Source: Caldicellulosiruptor danielii (GTDB taxonomy: Bacteria; Bacillota; Thermoanaerobacteria; Caldicellulosiruptorales; Caldicellulosiruptoraceae). From it: 64,000 nucleotides of DNA. The stretch lies in NCBI RefSeq assembly GCF_034343125.1, contig NZ_CP139957.1, forward strand, positions 2,164,001-2,228,000, read 5' to 3'. The stretch's first letter is position 1. Each line of letters opens with the position of its first letter. Under the pieces are notes generated by a model, which saw only the letters and a list, made by a program, of their open reading frames with translations, was not told the origin of the DNA and searched no databases. The position numbers were made by a program, and so were the translations under genes. Of this stretch, positions 1 to 64,000 are shown in pieces.

Positions 1-26
1 TATAGTCTGAAATTTTTACAATAAAC

Positions 27-65
27 AAAAAAGATGACCGGACAGAAAGTGGACTTCCGGCCATC
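27..65 (-). terminator. Intrinsic terminator after sigH
   Basis: Read on the minus strand, a 10-bp stem (arms at 56-65 and 33-42, one G-U pair) is followed at once by a run of six T. It lies just beyond the sigH stop codon and probably ends the thyX-rlmB-yacP-sigH transcript. Confidence 0.8.
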
Positions 66-74
66 CTTCTTTGT

Positions 75-710
75 TCATTTGTCAGCTGGAGCCAAGTACT
101 TTTCAATCTTCTTTTTAACTCTTTGTAGTGCATTGTCAATTGACTTTACATCCTTGTGAATCATATCAGCAATCTCCTGATAACTCCTTCCTTCAAGGTA
201 AAGGCTCAAAACTTTTAGTTCAAAAGGAGAAAGACATTCAGTAATGACATTTATAGCGTTTTCAAGCTCCTCTTTTGTAATCATAACCTCTTCGGGGTCA
301 GAAATGAATGTGTCTGCTAACGTATCAATAAGTGTCCTTTCGTCATTTTCTTCGTACACAGGCTTGTTAAGTGATATGTAGGTGTTAAGAGGAATATGTT
401 TTTGCCTACTGGCAGTTTTGATTGCAGTTATCATCTGGCGTGTAATGCACATCTCTGCAAACAATCTAAACGAAGGATATTTTGTCTCATCAAAATCACG
501 CACAGCTTTAAACAGACCTATCATGCCCTCTTGATAGATATCCTCCTTGTCTGCTCCAATCAAAAAGTACATCCTGCACTTTGCCTTCACAAAATTTTGA
601 TACCTGGAAAGAAGCTCCTCAAGAGCTTCCTTTACTCCTTCTCTTGAATATTTCACTAATTCTTCATCTGAGCACTCTTTAAAATTCAAAAGCCATTTTT
701 GCAATGTCAA
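75..710 (-). CDS. sigH: RNA polymerase sigma factor SigH (sigma-70 family)
   Basis: This 211-residue protein is the usual length for SigH, the sigma factor that in Firmicutes directs early stationary-phase, competence and sporulation genes. Region 2 is clear around residues 50-75, with the core motif DIYQEGMIGLFKAVRDFD. A region 4 helix-turn-helix lies near the C-terminus (GRSYQEIADMI, then KSIDNALQRVKKKI). It is the last gene of a minus-strand operon after thyX, rlmB and yacP; rlmB-yacP-sigH is the common Firmicutes order. A strong terminator follows. I infer the SigH role from synteny and length. The strain may not sporulate, so the regulon cannot be read from this window. Confidence 0.92.
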   Translation of the reverse strand: MTLQKWLLNFKECSDEELVKYSREGVKEALEELLSRYQNFVKAKCRMYFLIGADKEDIYQEGMIGLFKAVRDFDETKYPSFRLFAEMCITRQMITAIKTASRQKHIPLNTYISLNKPVYEENDERTLIDTLADTFISDPEEVMITKEELENAINVITECLSPFELKVLSLYLEGRSYQEIADMIHKDVKSIDNALQRVKKKIEKYLAPADK

Positions 711-802
711 GGCAATATGCCTCCTTAAGTTTTTAAGCCTTGTGTAAAAATAAAAAAACTATCAAAAATAATTATATATTATTGCTAAAGTTTCTTTCAA
801 GG

Positions 803-1309
803 TCATTCCAGGTTTTTTTTGAACTTCTCCAATTTTTGAATCACCTCATCTTCTAAAGCATCTTCCAATCTATCACTTGAATGCTTCTTTTCTTTTTCTT
901 TCTTTTCAATTTCTTTTCTATAGTGCTCTATTTCGTATATAAGTTCCCTTGGAGGTATTCTCAAAGCACCATCTCCAAGGATTATGAGCTGTTCTAAATA
1001 GTCTGAGGTTACAACACCAATCTTCTCGTTTTTGCTATTCTTGTAAACATACTGTTCTATGTAGTTGTCAGCTGTTTCACCTTCTTTTGTAAATATTACC
1101 TCTACATTACTGAAGGTCTCTTTTTTCCGCATTGCTCCTTTAACCAAGTGTGAATCAAACACAATGGTAATTTTATACCCTTTGTATCCAGAAAAATCTG
1201 CTAAAATATCAATTAACTTTTTCCGTGCACTGTCCAAATCATCTTCAGCAATTTTCCTTAATATTTCCCATGCATTTATAAAGTTATATCCATCAACCAT
1301 CAAGTGCAC
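803..1309 (-). CDS. yacP: YacP/Rae1-type NYN-domain ribonuclease
   Basis: A 168-residue NYN (PIN-like) nuclease. The acidic residues expected for metal binding are visible: VDGYN at the N-terminus, FDSH around residue 50, ADNYIEQY near residue 80 and VTSDYLEQ near residue 100. The C-terminus is a charged Lys/Glu-rich tail. Bacillus YacP (Rae1) cleaves mRNA on the ribosome. The start is a GTG preceded at 9 nt by AAGGAG (1319-1324), so the gene overlaps the end of rlmB by 17 nt. That overlap suggests translational coupling. Confidence 0.88.
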   Translation of the reverse strand: MHLMVDGYNFINAWEILRKIAEDDLDSARKKLIDILADFSGYKGYKITIVFDSHLVKGAMRKKETFSNVEVIFTKEGETADNYIEQYVYKNSKNEKIGVVTSDYLEQLIILGDGALRIPPRELIYEIEHYRKEIEKKEKEKKHSSDRLEDALEDEVIQKLEKFKKNLE

Positions 1310-2054
1310 CTTTGATTTCTCCTTCTTTGATTCTTTGTTTTAAAACCTCAAAAAATATGATACCGGCCGCAACAGACGCATTAAACGAACTGATATATCC
1401 TTTTTGGGGAATTTTTATCAAAAAATCAGCTCCTTCTTTCACAAGCCTGGAAATACCTTTTCCCTCAGAACCTATCACAATACAAGTTGGAATAGTAAAA
1501 TCACACTCATAGACAGGTTTCGGACTATTTGCATCTGCAGCAAACACCCATATGCCCTTCTCTTTCAGCTCCTCAATAGTCCTTCTTAAGTTAACAACCC
1601 TTGCAATCTTCATATACTCAACAGCACCTGCAGAAGCTTTTTCAACAGCTGGTGTCACAGGACTTGAATTTCTTGCTTCAATCACAATTCCATGCGCTCC
1701 ACACAAATGTGCAGACCTTATTATAGACCCAAAGTTCTGTGGATCGGTTATACCATCAAGCAAAACTAAAAAAGGCGTCTCTCCTCTCTGCTTTGCTTCA
1801 AACAAGATGTCATCTGTATCGCAATATTCAAACTCCCGCGCAATGGCAATGACTCCTTGTGGATTTTTTGTTTGCGCCATTTTATTTATTTTATTTTTAT
1901 CAACAAATTTTACCACTACCCCATTTTGTCTGCAAAGGTCTATTATATAGGCAGTTTCTTTATCTTTTGCTGAATTTGAAATATACACTTCCGTTATTTT
2001 AGCCCCGCTTCTGAGCGCTTCTTTTACAGGATTTTTACCTTCAATAGTCCTCAT
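1293..2054 (-). CDS. rlmB: 23S rRNA (guanosine-2'-O)-methyltransferase RlmB
   Basis: A SpoU/TrmH-family SAM-dependent 2'-O-methyltransferase; RlmB methylates G2251 in the peptidyl-transferase region of 23S rRNA. The N-terminal substrate-binding domain begins at [14 protein letters not shown]. The three SPOUT knot motifs are present: [27 protein letters not shown] and [10 protein letters not shown] chose the ATG at 2054 because GAGGG sits 6 nt upstream; an upstream in-frame ATG at 2075 lies inside thyX. The start overlaps the thyX stop by 14 nt and the end overlaps yacP, so the three genes are tightly coupled. Length is 253 residues, normal for RlmB. Confidence 0.93.
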
Positions 2055-2832
2055 GTTTTTCCCTCTTTTTCCCAAGATATTTTTCTCTTACCTTTTCAAA
2101 CTCTCTGCAAGAGAACTTCCCTTCCGGACAATAGCCAAGTCTTATGCATTTCGGACCTGCAAATTTGAATATGTTTGGAGCAATCTCTTTTACAAGCTCT
2201 AAAATCTTGTCAGCAACAGCTCTTATCTCCCACTGAGCTCTACTGCAGCACCTTTCGCTAAAAAAATGTAAAAGCTCTCTTGCATTCATTGTCATGATAA
2301 TTTTAGTTTCACAGGCATTTGGAAGAACATATCTTGCATCTTCTATCGCCATTTTTTCTGCTTTTTTTAAAGCCTCTTTCTCTGAAATTCCTTGTATTCT
2401 AAATCTGTCAATGTGCTTTTTTTGAAGCTTTTCAGACAAAACAGCATAAGCTTGTGAAATCTGATTCATGGTGTCTATAAAAATACTTTTAAGCTCTTCA
2501 TCTTCTTCTATGCTTGGCGGAATTATATAATCAAATCCATCCATTTTGACATACCGCTGAGATTGCTGTGAGTACGAAGCAATCCTGTGACGGACAAGTT
2601 GATGTGTAAAGCTTCTTGAAACTCCTTCTATCCCAAATGTAAAGCTTACATGTTCTAAAGGTGACTGATGCCCCACCTCTACTAAAAAATTTAGAAATTT
2701 TTTGACTGCCTCATCATCTAACTTCTCAAATATATTTTCAATGGTTGTATTAGAATAACAAAGTTTTGCAGCAGTTGCAACAACTTTTTCAGGCTCTGGT
2801 GTGTGGGATAAAAGAACAACCTTGAACTTCAT
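2041..2832 (-). CDS. thyX: Flavin-dependent thymidylate synthase ThyX
   Basis: ThyX makes dTMP from dUMP using methylene-tetrahydrofolate, FAD and NADPH. The signature [13 protein letters not shown] (RHR-x7-S type) is present near residue 80. The C-terminal half has the [23 protein letters not shown] segment typical of the family. I placed the start at the ATG at 2832, which has AGGA-rich Shine-Dalgarno sequence at 2841-2846; an in-frame ATG at 2925 would add 31 unrelated residues and run into the divergent dnaD promoter region. The product is 263 residues. No thyA was seen in this window. Confidence 0.94.
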
Positions 2833-2933
2833 AGTTAATTCCTCCATATACAATAATTGCATTTTGTTGGTATAAAAATAAATAAAGTTTTGTGATAAAA
2901 TTATTGTATCACAAAAAGGGGGCAAATTTATAC

Positions 2934-3953
2934 ATGGGAAAGGTATTTATTCTACCTAAACAGCAAAACTTTGTTTTAATAGGCTATGATTTTATTAAAA
3001 ATCACATGCCTTTTTCTGACGGGGAGTTTGTGAAGGTATATATTCATCTTAAATATCTTGTCCAAAACAAAATTGAAGCAGTTGAAATAGATAGAATTGC
3101 AAAGGAACTAAACCTTCTTGAGAGTGATGTTGTAAAAGCACTCGAATTTTGGGCACAGAGAAACCTTATAAGGCTTTCCAAAGACGTTGATGGCAATTTT
3201 TCAATTGAGTTTTTAGATGAGATGTTTGCATCTGAAAAGATTGAAAATGCTGTGGCACCCCCAGTTTACACAACAGAGGATTTATCCAGATTTTTTGAGA
3301 CAGATGAAAACTTCAGAAACCTTCTTGAATTTGCACAAAAACAGTACTGCAGAACATTTAACAAAAGTGATATTGATGTTTTGCTTGAAATTTATGATTG
3401 GTTAAAACTGCCTATTGGAGTTATATATATGTTGATAAACTATGCTACGATAACTAAAAATAATAAAAACATAAAATTCCTTGAACAATTGGCAATTAAA
3501 TGGAAGGAGCTTAATATTGATACTATCGAAAAAGCTGAAGAATATATAAAGTCTCAGGAAGATACAAGTAGAATAAAAAGGCTTGTTCTACAGTACCTTG
3601 GAATATACAATAGAGCTCCCACCAAAGTGGAAGATGAAATTATGAATGTATGGATAAACGACTGGAAAATGCCAGAAGATGTTATTATGTATGCTTTGAG
3701 CCTTGTGAAAAATGTGAACAACCCCACAGTAAGCTATATAAATGGTATAATAAAAAGGTGGTATGAAGCAGGTCTAAAAGATTTAGAATCAATTAAAATG
3801 TTTGAACTCGAAAATGCTCAAAAGAAAGAAAAGAGCAAAAAACAGTCATCAAATAAAAAGAGCCTACGTGAAGAAAGAGATCCATCTACATACACTGCGT
3901 TAGAAGAACTTTACAAAAAAGCCTTGAGAGGTAATGCAGATGATGACCAATAA
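2934..3953 (+). CDS. dnaD: DnaD-domain replication initiation protein
   Basis: A 339-residue DnaD-like protein. The N-terminal part (about residues 1-100) looks like a winged helix. The C-terminal part holds the conserved DnaB/DnaD domain, with [20 protein letters not shown] followed by a YINGIIKRW segment. In Bacillus DnaD acts with DnaA and DnaB in loading helicase at the origin. I chose the ATG at 2934, downstream of AAAAAGGGGG; an in-frame ATG at 2892 lacks a good site. The gene overlaps a dnaC-like ATPase, the standard partner, so the two form a replication operon divergent from thyX. Confidence 0.88.
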
Positions 3954-4980
3954 AAAAGAAATATTAGAGACCATAGATAGAATATACAAGCAAAGACGTT
4001 ACAATGCAGAGCTTTCAAAAGAAAGAAAAATAATTGAACTTTATGCAAAATCAAAAGAGTTTGCCGATATATGTGACAAAATAAAATTAGCTGGCTTGAG
4101 GATGTCAAAAGCGTCGCTTATGCATAATAAAGAACAAATAGCTAAATATTCCAAAATTTTAGATACACTTATTTCAAAAAGGACAAAACTTTTAATTGAG
4201 ATGGGATATCCGAGCGATTATTTAGAACCAGACTATGTGTGCAAGGCATGCCAGGACACGGGTTTTGTTGTCTCAGATGACAAAGTTGAAATTTGCAAAT
4301 GCAGGACCCAGCTTCTCATTGAACTTCTGTATGAACAGAGCAAGCTAAAGGACATTCTAAAAGATCATAATTTTGACAATTTCAACTTGAATTACTATTC
4401 CAAAGAAGTGGACTTAAAAGAAGGTCTATCACCATATAAGAACATGCACAAGATAGTCGAAGAAGCGAAAAAGTTTGTGAAAAATTTTGATAAGCCAAAT
4501 CAAAAAAATCTGTTGTTTTATGGACCGACGGGTCTTGGTAAGACGTTTCTTGCCCACTGTATTGCTAAGGAAATCATTGATAAGGGCAAAACAGTAATAT
4601 TTTTAGATAGTATCTCTTTCTTTGAGATATTAAAAGATAAATATTCCAAAATGCTTCGGCTCTATGACGAGGTAAGCGATGAAGAATACAAAAGTCTTGA
4701 AGAGGTTGATCTTTTGATCATCGATGATCTTGGGAATGAGGGAAAAAATGCTGAGTTCTGCCATGGCGTTTTTCAAAGTTTGCTGGACAAAAGATTCTTG
4801 AGAGGCAAAAAGATGGTCATAACCACAAACTACAGCCTTGATGGGCTTGTCACCGTTTATTCTCAGTTCATAATGGGCAGGCTTCAGGAATATTTTATGT
4901 TTTTGCATCTATTTGGAGAAGATGTGAGGGTAATAAAAGCAAAACTTCAGCTTGAAAAGAGAACTTCAGAGATATCATAA
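3940..4980 (+). CDS. DnaC/DnaI-like AAA+ helicase loader ATPase
   Basis: A 346-residue ATP-binding protein of the DnaC/IstB/DnaI class. It has Walker A GPTGLGKT and Walker B LLIIDDLG. Upstream there is a cysteine cluster (CKACQDTGF and EICKCR) typical of Firmicutes DnaI-type loaders. It overlaps dnaD by about 14 nt, which fits coupled translation. Three in-frame ATGs lie at 3934, 3940 and 3943; GAGAGG at 3926-3931 favours 3940 or 3943. Role inferred: loading the replicative helicase DnaB(C). Confidence 0.88.
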   Translation: MMTNKKEILETIDRIYKQRRYNAELSKERKIIELYAKSKEFADICDKIKLAGLRMSKASLMHNKEQIAKYSKILDTLISKRTKLLIEMGYPSDYLEPDYVCKACQDTGFVVSDDKVEICKCRTQLLIELLYEQSKLKDILKDHNFDNFNLNYYSKEVDLKEGLSPYKNMHKIVEEAKKFVKNFDKPNQKNLLFYGPTGLGKTFLAHCIAKEIIDKGKTVIFLDSISFFEILKDKYSKMLRLYDEVSDEEYKSLEEVDLLIIDDLGNEGKNAEFCHGVFQSLLDKRFLRGKKMVITTNYSLDGLVTVYSQFIMGRLQEYFMFLHLFGEDVRVIKAKLQLEKRTSEIS

Positions 4981-4986
4981 AAAGAT

Positions 4987-5021
4987 AAAGGTAACCAGCT
5001 TGAAATCTTGCGGTTACCTTT
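4987..5021. terminator. Bidirectional terminator between dnaC-like gene and fabZ
   Basis: A perfect 10-bp inverted repeat (4987-4996 and 5012-5021, AAAGGTAACC type) with a 15-nt loop. T-rich sequence lies on both outer sides. It separates convergent genes and overlaps the fabZ stop codon. Confidence 0.85.
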
Positions 5022-5442
5022 ATTTTATAGCAAAAAGTAACTCACCCTCACATACAATTTCACCATCAACATACGCCGCTGCTTTTGCCTTGCCAATTGA
5101 ACCTTTGAGAGAAATTAGCTCTGTCTCAATCAAAAGAACATCGCCAGGTTTTACGACTTTTTTGAACCTTACCTTATCAATACCTGCAAAAAACGGAGTT
5201 TTTCCTTTAAATTCTTCTTTTAAAAGCATTGCAACAGCTCCAACCTGTGCCATTGCCTCAACAATTAAAACACCTGGCATAACAGGATTGCCCGGAAAAT
5301 GTCCCTGGAAAAACGGTTCGTTGATTGTAACGTTTTTAACTCCCTTTGCTCTTTTTCCTTCTTCAACTTCTATTATCTTGTCAACAAGTAAAAAAGGATA
5401 TCTGTGAGGGATAATTTCCAGTATTTTATCAATGTTATGCAT
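5020..5442 (-). CDS. fabZ: 3-hydroxyacyl-ACP dehydratase FabZ
   Basis: A 140-residue hot-dog-fold enzyme that dehydrates beta-hydroxyacyl-ACP in type II fatty-acid synthesis. The active-site block [17 protein letters not shown] is intact, giving the catalytic His and Glu. The N-terminal [17 protein letters not shown] is also diagnostic. It stands apart from other fab genes here and converges on the dnaC-like gene. Confidence 0.96.
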
Positions 5443-5486
5443 AACAAATCTTCCTTTCTAATCGAAAATTCTTAAAACTCAAATTT

Positions 5487-6512
5487 CTACACCTTAAATA
5501 TAAACACCAAAATAAAGTATGTTGCCATTAAAATTAAACCTATTGGAGCTCCAATTTTCGCCCATTCTTTGCTTTTTATTTTAAATTTTCCTGCAGATAT
5601 TATGTTTGGGATATTCCCTGGTATTAACATTCCTCCGCTTATAATCATTCCAAGAATAATCGCCCTAACCTGTTCATTTGTCATTTCTTTAGAAATCTCA
5701 GCTGCTGCCAAGGTTGCATTGTCGACTATAGCAGAAATCATATTTACCCAGTAAAGAATCTTTGCATCCAACTTTATAATGTACAAATCTATCAATGGTT
5801 TGAAAGCTGTTCCTAAAAGCTCAAGTGCAAACACAAATACAAAAACCTTGAAAGCCCTCAAAAAAACATCTTTAATTCCCTCTGTGTCTTCTATATATTC
5901 ATCTTTATCTACTTTATTTGCTTTTTTAACAGTCAAGGCTGCCAAAAATGCCATAAGCAATATTGTGATAAAAATTTCAAATCCAATGGCCCTTGCTAAA
6001 TAGAAAAAATCTGCTTTGAGCTTTGAAATAGTAATTGTAGCTAATGGTTCACCAACTGGCGTTAATGCTGCTCCAAATCCTATCGCAAAACACGCTAATA
6101 CAATAACCTTTAATTTGGTATTCCTATCAAGTGGTGTATGATGCATAATTTCGGTCAATAATAATGAAGCAATTATCGCAGTAATAAAACTGGAACTCAA
6201 CCCTAAGATAAGAACTAAAATGAAGACAAAAAATTGTATTGAAATCTTTTGGGTCAATAATTCAATCATTTTGTTTATTCCACTTCTAAAGAAGAAAAAC
6301 AGCATACCTGCTATCAAAACTGCAAAAGTTATATAGTAGATCAATTTATTTTGAAGTATGTGCTCAAATAACTTTAAATTCATCTGTTTAGAAATAATAA
6401 CACCAATAATGCCCATTACAAACAAGAAATACTCCAAATTGTGTTCAACTGCCTTTACCAAAAAGGGTAAAAATAAAATAACCAATAGCAGAATTATCAA
6501 TCCTGCAATCAT
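5487..6512 (-). CDS. DUF1646-family multi-pass membrane protein
   Basis: A 341-residue protein with about nine to ten hydrophobic segments. It resembles the DUF1646 family, which is distantly related to ion-transporter superfamily membrane proteins. Features seen are a GAALTPVGEPLATI segment near the middle, an acidic loop around residues 195-210 and a GGMLIPGNIPNIISAGKF segment near the C-terminus. The GEP and GNIPN motifs recall cation/proton antiporter-like folds. Substrate unknown. It lies between mrnC and fabZ on the same strand, with only 15 nt after the mrnC stop. Confidence 0.72.
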   Translation of the reverse strand: MIAGLIILLLVILFLPFLVKAVEHNLEYFLFVMGIIGVIISKQMNLKLFEHILQNKLIYYITFAVLIAGMLFFFFRSGINKMIELLTQKISIQFFVFILVLILGLSSSFITAIIASLLLTEIMHHTPLDRNTKLKVIVLACFAIGFGAALTPVGEPLATITISKLKADFFYLARAIGFEIFITILLMAFLAALTVKKANKVDKDEYIEDTEGIKDVFLRAFKVFVFVFALELLGTAFKPLIDLYIIKLDAKILYWVNMISAIVDNATLAAAEISKEMTNEQVRAIILGMIISGGMLIPGNIPNIISAGKFKIKSKEWAKIGAPIGLILMATYFILVFIFKV

Positions 6513-6527
6513 TTGAAAAACTCCTTC

Positions 6528-6983
6528 CTAATGTTGTTGACAACTATTCTTGGCATTGCTGTATTCTTCAGTTATTATATAATACGTTTGTAAAAGAATA
6601 TAATTCAATCTCTCAATGTTATTTTCTAGATAAAGATAGCCAATTAGTGTCTCAAGGGCTGTAGCATATTTGTAATCACTCAACTTGGTATTTTTAGGAA
6701 TGGTTTTTGGTTTTGCATTTCTGCCTCTTTTTACAATCCTTTTTTCATCTTCATCAAGCTCTTCATATAATTTTTTTATGGCCATTGCTTGACTCGAAGC
6801 TTTTACATACATAGTAGTTCTAAGATAGTACAGGTAGGGAGTCAAATTTGGATTTTCAGTTATTATTTTGTTTCTTACAAACAACTCATATACAGCATCT
6901 CCAACATAAGCATATACTAAAGGACTGAACAATCTGTCCTCACTCTCTTTCAAACACATTTTTAAAATATCCAAAAAGCGCAC
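6528..6983 (-). CDS. mrnC: Mini-ribonuclease 3 (Mini-III)
   Basis: A 151-residue RNase III-like catalytic domain without a dsRNA-binding domain. The family signature SPLVYAYVGDAVYELFVRN gives the acidic catalytic residues, and TALETLIGYLYLE is the second acidic helix. Mini-III matures 23S rRNA in Bacillus. Usually it follows cysS; here it follows a decarboxylase gene by 6 nt. The start is uncertain: the GTG at 6983 is too close to the only AAAGAG, so a TTG at 6974 or ATG at 6959 may be used. Confidence 0.88.
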   Translation of the reverse strand: MRFLDILKMCLKESEDRLFSPLVYAYVGDAVYELFVRNKIITENPNLTPYLYYLRTTMYVKASSQAMAIKKLYEELDEDEKRIVKRGRNAKPKTIPKNTKLSDYKYATALETLIGYLYLENNIERLNYILLQTYYIITEEYSNAKNSCQQH

Positions 6984-6989
6984 TCTTTA

Positions 6990-8471
6990 TTAATCAGCCG
7001 TTCCAAGTACCCTTATTGTATTGACATAAGGGTCGGCTGTGCCCTGCAGCTGGCAGTCCTCTTCTTTCAGAAGTTTAATGTAATCTACAAGGTCTTTTGT
7101 TATTCTCTCACCAGGCAAAATAAGTGGTATTCCTGGCGGATATGCCATTACCATCTCACCAGAAATCTCACCAACTGCATTGTCAAGCTCAACAACCTTC
7201 TTTGAACTGTAAAAGGCATCACGTGGCGATACAATAACCTGTGGCGAGTGAAGCACTATTGTTGGAGTCTTTACATCTTTTACACCAAGTTTCTTTGCCA
7301 TATCTCGCAATGCTTCAATTAGCTTTTCTACACTCTCTTGTGTGTCACCCAACGAGATTATTGCCAAAATATTGTAAAGGTCAGACATCTCTATCTGGAT
7401 GTTGTATTCATCTCTCAAGATTCTCTCTGCTTCATAACCAGTGATACCAAGCCTTCGAACGTTGATTCCAAGTTTTGTTTCATCAAAATCATAAACACCA
7501 GGTGTTCCAATCAGCTCCTTGCCAAACGCATAAAGTCCTTCAATCTTGTTTATCTCTTCCCTTGCCATTCTGGCAAGTCTCAAAGTCTCTTCTAACATTT
7601 CTTCACCATACATAGCAAGCTGTTTTCTTGCAACGTCAATTGAACACATCAAGATATAGGATGAGCTTGTTGTCATTGTGAGGTTTAAAATTTGTCTTAC
7701 TGTCTCTGGTTGAATCCTATGACCACGCAAAAGAAGTACCGAACTTTGAGTAAGCGAACCACCTGTCTTGTGTGTTGACACAGCGCTCATATCAGCGCCA
7801 ACTTCCATGGCAGTCAGTGGAAAATCGTTGTGAAAGCCCATATGAGCACCATGTGCCTCATCAACTAAAACTGCCATACCAAATTTGTGGGCAGTTCGAG
7901 TTATAGACTTTAAATCACTTGCTATACCATAGTATGTTGGATTTATAACAAACACAGCCTTTGCGTGAGGATGCTTCAAAATAGCCTTTTTGACGTTCTC
8001 TACTGTCACACCCATTGTAATGCCAAGCTCTTCATTTACCTCTGGCTGTACATACACAGGAATTGCCCCGCTTAGGATTATTCCGCCAAACGCGCTCTTG
8101 TGCGCATTTCGAGGCAGTATTATCTCATCACCAGGTTCGCATGCCGACATTATCATTGTCTGAACACCGGATGTTGTACCGTTTACTAAAAAGTATGCGT
8201 ATTGAGCACCGAATGCACTTGCAAAGAGCTTTTCTGCCTCATAGATGACTCCAATCGGATTGTTTGCATTGTCCAAATCTTCCATACCATTTAGGTCCAT
8301 TAGCATGACGTTCTGCCCGACAAAATCAGTAAACTCCTTCAATCCTCTGCCGTACTTGTGACCTGGCACATGAAATGGGATGATGTTTTTCTCAATGTGC
8401 CTTTTTACAGCGTCAAAAAGGGGTGTTCTGCTCTGGTCCTCCTTTGTCACCTTATTCTGCCCTGCCTCCAT
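6990..8471 (-). CDS. Orn/Lys/Arg decarboxylase family (SpeA-type) PLP enzyme
   Basis: A 493-residue fold-I PLP-dependent decarboxylase, the short Firmicutes type related to arginine decarboxylase SpeA/YaaO. The PLP lysine lies in STHKTGGSLTQSS; upstream are VDEAHGAHMGFH and the N-terminal IPFHVPGHKYG. The C-terminal domain includes AYPPGIPLILPGERI. The likely product is agmatine or cadaverine; specificity cannot be decided from sequence alone. There is no clear Shine-Dalgarno before the ATG at 8471. GGAGG sits just inside the frame, so a start a few codons later is possible. Confidence 0.85.
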   Translation of the reverse strand: MEAGQNKVTKEDQSRTPLFDAVKRHIEKNIIPFHVPGHKYGRGLKEFTDFVGQNVMLMDLNGMEDLDNANNPIGVIYEAEKLFASAFGAQYAYFLVNGTTSGVQTMIMSACEPGDEIILPRNAHKSAFGGIILSGAIPVYVQPEVNEELGITMGVTVENVKKAILKHPHAKAVFVINPTYYGIASDLKSITRTAHKFGMAVLVDEAHGAHMGFHNDFPLTAMEVGADMSAVSTHKTGGSLTQSSVLLLRGHRIQPETVRQILNLTMTTSSSYILMCSIDVARKQLAMYGEEMLEETLRLARMAREEINKIEGLYAFGKELIGTPGVYDFDETKLGINVRRLGITGYEAERILRDEYNIQIEMSDLYNILAIISLGDTQESVEKLIEALRDMAKKLGVKDVKTPTIVLHSPQVIVSPRDAFYSSKKVVELDNAVGEISGEMVMAYPPGIPLILPGERITKDLVDYIKLLKEEDCQLQGTADPYVNTIRVLGTAD

Positions 8472-8537
8472 CCATATATATTTTTTAACTTTCTGATTGA
8501 TAATTATACCACACTACAATTTTTTTAAAAGTACTTT

Positions 8538-9188
8538 TTATTCAAAAGTTACGCGGCTCACACCTTCAATCAGATATAAATCTGTAATAAGCTGGTTGAT
8601 ATTGCTATCTGGTAAAACCAAAGCTTTATAAAACACTTTTTCAGTCTCTTCATGCATAAACTTAATATCCTTTATTGTCACCGAATGTGCAGTCAAAATT
8701 GAATCTATCTTTTGAATAGAACTTCTTAGATTGTGCCCCTCAACAGTAATTGATCTCAAAATTCCTTTTGAAACAAATCTAACTTCAAACTTTTTTAATA
8801 GAATCAACGTAAGATACACTGCTGCTGTTGCCAAAAAAGCTCCTTTGTAATACCCAATTCCAATTGCAAGACCAATACACGCAACAGCCCACAAAGTTGC
8901 AGCAGTGGTCAATCCCTTTACTGTAGCTCCGTCTTTTATTATAGTTCCTGCACCTAAAAAACCAATACCCGAGATAACTTGAGCACCAAGCCTCGCAACG
9001 TCAATATTTGCATGCCCCTTATAGTATACATTGAAAATATACTGTGACGTCATCATAACAAGAGCAGAACCCACACAGACTAAAATATGAGTTCTAAAAC
9101 CTGCCGGTCTGTGAACATTTTCTCTCTCAATACCAATAAGCCCACCTGCTAAGATTGCAAAGATAATTTTTAGTATATCCTCTAACAT
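8538..9188 (-). CDS. MgtC/SapB family membrane protein
   Basis: A 216-residue protein with an N-terminal hydrophobic MgtC domain (about five membrane segments). It carries GGLIGIERE near residue 15, GAGTIIKDG near residue 75 and GLTTAATLWAVACIG just after. The C-terminal about 70 residues form a soluble ACT-like regulatory domain. MgtC-type proteins modulate the F1Fo ATP synthase or Mg2+ homeostasis in some bacteria; the role here is unknown. It is a single gene on the minus strand. Confidence 0.85.
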   Translation of the reverse strand: MLEDILKIIFAILAGGLIGIERENVHRPAGFRTHILVCVGSALVMMTSQYIFNVYYKGHANIDVARLGAQVISGIGFLGAGTIIKDGATVKGLTTAATLWAVACIGLAIGIGYYKGAFLATAAVYLTLILLKKFEVRFVSKGILRSITVEGHNLRSSIQKIDSILTAHSVTIKDIKFMHEETEKVFYKALVLPDSNINQLITDLYLIEGVSRVTFE

Positions 9189-9258
9189 TTTCTAATCCCT
9201 CAATTTCTAAAAGAAGAGTATATTAATATTTTATACTACAAATCTTGACAAAATAAAA

Positions 9259-9286
9259 GGGCTGCCATATTTTAAAGAGACAGCCC
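9259..9286 (-). terminator. Intrinsic terminator of the sugar ABC operon
   Basis: On the minus strand, downstream of the binding-protein gene, GGGGCTGTC pairs with GGCAGCCC (arms about 9278-9287 and 9258-9266). TTTTATTTTG follows. Confidence 0.75.
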
Positions 9287-9325
9287 CCTTTACAATCCAC
9301 AATTTTTAAAACAATATCAATTCAA

Positions 9326-11023
9326 TTATTTTGTCCACAACTCTATATTTTGCTTGATTCTCTTTGTATAATATTCTTCAACCTTTCTATTGCCGAGTTT
9401 CTCAAACCCAGCCAGAAAATCGTTCCATACTTTGTCAAAATCTTTTTCTTTTGCCATAACAACTTTTGGAATAGTTGATAATGTATAATTCCAAATTTTA
9501 TCATTAATAGTCTTGATCTCTGGATCATCAATTGATATCATCCACAGATAACCCCATGTCTTTTCAGGATACTCATTAGCTTTTGGGAACAAATCTTTCC
9601 AGATTTCTGCCTTATATGCTGACAGCACCTTTTTCTCAACATCACTATAGTTCTTTCTTATATCTTCTTTTCTCGTGTCAGGTGCAATTGGATTGCCTGT
9701 AGAATCAACATACGTATTGGGCAGTCTTGGGAATGGATAAATGTAAGGACCTATACCAGTTTTCTTTGCAAATGTCGGGTCTGTCTTCCTCATCTGGTCA
9801 TATTTTGGTGTAAATACTCTCTTGCCCTTTACATATGTGTGATGAACACCTTCAATCCCCCACTGTCTTAAGATATTAGCATCTTCTGTGCACATCCAGT
9901 CAAGGAATTTAATTGCTCTCACCTTATCTTTGCACTTTACTGTTATAGCAACACCCCACCCACCTGTATATCCAACTTTTACATCAGGTGGACATTGTTT
10001 TATTTTTTCATTAACTGTAACAGGATAATAACCATATGTGTATTCGTACTTACCTGCCTTTTTGAGAGCCGTAATTGGTTCACCTACTGCCCAGCCTGCA
10101 TCAATTAAAGCAAGAACTCTTCCGGAAGCAATTTTTGCTTTATATTGGTCGTCTTTCTGTACAAATGTTTCCCTGTCAAGGATTCCTGCATTCCACAGGT
10201 GATTTAACCATTTAAAATATTCTTTCTCAACTGGACGTTTATAATGTCTGATAACTTTCAAAGTTTTTGGATCAACATAAAACTCTCCATCATCTGGGGC
10301 ACCTGTTGCTTGAAAAGCTGGATTTGTAACCGAAATAACAGTTCGCCAGTCATCTGCTGAAAGTGTGAGTGGAATTGTTGGAAGTCCATCTGTAGTAGGA
10401 TGTTTTTTCCAGTATTTTACTATAGCATTTTCAAAGTCTTTTATTGTTCTTATTCTTGGGTACTTCTGTTCAATTACTACTCTGTGCTGAATCATAAAAC
10501 CGCCATTAACATCCAAAGTTGCGTCATTGTCTGTTGTAATTCCCAAACAGTAAATGTGTGGGTCTTGTGGACTCCATCTCAATCTTTTGAGGTTTTTGCC
10601 ATATGCCTTTTTAATATTTGGGCCATATTTCTCAATTAAGCTATCCAATTGAACTATACCACCAGCATTTTTAAGAAGTTGCAAATCACCCTTTGCATAT
10701 ACCAGATCTGGATAATCACCACTTGCAGCCATAAGTTGAAGTTTTTGTTGGCCTGCACCTTGAGCTATTGCATACTCAATCTTTAATGTAACACCTGTAA
10801 GTTCTTTTATCTTCTGTGCAACTGGTGACTTAAATCCATCATCATTTGGGTTTGTTTCAGCACTGTACATAGTGAGTGTAATTGGCTTTTTTGCTTCAGG
10901 TGTTGGCTTGAGAGGCTTTACAAGTTTTGAACTCCCTGCACTGCCAACTAAACAAATACTTAAGACAAAGCTAATAATAACAACTACCGAAATAAGTGCA
11001 AAAAATCTTTTTGAGCTTCTCAT
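9326..11023 (-). CDS. Extracellular solute-binding protein, LplA-like sugar ABC family
   Basis: A 565-residue secreted lipoprotein-like binding protein. The N-terminus has basic residues, a hydrophobic core (about 10-30), then a Pro/Lys-rich linker and the binding-protein fold. There is an LSICLVGSAG stretch but no perfect lipobox. The large size and the two partner permeases match the Firmicutes LplA/YtcQ group, which imports oligosaccharides of plant polysaccharides. No ATPase gene is linked, as is usual when a shared MsmX-type ATPase serves several importers. It is the last gene of the operon, 95 nt after the permease. Confidence 0.88.
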   Translation of the reverse strand: MRSSKRFFALISVVVIISFVLSICLVGSAGSSKLVKPLKPTPEAKKPITLTMYSAETNPNDDGFKSPVAQKIKELTGVTLKIEYAIAQGAGQQKLQLMAASGDYPDLVYAKGDLQLLKNAGGIVQLDSLIEKYGPNIKKAYGKNLKRLRWSPQDPHIYCLGITTDNDATLDVNGGFMIQHRVVIEQKYPRIRTIKDFENAIVKYWKKHPTTDGLPTIPLTLSADDWRTVISVTNPAFQATGAPDDGEFYVDPKTLKVIRHYKRPVEKEYFKWLNHLWNAGILDRETFVQKDDQYKAKIASGRVLALIDAGWAVGEPITALKKAGKYEYTYGYYPVTVNEKIKQCPPDVKVGYTGGWGVAITVKCKDKVRAIKFLDWMCTEDANILRQWGIEGVHHTYVKGKRVFTPKYDQMRKTDPTFAKKTGIGPYIYPFPRLPNTYVDSTGNPIAPDTRKEDIRKNYSDVEKKVLSAYKAEIWKDLFPKANEYPEKTWGYLWMISIDDPEIKTINDKIWNYTLSTIPKVVMAKEKDFDKVWNDFLAGFEKLGNRKVEEYYTKRIKQNIELWTK

Positions 11024-11063
11024 AGTTTTTCAAAACCTCCCCTTTTTTTATTTTTTTAGTTTA

Positions 11064-11090
11064 TTTTAAGCTGGAGTAACCAGCTTAAAA
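11064..11090 (-). promoter_or_regulatory. Intercistronic hairpin before the binding-protein gene
   Basis: A perfect 11-bp inverted repeat (11064-11074 and 11080-11090) with a 5-nt loop lies between the permease stop and the binding-protein start. On the minus strand it is followed by A-rich, not T-rich, sequence. A role in mRNA processing or 3'-end stability, giving different levels of binding protein and permease, is more likely than termination. Confidence 0.55.
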
Positions 11091-11118
11091 CCAAAATTCC
11101 AACAATTTTTTTTGACAT

Positions 11119-12009
11119 TTAGCTTTTTACTGCACCAATTGTCATACCATGTATAAAATATCTCTGAATAAATGGATACACAAGCAATATAGGAAGCGTT
11201 ACAATTATTGTCATTGCCATTCTCAATGAATGTGGTGTAACTTTCATGGTCCTGTTAGGATCAAGATTACTATAATAATCCACTTGAGAAGATGCGGTTG
11301 CGTTAGATAAAATCTTCTGAAGTTCATATTGTAAGGTGGTAAGCTTTGGTTCACTTGAGCAATACAGATATGTATCAAACCAAGAGTTCCAATGTCCAAC
11401 TGCAATAAACAAACTAATTGTTGCAATAACAGGCGCACAAAGCGGCAAAATTATTTTCCAAAATATCAAAAAGTCATTTGCACCATCTATCATTGCCGAT
11501 TCTTCCAAATCCGGTGGAATCCCTTCCATATATGATTTTATAACAATAACGTTAAAAGGACTTATAAGACCGGGAAGTATATACACTAAAAAGTTATTCA
11601 TAAGTCCAAGTCCTCTTATTAGCATGTAGTCAGGAATCAAGCCCCCACCTACATACATAGTGATAATAAACATTATAGCAACTGGTTTTCTTGCAATAAA
11701 ATCCTTCCTGTTTATAACATAAGCAACCATAGCAGTTGACAAAACACCAACAAAAGTACCAATAACTGTTCTCAGCACAGTTATCAACACTGCCCACGGA
11801 ATTTGGGGATAGTTTAATGTTTCTATATAATTTACCAACGTAAACTTTCGTGGAAATATGGTAATTCCACCCTTTACTGTATCATAAGGGTCATTAAGTG
11901 ATACAGCTAAAACATGTAAAAAAGGATAGAGGGTGACCACTGCCAAAATTATCATTAGTACATAATTAAATACTTCAAAGACTAAATCCCCCACTGTTTT
12001 CTTTTTCAC
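11119..12009 (-). CDS. Sugar ABC transporter permease, LplC/YtcP type
   Basis: A 296-residue inner-membrane permease with six predicted helices. The cytoplasmic EAA loop is visible as EESAMIDGANDFLIFWKIILPL. It ends with the HGMTIGAVKS tail common in LplC/YtcP proteins. It forms a heterodimer with the next permease upstream (34 nt away) to pass sugar delivered by the binding protein. Confidence 0.9.
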   Translation of the reverse strand: MKKKTVGDLVFEVFNYVLMIILAVVTLYPFLHVLAVSLNDPYDTVKGGITIFPRKFTLVNYIETLNYPQIPWAVLITVLRTVIGTFVGVLSTAMVAYVINRKDFIARKPVAIMFIITMYVGGGLIPDYMLIRGLGLMNNFLVYILPGLISPFNVIVIKSYMEGIPPDLEESAMIDGANDFLIFWKIILPLCAPVIATISLFIAVGHWNSWFDTYLYCSSEPKLTTLQYELQKILSNATASSQVDYYSNLDPNRTMKVTPHSLRMAMTIIVTLPILLVYPFIQRYFIHGMTIGAVKS

Positions 12010-12043
12010 TTTAAAATGCCTCCTTGAGTCAAGTTTTCTTTTT

Positions 12044-12958
12044 TTACATCATGCGATAGCCAGTTGTCTTTTTAGAAAACCAATTAGCAAAAACAAGTAG
12101 AACCAAGCTCACAACTGACTTGAAAACACCTGCGGCTGTTCCAAAAGAGTATCTGGCTGTTCCAATACCATATGTAAGTATATAAAGGTCGATGACATCA
12201 GCAACATCTCTTGTTGCCGCTGTTCTTAAAAGAAATTGTTTTTCAAAACCTATGTTTATTATGTTTCCTATGCTTAAAATTAAAAGGACCACAACTGTGG
12301 GCATTATCCCTGGAAGGGTTATGCTTATCATCTTTCTGAATCTTCCCGCACCATCAACTGTTGCAGCTTCATACAGTTCAGGATTTATTGATGTGATTGC
12401 TGCCAAGAATATAATTGTGTTCCATCCGAGCTCTTTCCAAATATCAGAAAATGTAACTATCCACCAGAAGTAACGAGGCTCTGCCATAAACATAATTGGG
12501 TAATTTGTGAGATGAAGCTTTTGTAAAATTTGATTTATCACACCACTTGGTGATAGAATTTCGCTTACCAAACTTGCCACAACAACCCATGAAACAAAGT
12601 GTGGAAGATATGAGATTGTCTGGACAGTTCTTTTAAATGCTATATTTTTTATTTCATTTAAAAGTAAGGCTAAGATTATCGGCAATGGAAAACCGAATAT
12701 TAAACCCATAAAACTCATTATTAATGTATTTCTCATAGCTTTATAAAAGTCGGGGTCTTGAAACATCTCAACAAACCATTTAAATCCAACCCATTCTTGA
12801 TTCCAAATAGGTCTACCAGGTTTATAATCTTGGAATGCCATAATCCAGCCCCATAGTGGGACATATCTGAAAATGATAAGCCATATGATAAAAGGAAAAA
12901 TCATTAGAATTAGATATCTTTGCCGCCACAGTTTTTTAGAAAGTTTTGCACTGTTCAT
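12044..12958 (-). CDS. Sugar ABC transporter permease, LplB/YteP type
   Basis: A 304-residue permease, first gene of the transporter operon. The N-terminus RQRYLILMIFPFIIWLIIF starts the first helix. The periplasmic-side WGWIMAFQDYKPGRPIW and the EAA-loop variant YEAATVDGAGRFRKMISITL are typical of LplB/YteP. A Shine-Dalgarno GGAGGT precedes the ATG. The 170-nt leader separates it from the two-component genes and their terminator. Confidence 0.9.
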   Translation of the reverse strand: MNSAKLSKKLWRQRYLILMIFPFIIWLIIFRYVPLWGWIMAFQDYKPGRPIWNQEWVGFKWFVEMFQDPDFYKAMRNTLIMSFMGLIFGFPLPIILALLLNEIKNIAFKRTVQTISYLPHFVSWVVVASLVSEILSPSGVINQILQKLHLTNYPIMFMAEPRYFWWIVTFSDIWKELGWNTIIFLAAITSINPELYEAATVDGAGRFRKMISITLPGIMPTVVVLLILSIGNIINIGFEKQFLLRTAATRDVADVIDLYILTYGIGTARYSFGTAAGVFKSVVSLVLLVFANWFSKKTTGYRMM

Positions 12959-13091
12959 TTTAAAACCTCCAACTTTGCTCGGTAGCTTTTCTGCTCAGAC
13001 ATAAATGATTTTAAAAAGAAAAATAAAATTACGATACCCTACTTTTTTGCCATCTTATACCCCACAGTTTAGACATTAAAAAAATAAAAAA

Positions 13092-13113
13092 AGAAGCCTT
13101 TTTTGTAGCTTCT
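13092..13113 (-). terminator. Terminator after the response regulator gene
   Basis: The short stem AGAAGC/GCTTCT (13092-13097 and 13108-13113) with A/T pairs in the loop is followed on the minus strand by a T-rich tract (TTTTTTTATTTTTTT). It separates the regulator pair from the ABC genes. Confidence 0.7.
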
Positions 13114-13129
13114 TTTCTGAATATATTAG

Positions 13130-14683
13130 TCAACTCTTTTGTTTTTCTTTATACTCCTTTGGTGAAAGCCCTACATATTTTTTGAATTTTGAACAAAAAT
13201 AATCAACATCTTCAAAACCAACTTTTTTGCATGTCTCAGATACCTTACATCCTTCTTTTAAAAAGACTTTAGCCTTTTCTACCCGTATTCTATCTAAATA
13301 CACTGTGAAGTTCTCTCCAAATATCTTTTTAAAGAGCTTACTAAAATAAGAGCTATTGTATCCAAAAGCATTGGCAATTGTATCTAATTTTATATCTGCA
13401 AAATAGTTTCTTTCTATAAAGTCAGCAATCTTTTGTTTTAGGCTATCAGGGTTTATTTTATTAATCTCATCTGCAAGAGATACAAAGTAGAATTTTATCA
13501 AACCTTTTAATTCTGTCAAAGTAGGCTGAATGTAAAAACTCTTTAAAATCTCTTGGCTAAGATATTTTTCAACAAGAGGTTTATAAAGCTCATTTTGTGA
13601 TAATTTATATAAAGTCTCAATATAAAAGTTTGAGAAATTTATCTTTATATCCTCTTCAGATATTCTACTGCATAAAAGTTGTTCACTCTTTTCTTCAACT
13701 ATCCGATTAATGCTCTCAAACCCATTTAGTGCAATAGCCATTGCTAATTTTTCAGTACACTCTTTATTATCAAAGTTGACTTTTTTACCTTCAATATTTT
13801 CCACATACTCTCCTATGTAAACAATTCCTTTGTATCCTAATAGAAATCGCTTTTCAAGCAATTCAATTGCTTCATTAAACGACTCTTTGATAAGAGTGTA
13901 GTCATCTACTTCACTACCAATTGAAATTACCACTTGGTTGCCAACTATTCTTATCAGGTTTTCCTTTAATATGTTAATACTTTTGCTATTGAAGGGATAC
14001 CAAAAATCTTTGAAGAGAATACATATATTATGATTAATAATTGTTGAATATCCACAACAATTTCTTTTTAAAAACAAATCTATCTCTCTTTTTAATTGAA
14101 ATATCTTTTCTTCTATAACCTTTTGATTATTCTTTCCACAAAATGTTACTATTGCAACCTGATATTTCTTCCATGGCAGCGAAAGTCCATAAAAACTATT
14201 GACATAATCTATTTCATGGTCATCAAATGTCCCCAACAAAAGCTTTTCAATTACTTTTTCCAAACCAATTTCTTGAGTTGTTTTCATAATTTTTTGCAGT
14301 TCAATTTCTTGACTAATTTTTTGTTTTACTTTCTCTAACTTCTGCTCAAGTAAATGGGGGTCAACAGGTTTTAGCAAATAACTTTCAACACCAAGCTCAA
14401 TTGCTTCTTTTGCATATTCAAATTCAGAATACCCTGAAAGGATTATAACTTTGGTATTCACTCCTTCCTCTTTTAACTTGTTTATTAACGTAAGCCCATC
14501 TATTCCAGGTATTCTGATATCAACCAAAGCAACTTCAGGTTTAAATTTTTTTATCTTTTCTAATCCTTCTATACCATCTTGAGCGGTGGCAATGATCTCA
14601 AATCCCAATGCCTTCCAATCAATAATTTTTTGAAGACCCTCTAATATGATAGGCTCATCGTCAATCAAAATTGCTTTTAGCAA
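13130..14683 (-). CDS. AraC-family response regulator (YesN type)
   Basis: A 517-residue regulator. The receiver domain (1-120) has the acidic pocket IDDEP and the phosphoacceptor Asp55 in VDIRIPG, with the conserved Lys in LLKPVD near 105. A long middle region (about 130-400) is of unknown fold. The C-terminal AraC/XylS DNA-binding domain (about 410-515) has two helix-turn-helix units, ending at CSKFKKYVGLSPKEYK. It starts 7 nt after the sensor kinase gene, so they are a cognate pair. Its likely target is the ABC operon directly downstream. Confidence 0.92.
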   Translation of the reverse strand: MLKAILIDDEPIILEGLQKIIDWKALGFEIIATAQDGIEGLEKIKKFKPEVALVDIRIPGIDGLTLINKLKEEGVNTKVIILSGYSEFEYAKEAIELGVESYLLKPVDPHLLEQKLEKVKQKISQEIELQKIMKTTQEIGLEKVIEKLLLGTFDDHEIDYVNSFYGLSLPWKKYQVAIVTFCGKNNQKVIEEKIFQLKREIDLFLKRNCCGYSTIINHNICILFKDFWYPFNSKSINILKENLIRIVGNQVVISIGSEVDDYTLIKESFNEAIELLEKRFLLGYKGIVYIGEYVENIEGKKVNFDNKECTEKLAMAIALNGFESINRIVEEKSEQLLCSRISEEDIKINFSNFYIETLYKLSQNELYKPLVEKYLSQEILKSFYIQPTLTELKGLIKFYFVSLADEINKINPDSLKQKIADFIERNYFADIKLDTIANAFGYNSSYFSKLFKKIFGENFTVYLDRIRVEKAKVFLKEGCKVSETCKKVGFEDVDYFCSKFKKYVGLSPKEYKEKQKS

Positions 14684-14690
14684 GACCTCT

Positions 14691-16442
14691 TCACCTCTTT
14701 GGAATTTGAATTTTTATACTTGTGCCTTTGCCAAGTTCACTACTTATAAAAATTTTTGCTTCATCCCCATAAAATAGTTTTAGTCTATGATAAACATTTT
14801 TCAGTCCCACGTGACTTTTGTCTTTGCTATCTAACGACTGTAAGACTTCCTCAAGCTTTTCCTTTGGCATACCAGCACCATTGTCTGTAACAATTATCTT
14901 TATTATTCCATCTTCTTCAAATACTTTAATTTCAATGGTTCCTTTTCCTATCATTGGTTCAATACCATGCCTAATTGAATTTTCTACAAGTGGCTGGATT
15001 ATAAACGGAAGTACTTTTGATGAAAGAAGGTCATCTTGAACTTCAATTTTGTAATCTATTTTATCTCCAAATCGAAACTTTTGAATTTCTAAAAATTCCT
15101 TAGCAATTTCAATTTCTTTTTCCAAAGTTATCAAATCTATTGTCATCTCAATGCTTTTTCTGAGTAAATTACTCAGCAAATAAACAACTTGAGCAATTTC
15201 ATACTGACCGGTGCAAAAAGCCTTCATCCTGATAGCCTCAAGAGTATTGAATAAAAAATGAGGATTTATTTGATTGCAAAGCATCTCAAGCTGGATTTCT
15301 CTTTGTTTTGCAATTATTTGTTGTTTTTGGACCTCTGCCAGATACACCTGGTTAATCAGGTTTTTGATGTTTTTAGCCATTGTTTTTATATTCTCTGTGA
15401 GCTGTCCAATCTCATCATTGCCTAAAATATTTATCTGTGCATCTAAATTGCCATGCGAAATTTCATTCACTTTTTTGTTCAAGATTGCAATTCTATCGGT
15501 TATCAGCTTAGAGAATAAGAGCATAAGAAGAAGTGATACTAAAGAATTAACAAGTATAAGTATAAATGTTATAAAAGTTATTTTGTTGACCCTTTTAAAT
15601 ATATCTTTCTTCGAGAAAAATGAAATGATTTTGAGAAAGCTACTTCCGCTTTCACTTGCACTGATTGTGCCTAAAATTGCCATTGTTCTTTGACCATCAA
15701 TATTGACGTTTTCAATAAGTTTGCCATCCTGAGAGGAAAAATTAAAATTCAGTTTCTTACCAACAAGATCTTTGTCTTTTGCAGCAACGATTATTCCTTT
15801 GCCAGTTATAACTAAGGTGTTCAAGTGCAGTGACAATACTTCCTCAAGCTTTTCTTTCTTTATGTAAATTACCATTACACCTATTCTTTCACCATAAGAG
15901 TTTTTTATAAGCCTTATCAAGCTAAAATAATACTGTGGTCGAAATGGATTGTTGTCAAACACAAGCTCCCATAAAATCTTCCCATCGCCTTTTATGGCTT
16001 CTTTAAACCATTCTTGATTTTTTGTATAATCGTCAACCTTTACAATTTCGCCCGTATCAAGCAATGTGGGATTAAAGGCATAAATTTTTATTGCATGAAT
16101 ATTTTTGTTGTAAATAGACATGAGATTAGAAAGCTCTGTATATGAAGTATAATCATCGTACATTTTGGATATATCTTTGTACTCTGTTGAAAGTATATTC
16201 AGAAGTTTTTTATCAAGATATAATTTATTAGAAATGTCAACAGCATTCTGTACAATATCCATAAGCTTGATTTTTACATCCTCAACGTTTTTCCTTGTGT
16301 CTTTGATAGCATTTTCTAAAGCAATTGCTCTGAGGTTTAAAAAAAGAATAATCCCCAAAATAGTTTGGGGAATTAAAGCAGAAATCACAAAAGCTAATAT
16401 GAACTTTTTCTTTATTTTTAAATTTGCAAAAAAGAGTTTCAT
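14691..16442 (-). CDS. Sensor histidine kinase (YesM type)
   Basis: A 583-residue two-transmembrane kinase. The first helix is at about 13-35 and the second near 295. The extracellular part between them looks like a dCACHE sensor. A HAMP domain follows (about 310-365), and the His_kinase domain has the phosphoacceptor His in QINPHFLFNTLEAIR. The ATPase domain shows the N-box VENSIRHGIEP and the G1 box VTDNGAGMP. YesM/YesN pairs next to LplABC-type transporters and glycosidases usually sense plant oligosaccharides. Here GH31 lies directly upstream, so xyloglucan-derived or alpha-xylosyl sugars are a reasonable but unproved signal. Confidence 0.9.
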   Translation of the reverse strand: MKLFFANLKIKKKFILAFVISALIPQTILGIILFLNLRAIALENAIKDTRKNVEDVKIKLMDIVQNAVDISNKLYLDKKLLNILSTEYKDISKMYDDYTSYTELSNLMSIYNKNIHAIKIYAFNPTLLDTGEIVKVDDYTKNQEWFKEAIKGDGKILWELVFDNNPFRPQYYFSLIRLIKNSYGERIGVMVIYIKKEKLEEVLSLHLNTLVITGKGIIVAAKDKDLVGKKLNFNFSSQDGKLIENVNIDGQRTMAILGTISASESGSSFLKIISFFSKKDIFKRVNKITFITFILILVNSLVSLLLMLLFSKLITDRIAILNKKVNEISHGNLDAQINILGNDEIGQLTENIKTMAKNIKNLINQVYLAEVQKQQIIAKQREIQLEMLCNQINPHFLFNTLEAIRMKAFCTGQYEIAQVVYLLSNLLRKSIEMTIDLITLEKEIEIAKEFLEIQKFRFGDKIDYKIEVQDDLLSSKVLPFIIQPLVENSIRHGIEPMIGKGTIEIKVFEEDGIIKIIVTDNGAGMPKEKLEEVLQSLDSKDKSHVGLKNVYHRLKLFYGDEAKIFISSELGKGTSIKIQIPKR

Positions 16443-16519
16443 TTTTTCTCACCTATTTGACTTCTTTAATTTTATCTTAACTAAAACTATGATGGCCAAA
16501 CAATGGAAAATTTCTAACC

Positions 16520-18847
16520 CTATTTTTCAATACTCAAAAGCGCCTCTCTACTTGCTGCCTCTAAAATTACTTCACTCCCATTTTCTTTTTGAGCCACGAT
16601 AGCATTAAATTGAGACTTTAACTTAAGCCCATGGAAAAGAAGTCTCCAAGGCTTTTGAGTATCTTTTAATACATTTATTGAAATTTTATCCTTCTCTCTT
16701 ATTACTTCTACCTCAAGTTCTGTCTCGCCATTTGTATTCTTCACAGTCACAGAAGCAGTCTTACCATCCTCTAATTCATATATATTTAATGTTACATTAG
16801 CAGCATAGTCATAATCAGGTCTTGTGTCACAACTCCCCATTGGAATTACAGAATTTGGCCTTGCCAAAAGCGGCAGGCTAAAGTAGTTATGTTTTTCCTT
16901 TCTCCATCTGCCACCAACAATCTTTTCACCCGTCAGTATATTCGTCCATATACCTTCTGGAACATAATACTGAACCTCGCCATCTGGTGAGAAAATTGGA
17001 GCAACCAAAAGATTGCTTCCTAACATATATTGTCTGTCAAGATAGTGGCACGTAGGATCATCTGGAAATTCTAAAACCATAGGGCGCAAGACAGGAATTC
17101 CTTTTTCTGCTGCTTCTACAGCCGCTGAAAAGATGTATGGCATAAGTTTGCATTTTAATTTCGTAAAGAATCTAAGTACATCAACCGCTTCCTCGTCGTA
17201 AAGCCATGGGACTTTATAGGCAGAATTCCCATGAAGTCTGCTGTGAGAAGACAAAAGCCCAAATGCAACCCATCTTTTATAAAGGTCTGGAGTTGCTGTG
17301 CTCTCAAACCCGCCTATGTCATGACTCCAAAAACCAAAACCGCAAAGTGAAAGTGAAAGGCCACCCCTGAGCGTCTCTGCCATAGACTCATATGAAGCCA
17401 AACAGTCTCCGCCCCAGTGCACAGGAAATTTCTGACTTCCTGCTGTTGCTGACCTTGCAAAAATAACTGCATTTCCCTTGCCAAATGCTTCTTGAAGCGT
17501 CTCATATACTGTCTTGTTGTAAAGATAGGTGTAGTAATTATGCATCTTTTCAGGGTCTGAGCCATCAAAGTACACAACATCTGTTGGAATTCTCTCACCA
17601 AAGTCTGTTTTGAAACAATCAACGCCCATTTTTATCAGCTCTTTGAGCTTACTTGAATACCACTTGCAAGCCTCAGGATTTGTAAAATCAACAATTGCCA
17701 TGCCAGGCTGCCAGCTATCTGTCTGCCAAACATCTCCATTTGGCTTTTTTAGAAAATATCCTTTTTCTTTTCCCTCATCAAAAAGTTTCGAAAGCTGAGA
17801 TACATAAGGATTTATCCAAACACATATTTTCACTCCCTTTTCTTTTAGGCGCTTTAGCATCTGCGATGGTTCTGGAAAGACCCTTTTATCCCACTCAAAA
17901 TCAACCCAGTGCATATCTTTCATCCAAAAACAGTCAAAGTGAAAAACATGAAGCGGAATATCTCTTTTTAGCATTCCATCTATAAAGCTTGTAACTGTTT
18001 GTTCATCATAGTTTGTAGTAAATGAGGTTGTAAGCCACAGCCCAAAAGACCATGCTGGTGGAAGCTGCGGCCGACCTGTGAGTTTTGTGTAATTTTCTAA
18101 AACATTTTTCATGCTATTGCCACCAATTATGAAATATTCTAAATATTCACCTTCCACAGAAAACTGAACCCTCTCCACATTCTCAGATGCAACTTCAAAC
18201 GATACACGCCCTGGATCATTTACAAAAACACCATAACCGCGGTTTGTGATATAAAAAGGAATGTTTTTATAAGCAAGATCAGAGATTGTACCACCATCTT
18301 CGTTCCACATATCAACCACTTGTCCGTTTTTAACAAAAGGAGTAAATCTCTCGCCCAGTCCATAAACACACTCACCAACACTTAAAGAAAGCTGTTCTCT
18401 CATGTAAGTAGTATTATCAGGCATAATTGCATAACCAAGATATTTATAACCATTTCTTGTGAGATATTTATCTTCGTAGTAATATGTTACTCCCCACTCA
18501 CCTTTTTTGCTAACGGTAGCTTTGAGCTTTCCACTTGTTATTACTATACTATCCGAAAAATCTTCTATCAAAGGACAATATCCTTCTTCTTTATAAAATT
18601 CAAAATATGGCTTTTTATCTTTTTGACCTTTGTAGTGCCAAATTTGCACTCTTATAACATCTTCAAAAGGTGAAGAAAAGCGCATGGTAAAAACAGGACC
18701 TTGGAGAGTTTGTCCTCTATGTGTAATAAATTGAGCTGGAGCAAAAATAACAACAGAATCTTTTGCAATTTCATAATCATACACATGAGCTGGATAATAC
18801 AATCTTACTCCTTCTTTGACACGCCAAAAGCCATCAGTAAATTTCAT
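16520..18847 (-). CDS. yicI: GH31 alpha-xylosidase (YicI-like)
   Basis: A 775-residue family 31 glycosidase, nearly the length of E. coli YicI (772). The nucleophile Asp is in CFKTDFGERIP, and the acid/base Asp is in VHWGGDCLASYESM. The FWSHDIGGFE and LMPYIFSAA blocks are also conserved. There is no signal peptide, so it acts in the cytoplasm. YicI-type enzymes release xylose from isoprimeverose and xyloglucan oligosaccharides. It is preceded by GGAGGGG and lies upstream of the kinase gene on the same strand. Alpha-glucosidase activity cannot be excluded, but the KTDFGE context favours alpha-xylosidase. Confidence 0.9.
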   Translation of the reverse strand: MKFTDGFWRVKEGVRLYYPAHVYDYEIAKDSVVIFAPAQFITHRGQTLQGPVFTMRFSSPFEDVIRVQIWHYKGQKDKKPYFEFYKEEGYCPLIEDFSDSIVITSGKLKATVSKKGEWGVTYYYEDKYLTRNGYKYLGYAIMPDNTTYMREQLSLSVGECVYGLGERFTPFVKNGQVVDMWNEDGGTISDLAYKNIPFYITNRGYGVFVNDPGRVSFEVASENVERVQFSVEGEYLEYFIIGGNSMKNVLENYTKLTGRPQLPPAWSFGLWLTTSFTTNYDEQTVTSFIDGMLKRDIPLHVFHFDCFWMKDMHWVDFEWDKRVFPEPSQMLKRLKEKGVKICVWINPYVSQLSKLFDEGKEKGYFLKKPNGDVWQTDSWQPGMAIVDFTNPEACKWYSSKLKELIKMGVDCFKTDFGERIPTDVVYFDGSDPEKMHNYYTYLYNKTVYETLQEAFGKGNAVIFARSATAGSQKFPVHWGGDCLASYESMAETLRGGLSLSLCGFGFWSHDIGGFESTATPDLYKRWVAFGLLSSHSRLHGNSAYKVPWLYDEEAVDVLRFFTKLKCKLMPYIFSAAVEAAEKGIPVLRPMVLEFPDDPTCHYLDRQYMLGSNLLVAPIFSPDGEVQYYVPEGIWTNILTGEKIVGGRWRKEKHNYFSLPLLARPNSVIPMGSCDTRPDYDYAANVTLNIYELEDGKTASVTVKNTNGETELEVEVIREKDKISINVLKDTQKPWRLLFHGLKLKSQFNAIVAQKENGSEVILEAASREALLSIEK

Positions 18848-18951
18848 TTTGTTTTCCCCTCCAGAAAAATATTAGGTACCTACTATATTAAATAAGCCAC
18901 AAAACAAAAATTATTTCTCCAACCATATTGCAAAAAAATATAAATACATTG

Positions 18952-19830
18952 CTAAATTATATCCTTCTTTTTGTACTGCAGTGGAGTCATACCCACATAT
19001 TCTTTGAATATTTTTATAAAATAACTAACATTGTTAAATCCAACCTCAAATGCTATTTCTGAGATGCTAAGATTAGTGTTCTTGATAAGTTCAATGGCCT
19101 TCTCCACTCTAAACTTGTTTATGTAATCAATGGGGGTAAGATGAGTAATCTCTTTAAACAACCTGCAAAAATAGTATTTGCTCAGGTTTGTAATCTTGCT
19201 AAGTTCCTCTGTGCTAAGGGGATTAGAGTAGTTCAAATTGATATAATCTAAAGCTGCTTTTATCTTTTCAAGCTTGGAATTAAATTCTCTGTTAAAGCTG
19301 CTGTCCACAATATACCCTTTATTAAAAAGATGGTAAAAAATCATAAAAAGGTTTGATTTTATGTAAAGTTCATAACCATATTCTTTTTTCTTCCAAACCT
19401 CTATCAAGTTAAAAATCACATCTCTTAAATAAGAGTCCTCAACAAAACTGGGTACCAACTGTTTTCTTCTCTCTATTAGCTGCAGGTATTTAGTTTTGCA
19501 GATGTCAGGCTCGGAGGTAATGAGCATATTTAGATTAAACACAATCGCATACGCCTCTGGAGAGTCAATAGCCTTTCCAGAATGAATTGAACCACAGTTG
19601 ACAAATAAGAATTGATGAGGTAACAATCTATACTCTTGACCATCTATGGAAAAACTTGCTAAACCTTTTTCAAGATAGATTATTTCAAACTCATCATGCC
19701 AGTGTGGTAAAAGATAATTACTTTGATACCAAAATAAATTTTCATACACATTTATCGGAAACATCGGAGTACCATGTTGCACCTTTTCTTTGAGCTTTAT
19801 TCTTTCTTCCATATTTTCAGAAATCCCCAC
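18952..19830 (-). CDS. AraC-family regulator with N-terminal cupin
   Basis: A 292-residue regulator. The N-terminal half is a cupin-like ligand domain (HWHDEFEIIYLEKGLASFSI). The C-terminal half is an AraC DNA-binding domain with two helix-turn-helix motifs, ending in VGMTPLQYKKKD. The frame opens with a GTG at 19830, but an ATG at 19812 fits the upstream GGGGA better. Its position just upstream of the GH31 gene suggests control of that enzyme by a sugar ligand. Confidence 0.85.
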   Translation of the reverse strand: MGISENMEERIKLKEKVQHGTPMFPINVYENLFWYQSNYLLPHWHDEFEIIYLEKGLASFSIDGQEYRLLPHQFLFVNCGSIHSGKAIDSPEAYAIVFNLNMLITSEPDICKTKYLQLIERRKQLVPSFVEDSYLRDVIFNLIEVWKKKEYGYELYIKSNLFMIFYHLFNKGYIVDSSFNREFNSKLEKIKAALDYINLNYSNPLSTEELSKITNLSKYYFCRLFKEITHLTPIDYINKFRVEKAIELIKNTNLSISEIAFEVGFNNVSYFIKIFKEYVGMTPLQYKKKDII

Positions 19831-19887
19831 TCATAAAAAAGTCAAGGTTTAATTATAATTTTACCACGAATGCATAAAAACAAAAAA

Positions 19888-19927
19888 GCCGTCTTTTTAA
19901 CAGGTTTTACCCCGTAAAAAAGACGGC
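19888..19927 (-). terminator. Terminator of the transketolase operon
   Basis: GCCGTCTTTTT (19888-19898) pairs with AAAAAGACGGC (19917-19927). On the minus strand the stem is followed by TTTTTTG. It lies 20 nt beyond the stop of the transketolase C-subunit gene. Confidence 0.85.
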
Positions 19928-19946
19928 CTTTATTTTTGAAGTTTTT

Positions 19947-20888
19947 TTACTTCTTCATCTTCATAACCTCTTTTGCTTTATTTACAATCTCCTGTGCTGT
20001 GAGCTTGTAGTATTTCAAAACATCCTCAGGCTTTCCTGACCTGCCAAATTCGTCATTTACACCAACCATCTTAACAGGTACAGGATAGTTTTGAACCAAA
20101 ACCTCAGAAACAGCACTTCCAAAACCACCAAGGACATTGTGCTCCTCTGCTGTTACAATGCAGCCAGCTGTCTTTGCCATATCTAAAATCAAATCAACAT
20201 CAATTGGTTTTATACACGGCATGTCAACAAGATATACTGAAATTCCTTCATCTTGAAGCATCTTTGCTGCTTTTATCGCTTCGTGGACCATAAGCCCTGT
20301 TGCCAGAATTCCAACATCTGTACCTTTTTGAAGAACAATGCCTTTTCCAAGCTCAAGTTTTCGTTCACCTTTCTTGTAAATCTCCTCAACTCCAAGTCTT
20401 CCTAAGCGAATATAAACAGGTCCTTCATGCTCAATTGCAAGCCTTACACATTCATATGTTGATGTTGCATCAGAAGGTGATAGTACCACCATGCCAGGAA
20501 TTACCCTCATCAAGGCTATATCTTCAAGCATCTGATGTGATGCACCGTCCTCGCCAATTGACACACCTGCATGTGATGCTCCAATCTTGACATTAAGATG
20601 CGGGTATCCAATGGAGTTTCTCACCTGGTCATAGGCTCTTCCTGCTGCAAAGACAGCAAATGTGCTTGCAAAAGGAATCTTGCCACATGTTGCAAGCCCT
20701 GCTGCTGTTGCCATAAGGTCTTGCTCTGCTATTCCTATATTGAAAAATCTATCAGGAAACTTCTTTTTGAAAATCTCTGTCCTCGTAGATTTTGAAAGGT
20801 CTGCATCAAGTACAACAATGTCTTTGTACACTTCACCAAACTCAGCCAGTGCTTGACCATATGCTTCTCTTGTTGCTATCTTTGCCAT
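19947..20888 (-). CDS. Transketolase, C-terminal subunit
   Basis: A 313-residue protein with the pyrimidine-binding and C-terminal domains of transketolase. Motifs are IGIAEQDLMATAAGLA (the catalytic Glu region), ASTFAVFAAGRAYDQVRN and VTAEEHNVLGGFGSAV. It pairs with the N-terminal subunit gene directly upstream (1 nt apart). The split form is common in Firmicutes and archaea. It joins the pentose-phosphate pathway and would use pentoses such as xylose released by GH31. Confidence 0.92.
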   Translation of the reverse strand: MAKIATREAYGQALAEFGEVYKDIVVLDADLSKSTRTEIFKKKFPDRFFNIGIAEQDLMATAAGLATCGKIPFASTFAVFAAGRAYDQVRNSIGYPHLNVKIGASHAGVSIGEDGASHQMLEDIALMRVIPGMVVLSPSDATSTYECVRLAIEHEGPVYIRLGRLGVEEIYKKGERKLELGKGIVLQKGTDVGILATGLMVHEAIKAAKMLQDEGISVYLVDMPCIKPIDVDLILDMAKTAGCIVTAEEHNVLGGFGSAVSEVLVQNYPVPVKMVGVNDEFGRSGKPEDVLKYYKLTAQEIVNKAKEVMKMKK

Positions 20889-20889
20889 C

Positions 20890-21738
20890 TTATCCTTGCA
20901 CCTCCAAGTTTTCTAACTGCTTTTGTAGCTCCTCTAAAGCCTTTTGAGCCTGCTCTTTATTTGGAGCTGTGCCATGCCAGCCAACTTCATTTTCCATAAA
21001 CGATACGCCTTTTCCTTTTACTGTTTCAGCAATTATGATTGTTGGTTTTCCTTTCACTGTCTTTGCCTCAGCAACTGCCTTTTCAATCTGGTTAAAATCA
21101 TGACCATCAATTTTTATAACATGCCAGCCAAATGCTTTAAATTTCTCATCAACAGGCTCAGGGGACATAACCTCTGTTATTTTACCATCTATCTGAAGCC
21201 CATTGTGGTCTAAAAATGCTGTGAGATTGTCAAGCTTGTAATGTGCGGCTGTCATTGCAGCTTCCCAAATTTGTCCTTCCTGGATTTCTCCATCGCCAAG
21301 CAAAACATATACTCTATAGTCTTTCCCATCCAGCTTTGCAGCCAATGCCATACCGTTTGCAACAGACAAACCTTGCCCCAAAGACCCTGTTGACATCTCA
21401 ACCCCAGGCACCTTTTTCATGTCAGGGTGGCCTTGGAGATTTGAATAGATCTGCCTAAAACCTTTCAGCTCCTCCTTGCTTATGAAACCCTTTTCAGCCA
21501 AAACCGCATACAAAAGCGGGGATGCGTGTCCTTTGGAAAGAACAAACCTGTCCCTGTCTGGGTCTTTTGGATTTTTAGGGTCTATTCTCATCTCAACAAA
21601 GTAAAGATATGTCAAAATCTCAACACCAGAAAGTGAACCGCCAGGGTGACCAGAGCCAGCTTCAGCTGTTTGAATAATTATACTCTTTCTTATTTCAGTT
21701 GCTATCTTTTTGAGCTCAAGCTCCTTTGCCTTGTCCAT
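20890..21738 (-). CDS. Transketolase, N-terminal (ThDP-binding) subunit
   Basis: A 282-residue subunit holding the thiamine-diphosphate pyrophosphate domain. The motifs seen are [14 protein letters not shown], the [14 protein letters not shown] block and the ThDP/Mg motif [13 protein letters not shown]. The C-terminal part includes [17 protein letters not shown]. It forms a heteromeric enzyme with the following gene. Shine-Dalgarno GGAGG precedes the ATG. Confidence 0.92.
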
Positions 21739-21841
21739 CTTATACCTTGAACCTCCCTTACGAAATTTGGATTCTCATTTACCAATTAACTGGTGGTTTA
21801 CTTCTTTTTTCTTTATATTATACCATTAAATCATTTTTTAC

Positions 21842-22693
21842 TCAAACAGAAAAACCTTCACCTAAAACCTCACGAACATCTGTTAAAATCACAAACGCTT
21901 TCTGGTCAATGCTTTTTACAAGATTCTTAACACGGCTTACCTCATGTCTTTTGACAACACAAAGCAGCACGTTTTTCTCTGTCCTTGTCCACATGCCAAT
22001 GCCATGAAGACCTGTAACACCTCTGTCAAGCTCTTTTAGAATCTTCTCTGCGATTATGTCTGATTTGTCAGAGATTATTATAAGTGCTTTTGCAAAGTTG
22101 ACACCTTCTAAGATAGCATCCATTACCTTTGAACATGCAAAAAGAGTCAAAACTGCCCAAAGTCCAAGCTCATAGTTTTTAAATACTATAGAAGCCATTG
22201 CAATTACAGCAACATCAAGTCCTAAAAGAATCTGTCCAACTGAGATAAAGGAGATAAATTTATGAATAATCCTTGCAAGCATCTCAGTTCCACCAGTTGT
22301 TGCCCCGTATAAAAGTACAATGGCAAGTCCCAGTCCCATTAGCGCTCCACCAAAAACTGAAGCAAGTAGTTTATCATATGTAATACATGGCAAAAAAGTT
22401 GTCAGGTCTGTCAAAACTGAAAGAACTATTGTACCGTACACACTCTTTACTCCAAAATCTACTCCAATTGTCTTCACACCCCAAATAAAAGCAGGAATAT
22501 TCAAAGCAAGCATTGTCATACCGACAGGAAGTTTGTAGTGAGAAACATAATATACAACTGTTGCAATACCAGAAAATCCACCAGCTGCAATCTTATTTGG
22601 AACAAGAAAAAGGTTTAAAGACAGTGCAACCAACAGTGAACCAAGTGTTATAGCAATATATTCGTAAATAATTCTGAAAATCTTTTTTAGCAT
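21842..22693 (-). CDS. YitT-family (DUF161/DUF2179) membrane protein
   Basis: A 283-residue protein with five or six N-terminal membrane helices (about 10-195) and a C-terminal DUF2179 domain (about 215-275, including ITDVREVLGEGF). The VPNKIAAGGFSGIA and YGATTGGTEMLARI segments are typical. Function in the family is not well established. It starts 1 nt before the CsaB-TagA stop, so the genes are probably co-transcribed. Nothing in the sequence tells whether it helps wall synthesis. Confidence 0.85.
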   Translation of the reverse strand: MLKKIFRIIYEYIAITLGSLLVALSLNLFLVPNKIAAGGFSGIATVVYYVSHYKLPVGMTMLALNIPAFIWGVKTIGVDFGVKSVYGTIVLSVLTDLTTFLPCITYDKLLASVFGGALMGLGLAIVLLYGATTGGTEMLARIIHKFISFISVGQILLGLDVAVIAMASIVFKNYELGLWAVLTLFACSKVMDAILEGVNFAKALIIISDKSDIIAEKILKELDRGVTGLHGIGMWTRTEKNVLLCVVKRHEVSRVKNLVKSIDQKAFVILTDVREVLGEGFSV

Positions 22694-24532
22694 CTATCTT
22701 CCCCCAAATAGTTTAGTTTTCAAAACAACAAATACAAACTTGGGAAGTGCCAGCATTCTTTTGAATCTCCAGGGCTGGGTAATTAGTCTATAAAACCACT
22801 CAAGTCCAAGTTTTTGGAAAATCCTTGGCGCTCTTTTGACCTCACCTGATAGTACATCCAAACTTCCACCAACGCCCATAATGAGCTTGCAATTTAGCTT
22901 CTTTTTATTTTTGTAAATCCACTCTTCTTGCTTTTTCATGCCCATTGCAACAAAGACTACATCTGCTTTTGAGGAGTTTATAAGCTCTATCACCTTTTCG
23001 TTTTCCTCTTGTGAAAAATAACCATGGTGTGTACCACAGATACTTAAGTTTTTAAAAGTCTTTAAAAGATTTTCTTTTGCCTTTTCAGCAACTGAAGGCT
23101 TTGCACCAAGTAAGAACACCCTTTTTTTATGTCTTTCAAGCTCTGGCATTAGCGCCATCATCAGGTCAAAGCCAGTAACCCTTTCAAACAGCTTTTCATC
23201 AAAATATTTTGACGCCCACACAACCCCAATTCCATCTGGAACATTTAAATCGCTTGAGTTAAGAATCTTTTTAAACTTCTCATCCTTTTGCGCAAGCATA
23301 ATCATTTCTACATTTGGAGTAAAAACAATATGAGGTGATGAGGAATTTAAAAACTCAAGACACTTTTCTTTTGCCTTTCTAAAGTTTACACAATCAATCC
23401 TCACACCTAAGATGTTTATGCTATCTTTCTTTTTAATATTACTCAAGGCATCTTCTAATATCTCAAAGGCTTTTTCAGCTTTCTGAGTCATGTTTTTTGT
23501 AATCTCTTCAATCTTTTTTGTCACTTTTCCCTCAGATAGCATATATTGAATGTTGATCAACACATTGTTTACATCGAAACTGTCTACATATCCTGCAGGT
23601 TTAAATCCATATATTTTTAGAAAACTGTCAATCTTTGGGTCATAGGAAATACCAATGAACCTAACACCCATCTTTGCTGCAAACACAAGAGCGTGAAGCC
23701 TCATCCCAACTACTAAATCCAATTTCTTAAAAATCCCTAAAAGCTCATGAGCAGATAATTTTTCACTCAGTACATACGGCCTATTTTTCATCTTTGAGAC
23801 AATCTCATTTATCTTGATTATGTCCCACTTGCCTTGAAAAGGAATAAATACAACATTGTACCCTTCATTTTCTATAAGAATGTCAGCAATCTTTGCAATT
23901 TTGTCAGTCATGTTTTTTTCTTTTTTCCATTTTCTTACCACAATGCCTATGGTCTTCTTACTAAAGTCTATTTTATACTCTTCTAAAAGTTTTTGTATTT
24001 TTTGCTCGCAGCAAGGATTTAACAAAAAGGCAGGGTCTGCTGAAAGTTCAATATCTTTATCTATCCTTAGCTTATGCAAAAAATCAAATGAGTCATAATC
24101 TCTTACTGTAATATAATCTGCAAGTTTTATTACATGTTTGAAAAGAAGTATATTATACCACCTTTTAATGGGCCCAATTCCTTGAGAAAAAATAAAAACC
24201 TTTTTGCCAAAAAGCTTTGCAAGAAAGATCTGAAAAAGGTAATAATAAAGACTTCTGTTACTTGTCTCATTCTGAAAAAGACTTCCCCCGCCAGAAATAA
24301 AAATATCACATCTTTTAATTGCTTTTATAACAGAAGGAATCTTTTTCCTGTTGACAGACTCTACATTATAAAGCTTTGCTGTCAGCTCTGGTCTTGAAGA
24401 CAACACAACTATATTTAAACTGCTATTGCTCTTTCTTTCATACTCCTTCAGTTTATCAACCAAAACCCTTAAAATTGCTTCATCACCAGTATTTAATTGT
24501 CCATAATATCCTGATATAACAATATTTTTCAT
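22694..24532 (-). CDS. csaB-tagA: CsaB-TagA fusion: pyruvyl transferase joined to WecG/TagA glycosyltransferase
   Basis: A 612-residue two-domain protein. Residues about 1-365 are a polysaccharide pyruvyl transferase of the CsaB type: N-terminal ISGYYGQLNTGDEAIL, the middle GGGSLFQNETS and the GMRLHALVFA block around 276. Residues about 371-612 are a WecG/TagA/CpsF glycosyltransferase with FTPNVEMIMLA, VPDGIGVVWA, RVTGFDL and GAKPSVAEKA. In SCWP biosynthesis TagA adds ManNAc to the lipid-linked GlcNAc and CsaB adds the 4,6-linked pyruvate to that ManNAc. The pyruvylated sugar binds SLH domains. The two steps would act on the same lipid-linked intermediate at the inner membrane face. No membrane helix is needed. 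It is the only such pair I saw. Confidence 0.88.
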   Translation of the reverse strand: MKNIVISGYYGQLNTGDEAILRVLVDKLKEYERKSNSSLNIVVLSSRPELTAKLYNVESVNRKKIPSVIKAIKRCDIFISGGGSLFQNETSNRSLYYYLFQIFLAKLFGKKVFIFSQGIGPIKRWYNILLFKHVIKLADYITVRDYDSFDFLHKLRIDKDIELSADPAFLLNPCCEQKIQKLLEEYKIDFSKKTIGIVVRKWKKEKNMTDKIAKIADILIENEGYNVVFIPFQGKWDIIKINEIVSKMKNRPYVLSEKLSAHELLGIFKKLDLVVGMRLHALVFAAKMGVRFIGISYDPKIDSFLKIYGFKPAGYVDSFDVNNVLINIQYMLSEGKVTKKIEEITKNMTQKAEKAFEILEDALSNIKKKDSINILGVRIDCVNFRKAKEKCLEFLNSSSPHIVFTPNVEMIMLAQKDEKFKKILNSSDLNVPDGIGVVWASKYFDEKLFERVTGFDLMMALMPELERHKKRVFLLGAKPSVAEKAKENLLKTFKNLSICGTHHGYFSQEENEKVIELINSSKADVVFVAMGMKKQEEWIYKNKKKLNCKLIMGVGGSLDVLSGEVKRAPRIFQKLGLEWFYRLITQPWRFKRMLALPKFVFVVLKTKLFGGR

Positions 24533-24643
24533 TTGCTTTTCTCACCCAAAATTAAAATATTGGTTTTGAATAAAGTTCAAATTATTTGCAGAGAATAATT
24601 TATGGAAAACTCAAAAATCACATCAATAATGGAGGTATATAAG

Positions 24644-24802
24644 ATGCCAGATAGAATCACCTGTAATGTCTCTGATTGCATGTACTGGGACAACAAAAGA
24701 TGTACAGCACCATCAATTGAAGTATCAGTTGATGGCGGCGGCTCTACAGCTCACGGCACAAAAGAAAAAACAAATTGCCACACATACACTTTAAGAAGAT
24801 AA
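24644..24802 (+). CDS. DUF1540 small cysteine-rich protein
   Basis: A 52-residue protein with the DUF1540 pattern: CNVSDCMYWDNKRCTAP, then a central IEVSVDGG stretch and a C-terminal Cys in TNCHTYTLRR. Such Cys spacing is consistent with metal or zinc binding. Start at the ATG at 24644 is supported by GGAGG at 24631-24635. Function is unknown. It converges on the QueG-like gene. Confidence 0.8.
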   Translation: MPDRITCNVSDCMYWDNKRCTAPSIEVSVDGGGSTAHGTKEKTNCHTYTLRR

Positions 24803-24807
24803 AATTC

Positions 24808-25509
24808 CTATCTTTTGACCTCACTTCCGTAAGGACAGACCCTCATGCATATACCACAAACCTGGCCACGTCCTATATACTTAAACTTTTCTTTCATGTA
24901 AGTGCTACATGCATGGGGGTCTATCATATCATTTCTATCAATACCCAAGTACCATGTGCTGCCACGAAGTGCCTGTGCTGGACAGCTTATAATACAGAGA
25001 TTGCACTGTCCGCATTGAGGCTCTATTATATGATTTTCAATCTTTTCTTCTGGTTCATATGTTGTAAGTATTGTTCCAAGCCTTACCCTCGGACCAAATC
25101 TATTGTGAACAAAAAGGTTGTTTTTCCCTATAAACCCCATGCCAGACAAAACTGCTCCTATTTTGTGAGATAAAACTCCTGAAAACCCATTGTCTTTGCC
25201 ATGGACACTTTGGGATGTTGCAACGCTCATTGCAAAATAGCCTTTCGACTCTAAAAATAATACTCCTTTTAATGTCAAAAGATCAATGAGGTTATTTACT
25301 GCCTTGTAATGGTGGTAATATGTAAATGTGGGAGAATCCACAATTTCATTTACAATAGCGTCAGAAAGCCTCACAACCACAGTTATGCAAGTTTTAAACA
25401 TTTTTAGTTCAGCCGGAAGGTATTCATGTATATTTGAAATACCAACATCACTTGCACCTTCTTTAATTAGCATTTCCTTTAGATCTTTTAAGATCATATT
25501 GAAAATCAC
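24808..25509 (-). CDS. QueG-like [4Fe-4S] protein (short)
   Basis: A 233-residue protein with two ferredoxin-type clusters: CGQCNLCIISCPAQAL and CGICMRVCPYG. The N-terminal part shows SQSVHGKDNGFSGVLSHKIGAVLSG and GFIGKNNLFVHNRFGPRVRLG, both similar to epoxyqueuosine reductase. It is shorter than full-length QueG (about 310-380 residues). So it may be a partial or divergent relative acting on another substrate. It lies 8 nt downstream of radA on the same strand. Confidence 0.7.
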   Translation of the reverse strand: MIFNMILKDLKEMLIKEGASDVGISNIHEYLPAELKMFKTCITVVVRLSDAIVNEIVDSPTFTYYHHYKAVNNLIDLLTLKGVLFLESKGYFAMSVATSQSVHGKDNGFSGVLSHKIGAVLSGMGFIGKNNLFVHNRFGPRVRLGTILTTYEPEEKIENHIIEPQCGQCNLCIISCPAQALRGSTWYLGIDRNDMIDPHACSTYMKEKFKYIGRGQVCGICMRVCPYGSEVKR

Positions 25510-25517
25510 TCTCTTTT

Positions 25518-26852
25518 CTAAAATATAAAATCAAATACTTCTTCTATATTTGACATTGCATATATCTTCATTCCAAAATCTGAAGATAGATTTTCTGAGT
25601 TCCTCTTTGGAATTATTGCCTTTTCAAATCCAAGTTTTTTAGCTTCATTTAACCTTTTTTCGATGTTACTTACTGCTCTAATCTCGCCCGTTAAGCCCAC
25701 TTCACCTATTAATACATTATCTCCAATTGGCACACCCTTATAACTTGAAGCAATTGCACACACTATTGCAAGGTCTGCCGCAGGCTCTGTAACCTTAAAT
25801 CCACCTGCAACATTTACATATATATCCTGAACATTTAAAGGAAGACCAACCTTTTTTTCAAGCACTGCGCAAAGCATTACACACCTGTTATAGTCAATTC
25901 CTGTCACAGTTCTTCGTGGAGTACCAAAAGAGGTCGGGGTGGTCAGTGCCTGAATCTCCAATAAAATAGCGCGCGTCCCTTCAATTGCAGAGTAAATAGC
26001 AACTCCCTCTACATTGAAGCTACTCTCCAAAAAGAGACTTGAAGGATTTTTTACCTCAACAAGCCCGCTATCGGTCATCTCAAATATCCCAAGCTGGTTT
26101 GTTGGTCCAAATCGGTTTTTGTAAGCTCTTATAATTCTAAATGTATTAAACCGTTCACCTTCAAAATATAAAACACAGTCAACCATATGCTCTAAAACCC
26201 TTGGTCCGGCAATAAGTCCGTCTTTTGTAACATGTCCAACAATTACAATTGTAATTTTTAAGCTTTTAGCAAGCTTCAAAAGTTTTATTGTCACATCTCT
26301 TACCTGTGTAACACTTCCCGGAGCTGATTGATTATCCGGAAGATACATTGTTTGAATTGAATCTATTATAATGAACTCGGGCTTAAGGTCTAAAATCAAC
26401 CTTTCAACAAGCTCAAAGTTTGTCTCACACAAAATATCAATATCGCCATTTATTTTTAATCTCTGGGCTCGTAGTTTTAACTGGTTTGCCCCTTCTTCAC
26501 CTGAGACATACAATACCTTCATTTTCTTGCTCAATATACTTCCAACCTGCAAGAGCAAGGTTGACTTTCCTATTCCTGGCTCACCGCCAAGCAAAATCAA
26601 CTCACCTTTGACAAAACCTCCACCAAGGACACTGTCAAGCTCATCAATTCCACATAAAAACCTCTCTTCTTCTGTTGCGACATCTGAGAGTTTTAAAGGT
26701 GTTAAACTACTTTTTTGAGGTTTTGTAACCTCTTTTTTCTTATCCTCTACGTATTCTCCCACTAACGTGTCCCAACTTGAGCAATTTGGACATCTTCCAA
26801 GCCACTTTGAGGTCCTGTAGCCACATTCCTGACACACATATACCATTTTCAA
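25518..26852 (-). CDS. radA: DNA repair protein RadA (Sms)
   Basis: A 444-residue RecA-like branch-migration helicase. The N-terminal zinc finger has CQECG and CPNC; the RecA-like core has Walker A GEPGIGKST and the RadA signature KNRFG. The C-terminal Lon-protease-like domain includes VNVAGGFKVTEPAADLAIV. The frame opens with TTG at 26852, with AGGTGA 6 nt upstream; an ATG at 26846 is the alternative. Confidence 0.96.
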   Translation of the reverse strand: MKMVYVCQECGYRTSKWLGRCPNCSSWDTLVGEYVEDKKKEVTKPQKSSLTPLKLSDVATEEERFLCGIDELDSVLGGGFVKGELILLGGEPGIGKSTLLLQVGSILSKKMKVLYVSGEEGANQLKLRAQRLKINGDIDILCETNFELVERLILDLKPEFIIIDSIQTMYLPDNQSAPGSVTQVRDVTIKLLKLAKSLKITIVIVGHVTKDGLIAGPRVLEHMVDCVLYFEGERFNTFRIIRAYKNRFGPTNQLGIFEMTDSGLVEVKNPSSLFLESSFNVEGVAIYSAIEGTRAILLEIQALTTPTSFGTPRRTVTGIDYNRCVMLCAVLEKKVGLPLNVQDIYVNVAGGFKVTEPAADLAIVCAIASSYKGVPIGDNVLIGEVGLTGEIRAVSNIEKRLNEAKKLGFEKAIIPKRNSENLSSDFGMKIYAMSNIEEVFDFIF

Positions 26853-26923
26853 TTTGAATCACCTTTTCTTCAAGTCCATACGATATATTTTTATCATATT
26901 TTCACCTATTAATAAAGAGTTAT

Positions 26924-26931
26924 GATATAAT
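26924..26931 (+). promoter_or_regulatory. Probable extended -10 promoter for the GT4 gene
   Basis: TGATATAAT at 26923-26931 gives a TG-extended -10 element, about 40 nt before the glycosyltransferase ATG. No clear -35 sequence is seen. Its neighbours are divergent genes, so a promoter is expected here. Confidence 0.4.
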
Positions 26932-26977
26932 CTAATTGATGGGCATGGTAAAATTTAAGGAGGTTTGTTTTTAGAAA

Positions 26978-28105
26978 ATGAAGGTCTTGCATTTAATAAG
27001 CGGTGGGGATACCGGGGGCGCAAAAACACATATCATAAATCTCTGTTCAAAATTAAAAAACCTGGTTCAGCTGAAGATAATTTGCTTTATGTATGGACCA
27101 TTTTATGATGAGGTAAAGAATGCTTCAATTGACATAGATGTTATTCCCCAGCGTTCACGATTTGATTTAAGTGTTGTTGACAAGCTTTATCATCTGATAG
27201 AAGAGGAAGGATATGATATAATTCACTGCCATGGGGCAAGGGCAAACTTTATCGGAATGTTCCTCAAAAGGAAGGTTAAAAATAAACCTTTTATAACAAC
27301 AATACATAGTGACTTTGACTTGGATTTTCAGGATGTGTTTTATAAAAGGATTATTTTTTCGTACTTGAACAAGGTCTCACTAAAAAGATTTGACTATTTT
27401 ATATCTGTTGGATCTGCCTTAATTAGCAAGATTAAAAGCTTAGGAGTAGATGACAAGAGAATTTTTCTTTTATACAACGGATTTGACTTTGCCAAAGAGA
27501 TAAGCTTTGAAGAAAAAGATACATTTTTGTCAAGGTATATGGACAAATCTGTATATCAATCTAATACAATTGTGGGAAATTTAAGCAGGTTATATAAAGT
27601 GAAGGGATTGGACGTTTTCATTAAAGCTGCAAACTTGGTTGTCAAAGATAATCCTAATGTGATTTTTCTAATTGGTGGCAGTGGTCCTCAGAGGGAATTT
27701 CTTCAAAATATGATAAATGAGTTTAAATTAAATAATAAAGTTTTTTTGCTTGGGAATATAAAAAATCCTTATGACTTTTTCAACACAATAGATATAAATG
27801 TAATTAGTTCATATTCAGAGACATTCCCATACTCAATCTTAGAGGCAACAGCTCTTGAAAAATGCTGTATCTCAAGCAAAGTTGGTTCTGTCCCAGACCT
27901 TATTGAAGATGGTGAAAATGGCTTTTTGTTTGAGGTAGGAGATTATAAAGAACTTGCCAAAAAAATAGAAACTCTTTTGAATAACAAAGAGCTTATTACG
28001 ACTTTTGGTAAAAGACTTTCTCAAAAAGCAAAAGAAAAATTCTCTGCTGAGAACATGGCAAAAATGCAATTTGAGATTTACAAAAAGATTACGCAAAAAA
28101 GATAA
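26978..28105 (+). CDS. GT4-family glycosyltransferase
   Basis: A 375-residue GT-B enzyme. The N-terminal domain begins MKVLHLISGGDTGGAKTHI. The C-terminal nucleotide-sugar-binding half includes GGSGPQREFL and SYSETFPYSILEATALEK, with the conserved Glu of the EX7E motif. Sugar donor and acceptor are unknown. AAGGAGG lies 14 nt before the ATG, a slightly long spacing; an in-frame stop rules out an earlier start. Confidence 0.88.
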   Translation: MKVLHLISGGDTGGAKTHIINLCSKLKNLVQLKIICFMYGPFYDEVKNASIDIDVIPQRSRFDLSVVDKLYHLIEEEGYDIIHCHGARANFIGMFLKRKVKNKPFITTIHSDFDLDFQDVFYKRIIFSYLNKVSLKRFDYFISVGSALISKIKSLGVDDKRIFLLYNGFDFAKEISFEEKDTFLSRYMDKSVYQSNTIVGNLSRLYKVKGLDVFIKAANLVVKDNPNVIFLIGGSGPQREFLQNMINEFKLNNKVFLLGNIKNPYDFFNTIDINVISSYSETFPYSILEATALEKCCISSKVGSVPDLIEDGENGFLFEVGDYKELAKKIETLLNNKELITTFGKRLSQKAKEKFSAENMAKMQFEIYKKITQKR

Positions 28106-28148
28106 AGGGCTACCTATGCAAAAAAATTTTTTCCAAGAAGGTAGCCCT
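28106..28148. terminator. Bidirectional terminator between GT4 gene and glnB
   Basis: A perfect 10-bp inverted repeat, AGGGCTACCT at 28106-28115 and its complement at 28139-28148. T-rich sequence lies on both sides. The two genes are convergent. Confidence 0.8.
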
Positions 28149-28175
28149 CTTGATTTTTGATGCTTTTTAAAACTT

Positions 28176-28511
28176 CTAAATCTTTACATTCCTTTCTTTG
28201 CTACTAATTCTTATAACCTCACTTACCTCTGAGACAAAAATCTTTCCATCACCTGGATTCCCTGTTGAACAGCAATCAAGAATAATATCTATAACCTTTT
28301 CAAATTGCTCATCACTTACAACCATCATAACCAACACCTTTGGCAATAGGTCTACTGTGTACGACCCTGCCCTCCACTGCAGAGTAATTCCTCGTTGGAT
28401 ACCTCTTCCTTTTACTCTCATAACTGTCATACCATAGATTCCTTCTTTTTCTAAGCACTCCTTGAGGTCATTTAGCTTTTCTTCCCTGATAATAGCTTCT
28501 ATTTTTTTCAT
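28176..28511 (-). CDS. glnB: P-II nitrogen regulatory protein
   Basis: A 111-residue P-II signal protein. The N-terminal MKKIEAII, the GRGIQRG segment at the base of the T-loop and the C-terminal GDGKIF block (Lys90 equivalent) are present. Tyr51, the usual uridylylation site, is present in AGSY. Trp replaces the common Tyr46, and the usual Glu44 is Leu, so the T-loop tip is altered. It follows amt by 18 nt; this is the typical pair in which P-II blocks the ammonium channel when nitrogen is sufficient. Confidence 0.95.
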   Translation of the reverse strand: MKKIEAIIREEKLNDLKECLEKEGIYGMTVMRVKGRGIQRGITLQWRAGSYTVDLLPKVLVMMVVSDEQFEKVIDIILDCCSTGNPGDGKIFVSEVSEVIRISSKERNVKI

Positions 28512-28529
28512 TTCAAAACACCCCCAAAA

Positions 28530-29750
28530 TTAAATTCCGCCATAAGCCTCTTCGCCATGCTGGGATATGTCAAGACCAACTGTCTCCTCTTCATATGTGA
28601 CAGAAAGTCCAACTGTCTTGTCAAGAATTTTCGCTATTATGAATGTAATTACAAAAGAGAAAGCCCACACAACAGCTACAGAAATTAATTGTACTAAAAA
28701 TAGCTTAAAGTTTCCAAATATCAAACCGTTATTGCCGCCAGGGTTTACCGCCTTGCTTGCAAATATGCCTGTCGCAAGCGCCCCCCAAGTTCCACCCATG
28801 CCATGACAAGCCCATACATCCAAAGTCTCATCAAGTTTTAGTCTTTCGCGAAGTCTTATAAAGTAGAACGAGATTATAGATGCAACTGCTCCTATTACAA
28901 TTGCTGAAAGAGCATTTACATAACCTGATGCAGGTGTTATCGCAACAAGCCCAACAACCGCACCTGTTGCAATCCCAATTGCGCTTGGTTTTTTATAAAG
29001 CCAGCTTATAATCATCCAGGAAACTGCAGCAGAGGCAGCAGCTACATTTGTTACAACAAATGCGTTGACACCAATCTCGTTTGCAGCTAAGCTGCTTCCA
29101 CCATTGAACCCAAACCAGCCAAACCAAAGCAAAAACGCACCAAGTAATGTAAGTGGAATATTGTTGGGTTCCATCTGAACTTTGCCAAAATCCTTTCTTG
29201 GTCTTAGCACAAGTGACAGCGCTAAAGCAGAGACACCAGCAGTAATATGCACAACAGTTCCACCAGCGAAATCTAAAGCACCTAAGTTCTTAAGCCATCC
29301 ACCTTTTGCCCACACCCAATGCGCAACAGGGTTGTATACAAATATAGCCCATAGCAGTGTAAAGAGTATATAACTGCTAAATTTGATTCTTTCTACATAG
29401 GCTCCTACAATCAAAGCCGGGGTAATTACAGCAAACATCATTTGAAATGCCATAAACAAAAGGTGTGGGATTGTTGCTGCATAGTCAGGATTTGGCTTAT
29501 ACCCCACATTCTTGAGTCCTGCCCAATCTAAGGTTCCAATCAAACCGAATTTATCAGGGCCAAACGCCATGCTGTAGCCAACCAGTACCCATTCAATGCT
29601 AATTATTCCTAAGGTCAGTGCTGACATGGTAATTGTGGAAAGAAGGTTTTTTCTTCTGACCATCCCACCATAAAAAAGACCTACTGCTGGTGTCATCAGC
29701 ATAACCAGAGCAGTTGAAATGAGTACCCATACAACGTCTGCATAATTCAT
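28530..29750 (-). CDS. amt: Ammonium transporter Amt
   Basis: A 406-residue ammonium channel with about eleven membrane helices. Conserved motifs are FYGGMVRRKN, the channel His in DFAGGTVVHITAGVSALA and WFGWFGFNGGSSL, and the C-terminal LDVWACHGMGGTWG. I chose the ATG at 29750, with GGGGGTG as Shine-Dalgarno; the upstream TTG at 29765 overlaps it. It forms an operon with glnB. A consensus promoter and a hairpin leader lie upstream. Confidence 0.96.
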   Translation of the reverse strand: MNYADVVWVLISTALVMLMTPAVGLFYGGMVRRKNLLSTITMSALTLGIISIEWVLVGYSMAFGPDKFGLIGTLDWAGLKNVGYKPNPDYAATIPHLLFMAFQMMFAVITPALIVGAYVERIKFSSYILFTLLWAIFVYNPVAHWVWAKGGWLKNLGALDFAGGTVVHITAGVSALALSLVLRPRKDFGKVQMEPNNIPLTLLGAFLLWFGWFGFNGGSSLAANEIGVNAFVVTNVAAASAAVSWMIISWLYKKPSAIGIATGAVVGLVAITPASGYVNALSAIVIGAVASIISFYFIRLRERLKLDETLDVWACHGMGGTWGALATGIFASKAVNPGGNNGLIFGNFKLFLVQLISVAVVWAFSFVITFIIAKILDKTVGLSVTYEEETVGLDISQHGEEAYGGI

Positions 29751-29803
29751 CCAAAACACCCCCAAATCTTATTTTGAAAGTCTATATCCGCCTAAAATGC
29801 AAA

Positions 29804-29835
29804 ATGGGGACATACCATTTCTGGTATGCCCCCAT
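29804..29835 (-). promoter_or_regulatory. Hairpin in the amt leader, terminator-like
   Basis: A 13-bp inverted repeat with one mismatch (29804-29816 and 29823-29835) and a 6-nt loop. On the minus strand it is followed by TTTTGCATTTT. It starts a few bases downstream of the predicted transcription start and 54 nt before the amt ATG. It could terminate upstream rpsI transcripts, or act as an attenuator for amt. Confidence 0.6.
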
Positions 29836-29851
29836 TGGCAACTACAATTTT

Positions 29852-29880
29852 ATTATACTTAGCTTTTGAGATGATGTCAA
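29852..29880 (-). promoter_or_regulatory. Consensus sigma-A promoter of amt-glnB
   Basis: On the minus strand TTGACA (29875-29880) and TATAAT (29852-29857) are separated by 17 nt. Both hexamers match consensus exactly. Confidence 0.8.
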
Positions 29881-29919
29881 TAGGTGAAATTTTAAATTGG
29901 TGAAATTGTAAAAAATAAA

Positions 29920-29942
29920 AGCTCCTTTTTGGAAAAGGAGCT
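29920..29942 (-). terminator. Terminator after rpsI
   Basis: AGCTCCTTTT pairs with AAAAGGAGCT (29933-29942 and 29920-29929), with T-rich sequence (TTTTATTTTTT) beyond the stem on the minus strand. It lies just past the rpsI stop. Confidence 0.85.
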
Positions 29943-29954
29943 GCCAAAACTTTT

Positions 29955-30353
29955 TTATCTTTTTGAGAACTGGGGTGCTCTTCTTGCTTTCTTGAGACCG
30001 TACTTCTTTCTCTCCACCATACGTGGGTCTCTTGTGAGAAATCCTGCTTTCTTCAAAACTGGTCTTAAAGTTGGGTCTGCAAGCACTAAAGCTCTTGCAA
30101 TACCATGTCTTACAGCACCTGCTTGACCAGAAAGCCCGCCACCTTGTACCTTTGCAATAACATCGTACTTGTTCAAAGTCTCTGTAAGAGTTAGTGGCTG
30201 CTTTACAATAATTCTCAATGTCTCAAGTGGGAAATACTCTTCCATGCTCTTATCGTTCACAATAATCTTACCATTTCCAGGTGAAAGCCAAACCTTTGCA
30301 ACAGAAGTTTTCCTTCTACCAGTTGCATAATATCTAATCTGTGCCACTTTCAT
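29955..30353 (-). CDS. rpsI: 30S ribosomal protein S9
   Basis: A 132-residue S9. Diagnostic motifs are [35 protein letters not shown] and the C-terminal [12 protein letters not shown], whose last Lys/Arg reach the P-site tRNA. It follows rplM by 18 nt in the universal rplM-rpsI order. Confidence 0.97.
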
Positions 30354-30371
30354 ATCCTCCCCTAACTAAAA

Positions 30372-30800
30372 CTATATTTCCAGCACTTCTGGTTTTTGTG
30401 CAGCATGTGGATGATTTGGTCCTCTATAGACTTTTAGCTTTCTCATGAACCTGTCTCTCAGCCTATTTTTAGGAAGCATGCCACGTACTGCAACCTCAAT
30501 TGCCTTTTCTGGATGCTTTTCAAGAAGTCTGCGATATGGTATGAACTTGAGTCCACCTGGATACTTTGTATGATATCTGTATCCGTCCTTGTCAAGCTTT
30601 TTACCTGTTAAAACAACCTTTTCAGCATTTACCACAATCACATAGTCTCCGGTGTCAACATTAGGTGTAAACTGGGGTTTATGTTTTCCTCTCAAAATCA
30701 CAGCAATTTTAGCTGCAAGTCTTCCAAGCGGTTTTCCTGTTGCATCTATCACATACCACTTCTTTGGAACTTCATTTGGCTTTGCAAGGTATGTCTTCAT
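30372..30800 (-). CDS. rplM: 50S ribosomal protein L13
   Basis: A 142-residue L13. It has [19 protein letters not shown], the central [10 protein letters not shown] and the C-terminal [13 protein letters not shown] start it at the ATG at 30800. An upstream GTG at 30815 overlaps the Shine-Dalgarno AAGGAG, so it cannot be used. The spacing to the ATG (14 nt) is a little long. Confidence 0.96.
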
Positions 30801-30889
30801 CGCTTTCTTCTTCACTCCTTTTGAAATTTTGTTTTCTGAAAATCTATATTATCAACTCATACTCGGGGCCTTATTTTAAAACATTAAAT

Positions 30890-30918
30890 ATTCTAATACA
30901 TTATATTGTCAATGTCAA
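30890..30918 (-). promoter_or_regulatory. Promoter of rplM-rpsI
   Basis: On the minus strand TTGACA (30913-30918) and TAGAAT (30890-30895) are 17 nt apart, about 90 nt before rplM. The IS481-like element is inserted only a few bases upstream of the -35. Confidence 0.7.
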
Positions 30919-30921
30919 TTG

Positions 30922-30937
30922 CTTGGATAAAGATTTT
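30922..30937 (+). repeat. Left 16-bp target-site duplication of the IS481-like copy
   Basis: The 16-nt sequence CTTGGATAAAGATTTT is identical at 32205-32220, at the other end of the element. This marks the insertion boundary and suggests a fairly recent event. Confidence 0.85.
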
Positions 30938-32204
30938 CTCGAATAGGTGTGAAGATATTTACCACAGCGAAAGAATGTGCGAAAATAGTGAGGAGAAGGT
31001 CATAAAAAGAATAGAGGCTGCCTCCATCCTGTTTGATATTATAATTAAAAAATGTAGTATTCCATTCAAAAGAAACATCAAAAAACTACCAGGATGGGAG
31101 GGCAGCCTACTATGAATATTATATCATACCATGAGCTAAGAAAAATATCTCCTGAAAAAGCAAGAGAATTAATCCGAAAAGTGTTTGAAGTAAATAACAA
31201 AAACGTATCAAAAACTGCTAAAATATTAGGTGTATCAAGACACACTGTAAGAAGAGCAATTTACGGTCCACTTGAGGATAAGTCCAGAAGGCCTAAAACT
31301 TGTCCCAAAAAACTTTCTTCTGAACTTGAAAATCTCATCATCCAAGAGGCTAAAAGAACAGGCTTCAGATACAGACGTCTTTCACTTTACTTGTTCAGAA
31401 AATACGGGGTCAAAATAAGCGAAAACACTATAAAATCAATTCTCAGAAGAAATGCTGTACCGAGAAAAACAAGGAAGACAAAAAAGGGAGAGAGAAGCTT
31501 GTATGATTATGAAACTCTCATTCCTTTTTCTGAATTTCAACTTGATACAAAGTATCTTTTAGATAAAGATAGTCTCCCAAAAGAAGTATATGAACACATT
31601 AAAAAATACAACCTACCATGTTATGAGTGGAACATGATAGATGTTGCAACAAGAACAAGATTTACAGCTTACTCCTATGAACTTTCATCTGCTTTTGGCT
31701 TTATGTTCATATCTTTAGTTGCATTATGGTTAAGAACTCATAATGTCAGAAACCAAATAAGAATAAGATTAGACAATGGAACAGAATTTTGTGGAGGAAG
31801 CGAAAGAAAACTAAGGGAGTGGAATGAGATGCTGTCATTTCTGGGAGTAGAGCTAAATCCTATTCCACCAAAAGCTAAACACTTGATGGGTATAATTGAA
31901 AATTCACACAGAGCAGATGATGAGTATTTCGCAATAGATTCATGCGGAAAGATGCAAAACAAAAGATGAATTTATTCAAAGAGCCCAAAGATGGCAGGAT
32001 ACATGGAATTTCTTCAGACCTCATAATGGTAAAGGAATGAATGGGAGGACACCATTTGAAAAATTTAAAGACTCTAAAACTTTGGTCTCCTCCCATGTAT
32101 TTCAGTTTCCTACTTTACTTCTTGATGATATTATGAAAAAGGTAGGTACTTTCTATTCTCTGTTCTGTAATAAATTAGGTGGTAAATATGTCTTCACCAC
32201 GTGC
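30938..32204 (+). mobile_element. IS481-like insertion sequence, copy 1 (1267 bp)
   Basis: The element is bounded by a 16-bp direct repeat. Its ends contain an imperfect inverted repeat: TGAAGATATTTACCAC near 30951-30966 against TGAAGACATATTTACCAC on the complement of about 32181-32198. It carries one DDE transposase frame. It lies between divergent rplM and a glycerate kinase gene. A second, decayed copy is at 51253-52481, and shared sequence stops at the same places, which supports these ends. Confidence 0.85.
31015..31108 (+). promoter_or_regulatory. Hairpin covering the transposase Shine-Dalgarno
   Basis: AGGCTGCC-T-CCATCCTG (31015-31031) pairs with CAGGATGG-GAG-GGCAGCCT (31090-31108): two 8-bp stems with a small internal bulge and a 58-nt loop. 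The right arm includes GGGAGGG, the probable ribosome site for the ATG at 31112. The arms are also kept in copy 2. It would stop translation of the transposase from read-through transcripts. Confidence 0.7.
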
Positions 32205-32213
32205 CTTGGATAA
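31112..32213 (+). pseudogene. IS481-like DDE transposase with one frameshift
   Basis: The first frame runs to a stop at 31969 and gives a helix-turn-helix N-terminus (SKTAKILGVSRHTVRRAIYG) and the DDE core: Asp in FQLDTKYLL, Asp in RLDNGTEFCGG and Glu in MGIIENSHRADDE. Around 31930-31955 the frame shifts by one base. The second frame then continues HAERCKTKDEFIQRAQRWQD, WNFFRPHNGKGMNGRTPFEK and so on to TAA at 32211. That stop lies in the flanking duplication, just outside the element. The catalytic residues are complete before the shift. Whether the protein is dead or made by frameshifting is discussed in the findings. Confidence 0.8.
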
Positions 32214-32220
32214 AGATTTT
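32205..32220 (+). repeat. Right 16-bp target-site duplication of IS481-like copy 1
   Basis: Exact copy of 30922-30937. It supplies the stop codon of the transposase frame. Confidence 0.85.
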
Positions 32221-32263
32221 TAATAAGCATAGTAAATACTTTTATTTTAAAAATGCAAGGCAT

Positions 32264-32292
32264 TTGACAAGAATTTTGGTAAAATATAAATG
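32264..32292 (+). promoter_or_regulatory. Possible promoter of the glycerate kinase gene
   Basis: TTGACA at 32264-32269 is consensus, followed at 17 nt by TAAATG and at 15 nt by TATAAA. The -10 is therefore not ideal. It lies 45-60 nt outside the IS end. Confidence 0.45.
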
Positions 32293-32336
32293 TAAACTTC
32301 GCATTGATAAGATTGACAAGAAAGGAGGAAATGTTA

Positions 32337-33470
32337 TTGAAATATTTGGTTGCGCCGGATAAATATAAAGGGTCATTTGACGCCTTTGTTGCATCTGAGA
32401 TAATAAAAGAAGCTATCGTTGAGGTTGACAAAAGCGCAGAAGTTTTTCAGCTTCCGCTTGCCGACGGTGGAGAAGGGACCCTGACAGCTCTGTGTAAAAT
32501 CTTTGGTGCCAAAATAGAAGAGGTTGAGGTAAATGACCCTCTTTTCAGGAAGATAAAAAGCAGGATAGGATTTTTTGAAGACAAAGCAATCATTGAAATG
32601 GCAGAATGTTCAGGACTTCTTCTTTTAAAAGACGAAGAAAGAAATCCCCTTTATACAACAACATACGGTGTTGGTGAGCTCATCAAGTACGCAATTTCAA
32701 AGAAAGTGAAAGAAATCATCATTGGCATTGGTGGGTCTGCAACAAATGATGCTGGAGTAGGGATGCTAAATAGCCTTGGTATGAAATTTCTGGACGAAAA
32801 TGGAGAAGAGTTAAAACCAATTGGTGAAAACTTGGTAAAAATAAAAAAAATTGATGATTCAGAATTTTTGAAAGATGCTCTCAAGGTAAAATTTACAGTT
32901 TTGTGTGATGTTACAAATCCACTTTATGGAGAAAACGGTGCAGCGTATGTGTTTGCACCCCAAAAAGGGGCAGACGAAAATGCTGTAAAGCTTCTTGATA
33001 TGGGACTTAGGAATTTTGCAAATGTTGCCAAAGAGTATCTCGGAAAAGATTTATCGCTTTCAAGCGGAGCTGGTGCTGCAGGGGGATTAGGATTTGCACT
33101 TTTGGCTTTTTTGAACGCTCAGTATGTATCGGGAATAGATTATATACTCAGCGCTTCAAATGCAGAAGAACATGTCAAGTGGGCAGACATTATTATCACT
33201 GGCGAAGGAAGATTTGACAGGCAAAGCCTATCTGGAAAATCTACAATTGGAATTGCAAGACTTGGGGTTAAGCTTGGCAAGATGGTAATTGTTATTTCAG
33301 GGTCTATTGATTGTCCTTTTGAAGAATATTCAAAAGAAGGCATAACTTCAATTTTCTCTATCGTTGATATGGCATCATCGCTTGACAGATGCTTAAAAGA
33401 AGCACCACGGCTTTTGAAAGAAACTACAAAGAGCATTGTGAATTTGATTTTAAGGGCAAAAAATCTTTAA
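32337..33470 (+). CDS. Glycerate 2-kinase, GlxK/GarK family
   Basis: Phosphorylates D-glycerate, giving 2-phosphoglycerate in most characterised members. The N-terminus KYLVAPDKYKGSFDAF matches the usual APDSFKGS motif. The ADGGEGT and IIGIGGSATNDAGVGM blocks, GLGFALLAFL and ITGEGRFDRQSL complete the family pattern. AAAGGAGG ends 8 nt before a TTG at 32337, so I chose that start; an ATG at 32331 is too close to the site. Length is 377 residues. It opens the sugar-catabolism island but is on the opposite strand from the fucosidase, and its link to that pathway is unclear. Confidence 0.88.
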   Translation: MKYLVAPDKYKGSFDAFVASEIIKEAIVEVDKSAEVFQLPLADGGEGTLTALCKIFGAKIEEVEVNDPLFRKIKSRIGFFEDKAIIEMAECSGLLLLKDEERNPLYTTTYGVGELIKYAISKKVKEIIIGIGGSATNDAGVGMLNSLGMKFLDENGEELKPIGENLVKIKKIDDSEFLKDALKVKFTVLCDVTNPLYGENGAAYVFAPQKGADENAVKLLDMGLRNFANVAKEYLGKDLSLSSGAGAAGGLGFALLAFLNAQYVSGIDYILSASNAEEHVKWADIIITGEGRFDRQSLSGKSTIGIARLGVKLGKMVIVISGSIDCPFEEYSKEGITSIFSIVDMASSLDRCLKEAPRLLKETTKSIVNLILRAKNL

Positions 33471-33486
33471 AAAGTAAATAAAACCA

Positions 33487-33520
33487 TTCAGGGCTATTCC
33501 TTTTTTGGAATAGCCCTGAA
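33487..33520. terminator. Terminator between glycerate kinase and GH29
   Basis: A perfect 14-bp stem (33487-33500, 33507-33520) with a loop of T's. It sits between convergent genes. The U-tract is better on the minus strand (TGGTTTTATTT). Confidence 0.75.
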
Positions 33521-33532
33521 AAAGAAAAGTTT

Positions 33533-34993
33533 TTACTTTATGCAAAAACAATGTGGATATCCTGTGCTGCAGTACTTTTCTGGCAATTTGATTATCAGTG
33601 CGTTATCGAGCTGTTCAAATTCAAGCTCATCTTCAAAACCCAAAAGTCTTACCTCTTTGACAGAGATGCCGCTTGATAGTCCCAAACTTTTGATAATTGC
33701 CCTGTGATCCTCTGGATACTTCATTTGAAAAGCAAAAATTTTTCCATCTTTTTGGGTAAATCTAAAATCTTCTTTTGTCCACTCAAGCTTTTTCTCCTGG
33801 AAAGCTCCACCTTGAGCTTTTGTCGGACCTTCTCCATATTTTATCCATGGACGTGTTGCATATATGGCTTCTGCGTTTACTTTCATCCATTTTGCAATCT
33901 CATCAAGAATATATAGACATTCATCATCCAGTGTGCCATCTGGTTTTTGTGGAATGTTTAAAAGAAGGTTTCCACCTTTGCTTACAATATCAATAAGCAT
34001 TTCAATTACCTGCTCAGGAGTTTTATATATAGCTCTTACATCATAAAACCAGCCACCTACACATGTATCTGTCTGCCATGGATGAGGTAGAATATCTTCG
34101 GCTGCTCCACGTTCAATGTCCAAAACACCAATTTTATACACATCCGGATTTGTGTCTTTTTGAGTGTACACTGCTTGATTTATACCACCGTGATTCTTGG
34201 CACTTGTATTGTAAAGATGCGCAACTATACTCAGCCCAATCTCACCAAATGGAACACCACCATCTGAATATAAAAAGTCTGGTTCATACTGGTCGATCAA
34301 ATCTTTTATTCTTAAAAACCATTTCATATGCCACTGTGGATTTGGCGAGTACCAATTGACAATCTTTCCATGCTGTTTTTCTAACTCATACTCGTCCCTA
34401 TTTGGGTGATAAAAATCCTCATAGGCAGGGTCATTTCCATCATATGGAACGCCCTTATATGGTCCTTTTGAATCACATCCTTTGTTTGGTGCAAACCATG
34501 AAAAGCTTGCTGCTAAATGTTCTGATACACCAAATGGAAGCCCTCTTTCTCTTGCAGCCTTTGCCCACATTCCAACAATATCTTTTTTGGGCCCCATGTT
34601 TACTGCATTCCACCTATGGTATCGGGAATTCCAGTTATCAAAGTTATCGTGGTGAACAGCCTGAGCAACAAAATATTTTGCCCCTGCTTTTATATACAGA
34701 TCAATCAATTCCTCTGGGTTAAACTTTTCGGCCTTCCACATCTGAACAATGTCTTTGTAACCAACCTTTGAAGGATGCCCATACTTTCGCCAATGGTAGT
34801 AATACTGTGGTTCTCCTTCTCTATAAATATTGCGTGCATACCAGTCACCATACATAGGGACCGATTGAGGCCCCCAGTGCGCCCAAATACCAAACTTTGC
34901 ATCCAAAAACCACTGAGGACATTTGAATTGTCTTAAAGATTCCCATGTTGGTGAAAAAGGGCCTTGTTGGATGGTTTTTAAATACTCCTCCAT
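33533..34993 (-). CDS. GH29 alpha-L-fucosidase
   Basis: A 486-residue glycosidase of family 29. Motifs are FGIWAHWGPQSVP near the N-terminus, AVHHDNFDNW (the family His-His-Asp block) and YEPDFLYSDGGVP, whose Asp is the nucleophile. It lacks a signal peptide, so it hydrolyses imported fucosyl oligosaccharides. The ATG at 34993 is preceded by AAGGAGG; an in-frame ATG at 35068 lies within fucI. It follows fucI with a gap of 25 nt and both are in one operon. Confidence 0.92.
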   Translation of the reverse strand: MEEYLKTIQQGPFSPTWESLRQFKCPQWFLDAKFGIWAHWGPQSVPMYGDWYARNIYREGEPQYYYHWRKYGHPSKVGYKDIVQMWKAEKFNPEELIDLYIKAGAKYFVAQAVHHDNFDNWNSRYHRWNAVNMGPKKDIVGMWAKAARERGLPFGVSEHLAASFSWFAPNKGCDSKGPYKGVPYDGNDPAYEDFYHPNRDEYELEKQHGKIVNWYSPNPQWHMKWFLRIKDLIDQYEPDFLYSDGGVPFGEIGLSIVAHLYNTSAKNHGGINQAVYTQKDTNPDVYKIGVLDIERGAAEDILPHPWQTDTCVGGWFYDVRAIYKTPEQVIEMLIDIVSKGGNLLLNIPQKPDGTLDDECLYILDEIAKWMKVNAEAIYATRPWIKYGEGPTKAQGGAFQEKKLEWTKEDFRFTQKDGKIFAFQMKYPEDHRAIIKSLGLSSGISVKEVRLLGFEDELEFEQLDNALIIKLPEKYCSTGYPHCFCIK

Positions 34994-35018
34994 GTATAAA
35001 AACCTCCTTGTGTACAAA

Positions 35019-36839
35019 TTACTTCTTATAAAGCGGCCCAAAGTTCCTACATGCCCTAAAATCTGCACTTTCTAAATCTTCTGTTCCAAACGCACTCCAG
35101 GCACTAGGCCTGAAGATTCTCTCTTCTTCAACATTGTGCATACATACCGGAATTCTTAACATAGATGCCAATGTGATAAACAAATCACCTACATGTCCAT
35201 ATGTTATTGCACAGTGATTTGCTCCCCAGTTTTCCATCACAGAGTATACACTCTTAAATGCTCCCTTGCCAGTTAGTTTTGGTACAAACCAAGTGGTTGG
35301 CCATGTTGGATCTGTTCTTCTGTCAAGTATTTCATGAACATTTGGGGGAAGTTCTACTGTCCAGCCTTCTGCAATTTGAAGAACAGGTCCCAACCCTTTA
35401 ACAATATTTAATCTTGAGATTGTAACAGGCATGCTACCTCTTGTTACAAATTTTGTTGAAAATCCGCCACCTCTAAAATAACCCAAATTTGCATAACAGA
35501 ACCTTGTTGCTTCTAAGCACTTTCTAACTTCTTCTTCTGTGATTTCCCAGAAAGGTTTTATAGCAGGCTTGCCGTCAATCTCTTGCTGACCTGTTCCGTC
35601 AAGTGCTGCTGAACCTGAATTTATAAGATGAATAACCCCATTTTCCGAAAGTCCTTCTGGTTTCCATCCAGTTACTCTATAAATAGCCTCTGGACTCCAA
35701 TATGTTCTAACGTCTGCAAAAATCTGAGCTGTATTTGTAAGTAAATGCCCAAATAACATACATACACCGTTTAAGCTGTCATTTTCAGTTGCAAGGATGT
35801 AAGGCTGTCTCAGTCCATTCCAGTCAAATGAGGAGTTGAGAATGGTCTCCATGAAGTCTCCATTTGGAAAATGATCTGTCCACTGCCGCTGCCCTTGAAA
35901 TCCTGCCAAAATTGCATTGTGACCAAGGTTTTCTTCTGGGTATCCTAATTCTTCAAGTTTTTTATTACCAACCATTAAATCTCTTGTTATTATAGCCATC
36001 TTAACTACAAATTCCCACACTTCATCCTTCTTTTTTCTGTCAACTCTTTTCTCTGGTGGATTAGGGTCTTCTCCTTCCCTGCAATTATTTCTTACCCACT
36101 GTATTGCCCTTTCAAATTCTTCTTGGTCGTATATCTTTTCTTCTATCTGTCTTATTATTTCAGACATGTCAACATACTCAACTCTCATTCCAAGATAGTC
36201 TTCAAAAAAGTCAGGGTCAACAATAGAACCTGCGATTCCCATTGATACGCTTCCAATTGAAAGATAGGACTTATTTTTCATTATAGAAACTGCTAAAGCA
36301 CTTTTTACAAACTTTAAAATCTTTTCTTGGACATCTTGAGGAATTGAAAAGTCATCTTTGTCTTGGACATCCTTCCCATATATCTTAAAGACAGGAAGTC
36401 CCTTTTGGTTGTGAGCAGCTGACACTGCAGCAAGATACACAGCACCCGGTCTTTCTGTACCATTAAATCCCCATACAGCTTTTGGAATATCCAGTGTCAT
36501 ATCCATTGTTTCAGCTCCATAACACCAGCAAGGTGTAACTGTTATAGAAAGGCCAACTCCCTCTTTTTTGAAAAGTTCATCTGCCATTCTTGCCTCTACA
36601 ACACCACCAATACACCGTGGTGGCAAGATACACTTTACTTTTTCTCCATTAGGCAAATAAATATTGTTTTCAATAAACTCTGCCACAGCCTGTGCTAATT
36701 TCCATGTGTGTTCCTCTAATGATTCTCTTACACCACCGTATCTGCCATCTATAGTAGGTCTAATTCCAACTTTGGGATAGTCTTCAACGAAACGTTTTTC
36801 GCCAATGTTAACCGTGTATTCATTCCTTTTATTTTGCAT
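35019..36839 (-). CDS. fucI: L-fucose (D-arabinose) isomerase FucI
   Basis: A 606-residue aldose-ketose isomerase that converts L-fucose to L-fuculose; the same enzyme also handles D-arabinose. The C-terminal metal-binding part shows [29 protein letters not shown] and [13 protein letters not shown], matching the Glu, Asp and His ligand positions. I took the ATG at 36839 because AAAGGG sits about 10 nt upstream. The promoter (see 36992) and an operator-like AAACGTTT site lie in the leader. First gene of an operon with GH29. Confidence 0.94.
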
Positions 36840-36954
36840 ATTATAACACCCTTTCACAAATATTACAGAAACTTGGTCCTAAGTTTACTTGAGCTACAGC
36901 CTTCTTTTAAACTTCATTTTGCTTTAACTGCTGTATATGTGTATCTTTCTTGCG

Positions 36955-36962
36955 AAACGTTT
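36955..36962. promoter_or_regulatory. LacI-type operator in the fucI leader
   Basis: AAACGTTT within TGTAAAACGTTTCGCA on the minus strand. It lies about 30 nt downstream of the -10, a roadblock position. Similar sites flank the aldolase promoter and the LacI gene. A second AAACGTTT at 36790-36797 is inside the fucI coding start and may be chance. Confidence 0.55.
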
Positions 36963-36991
36963 TACATTTAGTATAAGATCCATCAATTCTC

Positions 36992-37020
36992 AGTATAATT
37001 CAGCGTTTTCTAAAAGTCAA
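36992..37020 (-). promoter_or_regulatory. Promoter of fucI-GH29 operon
   Basis: TTGACT (37015-37020) and TATACT (36992-36997) with 17-nt spacing on the minus strand. Leader is about 150 nt. Confidence 0.7.
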
Positions 37021-37082
37021 GTATGATTTTATAGGAAGCGTGATAAATATGCTTTCATCATATGCCGACAAAGTCAAGAAAA

Positions 37083-38123
37083 TTATATGAAAATTACTGC
37101 TTTTATACATTTGTCTTTGTTTTCTTTTACAAATTCAAAAGTTTGAATTGCTTCATCAAACTTAAATCTATGGGTTATTAATCCTTTAACCTTTTCTAAA
37201 TTATTTGATAAAACTTCAATTGCCTTTCTGTAAGTATTAGCATATCTAAAAACACCATAAACATTATACTCATTATCAACTATCGAATTTATATTAACTG
37301 ATACTTCGTTATCTGGCAATAACCCTATTAAAACTATTCTTCCACCACGCTTAGTTATCTCAAATGCTAATCTGCTTGTTTCTTTAGAACCAGCTGTTTC
37401 AAAAGTTATATCTGGTCCTGTATTTTGTGTTGCTTCAAGTATTAATTGTTTATAATTACTGTCTTTAGCATTTATTATATGATTAGCACCTAATTCTTTT
37501 GCAGCTTTCAATCTTAGAGGCTGTATGTCTACAGCTATTACTTGACTTGCTCCAAAAGCTTTCACCGCTAAAATAGATAATAGACCAACTGGACCCAAAC
37601 CTAAAATTAAAACAGTATCTCCCAGTTTTACATTACCTCTCATAGCAGCGTGAATACCAACCGACAAAGGTTCTACTAATGTTGCAATATCATATTCAAT
37701 GTTATCAGGAATTTTAAATAGATAATCTTCTTTTACTGCTAAATATTCACATAATGCTCCATCAACAGGTGGTGTAGCTAAAAACCTTACATGCCTACAT
37801 AAATTGTATCGTCCACTTTTACAATATTCACATTTCCCACAAGTTATACCAGGTTCAATAACTACTTTATCTCCAATATTAAAATTTTTCACATTTTTAC
37901 CTACGCTAATAACTTCTCCACTTGCTTCATGCCCCAGAATTAAGGGTTTTTCTACTACATAGTTGCCTATTTTCCCATTCTCGTAATAATGAATATCAGA
38001 ACCACAAATCCCTACACACCTAACACCAACTAATACTTCATCATCTTTAATTTCAGGTTTATTCTTTATTCCCATTTTTAAAATTTTTGGTCTTTCCAAA
38101 ATAATAGCCTTCATTGTTTCCAT
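37083..38123 (-). CDS. Zinc-dependent sorbitol/xylitol-type dehydrogenase
   Basis: A 346-residue medium-chain dehydrogenase. Catalytic zinc ligands are in GICGSDIHYYENG and LGHEASGEV, and the structural zinc uses CGKCEYCKSGRYNLC. The Rossmann GLGPVGLL motif follows. The family oxidises polyols or acts on sugar alcohols; exact substrate not shown. It is the last gene of the seven-gene minus-strand operon, 53 nt after the broken serine hydrolase. The IS now lies between it and its original promoter. Confidence 0.85.
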   Translation of the reverse strand: METMKAIILERPKILKMGIKNKPEIKDDEVLVGVRCVGICGSDIHYYENGKIGNYVVEKPLILGHEASGEVISVGKNVKNFNIGDKVVIEPGITCGKCEYCKSGRYNLCRHVRFLATPPVDGALCEYLAVKEDYLFKIPDNIEYDIATLVEPLSVGIHAAMRGNVKLGDTVLILGLGPVGLLSILAVKAFGASQVIAVDIQPLRLKAAKELGANHIINAKDSNYKQLILEATQNTGPDITFETAGSKETSRLAFEITKRGGRIVLIGLLPDNEVSVNINSIVDNEYNVYGVFRYANTYRKAIEVLSNNLEKVKGLITHRFKFDEAIQTFEFVKENKDKCIKAVIFI

Positions 38124-38176
38124 AAAAACTCATCTCCTTTTTTTGTTTTTTATTACATAAAATCTTGAAAAATCAA

Positions 38177-39058
38177 TTACAAACAACCATAAGCAACTGT
38201 TCTTACACGTAGATGGTAATATTGCTCCATATTTGGTATCATCTGATGCATATATACTAAAGAAAAACCCTCACTTGGATCAATTGAAACATAAGTTCCA
38301 AGCGCACCTGTCCATCCAAACTCGCCAGTTGAACTGTTGAAGTTTCCTTCAGCCGTACTTATGAGAGTTCTTACCCCTAAACCGTATCCATATCCTGCTA
38401 AATAAACATTATTTTTATTGAAATCCAATAGCTGCCTTTTGTCTAACTGATTTGTTCTCATTAAATCTATAGTTTTTCTGCCTATTATTCTCTTTCCTTT
38501 ATAAACTCCACCGTTAGCTAACATTTGGGAAAATTTAATATAATCCCTCACTGTAGAAAAAAGACCTGCCCCTCCTCCTTCATACAATGAATCAGGTTGA
38601 TGAAATTCATCAAAAATTCCTCTTGTCTTTTCTAATGTCCCATCTTCGTTTCTTTTATAGCAAGTAACCATTCTTTCTTCTATATCTCCAAAATAGCGAT
38701 ATCCAGTATCATTCATACCTAATGGCTCAAAAATTTCTTCTTTCAAAAATTCACTCACTTTTTTCCCTGATATTATTTGTATCAATGCAGCCACTACGTC
38801 ATGCCCGTATCCATATAACCATCTCGTTCCCGGTTCAAATTCAAGAGGTACTTTTGCCATAGCTTTTGCTTCAGTTACTATATCGTATTTTCCATAATTT
38901 TTTATCAGCTCTTCTCTCACTTTCTTCATTTCAATTGCTGTAGGAGACTCCCTAAAAGGATGAGCATATGGCAATCCCATTGTCATGGTAAAAAGATGTT
39001 TTATGAGTATGGGATTTTTTGTTTTTTCTATCTGCATATTACCTCTTCTATCCTTTAC
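38177..39058 (-). pseudogene. Serine hydrolase (beta-lactamase family), 3' fragment
   Basis: C-terminal part of a beta-lactamase-like serine hydrolase split by an IS. It starts after the 14-bp repeat and continues in frame from the 5' fragment at 40921-41211. The Tyr motif region is in WLYGYGHDVVAALIQI; GAGLFSTVRDYIKF and GWTGALGTYVSIDP are also present. Any in-frame start in this piece lacks the SxxK active site, so it should be inactive. The rejoined protein would be about 390 residues, the normal family length. Confidence 0.85.
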
Positions 39059-39072
39059 ATATACATATGTTT
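39059..39072 (+). repeat. Left 14-bp target-site duplication of the IS4/IS1182-like element
   Basis: ATATACATATGTTT, repeated exactly at 40921-40934. The core ACATATGT is palindromic. Confidence 0.8.
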
Positions 39073-39138
39073 TAGCCTTTTGCATAAACGCTCAAGATGA
39101 GCGTTATCAAGCTCTTCAAAACTTTTAAAAAAGTCTTC

Positions 39139-39200
39139 CTTCCTCCTCATAGATAGTGTAAAATTTATCTATATAAAACATACTTTCTATGAGGAGGAAG
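39139..39200 (+). promoter_or_regulatory. 14-bp hairpin sequestering the transposase ribosome site
   Basis: CTTCCTCCTCATAG (39139-39152) and CTATGAGGAGGAAG (39187-39200) are perfect complements with a 34-nt loop. The right arm contains GAGGAGG, the ribosome-binding site 8 nt before the ATG. Read-through transcripts entering from outside would fold this and block translation. Confidence 0.75.
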
Positions 39201-39205
39201 ATAAA

Positions 39206-40645
39206 ATGTTCAAAAAGCAAAACAAACAACTATCTTTTCTCGAACTCTATGAGCACGTTAAAAACGTTGCTCTCAATAACCCACACACTTTGCTCGGCTT
39301 TTTCAGCAATTTCATTGATTTAAACCAGTTCATACCTACATCCTTCTTCAAAACTTACTACAAATACTTCGGAAGACAAAGAGATTTCTCTTTGCAATCT
39401 ATGCTCTGCGCTTTCTTCGTCCAAAAAATCCTCAAACTCCCTACATTAACTCAGTTGCGCGCTATCTTACTCAACTCCTACGAGCTCAGAACCTTCTGCA
39501 ACTTCAATAAAATACCTTCTATCTCTACATTCTCAAGATTCAGAAAAATATTTTGCCTTGATATTGAAAAACTTTTCTACAATATCGCAAACTATGCCCA
39601 CAATATCGCCCTTAGAATAAACCCTGACCTTGCTTCTACTATCATCTTCGACACTACCGCTTTAGAACCCAAGGTCAAAGAAAATAACCCTAAATTCATT
39701 CAAGCACAACTTAAAAAAACTAAGTCACAAAACCCTGACCTACAATCTCATCTTGTCTATTCTCTTACATATTCTAACCTCCCTCAAACTGCTTCTGCTT
39801 CCCCATATATCACTCGTATGTTTGCTAATGGTCATTTCTGCTATGGTTACAAATTCTCTATTCTAACCAATGGCTTCGGTATTCCTCTTGTAATCTCACC
39901 TGCTTTTACTTTCCTTCAAGCTGATACATCTGACCCAAACTGTGCTAAAGCTATCTCCGATTCAAAAGCTCTTATCCCTGCTTTGATTAGTTTGAATAAA
40001 AACTTTCAAAACTCTTTCTCAACCTTCATCGCTGATAGCGCTCTTGACTCATATGCAATTTACTCTACTTTAATCAATAACTTTAAATTCTCTAAAGCTA
40101 TTATCCCTATAAATCCAAGAGGCTCAAAATCAAATTTAACCTCGTCTACTTCCGACCCAAATATTTCTATATCGTCAGAAGGTGTGCCCTTTTGTAATAA
40201 GCTTAACAAACCTTTTATCCGTGAAGGTTTTTGTAATGGCAAAAATCGCTCACCACGAATTAAGTGGCGTTGCCCCTGTTCTCAAATTAAAGATGGTAAA
40301 CGCTTTTGCAACTGCCCGCATCCCTGTACTTCTTCTAAGTCAGGTAGGATGTTCTATACCTACCCAGACTCTGACTTGCGCAACTTCCCTGGCATAGACA
40401 GAAATTCCAAAGAATTTGAGCAGCTCTACAAATCAAGAGTTACCATAGAGCAAACTATCTTCCAGCTAAAATTTTTCCTCGGCTATGATACATTATTCTC
40501 CTATGACCATACTTCACTTTTTTCTGACCTCTTACTCTCTGCTATCTGTATGCTTTTGATTTTTATTCTCTCTTACTTTATCTTAACATCTCACAAAAAC
40601 ATTACTTACAAAAAACTTCAAAAACTTAAAAAACTTATAGCGTAA
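39206..40645 (+). CDS. DDE transposase (IS4/IS1182-like)
   Basis: A 479-residue intact transposase. The N-terminal about 150 residues resemble the DUF772-like helical region of IS1182/IS5-type proteins (SLQSMLCAFFVQKIL). The DDE acidic residues are probably Asp in TIIFDTTALEPK, Asp in TFIADSALDSYAIY and Glu in YKSRVTIEQTIFQLK. A cysteine cluster (WRCPCSQ, FCNCPHPC) sits before the last part. The end is hydrophobic. The exact IS family cannot be fixed from sequence alone. Confidence 0.85.
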   Translation: MFKKQNKQLSFLELYEHVKNVALNNPHTLLGFFSNFIDLNQFIPTSFFKTYYKYFGRQRDFSLQSMLCAFFVQKILKLPTLTQLRAILLNSYELRTFCNFNKIPSISTFSRFRKIFCLDIEKLFYNIANYAHNIALRINPDLASTIIFDTTALEPKVKENNPKFIQAQLKKTKSQNPDLQSHLVYSLTYSNLPQTASASPYITRMFANGHFCYGYKFSILTNGFGIPLVISPAFTFLQADTSDPNCAKAISDSKALIPALISLNKNFQNSFSTFIADSALDSYAIYSTLINNFKFSKAIIPINPRGSKSNLTSSTSDPNISISSEGVPFCNKLNKPFIREGFCNGKNRSPRIKWRCPCSQIKDGKRFCNCPHPCTSSKSGRMFYTYPDSDLRNFPGIDRNSKEFEQLYKSRVTIEQTIFQLKFFLGYDTLFSYDHTSLFSDLLLSAICMLLIFILSYFILTSHKNITYKKLQKLKKLIA

Positions 40646-40710
40646 GCCTAACTTCAGCTTCTAACAAATTCCTTTTTGCTTATTCTGCATAAACTTTCTT
40701 CTTCATCTAA

Positions 40711-40742
40711 AAGCCCTTTAACAATCACTTTCAAAAGGGCTT
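40711..40742 (+). terminator. Terminator of the IS transposase gene
   Basis: AAGCCCTTT (40711-40719) pairs with AAAGGGCTT (40734-40742) across a 14-nt loop, followed by T-rich sequence. It would limit outward transcription from the element. Confidence 0.6.
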
Positions 40743-40920
40743 AAGATAATTTTGCCTTTTTTGAATTTGGTATCACTTACCATTTGTCTGGTATATGCTT
40801 TTATTGTTTGCAATGCTATATAATGGCATCTGTAAATACTCTTACTTATCATCTGCCTTGTTCTTTATTACTTCATTTCCATTTTATTGCTCACATTTTC
40901 AGCTATTTTGCAAACGCCTA

Positions 40921-40934
40921 ATATACATATGTTT
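40921..40934 (+). repeat. Right 14-bp target-site duplication
   Basis: Exact copy of 39059-39072. It falls inside the serine-hydrolase 5' fragment. Confidence 0.8.
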
Positions 40935-41211
40935 CTTTATATTCTGGAATATACTCATAAACTGGATCACTTAATAGAAACTGACCCCTTTCATATAATA
41001 TCAAAGCAGCAGTACAAATAATAACCTTTGTCATTGACGCCAATCTAAAAACACTGGTTTCATTCATAGGTATTTTTCTTTCTAAATCTGCATACCCGAA
41101 ATATCCTTCCCATAAAATTTCTCCATCCTTCGCTAAAGCACATGCACATCCTGGTAAACCGCTTGTCACAAAACCACTCAATAATTTTGATAAATCATCA
41201 AATCTTGACAT
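40921..41211 (-). pseudogene. Serine hydrolase (beta-lactamase family), 5' fragment
   Basis: The N-terminal 97 residues of the split gene. It carries the active-site SxxK as FRLASMTKVIICTA and the GCACALAKDGEILWEG start. The frame runs to a TAG made by the IS end. After removing one repeat copy the codons join in frame with the fragment at 38177. It begins 35 nt after the carboxylesterase stop, the sixth gene of the operon. The family includes esterases and D-amino peptidases; a role in removing acyl groups from sugars is possible. Confidence 0.85.
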
Positions 41212-41246
41212 TTTTAAATCACCTCTTTGATTATTTTATGTTTTAG

Positions 41247-42899
41247 TCAATTGATTTTTAACTTTTTAAAAAGATGTCTCACCATAAATTTCATAAGCTT
41301 AGTGGGTCTGTTTGGATCCTTGCCTGGTTTGTCTCCAAACAACATCACAAACGGTTCCACTTCGGTATAAGGTCTCCATACAGGCATTGGAGTACCATCA
41401 GCATCAAGTCCATTTGGATCCCCTTTTTTGGCAAAATTCGTCCAATAATTACACATCTGTCTTGCCAAATCGTAATGTTTGCCTACAAATGGTCTCCAGC
41501 ACTTTGCTAATGTTTCAAAAACAAACCAAAGTTCTGAAGAGTGGAAAGACCCTGCATCATCACCAGGTATCTCAGGATCAAAGCAATAACAGTAAATTGT
41601 TGTATCTTTTTTCTTGGCATTATGTTCACACCACATCAAATTGCCTATTTCAAACATGTTAATTTTGCCTTTTTCCTTTATCTCTGAAATATCATTGCTG
41701 CCTTCACAACAAATCTTTATATACTCTTCTGCGTCCTCTCCAAACCTCTTGTAAGCATACTCCTTAAATTCTTCTATCGTTTCAACATCTGGTTTTTCAA
41801 TAAATTCATTTGCTGTATGTCCCATAATCAACGGTATCTTGTGCCAGCTACCCTTAACAATGAGTTTTACAGGATCATCAACTATATAATATCCATCCTT
41901 TACAAATCCCCATCTATGACCAAATTCTTCAGCTTTTTTAAATAAAACTTTTGCATCTATCTTTCTTGCTTCCTCTAAACTTTTTACACCCAAAAACTTA
42001 AAAAATTCTTCTCCCATCTTCTCTGCTTCACTCAAGTCAGGATATCCCTGGTTAAATCGTGGAGCAAAGCCTCCCCCACTCTGAATGATAGCTTTTTGGA
42101 ATAAACCTTTACTCACAGGTGATGTAATATGAGCAGTCACACATCCACCACCTGCGGATTGACCAAATATGGTTATATTTTCTGGATCCCCACCAAACGC
42201 TGAAATGTTCCGTTTTACCCATTCAATCCCTGCCAGTTGGTCCAATAATCCAAAATTGGCCTTTGGTCCATCTTTATTTTCCTCTGAAATTTGAGGATGT
42301 GCAAAAAAGCCAAATACATTTAACCGGTAATTTACACTTACAAATACTATTCCTCTTCTTGCAATGCGCTCCCCATCAAATTCCATTTCTGAAGTATAAC
42401 CAACCTGTAACCCTCCACCAAAAAACCAAATCATTACTGGTAATCTTTCATCAGAATGTTTTGCCGGAGTCCAAATATTTAAATACAAGCAGTCTTCACT
42501 CATAGGAATGTTAGGATCAACATGCCATTCTTTTGTGTAAATGTTATTAGGATCTAATCCCGGCATTGCCTGAATTGAAATTGGTGCAAATGTATAGGCT
42601 TTGAGAATACCCTCCCAATTTTTGCACGGCTGCGGAGGTTTCCATCTTAATTCACCTACTGGAGGTGCTGCAAAAGGAATCCCTTTGAAAACGGTTATCC
42701 TGGGGTCAGAGGCCGGAAGCCCTTCCACTATCCCATTTTCCGTAACTGCCCTTCTTAACATATAAATCCCTCCCGTTTTAAGTGCTTCCTCAAAACATTC
42801 CAAGCTTTTCTCTAATTCCTCTTTGGTAGTAACTGTTTGGCAAACAGATAATTCACCAGCATTTTTAAATAAACCTATCAATGGATTTTCAATGCTCAC
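41247..42899 (-). CDS. Type B carboxylesterase (para-nitrobenzyl esterase family)
   Basis: A 550-residue alpha/beta hydrolase. The nucleophile elbow is FGQSAGG. The oxyanion-region WFFGGGLQVGYTS and the His-containing AGSFHSSELWFVFE are typical. There is a 47-residue N-terminal extension before the usual LRRAVTENGIV start. It has no signal peptide. GTG start, with AGAGG about 12 nt upstream. Operon position with kinase and aldolase suggests it removes an ester group from the imported sugar. Substrate unknown. Confidence 0.85.
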   Translation of the reverse strand: MSIENPLIGLFKNAGELSVCQTVTTKEELEKSLECFEEALKTGGIYMLRRAVTENGIVEGLPASDPRITVFKGIPFAAPPVGELRWKPPQPCKNWEGILKAYTFAPISIQAMPGLDPNNIYTKEWHVDPNIPMSEDCLYLNIWTPAKHSDERLPVMIWFFGGGLQVGYTSEMEFDGERIARRGIVFVSVNYRLNVFGFFAHPQISEENKDGPKANFGLLDQLAGIEWVKRNISAFGGDPENITIFGQSAGGGCVTAHITSPVSKGLFQKAIIQSGGGFAPRFNQGYPDLSEAEKMGEEFFKFLGVKSLEEARKIDAKVLFKKAEEFGHRWGFVKDGYYIVDDPVKLIVKGSWHKIPLIMGHTANEFIEKPDVETIEEFKEYAYKRFGEDAEEYIKICCEGSNDISEIKEKGKINMFEIGNLMWCEHNAKKKDTTIYCYCFDPEIPGDDAGSFHSSELWFVFETLAKCWRPFVGKHYDLARQMCNYWTNFAKKGDPNGLDADGTPMPVWRPYTEVEPFVMLFGDKPGKDPNRPTKLMKFMVRHLFKKLKIN

Positions 42900-42915
42900 T
42901 TCATATTTGCCTCTT

Positions 42916-44421
42916 TTATTTACTCATTAATTCTTTTAGTCTTTCATAGATTTCTAAATATTGGTTATAATACTCGGAATAAAGCTTATAATTATCAACA
43001 GATGGAAAATAAATCGCCTTTGATTTTATTATCTCTTTTATGGTTTTAGAAATATCTTTATACATCCCTATACCATATCCCGCCAATAACGCAGCGCCTA
43101 AGGTTGTTGCATTATCTGATATTGGAACCTCAATGATTTTGCCTGTTACATCAGATTTTATCTGACACCACAGTTTGCTATTTGCTGCTCCCCCCACAGC
43201 ATAAAGTCTATCAATTTTAACACCACTCTTTTCTGCAACTTCTAAATTATGCCTCAGTGCATATGCGCACCCTTCCATAATTGACCTTATAAAATGAGCC
43301 TTCGTTTTTTTATAACTCACTCCATAGAAAATACCCTTTGCGTTTCTATCCCAGATAGGAGATCTCTCCCCTGCCATATATGGCAAGAATATGAGTCCTT
43401 CTGCTCCACAAGGAATTTTTTCAGCTTTTTCATCCATAATTGCAAATGGGCTTTTACTTTCTCTTTTTGCAATTTCTGTTTCTTCATAGCCAAACTGCTC
43501 ATAAAACCATCTTAAGCTTCCTCCACCAACAGTTCCACCTTGTAAAAGCCACCTTCCCGGCACAACATGATATGATAGGATAAGCTTTGGATTTGAAATA
43601 GGGCTGTCAAGGCATATACTCATACCACCTGCTTGCCCACCTTGTTCTTGAGTCTCACCTACTTCTACAACACCAGCCCCTAAGGTACAACAAGCTGCAT
43701 CTAAGCCCCCTGCAACAACAGGTGTGCCTTCCTTCAATCCCGTTACACTTGCAGCTTCTTTTGATACATACCCTACTACTTCATGACATGGATAGATTTG
43801 GGGCAAAAGTTCAAGTTCAATTTTAAACATATCAGCAGCTTTTTCATCATAGCAGCCTTTTCCCATATTGAAGAAATGATATCCATACCCCTGTGATAAA
43901 TCCTGCGAAAAAGAATTTGTGAGTTTAAAAACAATAAAGCTATTACTCTGTAAAAACTTATAAGTATTTTTATAAACATTAGGTTTGTTTTCTTTGAACC
44001 ACAAAATCTTGAGTGTGGAATATGTGGAATCGAGAGGATTTTTGCTTACATCAAAAATGTATTTTTCATCAATTTTTTCTCGAATTTTTTCCAAAATATA
44101 AGAAGAACGAGTGTCCATCCAAATTGGCGTATTAGATAAGACATTCCCATTTTTGTCAACAGGAATGCAGGACCAACTTTGTCCTGCAACTCCTATTGAT
44201 TTTATTTCATCTGGTTTGATATTACTTTTTACAAACATCTCATTGATTGCGTTGACAACGGCCTCCCACCACTCATTGGGATCCTGTTCTACAAAGCCTT
44301 CTTGAGGAAAGTAAATATTATATGGTTTTGAGGTATCAAAAATAACATTCCCTTCTATGTCAAATACGCTTATTTTGCAAGCAGAGGTTCCGATATCAAT
44401 ACCCAAAAGCAATTCTCTCAT
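42916..44421 (-). CDS. FGGY-family sugar kinase (fuculokinase/xylulokinase type)
   Basis: A 501-residue carbohydrate kinase with N-terminal LLGIDIGTSACKISVFD, central GGLDAACCTLGAGV and C-terminal YAVGGAANSKLWCQ. The N-terminal motif is like xylulokinase, but FGGY enzymes phosphorylate fuculose, ribulose and related ketoses too. Neighbours (fucI in the same regulon, aldolase and lactaldehyde-type dehydrogenase in the same operon) favour L-fuculose. AAGGAG lies before the ATG. Confidence 0.85.
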   Translation of the reverse strand: MRELLLGIDIGTSACKISVFDIEGNVIFDTSKPYNIYFPQEGFVEQDPNEWWEAVVNAINEMFVKSNIKPDEIKSIGVAGQSWSCIPVDKNGNVLSNTPIWMDTRSSYILEKIREKIDEKYIFDVSKNPLDSTYSTLKILWFKENKPNVYKNTYKFLQSNSFIVFKLTNSFSQDLSQGYGYHFFNMGKGCYDEKAADMFKIELELLPQIYPCHEVVGYVSKEAASVTGLKEGTPVVAGGLDAACCTLGAGVVEVGETQEQGGQAGGMSICLDSPISNPKLILSYHVVPGRWLLQGGTVGGGSLRWFYEQFGYEETEIAKRESKSPFAIMDEKAEKIPCGAEGLIFLPYMAGERSPIWDRNAKGIFYGVSYKKTKAHFIRSIMEGCAYALRHNLEVAEKSGVKIDRLYAVGGAANSKLWCQIKSDVTGKIIEVPISDNATTLGAALLAGYGIGMYKDISKTIKEIIKSKAIYFPSVDNYKLYSEYYNQYLEIYERLKELMSK

Positions 44422-44437
44422 ACTTACTTACTCCTTT

Positions 44438-45607
44438 TTAGTCTCTAAACGATTTTAAATAAAGCTCTTCAAGATCCTTTTCGTCAGGAACTCTTGGATT
44501 TACCCTGTTATCAGGAAACTCTATCGCATGCCTTACCAAATCCTTAACATCTTCTTTCTTTATCCCGAAATCCTCCATTGTGTAATACAGGTTGATTGAT
44601 TTTAAGAAAGAAACAATTTCTTGTTTCAAAGCATAAGCTGCTTCTTTGTCAGATACCTTCTCAAGCTCAGGATTAAACATTCTTGCCACTTTTGCAAACC
44701 TTTCTATAGCCCACTCTACTGTATAATCCAAAAATGCAGGGTAAACTACTGCCAAGCTCTGACCATGACTTACATGAGGGAAATGTCCACCAATTGCCTG
44801 TCCCAAAGCATGCGGAATTGTTGTCCCAACATTTGCTAAACAACATCCTGCTAAAGTATCTGCCCAAGCCATCTTTGTTCTTGCTTCAAGGTCTTTGGGA
44901 TTATCATAAGCTTTCTTCAAATATTCAATTACCACTTTAATTGCTTCAAGCGCCAACACGTCTACATATGGTTGATTATTTACATTAATGTATGACTCAA
45001 AGCAGTGGGTAAACACATCAAACCCTGTTGATGCAGTAACAGCAGGCGGCACAGTTAAGGTAAGCTCTGGATCTACAATCGCAACCTTGCAGATTATATT
45101 GTCACTTGCGATTGCTGACTTACATTTTTCTTCAGTATTTGTCAAAACAGAAACTCTTGATGTTTGCGTCCCTGTTCCAGCTGTTGTTGGAACTCCAATT
45201 ATAGGCAATGTTTTTTCTGTAGGTTCTTTTTTGAAATAAAGATAATCCCAAGCTGTTCCCTCATGGGTTGCTGCAACTGCTATTGCCTTTGCTGTGTCAA
45301 TTGCACTTCCACCACCAATCCCTATTACAAATTCAACTTTTTCTCTTTTTGCTATCTCTGCGCCTTCTTGAATTGAATCAAGTGTTGGATTAGGTATAAC
45401 ATGATCGAATACAACGGTTTCAATACCTTCTGATTTGAGAGTATCCAACATCTCTTGATATTGCTGAGATAAAAACTTTTTTACATTTGGATCAACAACA
45501 ACTAAGACCTTTTTACCAAAACGTTTTGCCCATATACCAAGCTCTTTTCTTCTGCCCACTCCAAATATTATTCTGGTGGGTTGGTAATAATTAAATTTTT
45601 TTATCAT
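44438..45607 (-). CDS. Iron-containing alcohol dehydrogenase (lactaldehyde reductase candidate)
   Basis: A 389-residue family III dehydrogenase. It has the NAD(P) motif GIGGGSAIDTAKAIA, GVPTTAGTGTQTS, and metal ligands in GFDVFTHCFESYI and IPHALGQAIGGHFPHVSHG. Fe-ADHs such as FucO reduce lactaldehyde to 1,2-propanediol. This function fits the operon, but general butanol/aldehyde dehydrogenases look similar. Gap to the kinase gene is 16 nt. Confidence 0.85.
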   Translation of the reverse strand: MIKKFNYYQPTRIIFGVGRRKELGIWAKRFGKKVLVVVDPNVKKFLSQQYQEMLDTLKSEGIETVVFDHVIPNPTLDSIQEGAEIAKREKVEFVIGIGGGSAIDTAKAIAVAATHEGTAWDYLYFKKEPTEKTLPIIGVPTTAGTGTQTSRVSVLTNTEEKCKSAIASDNIICKVAIVDPELTLTVPPAVTASTGFDVFTHCFESYINVNNQPYVDVLALEAIKVVIEYLKKAYDNPKDLEARTKMAWADTLAGCCLANVGTTIPHALGQAIGGHFPHVSHGQSLAVVYPAFLDYTVEWAIERFAKVARMFNPELEKVSDKEAAYALKQEIVSFLKSINLYYTMEDFGIKKEDVKDLVRHAIEFPDNRVNPRVPDEKDLEELYLKSFRD

Positions 45608-45660
45608 TTTACAATTTCCCCCTTATACATTTTTTGAAAATATTAGTTTAGCGAAAAATA

Positions 45661-46704
45661 TTAATTTAAAATAATTACCTTACCTTTTACATTCTCTGGA
45701 GTTTTAAATAATTCAAAGGCTTCCTTAATATCTTTTAGATGAAAGGTCTTGTATATCAACTTATCACTAAATTTTAAGCGTTTATCCAAAAAATATTTTG
45801 CCGTTAACTCCCACTCAATTCCAGGGAAAGGTGCACTATATGACATCCAAGAACCTGTGAGATGAAACTCTTTTCTGTTTATTTTCTCAAATAGCTGAGG
45901 AGAAAACATAACCTCTTTTGTAGGTGTTCCAATAAGGCAAACGTAGCCTTTATTTGAGACAAATTCAAAAGAGAGCCTTATTGTGTCAACAGAACCTGCT
46001 GTTTCAAATACATATCCAAAACCTTTTCCTTTTGTTAGTTCATTTACTTTTTCTATAAATTCTTGATCAGTTGCATTTATAACAACATCTGCTCCAAACT
46101 CTTTAGCTAATTCAAGCCTTTCTGCTTTAATATCAACAACACAGATAAAATTTGCACCCATAATTCTTGCCCATTGCAATGTGAAAATCCCTATTGTTCC
46201 AGCACCTAAAATCAAGACATCTTCCCCACCCTTGAAATCAGCACACCTCAGACCATGCAAAGCTACAGTTGAGGGTTCAAAAAAGACAGCCTGTTCAAAA
46301 GAGATGCTTTCATCAAACTTAACGGCATTTCTTGCAGGAATTGCTATGTATTCGGCAAAACTTCCTTGCCTTCTTGACCCAATAAAGCTATAATTTTTGC
46401 ACTGCGAATACCATCCTTTTTGACAATGACTGCATTCAAAACATGGCAAAAGTGGAGCACCTACCACTCTGTCTCCGACTTTCACATTCTCAACGTTTTT
46501 ACCAACCTCAACAACTTCACCAGAAAATTCGTGTCCTAATATGATAGGATAAAAGTGCGCTGCATCTCCTAATACTCTTGGAATATCAGAACCACATATA
46601 CCACTTGCCTTAACTTTAACAAGAACATCATTCTCAGTTATGTTAGGGTCTTCAACTTCTTCATATCTGATATCACCTTTTGCGTACAAAACTCCCGCCT
46701 TCAT
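45661..46704 (-). CDS. Galactitol-1-phosphate 5-dehydrogenase-like zinc dehydrogenase
   Basis: A 347-residue medium-chain dehydrogenase. The GICGSDIPRVLGDAAHFYPI and LGHEFSGEV segments match GatD closely. Structural zinc Cys are in CFECSHCQKGWYSQC and the Rossmann motif is ILGAGTIGI. Together with the adjacent GatY-like aldolase it might act on phosphorylated polyols or tagatose-type sugars. In a fucose setting it might instead handle a fucitol/arabitol-type substrate. Gap of 42 nt from the aldolase. Confidence 0.82.
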   Translation of the reverse strand: MKAGVLYAKGDIRYEEVEDPNITENDVLVKVKASGICGSDIPRVLGDAAHFYPIILGHEFSGEVVEVGKNVENVKVGDRVVGAPLLPCFECSHCQKGWYSQCKNYSFIGSRRQGSFAEYIAIPARNAVKFDESISFEQAVFFEPSTVALHGLRCADFKGGEDVLILGAGTIGIFTLQWARIMGANFICVVDIKAERLELAKEFGADVVINATDQEFIEKVNELTKGKGFGYVFETAGSVDTIRLSFEFVSNKGYVCLIGTPTKEVMFSPQLFEKINRKEFHLTGSWMSYSAPFPGIEWELTAKYFLDKRLKFSDKLIYKTFHLKDIKEAFELFKTPENVKGKVIILN

Positions 46705-46746
46705 TTTTAAATCATTCGCCCCTTTTTGTATCGAGTTGTAAATTAT

Positions 46747-47577
46747 TTACCATAAAATACTGTTAATTGTATTTTTCACATACTCTTTTATCTCTTCAAT
46801 CGAACTATCCATAACCGGCCTTATGTCTGGTTTAGAAAGGTTCTCTAATGACTTTTTGATTGAATTTATCTGAGTAAGCATTACTTCTGTACCAAAATTT
46901 AATTTTTTAATCCCACTTTGAATAGCTTTCTTCAGCTGGTCAGCTGTAAGTCCACTGCAGCCATGCATAACAAGTTTTGGTTTAATTAAGTTGGAAATTT
47001 CAGTGATAAGATCATATCTTAATGATGGAGTTCCTTCATAAAGCCCATGTTTTGTTCCAATGCTGACCGCTAAAAAATCAACTTCAGTCTCCTCAGCAAA
47101 TTTCTTTGCATCTTCTACTTTTGTGTATATATTAGTCTCTGAAATACCATCTTCTTCTTTTCCATATATTGTGTTTATCTCACCTTCAACTGTTATCCCA
47201 TATTTGTGAGCCCTTTTTACAACTTCATAAGTTTTCTTAATATTTTCCTCAAAAGGCAGAGATGAACCATCAAACATCACTGAGGAAAAACCTAAATCAA
47301 TTGCTTTCTCAACAAGCTCAATACTCTTTGCATGGTCTAAATGAATGACATATGGAGTTGCCAACCTTTCAACTTTTGATTTTGCTAAGCTGAACATTTC
47401 CTCAAGTCCATATTTTAAAGCAGTTTTTTGCGAAATCATCAAAACAACAGGGTTTTGCAACTCTTCAGCAGCAGTCACAATTCCATACAGTTGTTCTATA
47501 TTTACAAAGTTAAAAGAGCAAATTGCAGTTTTTACAAAGCCATAATCAAAAACATCTTTCAATGAGAGAATAGCCAT
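46747..47577 (-). CDS. Class II (zinc) ketose-bisphosphate/ketose-1-phosphate aldolase, GatY/FbaA family
   Basis: A 276-residue TIM-barrel aldolase. Zinc and catalytic residues are in VIHLDHAKS, EGEINTIYG, SIGTKHGLY and VMHGCSGLT. It heads a seven-gene minus-strand operon whose promoter and two operators lie at 47613-47694. In E. coli GatY cleaves tagatose-1,6-bisphosphate; here no FucA-type aldolase is seen, so this enzyme may instead split fuculose-1-phosphate. Which ketose-phosphate it uses cannot be told from sequence. Confidence 0.85.
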   Translation of the reverse strand: MAILSLKDVFDYGFVKTAICSFNFVNIEQLYGIVTAAEELQNPVVLMISQKTALKYGLEEMFSLAKSKVERLATPYVIHLDHAKSIELVEKAIDLGFSSVMFDGSSLPFEENIKKTYEVVKRAHKYGITVEGEINTIYGKEEDGISETNIYTKVEDAKKFAEETEVDFLAVSIGTKHGLYEGTPSLRYDLITEISNLIKPKLVMHGCSGLTADQLKKAIQSGIKKLNFGTEVMLTQINSIKKSLENLSKPDIRPVMDSSIEEIKEYVKNTINSILW

Positions 47578-47612
47578 TTTTTCACTTCCTTTATTCAGAG
47601 CAATTTATAACT

Positions 47613-47652
47613 AAACGTTTTATGTTTAATAAAAACAAAAAAACGAATCGTT
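47613..47652. promoter_or_regulatory. Two LacI-type operators before the aldolase gene
   Basis: AAACGTTT (47613-47620) and AAACGAATCGTTT (47640-47652) are both palindromic. Both lie between the -10 and the start codon. Their resemblance to 36955-36962 indicates a common regulator, most simply the LacI protein encoded next door. Confidence 0.6.
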
Positions 47653-47664
47653 TTGCCTAAGATA

Positions 47665-47694
47665 AGAATATCACCTCTTAAATCCTTTTGTCAA
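47665..47694 (-). promoter_or_regulatory. Promoter of the aldolase operon
   Basis: TTGACA (47689-47694) and TATTCT (47665-47670), 18 nt apart on the minus strand. Operators lie immediately downstream. Confidence 0.7.
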
Positions 47695-47758
47695 TACTCA
47701 AAAACTACTTTTGAAAAAAAATATATATACTTGATAGAATCCCAAAATAACAGAATTA

Positions 47759-48772
47759 TTAGCCTATGTTTTTGATTGAACTTCTTATCAAAACTTGTGC
47801 ATCCAACTTTTTTCGCAAAGGAAAATCATTCTTTTCCCCTTTTAATCTTCTTAACAGAAGATTTGCAACAGTCTCTCCTATCTCTTCCATAGGCTGAACT
47901 ACAAGAGATAAAGAGGGTTTCACAATTTTTGCCATCTCTAAATTATCAAATCCTATGATTGACAACTCGTCAGGAACTTTTATGTCTTTCTCATTTATAG
48001 CAATTATTGCACCAAGCGTCATTTCATAATTTGTCACAAAAACGGCACTGGGAGGTTCAGGATTATTCAAGAGCTCAATCATACTTTTATAACCGGATTC
48101 CATATTATGGTATTCCCCAAACTTGATATAATCTTTGTAAACAGTAATACCATAGTCATTGTGTGCTTTCAAATATCCATTTAACCTTTCTTGAGCAGTA
48201 TAGATATTTTGTGGACCACATATTATACCAATTTTTCTGTGTCCCAATATAATTAACCTTTCTACCGCCTTATACGAAACTTCAAAATTGTTAACAAGTA
48301 TTGTATCACATTCAAAGTCCTCAATAGGTCTGTCAACTGCTACAATTGGAATGTCTCTTTTTATAATCTTCCTAATATCATTCCCTTTCAAATATGTTGG
48401 AACAATTACTAATGCATCAACTCTTTTTTTGTAAAGAAAATCCAGCCTCTCCTTTTCCAATTTTTCATTATCTCTATAGTCGCATACTATAACACTATAC
48501 CCTGTTTCAAGTAAGACATTTTCTAATGAAGACACAATTGTATTAAAAAACACTTCAAAAACAGGAATCAAAACTCCAATTGTCATAGTTTTATTTGTCC
48601 TCAAACCACGAGCTATTTCATTGACTTCAAAATCAAGAGCTTTAATAGCTTCTTCAATAAGAATTCTATTCTTTTCCAGTACATTACCACCATTGAGATA
48701 CTTTGAAATTGTGGCTATTGAAAGACCTGTATACTTTGCAATATCTTTTATAGTAGCTGGAATTTCAACCAC
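47759..48772 (-). CDS. LacI-family transcriptional regulator
   Basis: A 337-residue repressor. N-terminal helix-turn-helix and hinge: ATIKDIAKYTGLSIATISKYLNG, then the periplasmic-binding-like effector domain (about 60-330) with IGVLIPVFEVFF and SIIGFDNLEMAKIVKPSL. It lies directly upstream of the aldolase operon on the same strand. I infer that it represses that operon and fucI, with a fucose-pathway intermediate as inducer. Confidence 0.9.
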   Translation of the reverse strand: MVEIPATIKDIAKYTGLSIATISKYLNGGNVLEKNRILIEEAIKALDFEVNEIARGLRTNKTMTIGVLIPVFEVFFNTIVSSLENVLLETGYSVIVCDYRDNEKLEKERLDFLYKKRVDALVIVPTYLKGNDIRKIIKRDIPIVAVDRPIEDFECDTILVNNFEVSYKAVERLIILGHRKIGIICGPQNIYTAQERLNGYLKAHNDYGITVYKDYIKFGEYHNMESGYKSMIELLNNPEPPSAVFVTNYEMTLGAIIAINEKDIKVPDELSIIGFDNLEMAKIVKPSLSLVVQPMEEIGETVANLLLRRLKGEKNDFPLRKKLDAQVLIRSSIKNIG

Positions 48773-48900
48773 CTTCTTTGTTTTATTTTGATATTTATTT
48801 TATCATTTTCTCTTTGTTCTTTTCAATTGACATTAAACTTATACTTAAAGCCGTCTTCGGTTTTATTTTGCAAGTTACAATTTCTACATCACTTTGTTCC

Positions 48901-51159
48901 CTAATTGATAATTTCTAAGCTACTATCAAACACAAAAGCACTCTTACTTTCTTCAAAATCCAGCTGTGCCACTTTGTCTTTGTATTTTATCACAACTTTT
49001 TTAGTAAAGCCCGGAGTTATTGCAAGCTTTTTAAGTTCACCGTTTTCCCATTCGATATCTATTGTATGACCTCCTCGTGCTTTTAGTCCTTTTATATAAC
49101 CATTTTTCCATTCTGGTGGCAGTGCAGGGAGAATCTCTATGATACCATTGTGCGATTGCAGAAGCATTTCGGCAATGCCTGCAGTTGCACCAAAGTTTCC
49201 GTCAATTTGGAAAGGTGGATGATTGTCAAGCAAGTTAGGTAAAGTAGACTTTCTCAGGAGTTCCAAAATATTTTTATACGCCATTTCACCGTCTTTAAGT
49301 CTTGCAAAAAAACATATTATCCATGCTCTGCTCCAGCCTGTATGTCCTGAACCAAAAGAGAGTCTTCTTGCAAGTGTTTTTTTAGCCGCTTCAAAAAGTT
49401 CAGGTGTTTTTTCTTTTGTTATTTGACTTTCAGGGTAAAGCCCAAACAGGTGAGATATGTGTCTGTGTCCGGGCTCTGCTTCTTCATAATCTTCAATCCA
49501 TTCTTGAATTTGTCCATATTTTCCAATTTTAACAGGTGGAAGCTTTGCTAATGCTTCTTTTAATTTCTTTGCAAAGTCAAAATCAAGATTCAAAATCTCG
49601 CTTGCTTTAATAACCTTATTAAATAAAGCTGTAATAATTTGAATGTCCATTGTTGGTCCATAAGTTAAAGAGCACCTATCACCATTTGGAAGAATATATG
49701 TATTTTCTGGTGAGAGCGAAGGACATGTAACAAGATAGCCATTTTTGTCCTCAACCATGTAATCAAGAAGAAACAAAGCCGCTTCTTTCATTGTTTCATA
49801 ATGAGATTTTAAAAACTCTGTGTCACCTGTGTACTCATAATGTTCCCAGATATGAAGGCACAGCCAAGCTGCACCCATAGGCCAGTGAGTTGCAGGTAAA
49901 TAAACGTCCTGTGGCTCAGTATCACCCCAAATATCTGTATTGTGGTGTGCACAAAAACCACGACATCCATACATTTCTTTTGCAGTTTTACTGCCTCTTT
50001 GCCTCATCTTTTCAATGAGGTCAAACAGTGGCAAGTGGCACTCTGAAAGATTGCAAATTTCTGCCGGCCAGTAATTCATTTCAGTGTTAATATTTATAGT
50101 GTACTTGCTATCCCACGGTGGCAACATATCCTTGTTCCATATACCTTGCAAATTTGCAGGAAGACTGCCCGGGCGACTACTTGAAATAAGCAAATATCTG
50201 CCAAACTGAAAATATAGAGGTATTAATCCTAAATCAATCTCTCCTTCTTGTAAGCGTTTAAGCCTCTCAGGCGTTGGCAACTCATGCTTGTTTTTGTCAT
50301 CAGACTCAAGATGAAAATCTACTCTGTTAAATAGCAATGTGTAATCTGCAAGATGATCTTTATAAAGTTTATCATATCCTTTTTGAGCAGCTTTCATGAG
50401 AGTATCAATAGTATGTTCAAAGTAGTCAGAATGCCTATATGTTGTTGCAGAAGAAATCAGTAATACTGCTTCAGTTGCATCTTCCACAAATAACGTTTCG
50501 CCAATTGAATAAACTTTTCCATCTCTTGAGAAAGCCTTTACCATTCCACAAAACGAAAGCCCCTGCGACCCACCATTAAATACCTCAATGAATATCGTGT
50601 CATCTCCTATATGTCCGCATCTATCAACATATTTCTCTTTTTCCCTTCTCAAAACTGCAGAAAAAGAAATACCTTTTTCTTTGCTACATTTAAGTCTTGC
50701 CACAATTACATTGTCCGGATATGAGGCAAAATACTCCCTTTCATATTTTACACCATCAATTTCAAAGCTAACTTTTGCAACCGCTCTTTCAAGGTCAAGT
50801 TCTCGTTTGTATTTTTCGACCTTATCATCTTTAACGTTGAAATCAAGATATAAATACCCTAACGGTTCATAATGTCCCTGGCTTGGTGGTGTTGCTGTCA
50901 AAGCATATAAAGCTAACTTTTCAGCTTCTTTTACCTCACCCTTTAATATAAGCTCTCTTATCCGCGGCAAATACTTTTTAGCATCAGGATTGATTCTTTC
51001 CATTGGTCCCCCTGACCAAATGCTGTCTTCATTAAGTTGAAGAATTTCCCTTCTTATCGTACCGTAGACCATAGCTCCTAATTTTCCATTTCCTATAGGC
51101 AAAGCTTCATCCCAGCTATTTGCTGGTTGATTAAAAATAATCTTTAGATTTTTGTTCAT
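48901..51159 (-). CDS. GH95 alpha-L-fucosidase
   Basis: A 752-residue family 95 enzyme. N-terminal beta domain starts IIFNQPANSWDEALPIGNGKLGAM. The (alpha/alpha)6 catalytic domain has TININTEMNYWPAEI with the conserved Asn residues, HHNTDIWGDTEP and FQIDGNFGATAGIAEM, whose Asp is the activated-base partner in characterised GH95. No signal peptide is present, so it works inside the cell. GH95 inverts alpha-1,2-fucosyl or galactosyl linkages, complementing retaining GH29. Confidence 0.93.
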   Translation of the reverse strand: MNKNLKIIFNQPANSWDEALPIGNGKLGAMVYGTIRREILQLNEDSIWSGGPMERINPDAKKYLPRIRELILKGEVKEAEKLALYALTATPPSQGHYEPLGYLYLDFNVKDDKVEKYKRELDLERAVAKVSFEIDGVKYEREYFASYPDNVIVARLKCSKEKGISFSAVLRREKEKYVDRCGHIGDDTIFIEVFNGGSQGLSFCGMVKAFSRDGKVYSIGETLFVEDATEAVLLISSATTYRHSDYFEHTIDTLMKAAQKGYDKLYKDHLADYTLLFNRVDFHLESDDKNKHELPTPERLKRLQEGEIDLGLIPLYFQFGRYLLISSSRPGSLPANLQGIWNKDMLPPWDSKYTININTEMNYWPAEICNLSECHLPLFDLIEKMRQRGSKTAKEMYGCRGFCAHHNTDIWGDTEPQDVYLPATHWPMGAAWLCLHIWEHYEYTGDTEFLKSHYETMKEAALFLLDYMVEDKNGYLVTCPSLSPENTYILPNGDRCSLTYGPTMDIQIITALFNKVIKASEILNLDFDFAKKLKEALAKLPPVKIGKYGQIQEWIEDYEEAEPGHRHISHLFGLYPESQITKEKTPELFEAAKKTLARRLSFGSGHTGWSRAWIICFFARLKDGEMAYKNILELLRKSTLPNLLDNHPPFQIDGNFGATAGIAEMLLQSHNGIIEILPALPPEWKNGYIKGLKARGGHTIDIEWENGELKKLAITPGFTKKVVIKYKDKVAQLDFEESKSAFVFDSSLEIIN

Positions 51160-51195
51160 TTTTATCTTGCATCTCCTTCGATTTGTTTTAAGAAA

Positions 51196-51225
51196 ATTTT
51201 ACTCACTTTGTTTTTTATATGTCAA
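51196..51225 (-). promoter_or_regulatory. Promoter of GH95
   Basis: TTGACA (51220-51225) and TAAAAT (51196-51201) with 18-nt spacing on the minus strand. No AAACGTTT site is seen here. The decayed IS begins 27 bp upstream of the -35. Confidence 0.6.
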
Positions 51226-51252
51226 TATATTTTTATTGTGTTACCTTGTTAC

Positions 51253-52481
51253 CTCGAATAGGTGTAAAGATATTTACCACAGCGAAAGAATGTGCGAAAA
51301 TAGTGAGGAGAAGGTCATAAAAAGAATTTAGGCTGCCTCCATCCTGACATGAATATAATTAAAAAGTGTAGTATTCCATTCAAAAGAAACATCAAAAAAC
51401 TACCAGGATGGAAGGGCAGCCTACTATGAATATAATAACATACCATGAGCTTTAGAATCTGCCTGAAAAAGCAAGAGAGTTAATCCAAAAAGTGACAGAT
51501 AACAAATAATAAAAACGTGTCAAAAACTGCTAAAATATTAGGTGTATTAAGAGCTACTTATTAGAAGAGCAATTAACAATTCACTTGAGGATAAGCTAAG
51601 GAAGCCTAAAACTTGTCTCAAAAAAACTTTCTTCTGAACTTGAAAATCTCATCATCCAAAAGGCTAAAAGAATAAGCTACAGATACAGACGTCTTTCACT
51701 TTACTTGTTCAGAAAATACGGGGTCAAAATAAGCAAAAACACTATAAAGTCGATTCTTAAATGAAATGCTGTTACCTATGAAAAACAAGGAAGACAAAAA
51801 AGGGAGAGAAAAGCTTGTATGATTAAAGTATCTTATAGACAAAGGTAGTCTTCCAAAAGAAGTATATGAACACATTAAAAAATACAACTTACCATGTTAC
51901 GAGTGGAACATAATAGATGTTGCAACAACAAGTTCTGCAGCGGACTTTTATGAACTTTCTTCTACATTTGGCTTTATATTTATATCCTTAGTTACATTAT
52001 GGTTGAAAACTAATAATGTGAGAAATCAAATAAGAACAAGATTAGACAATGGAGTAGAATTTTGTAAAGGAAACGAAAGAAAACTAAAGAAGTAGAAATG
52101 AGAGGCTGTCATTTCTGGAGCTCAGAAGCTAAATCCTATTTCATCAAAAGCTAAACACTTGATGGGTATAATTGAAAATTCACCAAGAAGCAGATGATGA
52201 ATATTTTGCAATAGATTCATGTAGAAAGATGCAAAACAAAAGATGAATTTATTAAAAGAGCTCAAAGATGGCAGAATACATGGAATTTCTTCAGACCTCA
52301 TAATGGTAAAGGAATGAATGGGAGGACACCATTTGAAAAATTTAAAGACTCTAAAACTTTGGTCTTTTCCCATGTATTTCAGTTTCCTACTTTACTTCTT
52401 GAAGACTTATTAAAGAATGTAGGTACTTTCTATTCTCTGTTCTGTAATAAATTAGGTGGTAAGTATGTCTTCATCACGTGC
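51253..52481 (+). mobile_element. Decayed IS481-like insertion sequence, copy 2
   Basis: The same element as at 30938-32204, with identical outer limits (CTCGAATAGG start and CACGTGC end). It has many indels and in-frame stops and is about 40 bp shorter. No flanking direct repeat can be found, as expected for an old insertion. The ribosome-site hairpin is still recognisable near 51331-51420. It lies between divergent GH95 and the GH106-like gene. Confidence 0.85.
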
Positions 52482-52491
52482 CTTTTCTGCA
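51432..52491 (+). pseudogene. Remnant of IS481-like transposase
   Basis: Fragments of the transposase, such as the YRYRRLSLYLFRKYG and WNFFRPHNGKGMNGRTPFEK stretches, appear in several frames with premature stops. It keeps the same one-base displacement at GCAATAGATTCATG that is seen in copy 1. Confidence 0.8.
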
Positions 52492-52531
52492 AGTATTGTT
52501 TGAAACACCCATAGATTTTGATTTGTTTTTG

Positions 52532-52560
52532 TTGATTCTTTTTATTTTGTTTAGTATAAT
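52532..52560 (+). promoter_or_regulatory. Promoter of the GH106-like operon
   Basis: TTGATT (52532-52537) and TATAAT (52555-52560) with 17-nt spacing, 54 nt before the ATG. Confidence 0.6.
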
Positions 52561-52614
52561 TAAAGTAAATAATTCTAAAATAAATACCACATAAAATAAT
52601 TTGGAGTGAAATGA

Positions 52615-55600
52615 ATGACCATTAATTTTAAAATAAAACCATTCTGGTTTTGGAATGGAAAAATTGAAAACGATGAAATAGCAGAGCAAATAAAAGAAAT
52701 GCATGAAAAAGGAATTGGTGGGTTCTTCATTCATCCACGTCAAGGGCTTGAAATACCCTACCTTTCTCATGAATGGTTTGAAAAGGTCTCAGTTGCTGTT
52801 GAATGTGCAAAAAAATATAACATGGAAGTGTGGCTCTATGATGAATATCCCTATCCAAGTGGAATTTCAGCTGGTGAAGTAGTTACTCTGCATCCTGAGT
52901 ATCAAGCTTTTGTATTAGATTATAAAGTGTATGAAGCAAAAGATAATGAAGAGATTTGCATTGAAATTCCCATGTGCGAAGTGTTATTAGCAAGAGCCTA
53001 TAGAATAAAAAACAATACAATAGTATGGAGTGAATATATAGATTTGATTGACTATATCGGTGTAATCTACAAAGAACACATCTACCAAGAAAGTGGACTT
53101 ACATTTTACAATAGGAAAAGATACTTTGTTGGAGAGGGAGCAAAAGCTCTTAAATGGAAAGCTCCAAAAGGAGAGTGGAAGATATTTTTGTTTTACCAGT
53201 ATCCATTGAAAAATTTTAAATATTTCGGAACATTTATTGATCCTCTAAACAAAGATGCTGTAAGACTGTTTATTCAAACCACTCATGAAAAGTATAAAAA
53301 ATACTTAGGTCATGAGTTTGGAAAAACAATTAAGGGAATTTTTACAGATGAAACAGCTCCAGTTGCTGGCAAACTTCCTTGGTCAAAACTGCTTCCTGAG
53401 CTTTTTGAGCAAAAATATAGGGAAAATCTTATTGAAAAACTACCTCATATTGTTTGTTCAGACATATTTGATCCATCCGGCTCAAAAATTAAGTATCAGT
53501 TTTGGAGACTTATTGTTGATACATTTATTGAAAGCTATGATAAACAAATTCTCGAATGGTGCCATCAGAACAATCTTTTGTATGTGGGCGAAAAGCCAAT
53601 TTTGAGAAGCTCACAATTAGCCTTTATGGATATCCCCGGAATAGATGCAGGACACCAAAAGGCTGGTGACATTCCCCAGATTGTTTCTGAAAACTACAGA
53701 GCAAATCCAAAGATAGCATCATCTGCCGCTCACTTTTATAAAAAGGAAAGGGTTTTGTGTGAATGCTTTCACAGTATCGGCTGGAGCATGACAATGCAAG
53801 ATATGAAATGGATATTTGACTGGCTAATATTGCAGGGAATAGACATGTTTGTTCCCCATGCTTTTTATTATAGTGCAGATGGACTTAAAAAACACGATGC
53901 CCCACCTTCGGCCTTTTTCCAGATGCCTTGGTGGAAACATCAAAAAGTACTCTCTGAGTACGTAGAAAAGATCACAAGAATGCTTAAAAGTTGTAAAAGA
54001 AAAGTTGATATACTTGTTGTAGATCCAATTACCAGCCAGTGGACCTGTTTTAATGATAAGAATTTAAAAGAAAAGATTTCGAAGGATTTCTGCAGAATTC
54101 AGCAAATTCTTTTAGAAGAAAATTTTGACTACTATATAATCGACCAATCATTACTTAAAAATCTGGAATGCATAAATCAAAAAATCTATTATGACAATGA
54201 AAAATTTGAAGTGTTGATTATTCCACCCGTAACCAATTTAGAAAAAGAGGCTTATTTGAAGATAAAAGATTTGATACTTAAAGGATGTAAGCTAATATTT
54301 ACTGGCTGTTTGCCATTTCAAAACATTGAAGATTTTGATATTGCTAAAGATATTAGCAATCTTCTTGGAGTAAATCCTGTGGACATTGCAAAGGCATATA
54401 CAGCAGATTGTAAATTGGACAATACAGTTTTTGTTAACAATTGTATCTTCATTGGTAACGTAGAAGACTTAGCAACAAAAATTGATAAGATTTGTGAAAA
54501 ACCCGTGAGTATCTCATATGAATCTTCCAACGGCCGTGGCGTTCTTTATTCTTACTTTGAGAATACAAATCAAGACTTTTTATTTATGATAAACCCAACC
54601 AAGGAAAAGAAGGTCTGCAAGGTATACTTGCATTCCAGGGCTGATGAAATAGCCAGAATTTATTCGATTCCGTTGACATCGCAAGAGATTGATGAGGAAA
54701 TAAATTTTGAAAATTCCTTAGATAAAAAGCAAATAACTTTTTCCATGAATTTTGAGCCTTTTCAATCGTATTTAATCAAATTAGAAAAAGGTTCGGTTAA
54801 GAACAATGACCATAAAAAGGATATTAAAAAAAGAGTTTTTCAATACAAAATCCCTCTTGAAACTTCCTGGAAACTTTCAATTGAGAGTTTAAATCCTTTA
54901 AGGCTTGGTAGATGGAATTTAAAACTGATTTTTAACAACGAAAATGAACAGTACTCAACATCTTCAAAAATTCCAGTTACACCAAAACCAATAATTGATC
55001 AGATAGAAGAGGCAAAGATTGCAATACCACTGAAAACAAAAAGTTCTTTTGGATGTCCAAAAGAAATAACGTTGCCAAGCTTTGAAGCAATATACACTAC
55101 TTCATTTTTTGTAGATGCTGAAGCCCAGCAATTCTGGCTTGTCATTGAAGATGAAAGTATAAAAGGCGAATGGGTTGTGCTTTTGAACAATCATACTATT
55201 TTGCCAAGAGATTTTGTACCAAAAAGATTTTATTCACATACCAATTTAGCATATGATATTAGCAACCTAATCAAACTGGGTGAAAATCAGCTTTGTGTAT
55301 GTGTAAAGGTTAGCAGGTCCTTTGATGGTCTTCTTACACCTATTTATATTTTCAGCAAGGCAGGTGTATTCAAAATTGATAACAAGTGGCATATAACTAA
55401 GCTTCCAACTCAAGGCTACTTTGGTAAAGACCTTGAAAACGGCATTCCTTTTTATGCTGGTTTTGTAAAGTACGAAAAGGAACTTCAAATGCCATCTTTG
55501 GAAAGTGATTTTGTAGAATTTTTTATAGAAGATATCGTAGATCAGTGTGTAACCCTTTATGTAGATGATAAATTTATAGACACAAGATGCTGGCAACCTT

Positions 55601-55734
55601 ACAGATGGAAGGTAGATTCTGATTTACTTTCTTCAAAAAAGGTAAAGCTTGCACTTGAAGTATCAACTTCGTTGTTGCAACTGCTTGAAGGTGAAGTTAT
55701 TGAAGCAAAATCACACAAAATCAGAGCAATATAA
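52615..55734 (+). CDS. GH106-like glycoside hydrolase (alpha-L-rhamnosidase-related)
   Basis: A 1039-residue cytoplasmic enzyme. The N-terminal catalytic part opens with KPFWFWNGKIENDEIAEQI, then GGFFIHPRQGLEIPY and VWLYDEYPYPSGISAGEV. This layout matches the GH106 and related alpha-L-rhamnosidase families; middle parts include GIFTDETAPVAGKL, which may hold an acidic catalytic residue. The C-terminal about 200 residues look like a jelly-roll/sugar-binding domain. No signal peptide. It is first of three closely spaced genes (36 and 36 nt gaps). Rhamnosidase is a guess; specificity may differ. Confidence 0.65.
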   Translation: MTINFKIKPFWFWNGKIENDEIAEQIKEMHEKGIGGFFIHPRQGLEIPYLSHEWFEKVSVAVECAKKYNMEVWLYDEYPYPSGISAGEVVTLHPEYQAFVLDYKVYEAKDNEEICIEIPMCEVLLARAYRIKNNTIVWSEYIDLIDYIGVIYKEHIYQESGLTFYNRKRYFVGEGAKALKWKAPKGEWKIFLFYQYPLKNFKYFGTFIDPLNKDAVRLFIQTTHEKYKKYLGHEFGKTIKGIFTDETAPVAGKLPWSKLLPELFEQKYRENLIEKLPHIVCSDIFDPSGSKIKYQFWRLIVDTFIESYDKQILEWCHQNNLLYVGEKPILRSSQLAFMDIPGIDAGHQKAGDIPQIVSENYRANPKIASSAAHFYKKERVLCECFHSIGWSMTMQDMKWIFDWLILQGIDMFVPHAFYYSADGLKKHDAPPSAFFQMPWWKHQKVLSEYVEKITRMLKSCKRKVDILVVDPITSQWTCFNDKNLKEKISKDFCRIQQILLEENFDYYIIDQSLLKNLECINQKIYYDNEKFEVLIIPPVTNLEKEAYLKIKDLILKGCKLIFTGCLPFQNIEDFDIAKDISNLLGVNPVDIAKAYTADCKLDNTVFVNNCIFIGNVEDLATKIDKICEKPVSISYESSNGRGVLYSYFENTNQDFLFMINPTKEKKVCKVYLHSRADEIARIYSIPLTSQEIDEEINFENSLDKKQITFSMNFEPFQSYLIKLEKGSVKNNDHKKDIKKRVFQYKIPLETSWKLSIESLNPLRLGRWNLKLIFNNENEQYSTSSKIPVTPKPIIDQIEEAKIAIPLKTKSSFGCPKEITLPSFEAIYTTSFFVDAEAQQFWLVIEDESIKGEWVVLLNNHTILPRDFVPKRFYSHTNLAYDISNLIKLGENQLCVCVKVSRSFDGLLTPIYIFSKAGVFKIDNKWHITKLPTQGYFGKDLENGIPFYAGFVKYEKELQMPSLESDFVEFFIEDIVDQCVTLYVDDKFIDTRCWQPYRWKVDSDLLSSKKVKLALEVSTSLLQLLEGEVIEAKSHKIRAI

Positions 55735-55769
55735 AACTTATCAGTATAAAAATTGGAGGTAGATTTAGA

Positions 55770-56495
55770 ATGATGCGCATTGTAGAAAAAATTAGACAAA
55801 AAAATGAAAATTATCACACTGATCCAATACCTACAATTACCTTCCTGGGTGACAGTGTAACCCACGGTTGCTTTGAGGTTATTGAAGGAACAAAAAGAAC
55901 ATTAGAAGTTGTCTGTGACTTTGAAGCAGTGTACCATAATCAATTTAAGAAAATATTATCAATGGTGTTTCCATTTGCTCCGATTAATATTGTCAATGCA
56001 GGTATAAGCGGCGATACAGCACAGGGTGGCTTACAAAGACTTGAAAGGGATGTTTTAAGATTTAATCCAGACCTGGTGGTAGTGTGCTATGGATTAAACG
56101 ATAGTAACAAAGGAAAAGAGTATTTGAATGAATATTTGGAAGGCTTGGCAGGGATATTTTTAGAACTTAAAAAACACGATATTGAAGTAATTTTTTTAAC
56201 TCCCAACATGAAAAATACCTATATTTCACCACTTATAAAGAGCTTGCCGTTAATTGAGATGGCAAAATTAAATATGGAAAGTCAAATCAATGGAACATTA
56301 GACCTTTACATAGACTCAGCTAAGGAGCTTTGCCAAAAGGAAAAGGTTGTAGTTTGTGATTGTTATGAAAAGTGGAAAAAGCTTTATCACAGTGGCGTTG
56401 ACACAACAAATCTTCTTTCAAATTTTATAAATCATCCCAATCGCCCGATGCATAAGCTCTTTGCATGGTCATTGTTTGAAACAATTATGTTTTAA
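55770..56495 (+). CDS. SGNH/GDSL-family esterase
   Basis: A 241-residue SGNH hydrolase. Block I is FLGDSVTHG with the nucleophile Ser, block II GISGDTAQGG, block III VCYGLNDSNKG, and block V the His in NHPNRPMHKLFAW. This family often removes acetyl groups from plant polysaccharide sugars. No signal peptide. It lies 35 nt after the GH106-like gene and 35 nt before the dehydrogenase. Confidence 0.85.
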   Translation: MMRIVEKIRQKNENYHTDPIPTITFLGDSVTHGCFEVIEGTKRTLEVVCDFEAVYHNQFKKILSMVFPFAPINIVNAGISGDTAQGGLQRLERDVLRFNPDLVVVCYGLNDSNKGKEYLNEYLEGLAGIFLELKKHDIEVIFLTPNMKNTYISPLIKSLPLIEMAKLNMESQINGTLDLYIDSAKELCQKEKVVVCDCYEKWKKLYHSGVDTTNLLSNFINHPNRPMHKLFAWSLFETIMF

Positions 56496-56530
56496 AGGAA
56501 AAATTTGAATGAAAGGTGTGAGATTTTAAA

Positions 56531-57520
56531 ATGAAAATTTGCATAGTAGGCAGTAGTGGACACTATGTATATGCTTTAAGAGGAATAAAAGAAGACTCTG
56601 ATGCCAAAATTGTGGGAATTTCTCCTGGATGTGAAGGAGAGAATATTGAAAGGTTATATTCTCAAGTAAATGAGATGGGATTTGCACCTGTTGTTTATAG
56701 CAATCCCATAAGTATGTTTGAAGAACTTAAACCTGACATTGCTGTGATCAATACATTTTTTTATAAAAATTCTGAGCTTGCAATTGAGGCTATGAAAAGA
56801 GGAATCCACGTATATATGGAAAAACCTGTTGCACTATCAATAGAAGAGCTTGAAGAACTAAAAAGTGTGTGGAGGCAAACAAAAGTAAAACTTTCGTCAA
56901 TGCTGGGATTGCGTTATACACCCCATTTTTGGACTGCTTATAAACTTATAAAAGAAAACAAGATAGGTAAAATAAGACTGATACATGCTCAAAAATCTTA
57001 TAAACTTGGAACACGACCTGACTTTTACAAACAGAGAAAAACATATGGTGGAACAATTCCTTGGGTTGGGATTCATGCTATTGATTGGATTTATTGGTTG
57101 AGTGGAAAGAAGTTTAAATATGTTTACGCAAGACATTCAAAACTTTATAATAATAACCATGGTGAGCTTGAAACCACTGCTTTTTGTGGTTTTGTAATGG
57201 AAGATGAGATTTTTGCAACGGTGAATATTGACTATTTGCGTCCTGCTACAGCTCCTACTCATGATGATGATAGAATTAGAATTGTGGGAACAAAAGGGAT
57301 TCTTGAAGTCATTAATGGAAAAGTTTTCTTGCTAAATGATGAAACAAAAGGAGTTGAAGAAGTATCTTTGGAAAAACCGCCTACAGTATTTTTTGACTTT
57401 TTAAATGAAATAAGAGGCAATCAAAAGTGCTTGGTTAGTAGTGAAGATTGCTTTTACGTAACCTTGGCTTCGCTTTTAGCAAGGCAGTCTGCTGATGAGG
57501 GAATGGTGATTGAGTTTTAA
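56531..57520 (+). CDS. Gfo/Idh/MocA-family oxidoreductase
   Basis: A 329-residue NAD(P)-dependent oxidoreductase. N-terminal Rossmann GSSGH and the conserved Lys in YMEKPVA are present, and the C-terminal half has GGTIPWVGIHAIDWIYW. It acts on sugars or sugar acids; substrate unknown. Third gene of the GH106-like operon, followed by a terminator. Confidence 0.85.
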   Translation: MKICIVGSSGHYVYALRGIKEDSDAKIVGISPGCEGENIERLYSQVNEMGFAPVVYSNPISMFEELKPDIAVINTFFYKNSELAIEAMKRGIHVYMEKPVALSIEELEELKSVWRQTKVKLSSMLGLRYTPHFWTAYKLIKENKIGKIRLIHAQKSYKLGTRPDFYKQRKTYGGTIPWVGIHAIDWIYWLSGKKFKYVYARHSKLYNNNHGELETTAFCGFVMEDEIFATVNIDYLRPATAPTHDDDRIRIVGTKGILEVINGKVFLLNDETKGVEEVSLEKPPTVFFDFLNEIRGNQKCLVSSEDCFYVTLASLLARQSADEGMVIEF

Positions 57521-57536
57521 AGTTACAAAAACAAAA

Positions 57537-57591
57537 ACCTCCTTCTCAGCTATTAGTTGGTTGTTTACCATCTTATGTCTGAGAAGGAGGT
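57537..57591. terminator. Bidirectional terminator between oxidoreductase and SLH gene
   Basis: A perfect 13-bp stem (57537-57549 and 57579-57591) around a 29-nt loop, with T-rich sequence on the plus side (ATTTGTTTTTTAT) and T's on the minus side. Serves convergent genes. Confidence 0.8.
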
Positions 57592-57624
57592 ATTTGTTTT
57601 TTATCTAAATATCTAATATTAAGC

Positions 57625-59876
57625 TTATTGATAAATAAGGTCATAAAGTCTATAAATCATAACTGCCATTTCAGCTCTTGAAATTTTCTCTTTGGGCTTA
57701 ATTTTCCCATTGCTTCCTTTCACAATCCCAAGGGAAATTAGCCTTTCTACACTTGACTTTGCATATCCAGATACATCTTTGAGATCTGAATACATATTCA
57801 CTTTGTTTGTATCAACAGAAACATTCCCTACTCCTGCCAATTGCAAACACCTATCTATTAACACCATTGCATCTTCTCTCTTGATAGCTGCCCTGGGATT
57901 AAATAAACCACCATTTGTTCCTGTTACAATCCCCAGTTTCTTTGCCACTGCAATCCCTTCATAATAATAATCATTTTCTTTTACATCACTAAACATCGCA
58001 ATATCATTGGTATCTGCTCTCAGCCCCAACGTTCTTACTAACAACAATGTAGCATCTGCCCGTGTAATTTGAGTCATTGGTGCAAATTTACTATCACTTA
58101 TTCCTTTTATTATACCTTTTGAAGCCAAGATTTCTATCTCCTTCTTCGCCCAACTTATATCCTGAATATCTTCAAAACTTTTCTTCACAAAACCTACTCC
58201 AAACTTTGATAAATGAGCTGTACTAAATTCTACAATTCTCTCCTCTCCTTTGTATCTACCACTTGGATTAACTTCTAACCTCCCGTCATCTTTTATTTCC
58301 CATATTACAATGTGCTCATAATCACTTAACTCCTCCCCAGAAGGCAAATATGGTATCCTCACAACAACCTTGGTATCTACACTTTCCCATTTATACTCTT
58401 TAGCCCCATTACTCACTTTTATGTCAACCACAGGTCTTGTTCCAATTTCCTTTCTAACTGTTTCATTTAATGTTAGCGGATCAACTTTACTAATTGTTAT
58501 TCTTATCGCAGACGAACTAATTTCTCCTTTACTTACAAAATTACTTGGTAACTCTATTTCGCCTATGGATGTCGAAACACAAATTTTGCTATCTAACTTG
58601 TTCTTGCTGATATTTTCGGTTGGCAACTCAATTTCAAACTTGTTAATACCTTTCTCTCCACTCACTTCAACTTTTACTGTCTTTATGCCCTTGGAGTCAA
58701 CTTGAGCACTCTTAAACAACTCATTTAAGTAATTTGCTCCAATTTTTATACTAATTGTGTCCCCTACTTTCTTTTGAACAACTCCACTTACACCCTCCTG
58801 CTGAGCTTGCTGCGTACTTGTCGATTTCTTCACCAATCCTTTTATAGCATTGTCAAGTAAAGAAAATGCATTGTTGACATCAGCTTGAGTCGCATTCGGA
58901 TTATTATAAACTTTCTCTGCATTAGCTATCGCGTCTTCTAATGCCCTTATACTTTCCTCTGTATACTCGCTCTTGTTTATACCTTTAGCAGCATCTATCT
59001 TGCTCCTTAAACCACTTTTGTCAACCACAATTATTATTTGAGTTGGTATTCCTGTTGTTGTAGGCTTTGAAACAAGTAACTTTAAAGCGTTCTGCAGAGC
59101 TCCTACTGCTGCATTCACTTCTTCCTGTGTAGCATAGCTGTTGTTATAAACCTTCATCGCTTCATTCAATGCTTTCTCCAAAATACTCCAGCTCTCCGAT
59201 GTATAACTATCTTTATTCAAACTCTTTGCCTGATTTATTAAATTGCCAAGTAAACTCTTGTCAACCTTCTTCACCTCAAATGTCTTGGCAACCACTATTT
59301 CACCCTGTCCTACTACCACTGTATATATACCTTCGCTATAGCATCCCATGGTATTGTTATCTTGTCACTGAAATTGCCGCTTACTTTCAATGTGTTCAAA
59401 TATAATACTGTTTGATTTGGTCTTAAAATTTTTATTGTTATCTCTTTTAGCGTAGTATACCCACTGATTGTTACTTCCTGCCCAGGATACTTAAAAGAAA
59501 TATCATTCAGAGTTATAACCTCACTTGCTGATGGCACCTTTGCAACATTAAATGTCCTAATCCCAACCTCACTTCCCTGCCCTACCACAACTGTATATAT
59601 TCCTTCCTGTGCATCAGCTGGCAACTTCATCTTATCATTAAATTCACCATCTAAAACCTTAACAATGTTGAGATACAAAACTGTTTGATTTGGTCTTAAA
59701 ATTTTAATAACTACTTCATTGAAGTTGCTTACTCCACTTACCGTCACTTCATCCCCTGGCTTCTTGTCAGCTATATAGTTTATAATAACCGAATCTTGCC
59801 CAGAGAATGCTATGGGTGTTAACATTAGGATAAATATCAATATACACCACATAGCAATGGCCCTTTTTATCTTCAT
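57625..59876 (-). pseudogene. SLH-domain surface protein with FIVAR repeats, frameshifted
   Basis: Two frames that belong to one gene. The 5' part (59313-59876) gives a signal peptide (about residues 1-25) and two about 80-residue Ig-like repeats sharing IKILRPNQTVLYLN. The 3' part (57625-59349) begins out of frame at EGIYTVVVGQG, then two FIVAR-type repeats (NKDSYTSESWSILEKALNEA and NKSEYTEESIRALEDAIANA), a middle region, and three SLH domains near the C-terminus (FEDIQDISWAKKEIEILASK, MFSDVKENDYYYEGIAVAKK, MYSDLKDVSGYAKSSVERL). A two-base TATA expansion near 59336-59339 explains the shift. SLH domains bind pyruvylated wall polymer, linking this protein to the CsaB-TagA gene. It may bind polysaccharide at the surface. 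Confidence 0.85.
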
Positions 59877-59948
59877 TGCTTATCTTCCTTTCACTCTTAT
59901 TTATTTCTGCACTCTCAACCAAGTTCACTAACAAGTTTTCAAACAAGA

Positions 59949-59983
59949 CCCAGCAGTAAGATATCCACTCTCTTACTGCTGGG
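59949..59983 (-). terminator. Hairpin terminator after the PL11 gene
   Basis: A perfect 13-bp stem (59949-59961, 59971-59983) with a 9-nt loop. The U-tract on the minus strand is weak (TCTTGTTTG), so some read-through into the SLH gene is possible. Confidence 0.6.
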
Positions 59984-60015
59984 CAACTTATATGGTTAGC
60001 AGCAGCTAAAGCCTG

Positions 60016-62802
60016 CTACCTCAGTACCTGTGGCTCTGCCAATGAATATGGAACTGTCAAGTCACTATCAAATCTGTCAAATACAAATACCTTTACATAG
60101 TATTCACTATCACTCGGATCAACATTAAAGTATCCAATAAAGTTCTCTGCATCCTTAATATCCTTTTCTACCGCAACTATTGATATCGGAGTATTACCCC
60201 TGAATAATTCAAATACAACTACCTTATTGCCTTCACAATATACATTCTCAGTTTGCTCTACACCAATTGATGCTTTCAATCCTGCTTTTCTCTCCAATAC
60301 ACCGTCGCTCTTTATCTTATATCCATTAAAGTCAAAGATGTATATCGGCGAATATTCATAGCTGTTTACTCCTCGCGCTACAACCTTGTACATATAATAC
60401 TTCCCTATCTCTGCAGTAGTATCAACAAACCTGTTTTCACTTACTATACCAATCTTATTGAATTCACCAAATCCTGCCGTTGCAGTGTATTCACTTCGGT
60501 ATACCTCATAGTATGTTGCATCAGGTATATTGTCCCAATTAATTACTACATTCCTTAGTGTTCCATTAACTCTATTGATGGAAACTTCCTTTGCTTTCTC
60601 ATCAACTACAACGACAGGGAATGATGGTGCACTCAGTTTCCCATTCCTGTAAACCTTAATCCTATAAGCATATTTTGTGCTGCTTCCTACGTTTGTATCT
60701 ACAAATTTATTGGTAGTAACTGTCGCAATTTTGATATAATTGTTAAATCCAAATGTCGGATACCCAACATTTGATGGATCATACACACTCCTGTACACTT
60801 CATAGTACACTGCATCGGGCATTGGTTGCCATCTCAAAACAACTTTCTTAAGCGACCCATCACTTCCAGTTACTTTTTCAGCTTCAAGTCCAGCAGGTGC
60901 CATGTCTTCTCCTATATAATAACTTGGGTGTGGTGGCTGATTGTATGCTACATTCTGCCATGCTATTGCTACTCGGTACATCGGATCATGCATCAAAGTT
61001 ACAAACCTATAATTTGTTGGTATGGTCGAAATATATATTCTAATCGCATTGTTGCTAACTGTCCTCCATATTGCCTCTTCTCTCCAGTCTCCAAAAAGGT
61101 CTGCTGTTAGGCATGGGGTCGCTTTAGTATCATTGTTGGAATAGCACTCTCCAGCAACACTTAATAATGTAACAGTTTGCAAGTTGTTATAGTCCCACTT
61201 ACCTATATATGGATTATCATATTGTCCCCGTGAATATACGCTATCCAGAACTTCTCTTAACAAGTCTCCGTCCCACCAAATTGTAAAATTCATTGGGGGC
61301 ATATATGTTAGACTTATAACTGTTCCATCTACTGCCCTCAAACCAACACCCTCATAAGTTACTCCCGATACGGTATATGGTCCAGGTCCCCATAATTCAG
61401 CACCTGGATATCTCGGATCAATATCATCAGCCACACCTCTTCCGGTGTCTCTGTATCTCACAAATCTTTGCAGAATTGTTCCTGTTGCTGCATCCCACAA
61501 AGCTCCACCTGCAGCACCACTTTCCATAACTTTAAATACCTCATAACCATCTCTGTATGGATCAAAGTCACTAACATGTAAAGCATCACCATGACCAAGT
61601 CTTGTTGTATAAAGAGGTTCTCCGTTATCATCTATTGTCATAGCTCCAAAAATTATCTCATCCTTGCCATCCAAATCTACATCTCCTACACTTAAATTGT
61701 GATTTCCTTGACCTTCATATTCGTCTCTATATCCATCATTAATTTCTCCGGTATCAAATCTCCATCTTTTTACAAGTTTTTTGTTTACAACATCCCATGC
61801 AACAATGTATGTTTTCGTATAATACCCTCTTGAAAATATCGCACTCGGATGATATCCATCTAAATATGCTACCGCTGCCAAAAATCTATCCGCTCTGTTC
61901 CCATAATTGTCTCCCCATACATTCTTGTCCGAAATGTTGCCTCTTGGTGGATCGTATGAAACTGTATCAAGTGCTTTTCCAGTCTCGCCATCAAATAGTG
62001 TTAAGTACTCAGGTCCATCTAAAATATATCCACTTGCATTCACATAATTCGCATTTGGATCTCCTATTACATTGCCTTGACCATCTACTGTTCCATCTGC
62101 TGTCTTACATATTAGCTCTGCCTTACCATCTCCGTCAAAATCATACACCATAAACTGCGTATAGTGCGCTCCTGCTCTTATGTTCCTACCTAAATCTATC
62201 CTCCATAACCTCGTTCCATCCATTTTAACCGCATCTAAAAATACATTACCCGTTACTCCACTCTGCGAATTATCCTTTGCATTTATCGGCTCCCATTTAA
62301 CCACTATCTCATACTGCCCATCTCCATCTAAATCACCTACACTACAATCATTCGGTGTGTAGTCAGGCGAATATGGATTGACTGGCTTCTGAAGGGGTAT
62401 TTCAATATAGTTGTGCGGTAAAACTGATATCTCTTGCGTCCTCTCAACTTCAACACCATTTATTACTGCTGTGATGTAATACTTAGAATTGAGTGTACCT
62501 TGAGGGTCAACAAAATTGGTACTCATTGTGATAGGCTCTGAATTAATCTTCACACCATCCCTGTAGACATTAAATGAAATGTCAATTGGGTCTGTCCCTA
62601 ACAATCTCCAACTAATATACACTCCACTGTCTGTCTTTATTGCTATTGGTGCTCTATCTATCTTCTCCATTTGCCTGCCTTTTATGATTACTACTTTACT
62701 CTCTTGAGCCTTTGCAGTCAAACCTGTGATTGGAATAGCAAATGAGATAGCAAACACTAAAACAGTTAAAATAACTATTAATTTTTTGATACTTTTTTTC
62801 AT
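60016..62802 (-). CDS. Secreted rhamnogalacturonan lyase, polysaccharide lyase family 11
   Basis: A 928-residue secreted enzyme. A signal peptide (about 1-31) is followed by a beta domain with VYISWRLLGTDPIDISFNVYRDG. The catalytic beta-propeller (about 130-630) has the repeated calcium-binding DxDGDGxxE loops (DLDGDGQYEIVVKW, DFDGDGKAELICK, DVDLDGKDEIIF) and YWDGDL-type segments. C-terminal about 300 residues hold two fibronectin-III-like modules with YYEVYRS. PL11 cleaves the rhamnogalacturonan I backbone by beta-elimination (YesW type). No CBM or SLH module is seen, so it is probably free in the medium or held by other means. AAGGAGG precedes the ATG. Confidence 0.92.
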   Translation of the reverse strand: MKKSIKKLIVILTVLVFAISFAIPITGLTAKAQESKVVIIKGRQMEKIDRAPIAIKTDSGVYISWRLLGTDPIDISFNVYRDGVKINSEPITMSTNFVDPQGTLNSKYYITAVINGVEVERTQEISVLPHNYIEIPLQKPVNPYSPDYTPNDCSVGDLDGDGQYEIVVKWEPINAKDNSQSGVTGNVFLDAVKMDGTRLWRIDLGRNIRAGAHYTQFMVYDFDGDGKAELICKTADGTVDGQGNVIGDPNANYVNASGYILDGPEYLTLFDGETGKALDTVSYDPPRGNISDKNVWGDNYGNRADRFLAAVAYLDGYHPSAIFSRGYYTKTYIVAWDVVNKKLVKRWRFDTGEINDGYRDEYEGQGNHNLSVGDVDLDGKDEIIFGAMTIDDNGEPLYTTRLGHGDALHVSDFDPYRDGYEVFKVMESGAAGGALWDAATGTILQRFVRYRDTGRGVADDIDPRYPGAELWGPGPYTVSGVTYEGVGLRAVDGTVISLTYMPPMNFTIWWDGDLLREVLDSVYSRGQYDNPYIGKWDYNNLQTVTLLSVAGECYSNNDTKATPCLTADLFGDWREEAIWRTVSNNAIRIYISTIPTNYRFVTLMHDPMYRVAIAWQNVAYNQPPHPSYYIGEDMAPAGLEAEKVTGSDGSLKKVVLRWQPMPDAVYYEVYRSVYDPSNVGYPTFGFNNYIKIATVTTNKFVDTNVGSSTKYAYRIKVYRNGKLSAPSFPVVVVDEKAKEVSINRVNGTLRNVVINWDNIPDATYYEVYRSEYTATAGFGEFNKIGIVSENRFVDTTAEIGKYYMYKVVARGVNSYEYSPIYIFDFNGYKIKSDGVLERKAGLKASIGVEQTENVYCEGNKVVVFELFRGNTPISIVAVEKDIKDAENFIGYFNVDPSDSEYYVKVFVFDRFDSDLTVPYSLAEPQVLR

Positions 62803-63209
62803 TTTGTTTGCCTCCTTTTTTGTTTTGTTTTATTTCGAAATAGTTACATTAATTCATTATATACTATTACATATTCTCACCTTCTCCTTGATTACTACTG
62901 AAATTTAAATTAATCTCAAAATTATTACGTAAATAATCCTGCTTTCAAGTGAAATATTTTAGCACCGATGTGATATTTAGTGTTATTGATCATTACTTTT
63001 ATTCGTTTTTTATTATATATATTTTGTTTTTTCTTGTCAATACGTTATATAAAAATTAATAAAGGTGTATTTTTTCAGCCATGATAAATAAAAAATGTGG
63101 TAAAACAGAAATATAAACAAAATCAAAATAAAATGAGCGCTATATAACCATGGCATTCAAAGCAATCTAATAACAACAAATAACAACGGAAGATAGTTCT
63201 TAAACTTGG
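62803..63209. other. 407-bp intergenic region, AT-rich
   Basis: Leader and promoter region of PL11 on one side and the left part of an IS1182-like element on the other. Several TATAAT-like sequences exist but no convincing -35/-10 pair was found. No gene or repeat was recognised. The exact left end of the IS could not be set. Confidence 0.5.
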
Positions 63210-64000
63210 ATGATAGAACAAAGGAAGTTTGTTTTAAATTCATGGGCAAAAGACTTTGCTGAAATAATATTCCCAACAATCAATGAGAGATGGTTTTCTG
63301 TGTTGTACGGTGACAATCCCCCTTCTCGCCCTAACAGTCCTGCAAATGCAATAATTGTAGCCCTAATACTAAATCTCACAGACGACGAACTATTAGCGAG
63401 TATTCTATGTGATGTACGTTTCCAGTATGCACTTCACACTACAAGCTTTAAAAGTAAACCTTTCAGTGACAGGACTTTTAGGCGTTTTCGTGAAAGGTTA
63501 TATCTTTACAATCTGGAAACAGGAAGAGACCTTCTTCATGAAGAAATGGAAGCCATGGCAAATGTATTTGTAAAATACTTTGATATTGGTCCATCAGTAA
63601 AAAGGATGGACAGCATTATGGTATTATCCAGTTGCAAAAAATGTCCAGATTAGAAATACTATACACATGCGTAGCAAATATGGTCAAAGTAGTATACAAA
63701 ACAGGAGAATATGAGCACCTTAAAAACATGGAATATTATCTGGATGAGGACGACAGAAACAGAACAATTTACTATAGAAAAAACAAAGAAATAACAAAAA
63801 GGCTTCAAGAAATAATTGATGGTGTCTATACGTTTATAAAAGAATTAGGGAAAGCATATACTGAATTACCAGAATATGGGCTATTACAACGTGTACTAAA
63901 AGAGCAAACAGAAATAACAGAGGAAGGTAAGATAGTACCAGTAGAAAAAGAAAAAATAAGCCCTGATAGTCTCCAAAACCCAAGCGATCCATATGCGACA
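63210..64000 (+). pseudogene. IS1182-like transposase, frameshifted and cut by window end
   Basis: The first frame, 147 residues, has the typical N-terminal region with AEIIFPTINERWFSVLYGDN and PFSDRTFRRFRERLYLY, and the acidic KRMDSIM motif. It stops at 63653. One A is missing from an A run at 63636-63641; the next frame then continues MSRLEILYTCVANMVK and runs open to the edge with DPYAT, as in IS1182 family proteins. Its end and right terminal repeat are outside the window. Confidence 0.8.
63210..64000 (+). mobile_element. IS1182-like insertion sequence, partial
   Basis: Mobile-element call based on the transposase fragments described above. Left boundary lies upstream of 63210; right boundary lies beyond the window. 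Confidence 0.7.

What the first reader, a model, noticed from the sequence alone, without database searches (positions are those of the whole stretch)
22694..24532. One protein joins the ManNAc transferase and the pyruvyl transferase that make the SLH ligand
The ORF fuses a CsaB domain (about 1-365) to a TagA/WecG domain (about 371-612). From studies in Paenibacillus, TagA-type enzymes add ManNAc to lipid-linked GlcNAc and CsaB then ketal-pyruvylates that ManNAc. The fusion therefore puts consecutive reactions on one chain and suggests channelling. The window also holds an SLH protein that would use the product. The order (pyruvyl transferase first in the chain, although it acts second) is notable.
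Basis: partly seen in the sequence, partly recalled or inferred. Interest (0 to 1): 0.75.

Follow-up and report, generated by a model that had tools for sequence, protein, structure and literature searches.

The report
Fused cell-wall ligand enzyme, CsaB–TagA
One bacterial protein joins the two enzymes that other bacteria use one after the other to make the sugar tag that holds surface proteins on the cell wall; it is a real, conserved gene fusion of known parts, made where the two genes already lay side by side.

Summary
The protein is a CsaB pyruvyltransferase (PF04230, 14-299; TIGR03609 above cut-off) joined to a TagA ManNAc-transferase (PF03808, 427-593; 54% identical to T. italicus TagA of known structure). 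It is not a frameshift artefact: the ORF is intact in 13 of 13 genomes of the order, with dN/dS about 0.08 in both halves. The PEP-site residues of P. alvei CsaB and the catalytic residues of T. italicus TagA are all kept. The genome has no other csaB; the second WecG-family gene is divergent and lies in a capsule cluster. TagO, MnaA, two LCP ligases and 16 SLH ORFs complete the pathway. In relatives of the class csaB and tagA are separate but adjacent, csaB first, in some only one in-frame stop apart. The domain order is therefore the ancestral operon order. It also leaves TagA's C-terminal membrane appendage free. The same fusion arose in at least two to three other lineages of the phylum. 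Channelling is untested; membrane co-localisation and one-to-one dosage explain the fusion equally well. New variant of a known kind, moderate interest.

The parts
22694..24532 (-). csaB::tagA fusion gene, 612 aa
   Evidence: intact in 13/13 genomes of the order
23453..24532 (-). CsaB half, residues 1-360 (ketal-pyruvyltransferase); PEP-site residues R144, R200, R278, H280, K300
   Evidence: PF04230 14-299, TIGR03609; residue mapping to P. alvei CsaB R148/R207/R306/H308/K328 (PMC10435577)
23420..23452 (-). junction, residues 361-371 (SNIKKKDSINI region): very short linker, no conserved internal ATG or Shine-Dalgarno-like motif
   Evidence: dN/dS 0.14 against 0.08 in the domains
22697..23419 (-). 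TagA half, residues 372-612 (UDP-ManNAc:GlcNAc-PP-lipid transferase) with T405, D433, Y505, D559 and the C-terminal appendage R582, R589, R592
   Evidence: PF03808 427-593; alignment without gaps to 7mpk/5wb4; residue mapping
21842..22693 (-). yitT-family membrane protein gene, start codon abutting the fusion gene's stop; conserved neighbour, no known role in the pathway
19947..21738 (-). split transketolase genes (N half 20890-21738, C half 19947-20888), also downstream of csaB-tagA in relatives with separate genes; marks the shared ancestral location
57625..59349 (-). SLH protein (three SLH repeats, FIVAR repeats), a likely user of the ligand

Best explanation
The gene encodes a bifunctional enzyme of secondary cell-wall polymer synthesis. 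The TagA half moves ManNAc from UDP-ManNAc onto GlcNAc-PP-undecaprenol made by TagO. The CsaB half, tethered at TagA's N-terminus, then forms the 4,6-pyruvate ketal on that ManNAc from PEP while the disaccharide is still on the lipid. After export and LCP ligation the pyruvylated ManNAc is bound by SLH proteins. The fusion arose in place by loss of the csaB stop codon in an existing csaB-tagA operon. Its most likely benefit is one-to-one dosage and keeping CsaB at the membrane through TagA's C-terminal appendage, so that each ManNAc is pyruvylated; true channelling is possible but not shown. Shown here: sequence, conservation, residues, gene context and history. Inferred from characterised relatives: both activities, product and SLH use.
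For: Domain calls; TagA half aligns without gaps to T. italicus TagA 7mpk/5wb4, 54% identity. T37, D65, Y137, Q167, D191, R214, R221 and R224 are all kept (30; PMC6493773, 26). R148, R207, R306, H308 and K328 of P. alvei CsaB are all kept in 13/13 (62; PMC10435577, 60). P. alvei TagA then CsaB act on the lipid-linked disaccharide and the genes are co-transcribed. The genome has one csaB only; the second PF04230 hit is DprA (7, 34). TagO beside, not within, the mur cluster, MnaA one copy, LCP two, 16 SLH ORFs. Fusion in 13/13 of the order, both halves under purifying selection. Separate adjacent csaB-tagA in the rest of the class, some in the same frame with one stop between.
Against: No assay of any fused protein was found. 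The TagA half does not reach the NCBIfam TarA equivalog cut-off (221 against 350), so its sugar donor rests on similarity to T. italicus TagA. The CsaB acceptor-site residue F16 is Q or N, and the neighbouring invariant Asp is Asn, throughout this family (62), so the acceptor may differ. The wall polymer of these bacteria was not found described.
Confidence: 0.85

Rival explanations
1. Neutral stop-codon loss: the two enzymes work exactly as when separate, and the fusion persists without any advantage of tethering or channelling.
For: Operon neighbours one in-frame stop apart are common in relatives (L025, L026, L042, L043, L045-L047), so one mutation suffices. All fused proteins have the operon order. 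Several linkers are short and dissimilar.
Against: The fusion was kept in all 13 genomes of the order down to 60% identity and arose separately at least two to three more times, which hints at benefit but does not prove it.
Confidence: 0.35
2. Substrate channelling: the lipid-linked disaccharide passes from TagA to CsaB within one chain.
For: Consecutive reactions. In 13/13 of this family and in most f65/f74 fusions the acceptor residue F16 is replaced (Q/N, M), against F in 32 of 37 separate CsaBs; F16A/R raises the acceptor KM in P. alvei, as might be tolerated if the acceptor is delivered locally.
Against: The replacements amount to only about two lineages, so the association is weak; other fused lineages keep F. 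The intermediate is membrane-bound anyway. No reliable structure of the fusion could be predicted.
Confidence: 0.2
3. The enzyme serves another pyruvylated polymer (capsule or exopolysaccharide), not the SLH ligand.
For: PF04230 enzymes also pyruvylate other glycans; the acceptor-site residues differ in this family; a capsule cluster with an SLH protein exists elsewhere in the genome.
Against: It is the only CsaB in a genome with 16 SLH ORFs, scores above the CsaB equivalog cut-off, and is not in the capsule cluster.
Confidence: 0.08
4. Sequencing or frameshift artefact joining two genes.
For: None found.
Against: Intact in 13/13 genomes with low dN/dS across the junction.
Confidence: 0.01

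Closest known systems
Paenibacillus alvei CsaB and TagA (PMC6030368, PMC10435577)
   Same: Same two families, consecutive reactions on the lipid-linked disaccharide, csaB directly before tagA and co-transcribed; all PEP-site residues kept
   Different: Two separate proteins there; acceptor-site F16 is Q/N here
Thermoanaerobacter italicus TagA (PDB 7mpk, 5wb4; PMC6493773)
   Same: 54% identity over 233 aligned residues, no gaps; catalytic and appendage arginines kept
   Different: A free-standing protein; no N-terminal CsaB
Adjacent csaB-tagA gene pairs of the same class (L025-L041) and L042
   Same: Same order, same downstream yitT and/or split transketolase in the two examined
   Different: Stop codon between the genes; DUF5693 gene upstream in 20 genomes, missing in the fused family
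CsaB-TagA fusions in other families of the phylum (L055-L057, L059-L062, L091)
   Same: Same domain order in one open frame
   Different: 30-45% identical; tree places them apart from this family, so separate fusion events

Membership tests
CsaB (SLH-ligand pyruvyltransferase) | TIGR03609 equivalog score above cut-off | tested here: met
   281.3 bits, cut-off 213.1
CsaB (SLH-ligand pyruvyltransferase) | PEP-site residues R148, R207, R306, H308, K328 (P. alvei) | tested here: met
   R144, R200, R278, H280, K300, invariant in 13/13; mapping by conserved motifs, P. alvei sequence itself not aligned
CsaB (SLH-ligand pyruvyltransferase) | Acceptor-site residues Y13, Y14, F16, R66, T94 | tested here: inconclusive
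   Y, Y, R, T kept; F16 is Q or N
CsaB (SLH-ligand pyruvyltransferase) | Pyruvyl transfer to ManNAc-GlcNAc-PP-lipid | not testable with these tools
   needs enzyme assay
TagA (GT26 UDP-ManNAc transferase) | PF03808 domain and residues T37, D65, R221 with C-terminal appendage | tested here: met
   236 bits; T405, D433, R589, R582, R592
TagA (GT26 UDP-ManNAc transferase) | NCBIfam TarA equivalog NF041710 cut-off | tested here: not met
   220.7 bits against 350; that model is built for teichoic-acid TarA, so this speaks against calling it a teichoic-acid TarA, not against TagA-type activity
TagA (GT26 UDP-ManNAc transferase) | ManNAc transfer to GlcNAc-PP-lipid | not testable with these tools
   needs enzyme assay
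SLH-anchoring pathway | TagO, MnaA, LCP ligase and SLH proteins in the same genome | tested here: met

The most novel reading that the evidence does not exclude
The tether delivers the lipid-linked disaccharide to CsaB so effectively that its own acceptor site has been allowed to decay (F16 to Q/N/M), making this a genuine channelling two-step enzyme that fixes full pyruvylation of the SLH ligand.
Probability: 0.12. Interest if true: 0.6.

Novelty: new variant of a known kind. Interest (0 to 1): 0.38.

Why it matters
The fusion is independent genomic support that TagA and CsaB act on the same molecule, one after the other, as shown for one Paenibacillus. It offers a single-protein system, from what looks like a thermophile, for studying ketal-pyruvylation, whose bacterial enzyme structure has not been solved as far as the PDB sequence search and papers read here show. 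It may help to explain how bacteria with many SLH-anchored enzymes keep their wall ligand fully pyruvylated.

Tried and rejected
Structure prediction of the single sequence gave mean pLDDT 47 and pTM 0.33, not usable, so no fold search and no statement about the relative placing of the active sites. The genome-contig scan with the whole protein returned only distant Patescibacteria TagA relatives, so organism names of the relatives are unknown. The second PF04230 hit was rejected as DprA. The second WecG-family gene was rejected as a backup TagA: 36% identity to T. italicus TagA, T37 replaced by Ala, capsule cluster, in 5 of 13 genomes. An internal start for a separate TagA was looked for at the junction: no ATG with a ribosome site seen. 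Some open frames over 600 aa proved to be separate genes (L090, L094-L098).

Full report
The finding's ORF is real and lies on the minus strand, from the ATG at 24532 to the stop at 22694-22696, 612 aa. The plus strand reading is full of stops. A GGTGA-type ribosome site precedes the ATG, and the next gene, a YitT-family membrane protein, begins directly after the stop.

Residues 14-299 match the whole PS_pyruv_trans profile and residues 427-593 the WecG/TagA/CpsF profile. The CsaB equivalog model is passed (281 against 213 bits); the teichoic-acid TarA equivalog is not (221 against 350). In the PDB the only sequence matches are T. italicus TagA structures, aligned from residue 371 to 605 without gaps, 54% identical over 233 residues.

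Residues: the T. italicus TagA residues reported as catalytic or substrate-binding (T37, D65, Y137, D191, R221; PMC6493773) and the appendage arginines R214 and R224 all have identical counterparts; R205 is Gln. The P. alvei CsaB residues whose mutation abolished or changed PEP use (R148, R207, H308, K328) and R306 (PMC10435577) are all present in 13 of 13 fused proteins. The mapping rests on conserved motifs because the P. alvei sequence was not at hand. One acceptor-site residue, F16, is Gln in twelve and Asn in one; the neighbouring Asp, invariant in all 37 separate and 8 other fused CsaBs compared, is Asn in all 13.

The genome (2.82 Mb, one contig, 99.5% complete) holds no other csaB: the second PF04230 hit is below cut-off and is DprA. 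It has a second WecG-family gene at C1:2427.8 kb, in a cluster with a Bac_transf initiating transferase, GDP-mannose dehydratase, CpsB and glycosyltransferases; this paralogue is in 5 of 13 genomes and lacks the T37 equivalent (by eye). Other pathway parts are there: two Glycos_transf_4 genes, of which one adjoins a MurF-like gene and reads as MraY and the other as TagO (by eye and context), one UDP-GlcNAc 2-epimerase, two LCP proteins and SLH repeats in 16 ORFs, one in the window.

Comparison: all 13 genomes of the order, two genera, have the full fusion at 60-100% identity. Nei-Gojobori dN/dS among 12 is 0.08 in each domain and 0.14 at the junction (pairs with saturated or very low dS left out). 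Of the other 24 genomes of the class, two have neither gene, and those with matches have csaB and tagA as separate neighbouring ORFs, csaB first (one genome on a broken contig shows csaB only). In several the two genes overlap by four bases or are in the same frame with one or two stops between. In G021 the order DUF5693-csaB-tagA-yitT-transketolase N-transketolase C, and in G386 DUF5693-csaB-tagA-transketolase N-C, matches the downstream order of the window, so the fusion happened in place.

In an even sample of 398 genomes of the phylum, uninterrupted CsaB-TagA frames were also found in families f65 (five genomes), f74, f64 and f117; the list was cut, so this is a lower bound. Trees of each half group this family with its class relatives and G386, and the other fusions elsewhere: f65/f74 together, f64 beside an unfused relative with 99% SH-aLRT in both trees (L062 with L090), f117 apart on a long branch. 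The fewest changes are four on the CsaB tree and three on the TagA tree. This means at least two to three more fusion events; quick trees with some long branches, so the exact number is uncertain. Every fusion seen has CsaB first.

Mechanism: P. alvei TagA and CsaB were shown to act in sequence on a lipid-linked GlcNAc acceptor and the genes are co-transcribed (PMC6030368). The order of domains follows the order of genes. It also leaves free TagA's C-terminal appendage, which is needed for activity and membrane binding; a TagA-CsaB order might hinder it. That is inference. Because the intermediate is on undecaprenyl diphosphate, tethering at the membrane and equal dosage are enough to explain a benefit; channelling is not shown.

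Literature: four searches for the fusion or for CsaB together with Caldicellulosiruptor found none; this library holds open-licence papers only.

Noticed in passing
L103, L104 and genomes G015-G036; absent in G000-G012: A DUF5693 (PF18949) gene lies directly upstream of csaB in 20 of 24 class relatives and is absent where csaB is absent (G019, G020), but no copy above cut-off exists in any of the 13 genomes with the fusion. It may be a polymerase or transporter of the wall polymer that this family replaced.
   Followed up: partly
L092 1248-3485 (-), genome G102: A different fusion: a GT4 glycosyltransferase joined to the N-terminus of a CsaB domain, 746 aa.
   Followed up: no
22760-24532 (-) residues 12 and 88: Acceptor-site residue F16 (P. 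alvei numbering) is Q/N and an otherwise invariant Asp is Asn in all 13 proteins of this family.
   Followed up: partly
L028-L033: The tagA genes most like T. italicus TagA (88-92% identical) lie directly after csaB, so the solved 'teichoic acid' TagA probably belongs to the SLH-ligand pathway.
   Followed up: partly
24808-25509 (-): A short Fe-S protein resembling part of QueG and reductive dehalogenases, far below both cut-offs, conserved between radA and the fusion gene in L071 and L072.
   Followed up: no
19947-21738 (-): Transketolase split into two genes, conserved beside csaB-tagA in distant relatives too.
   Followed up: no
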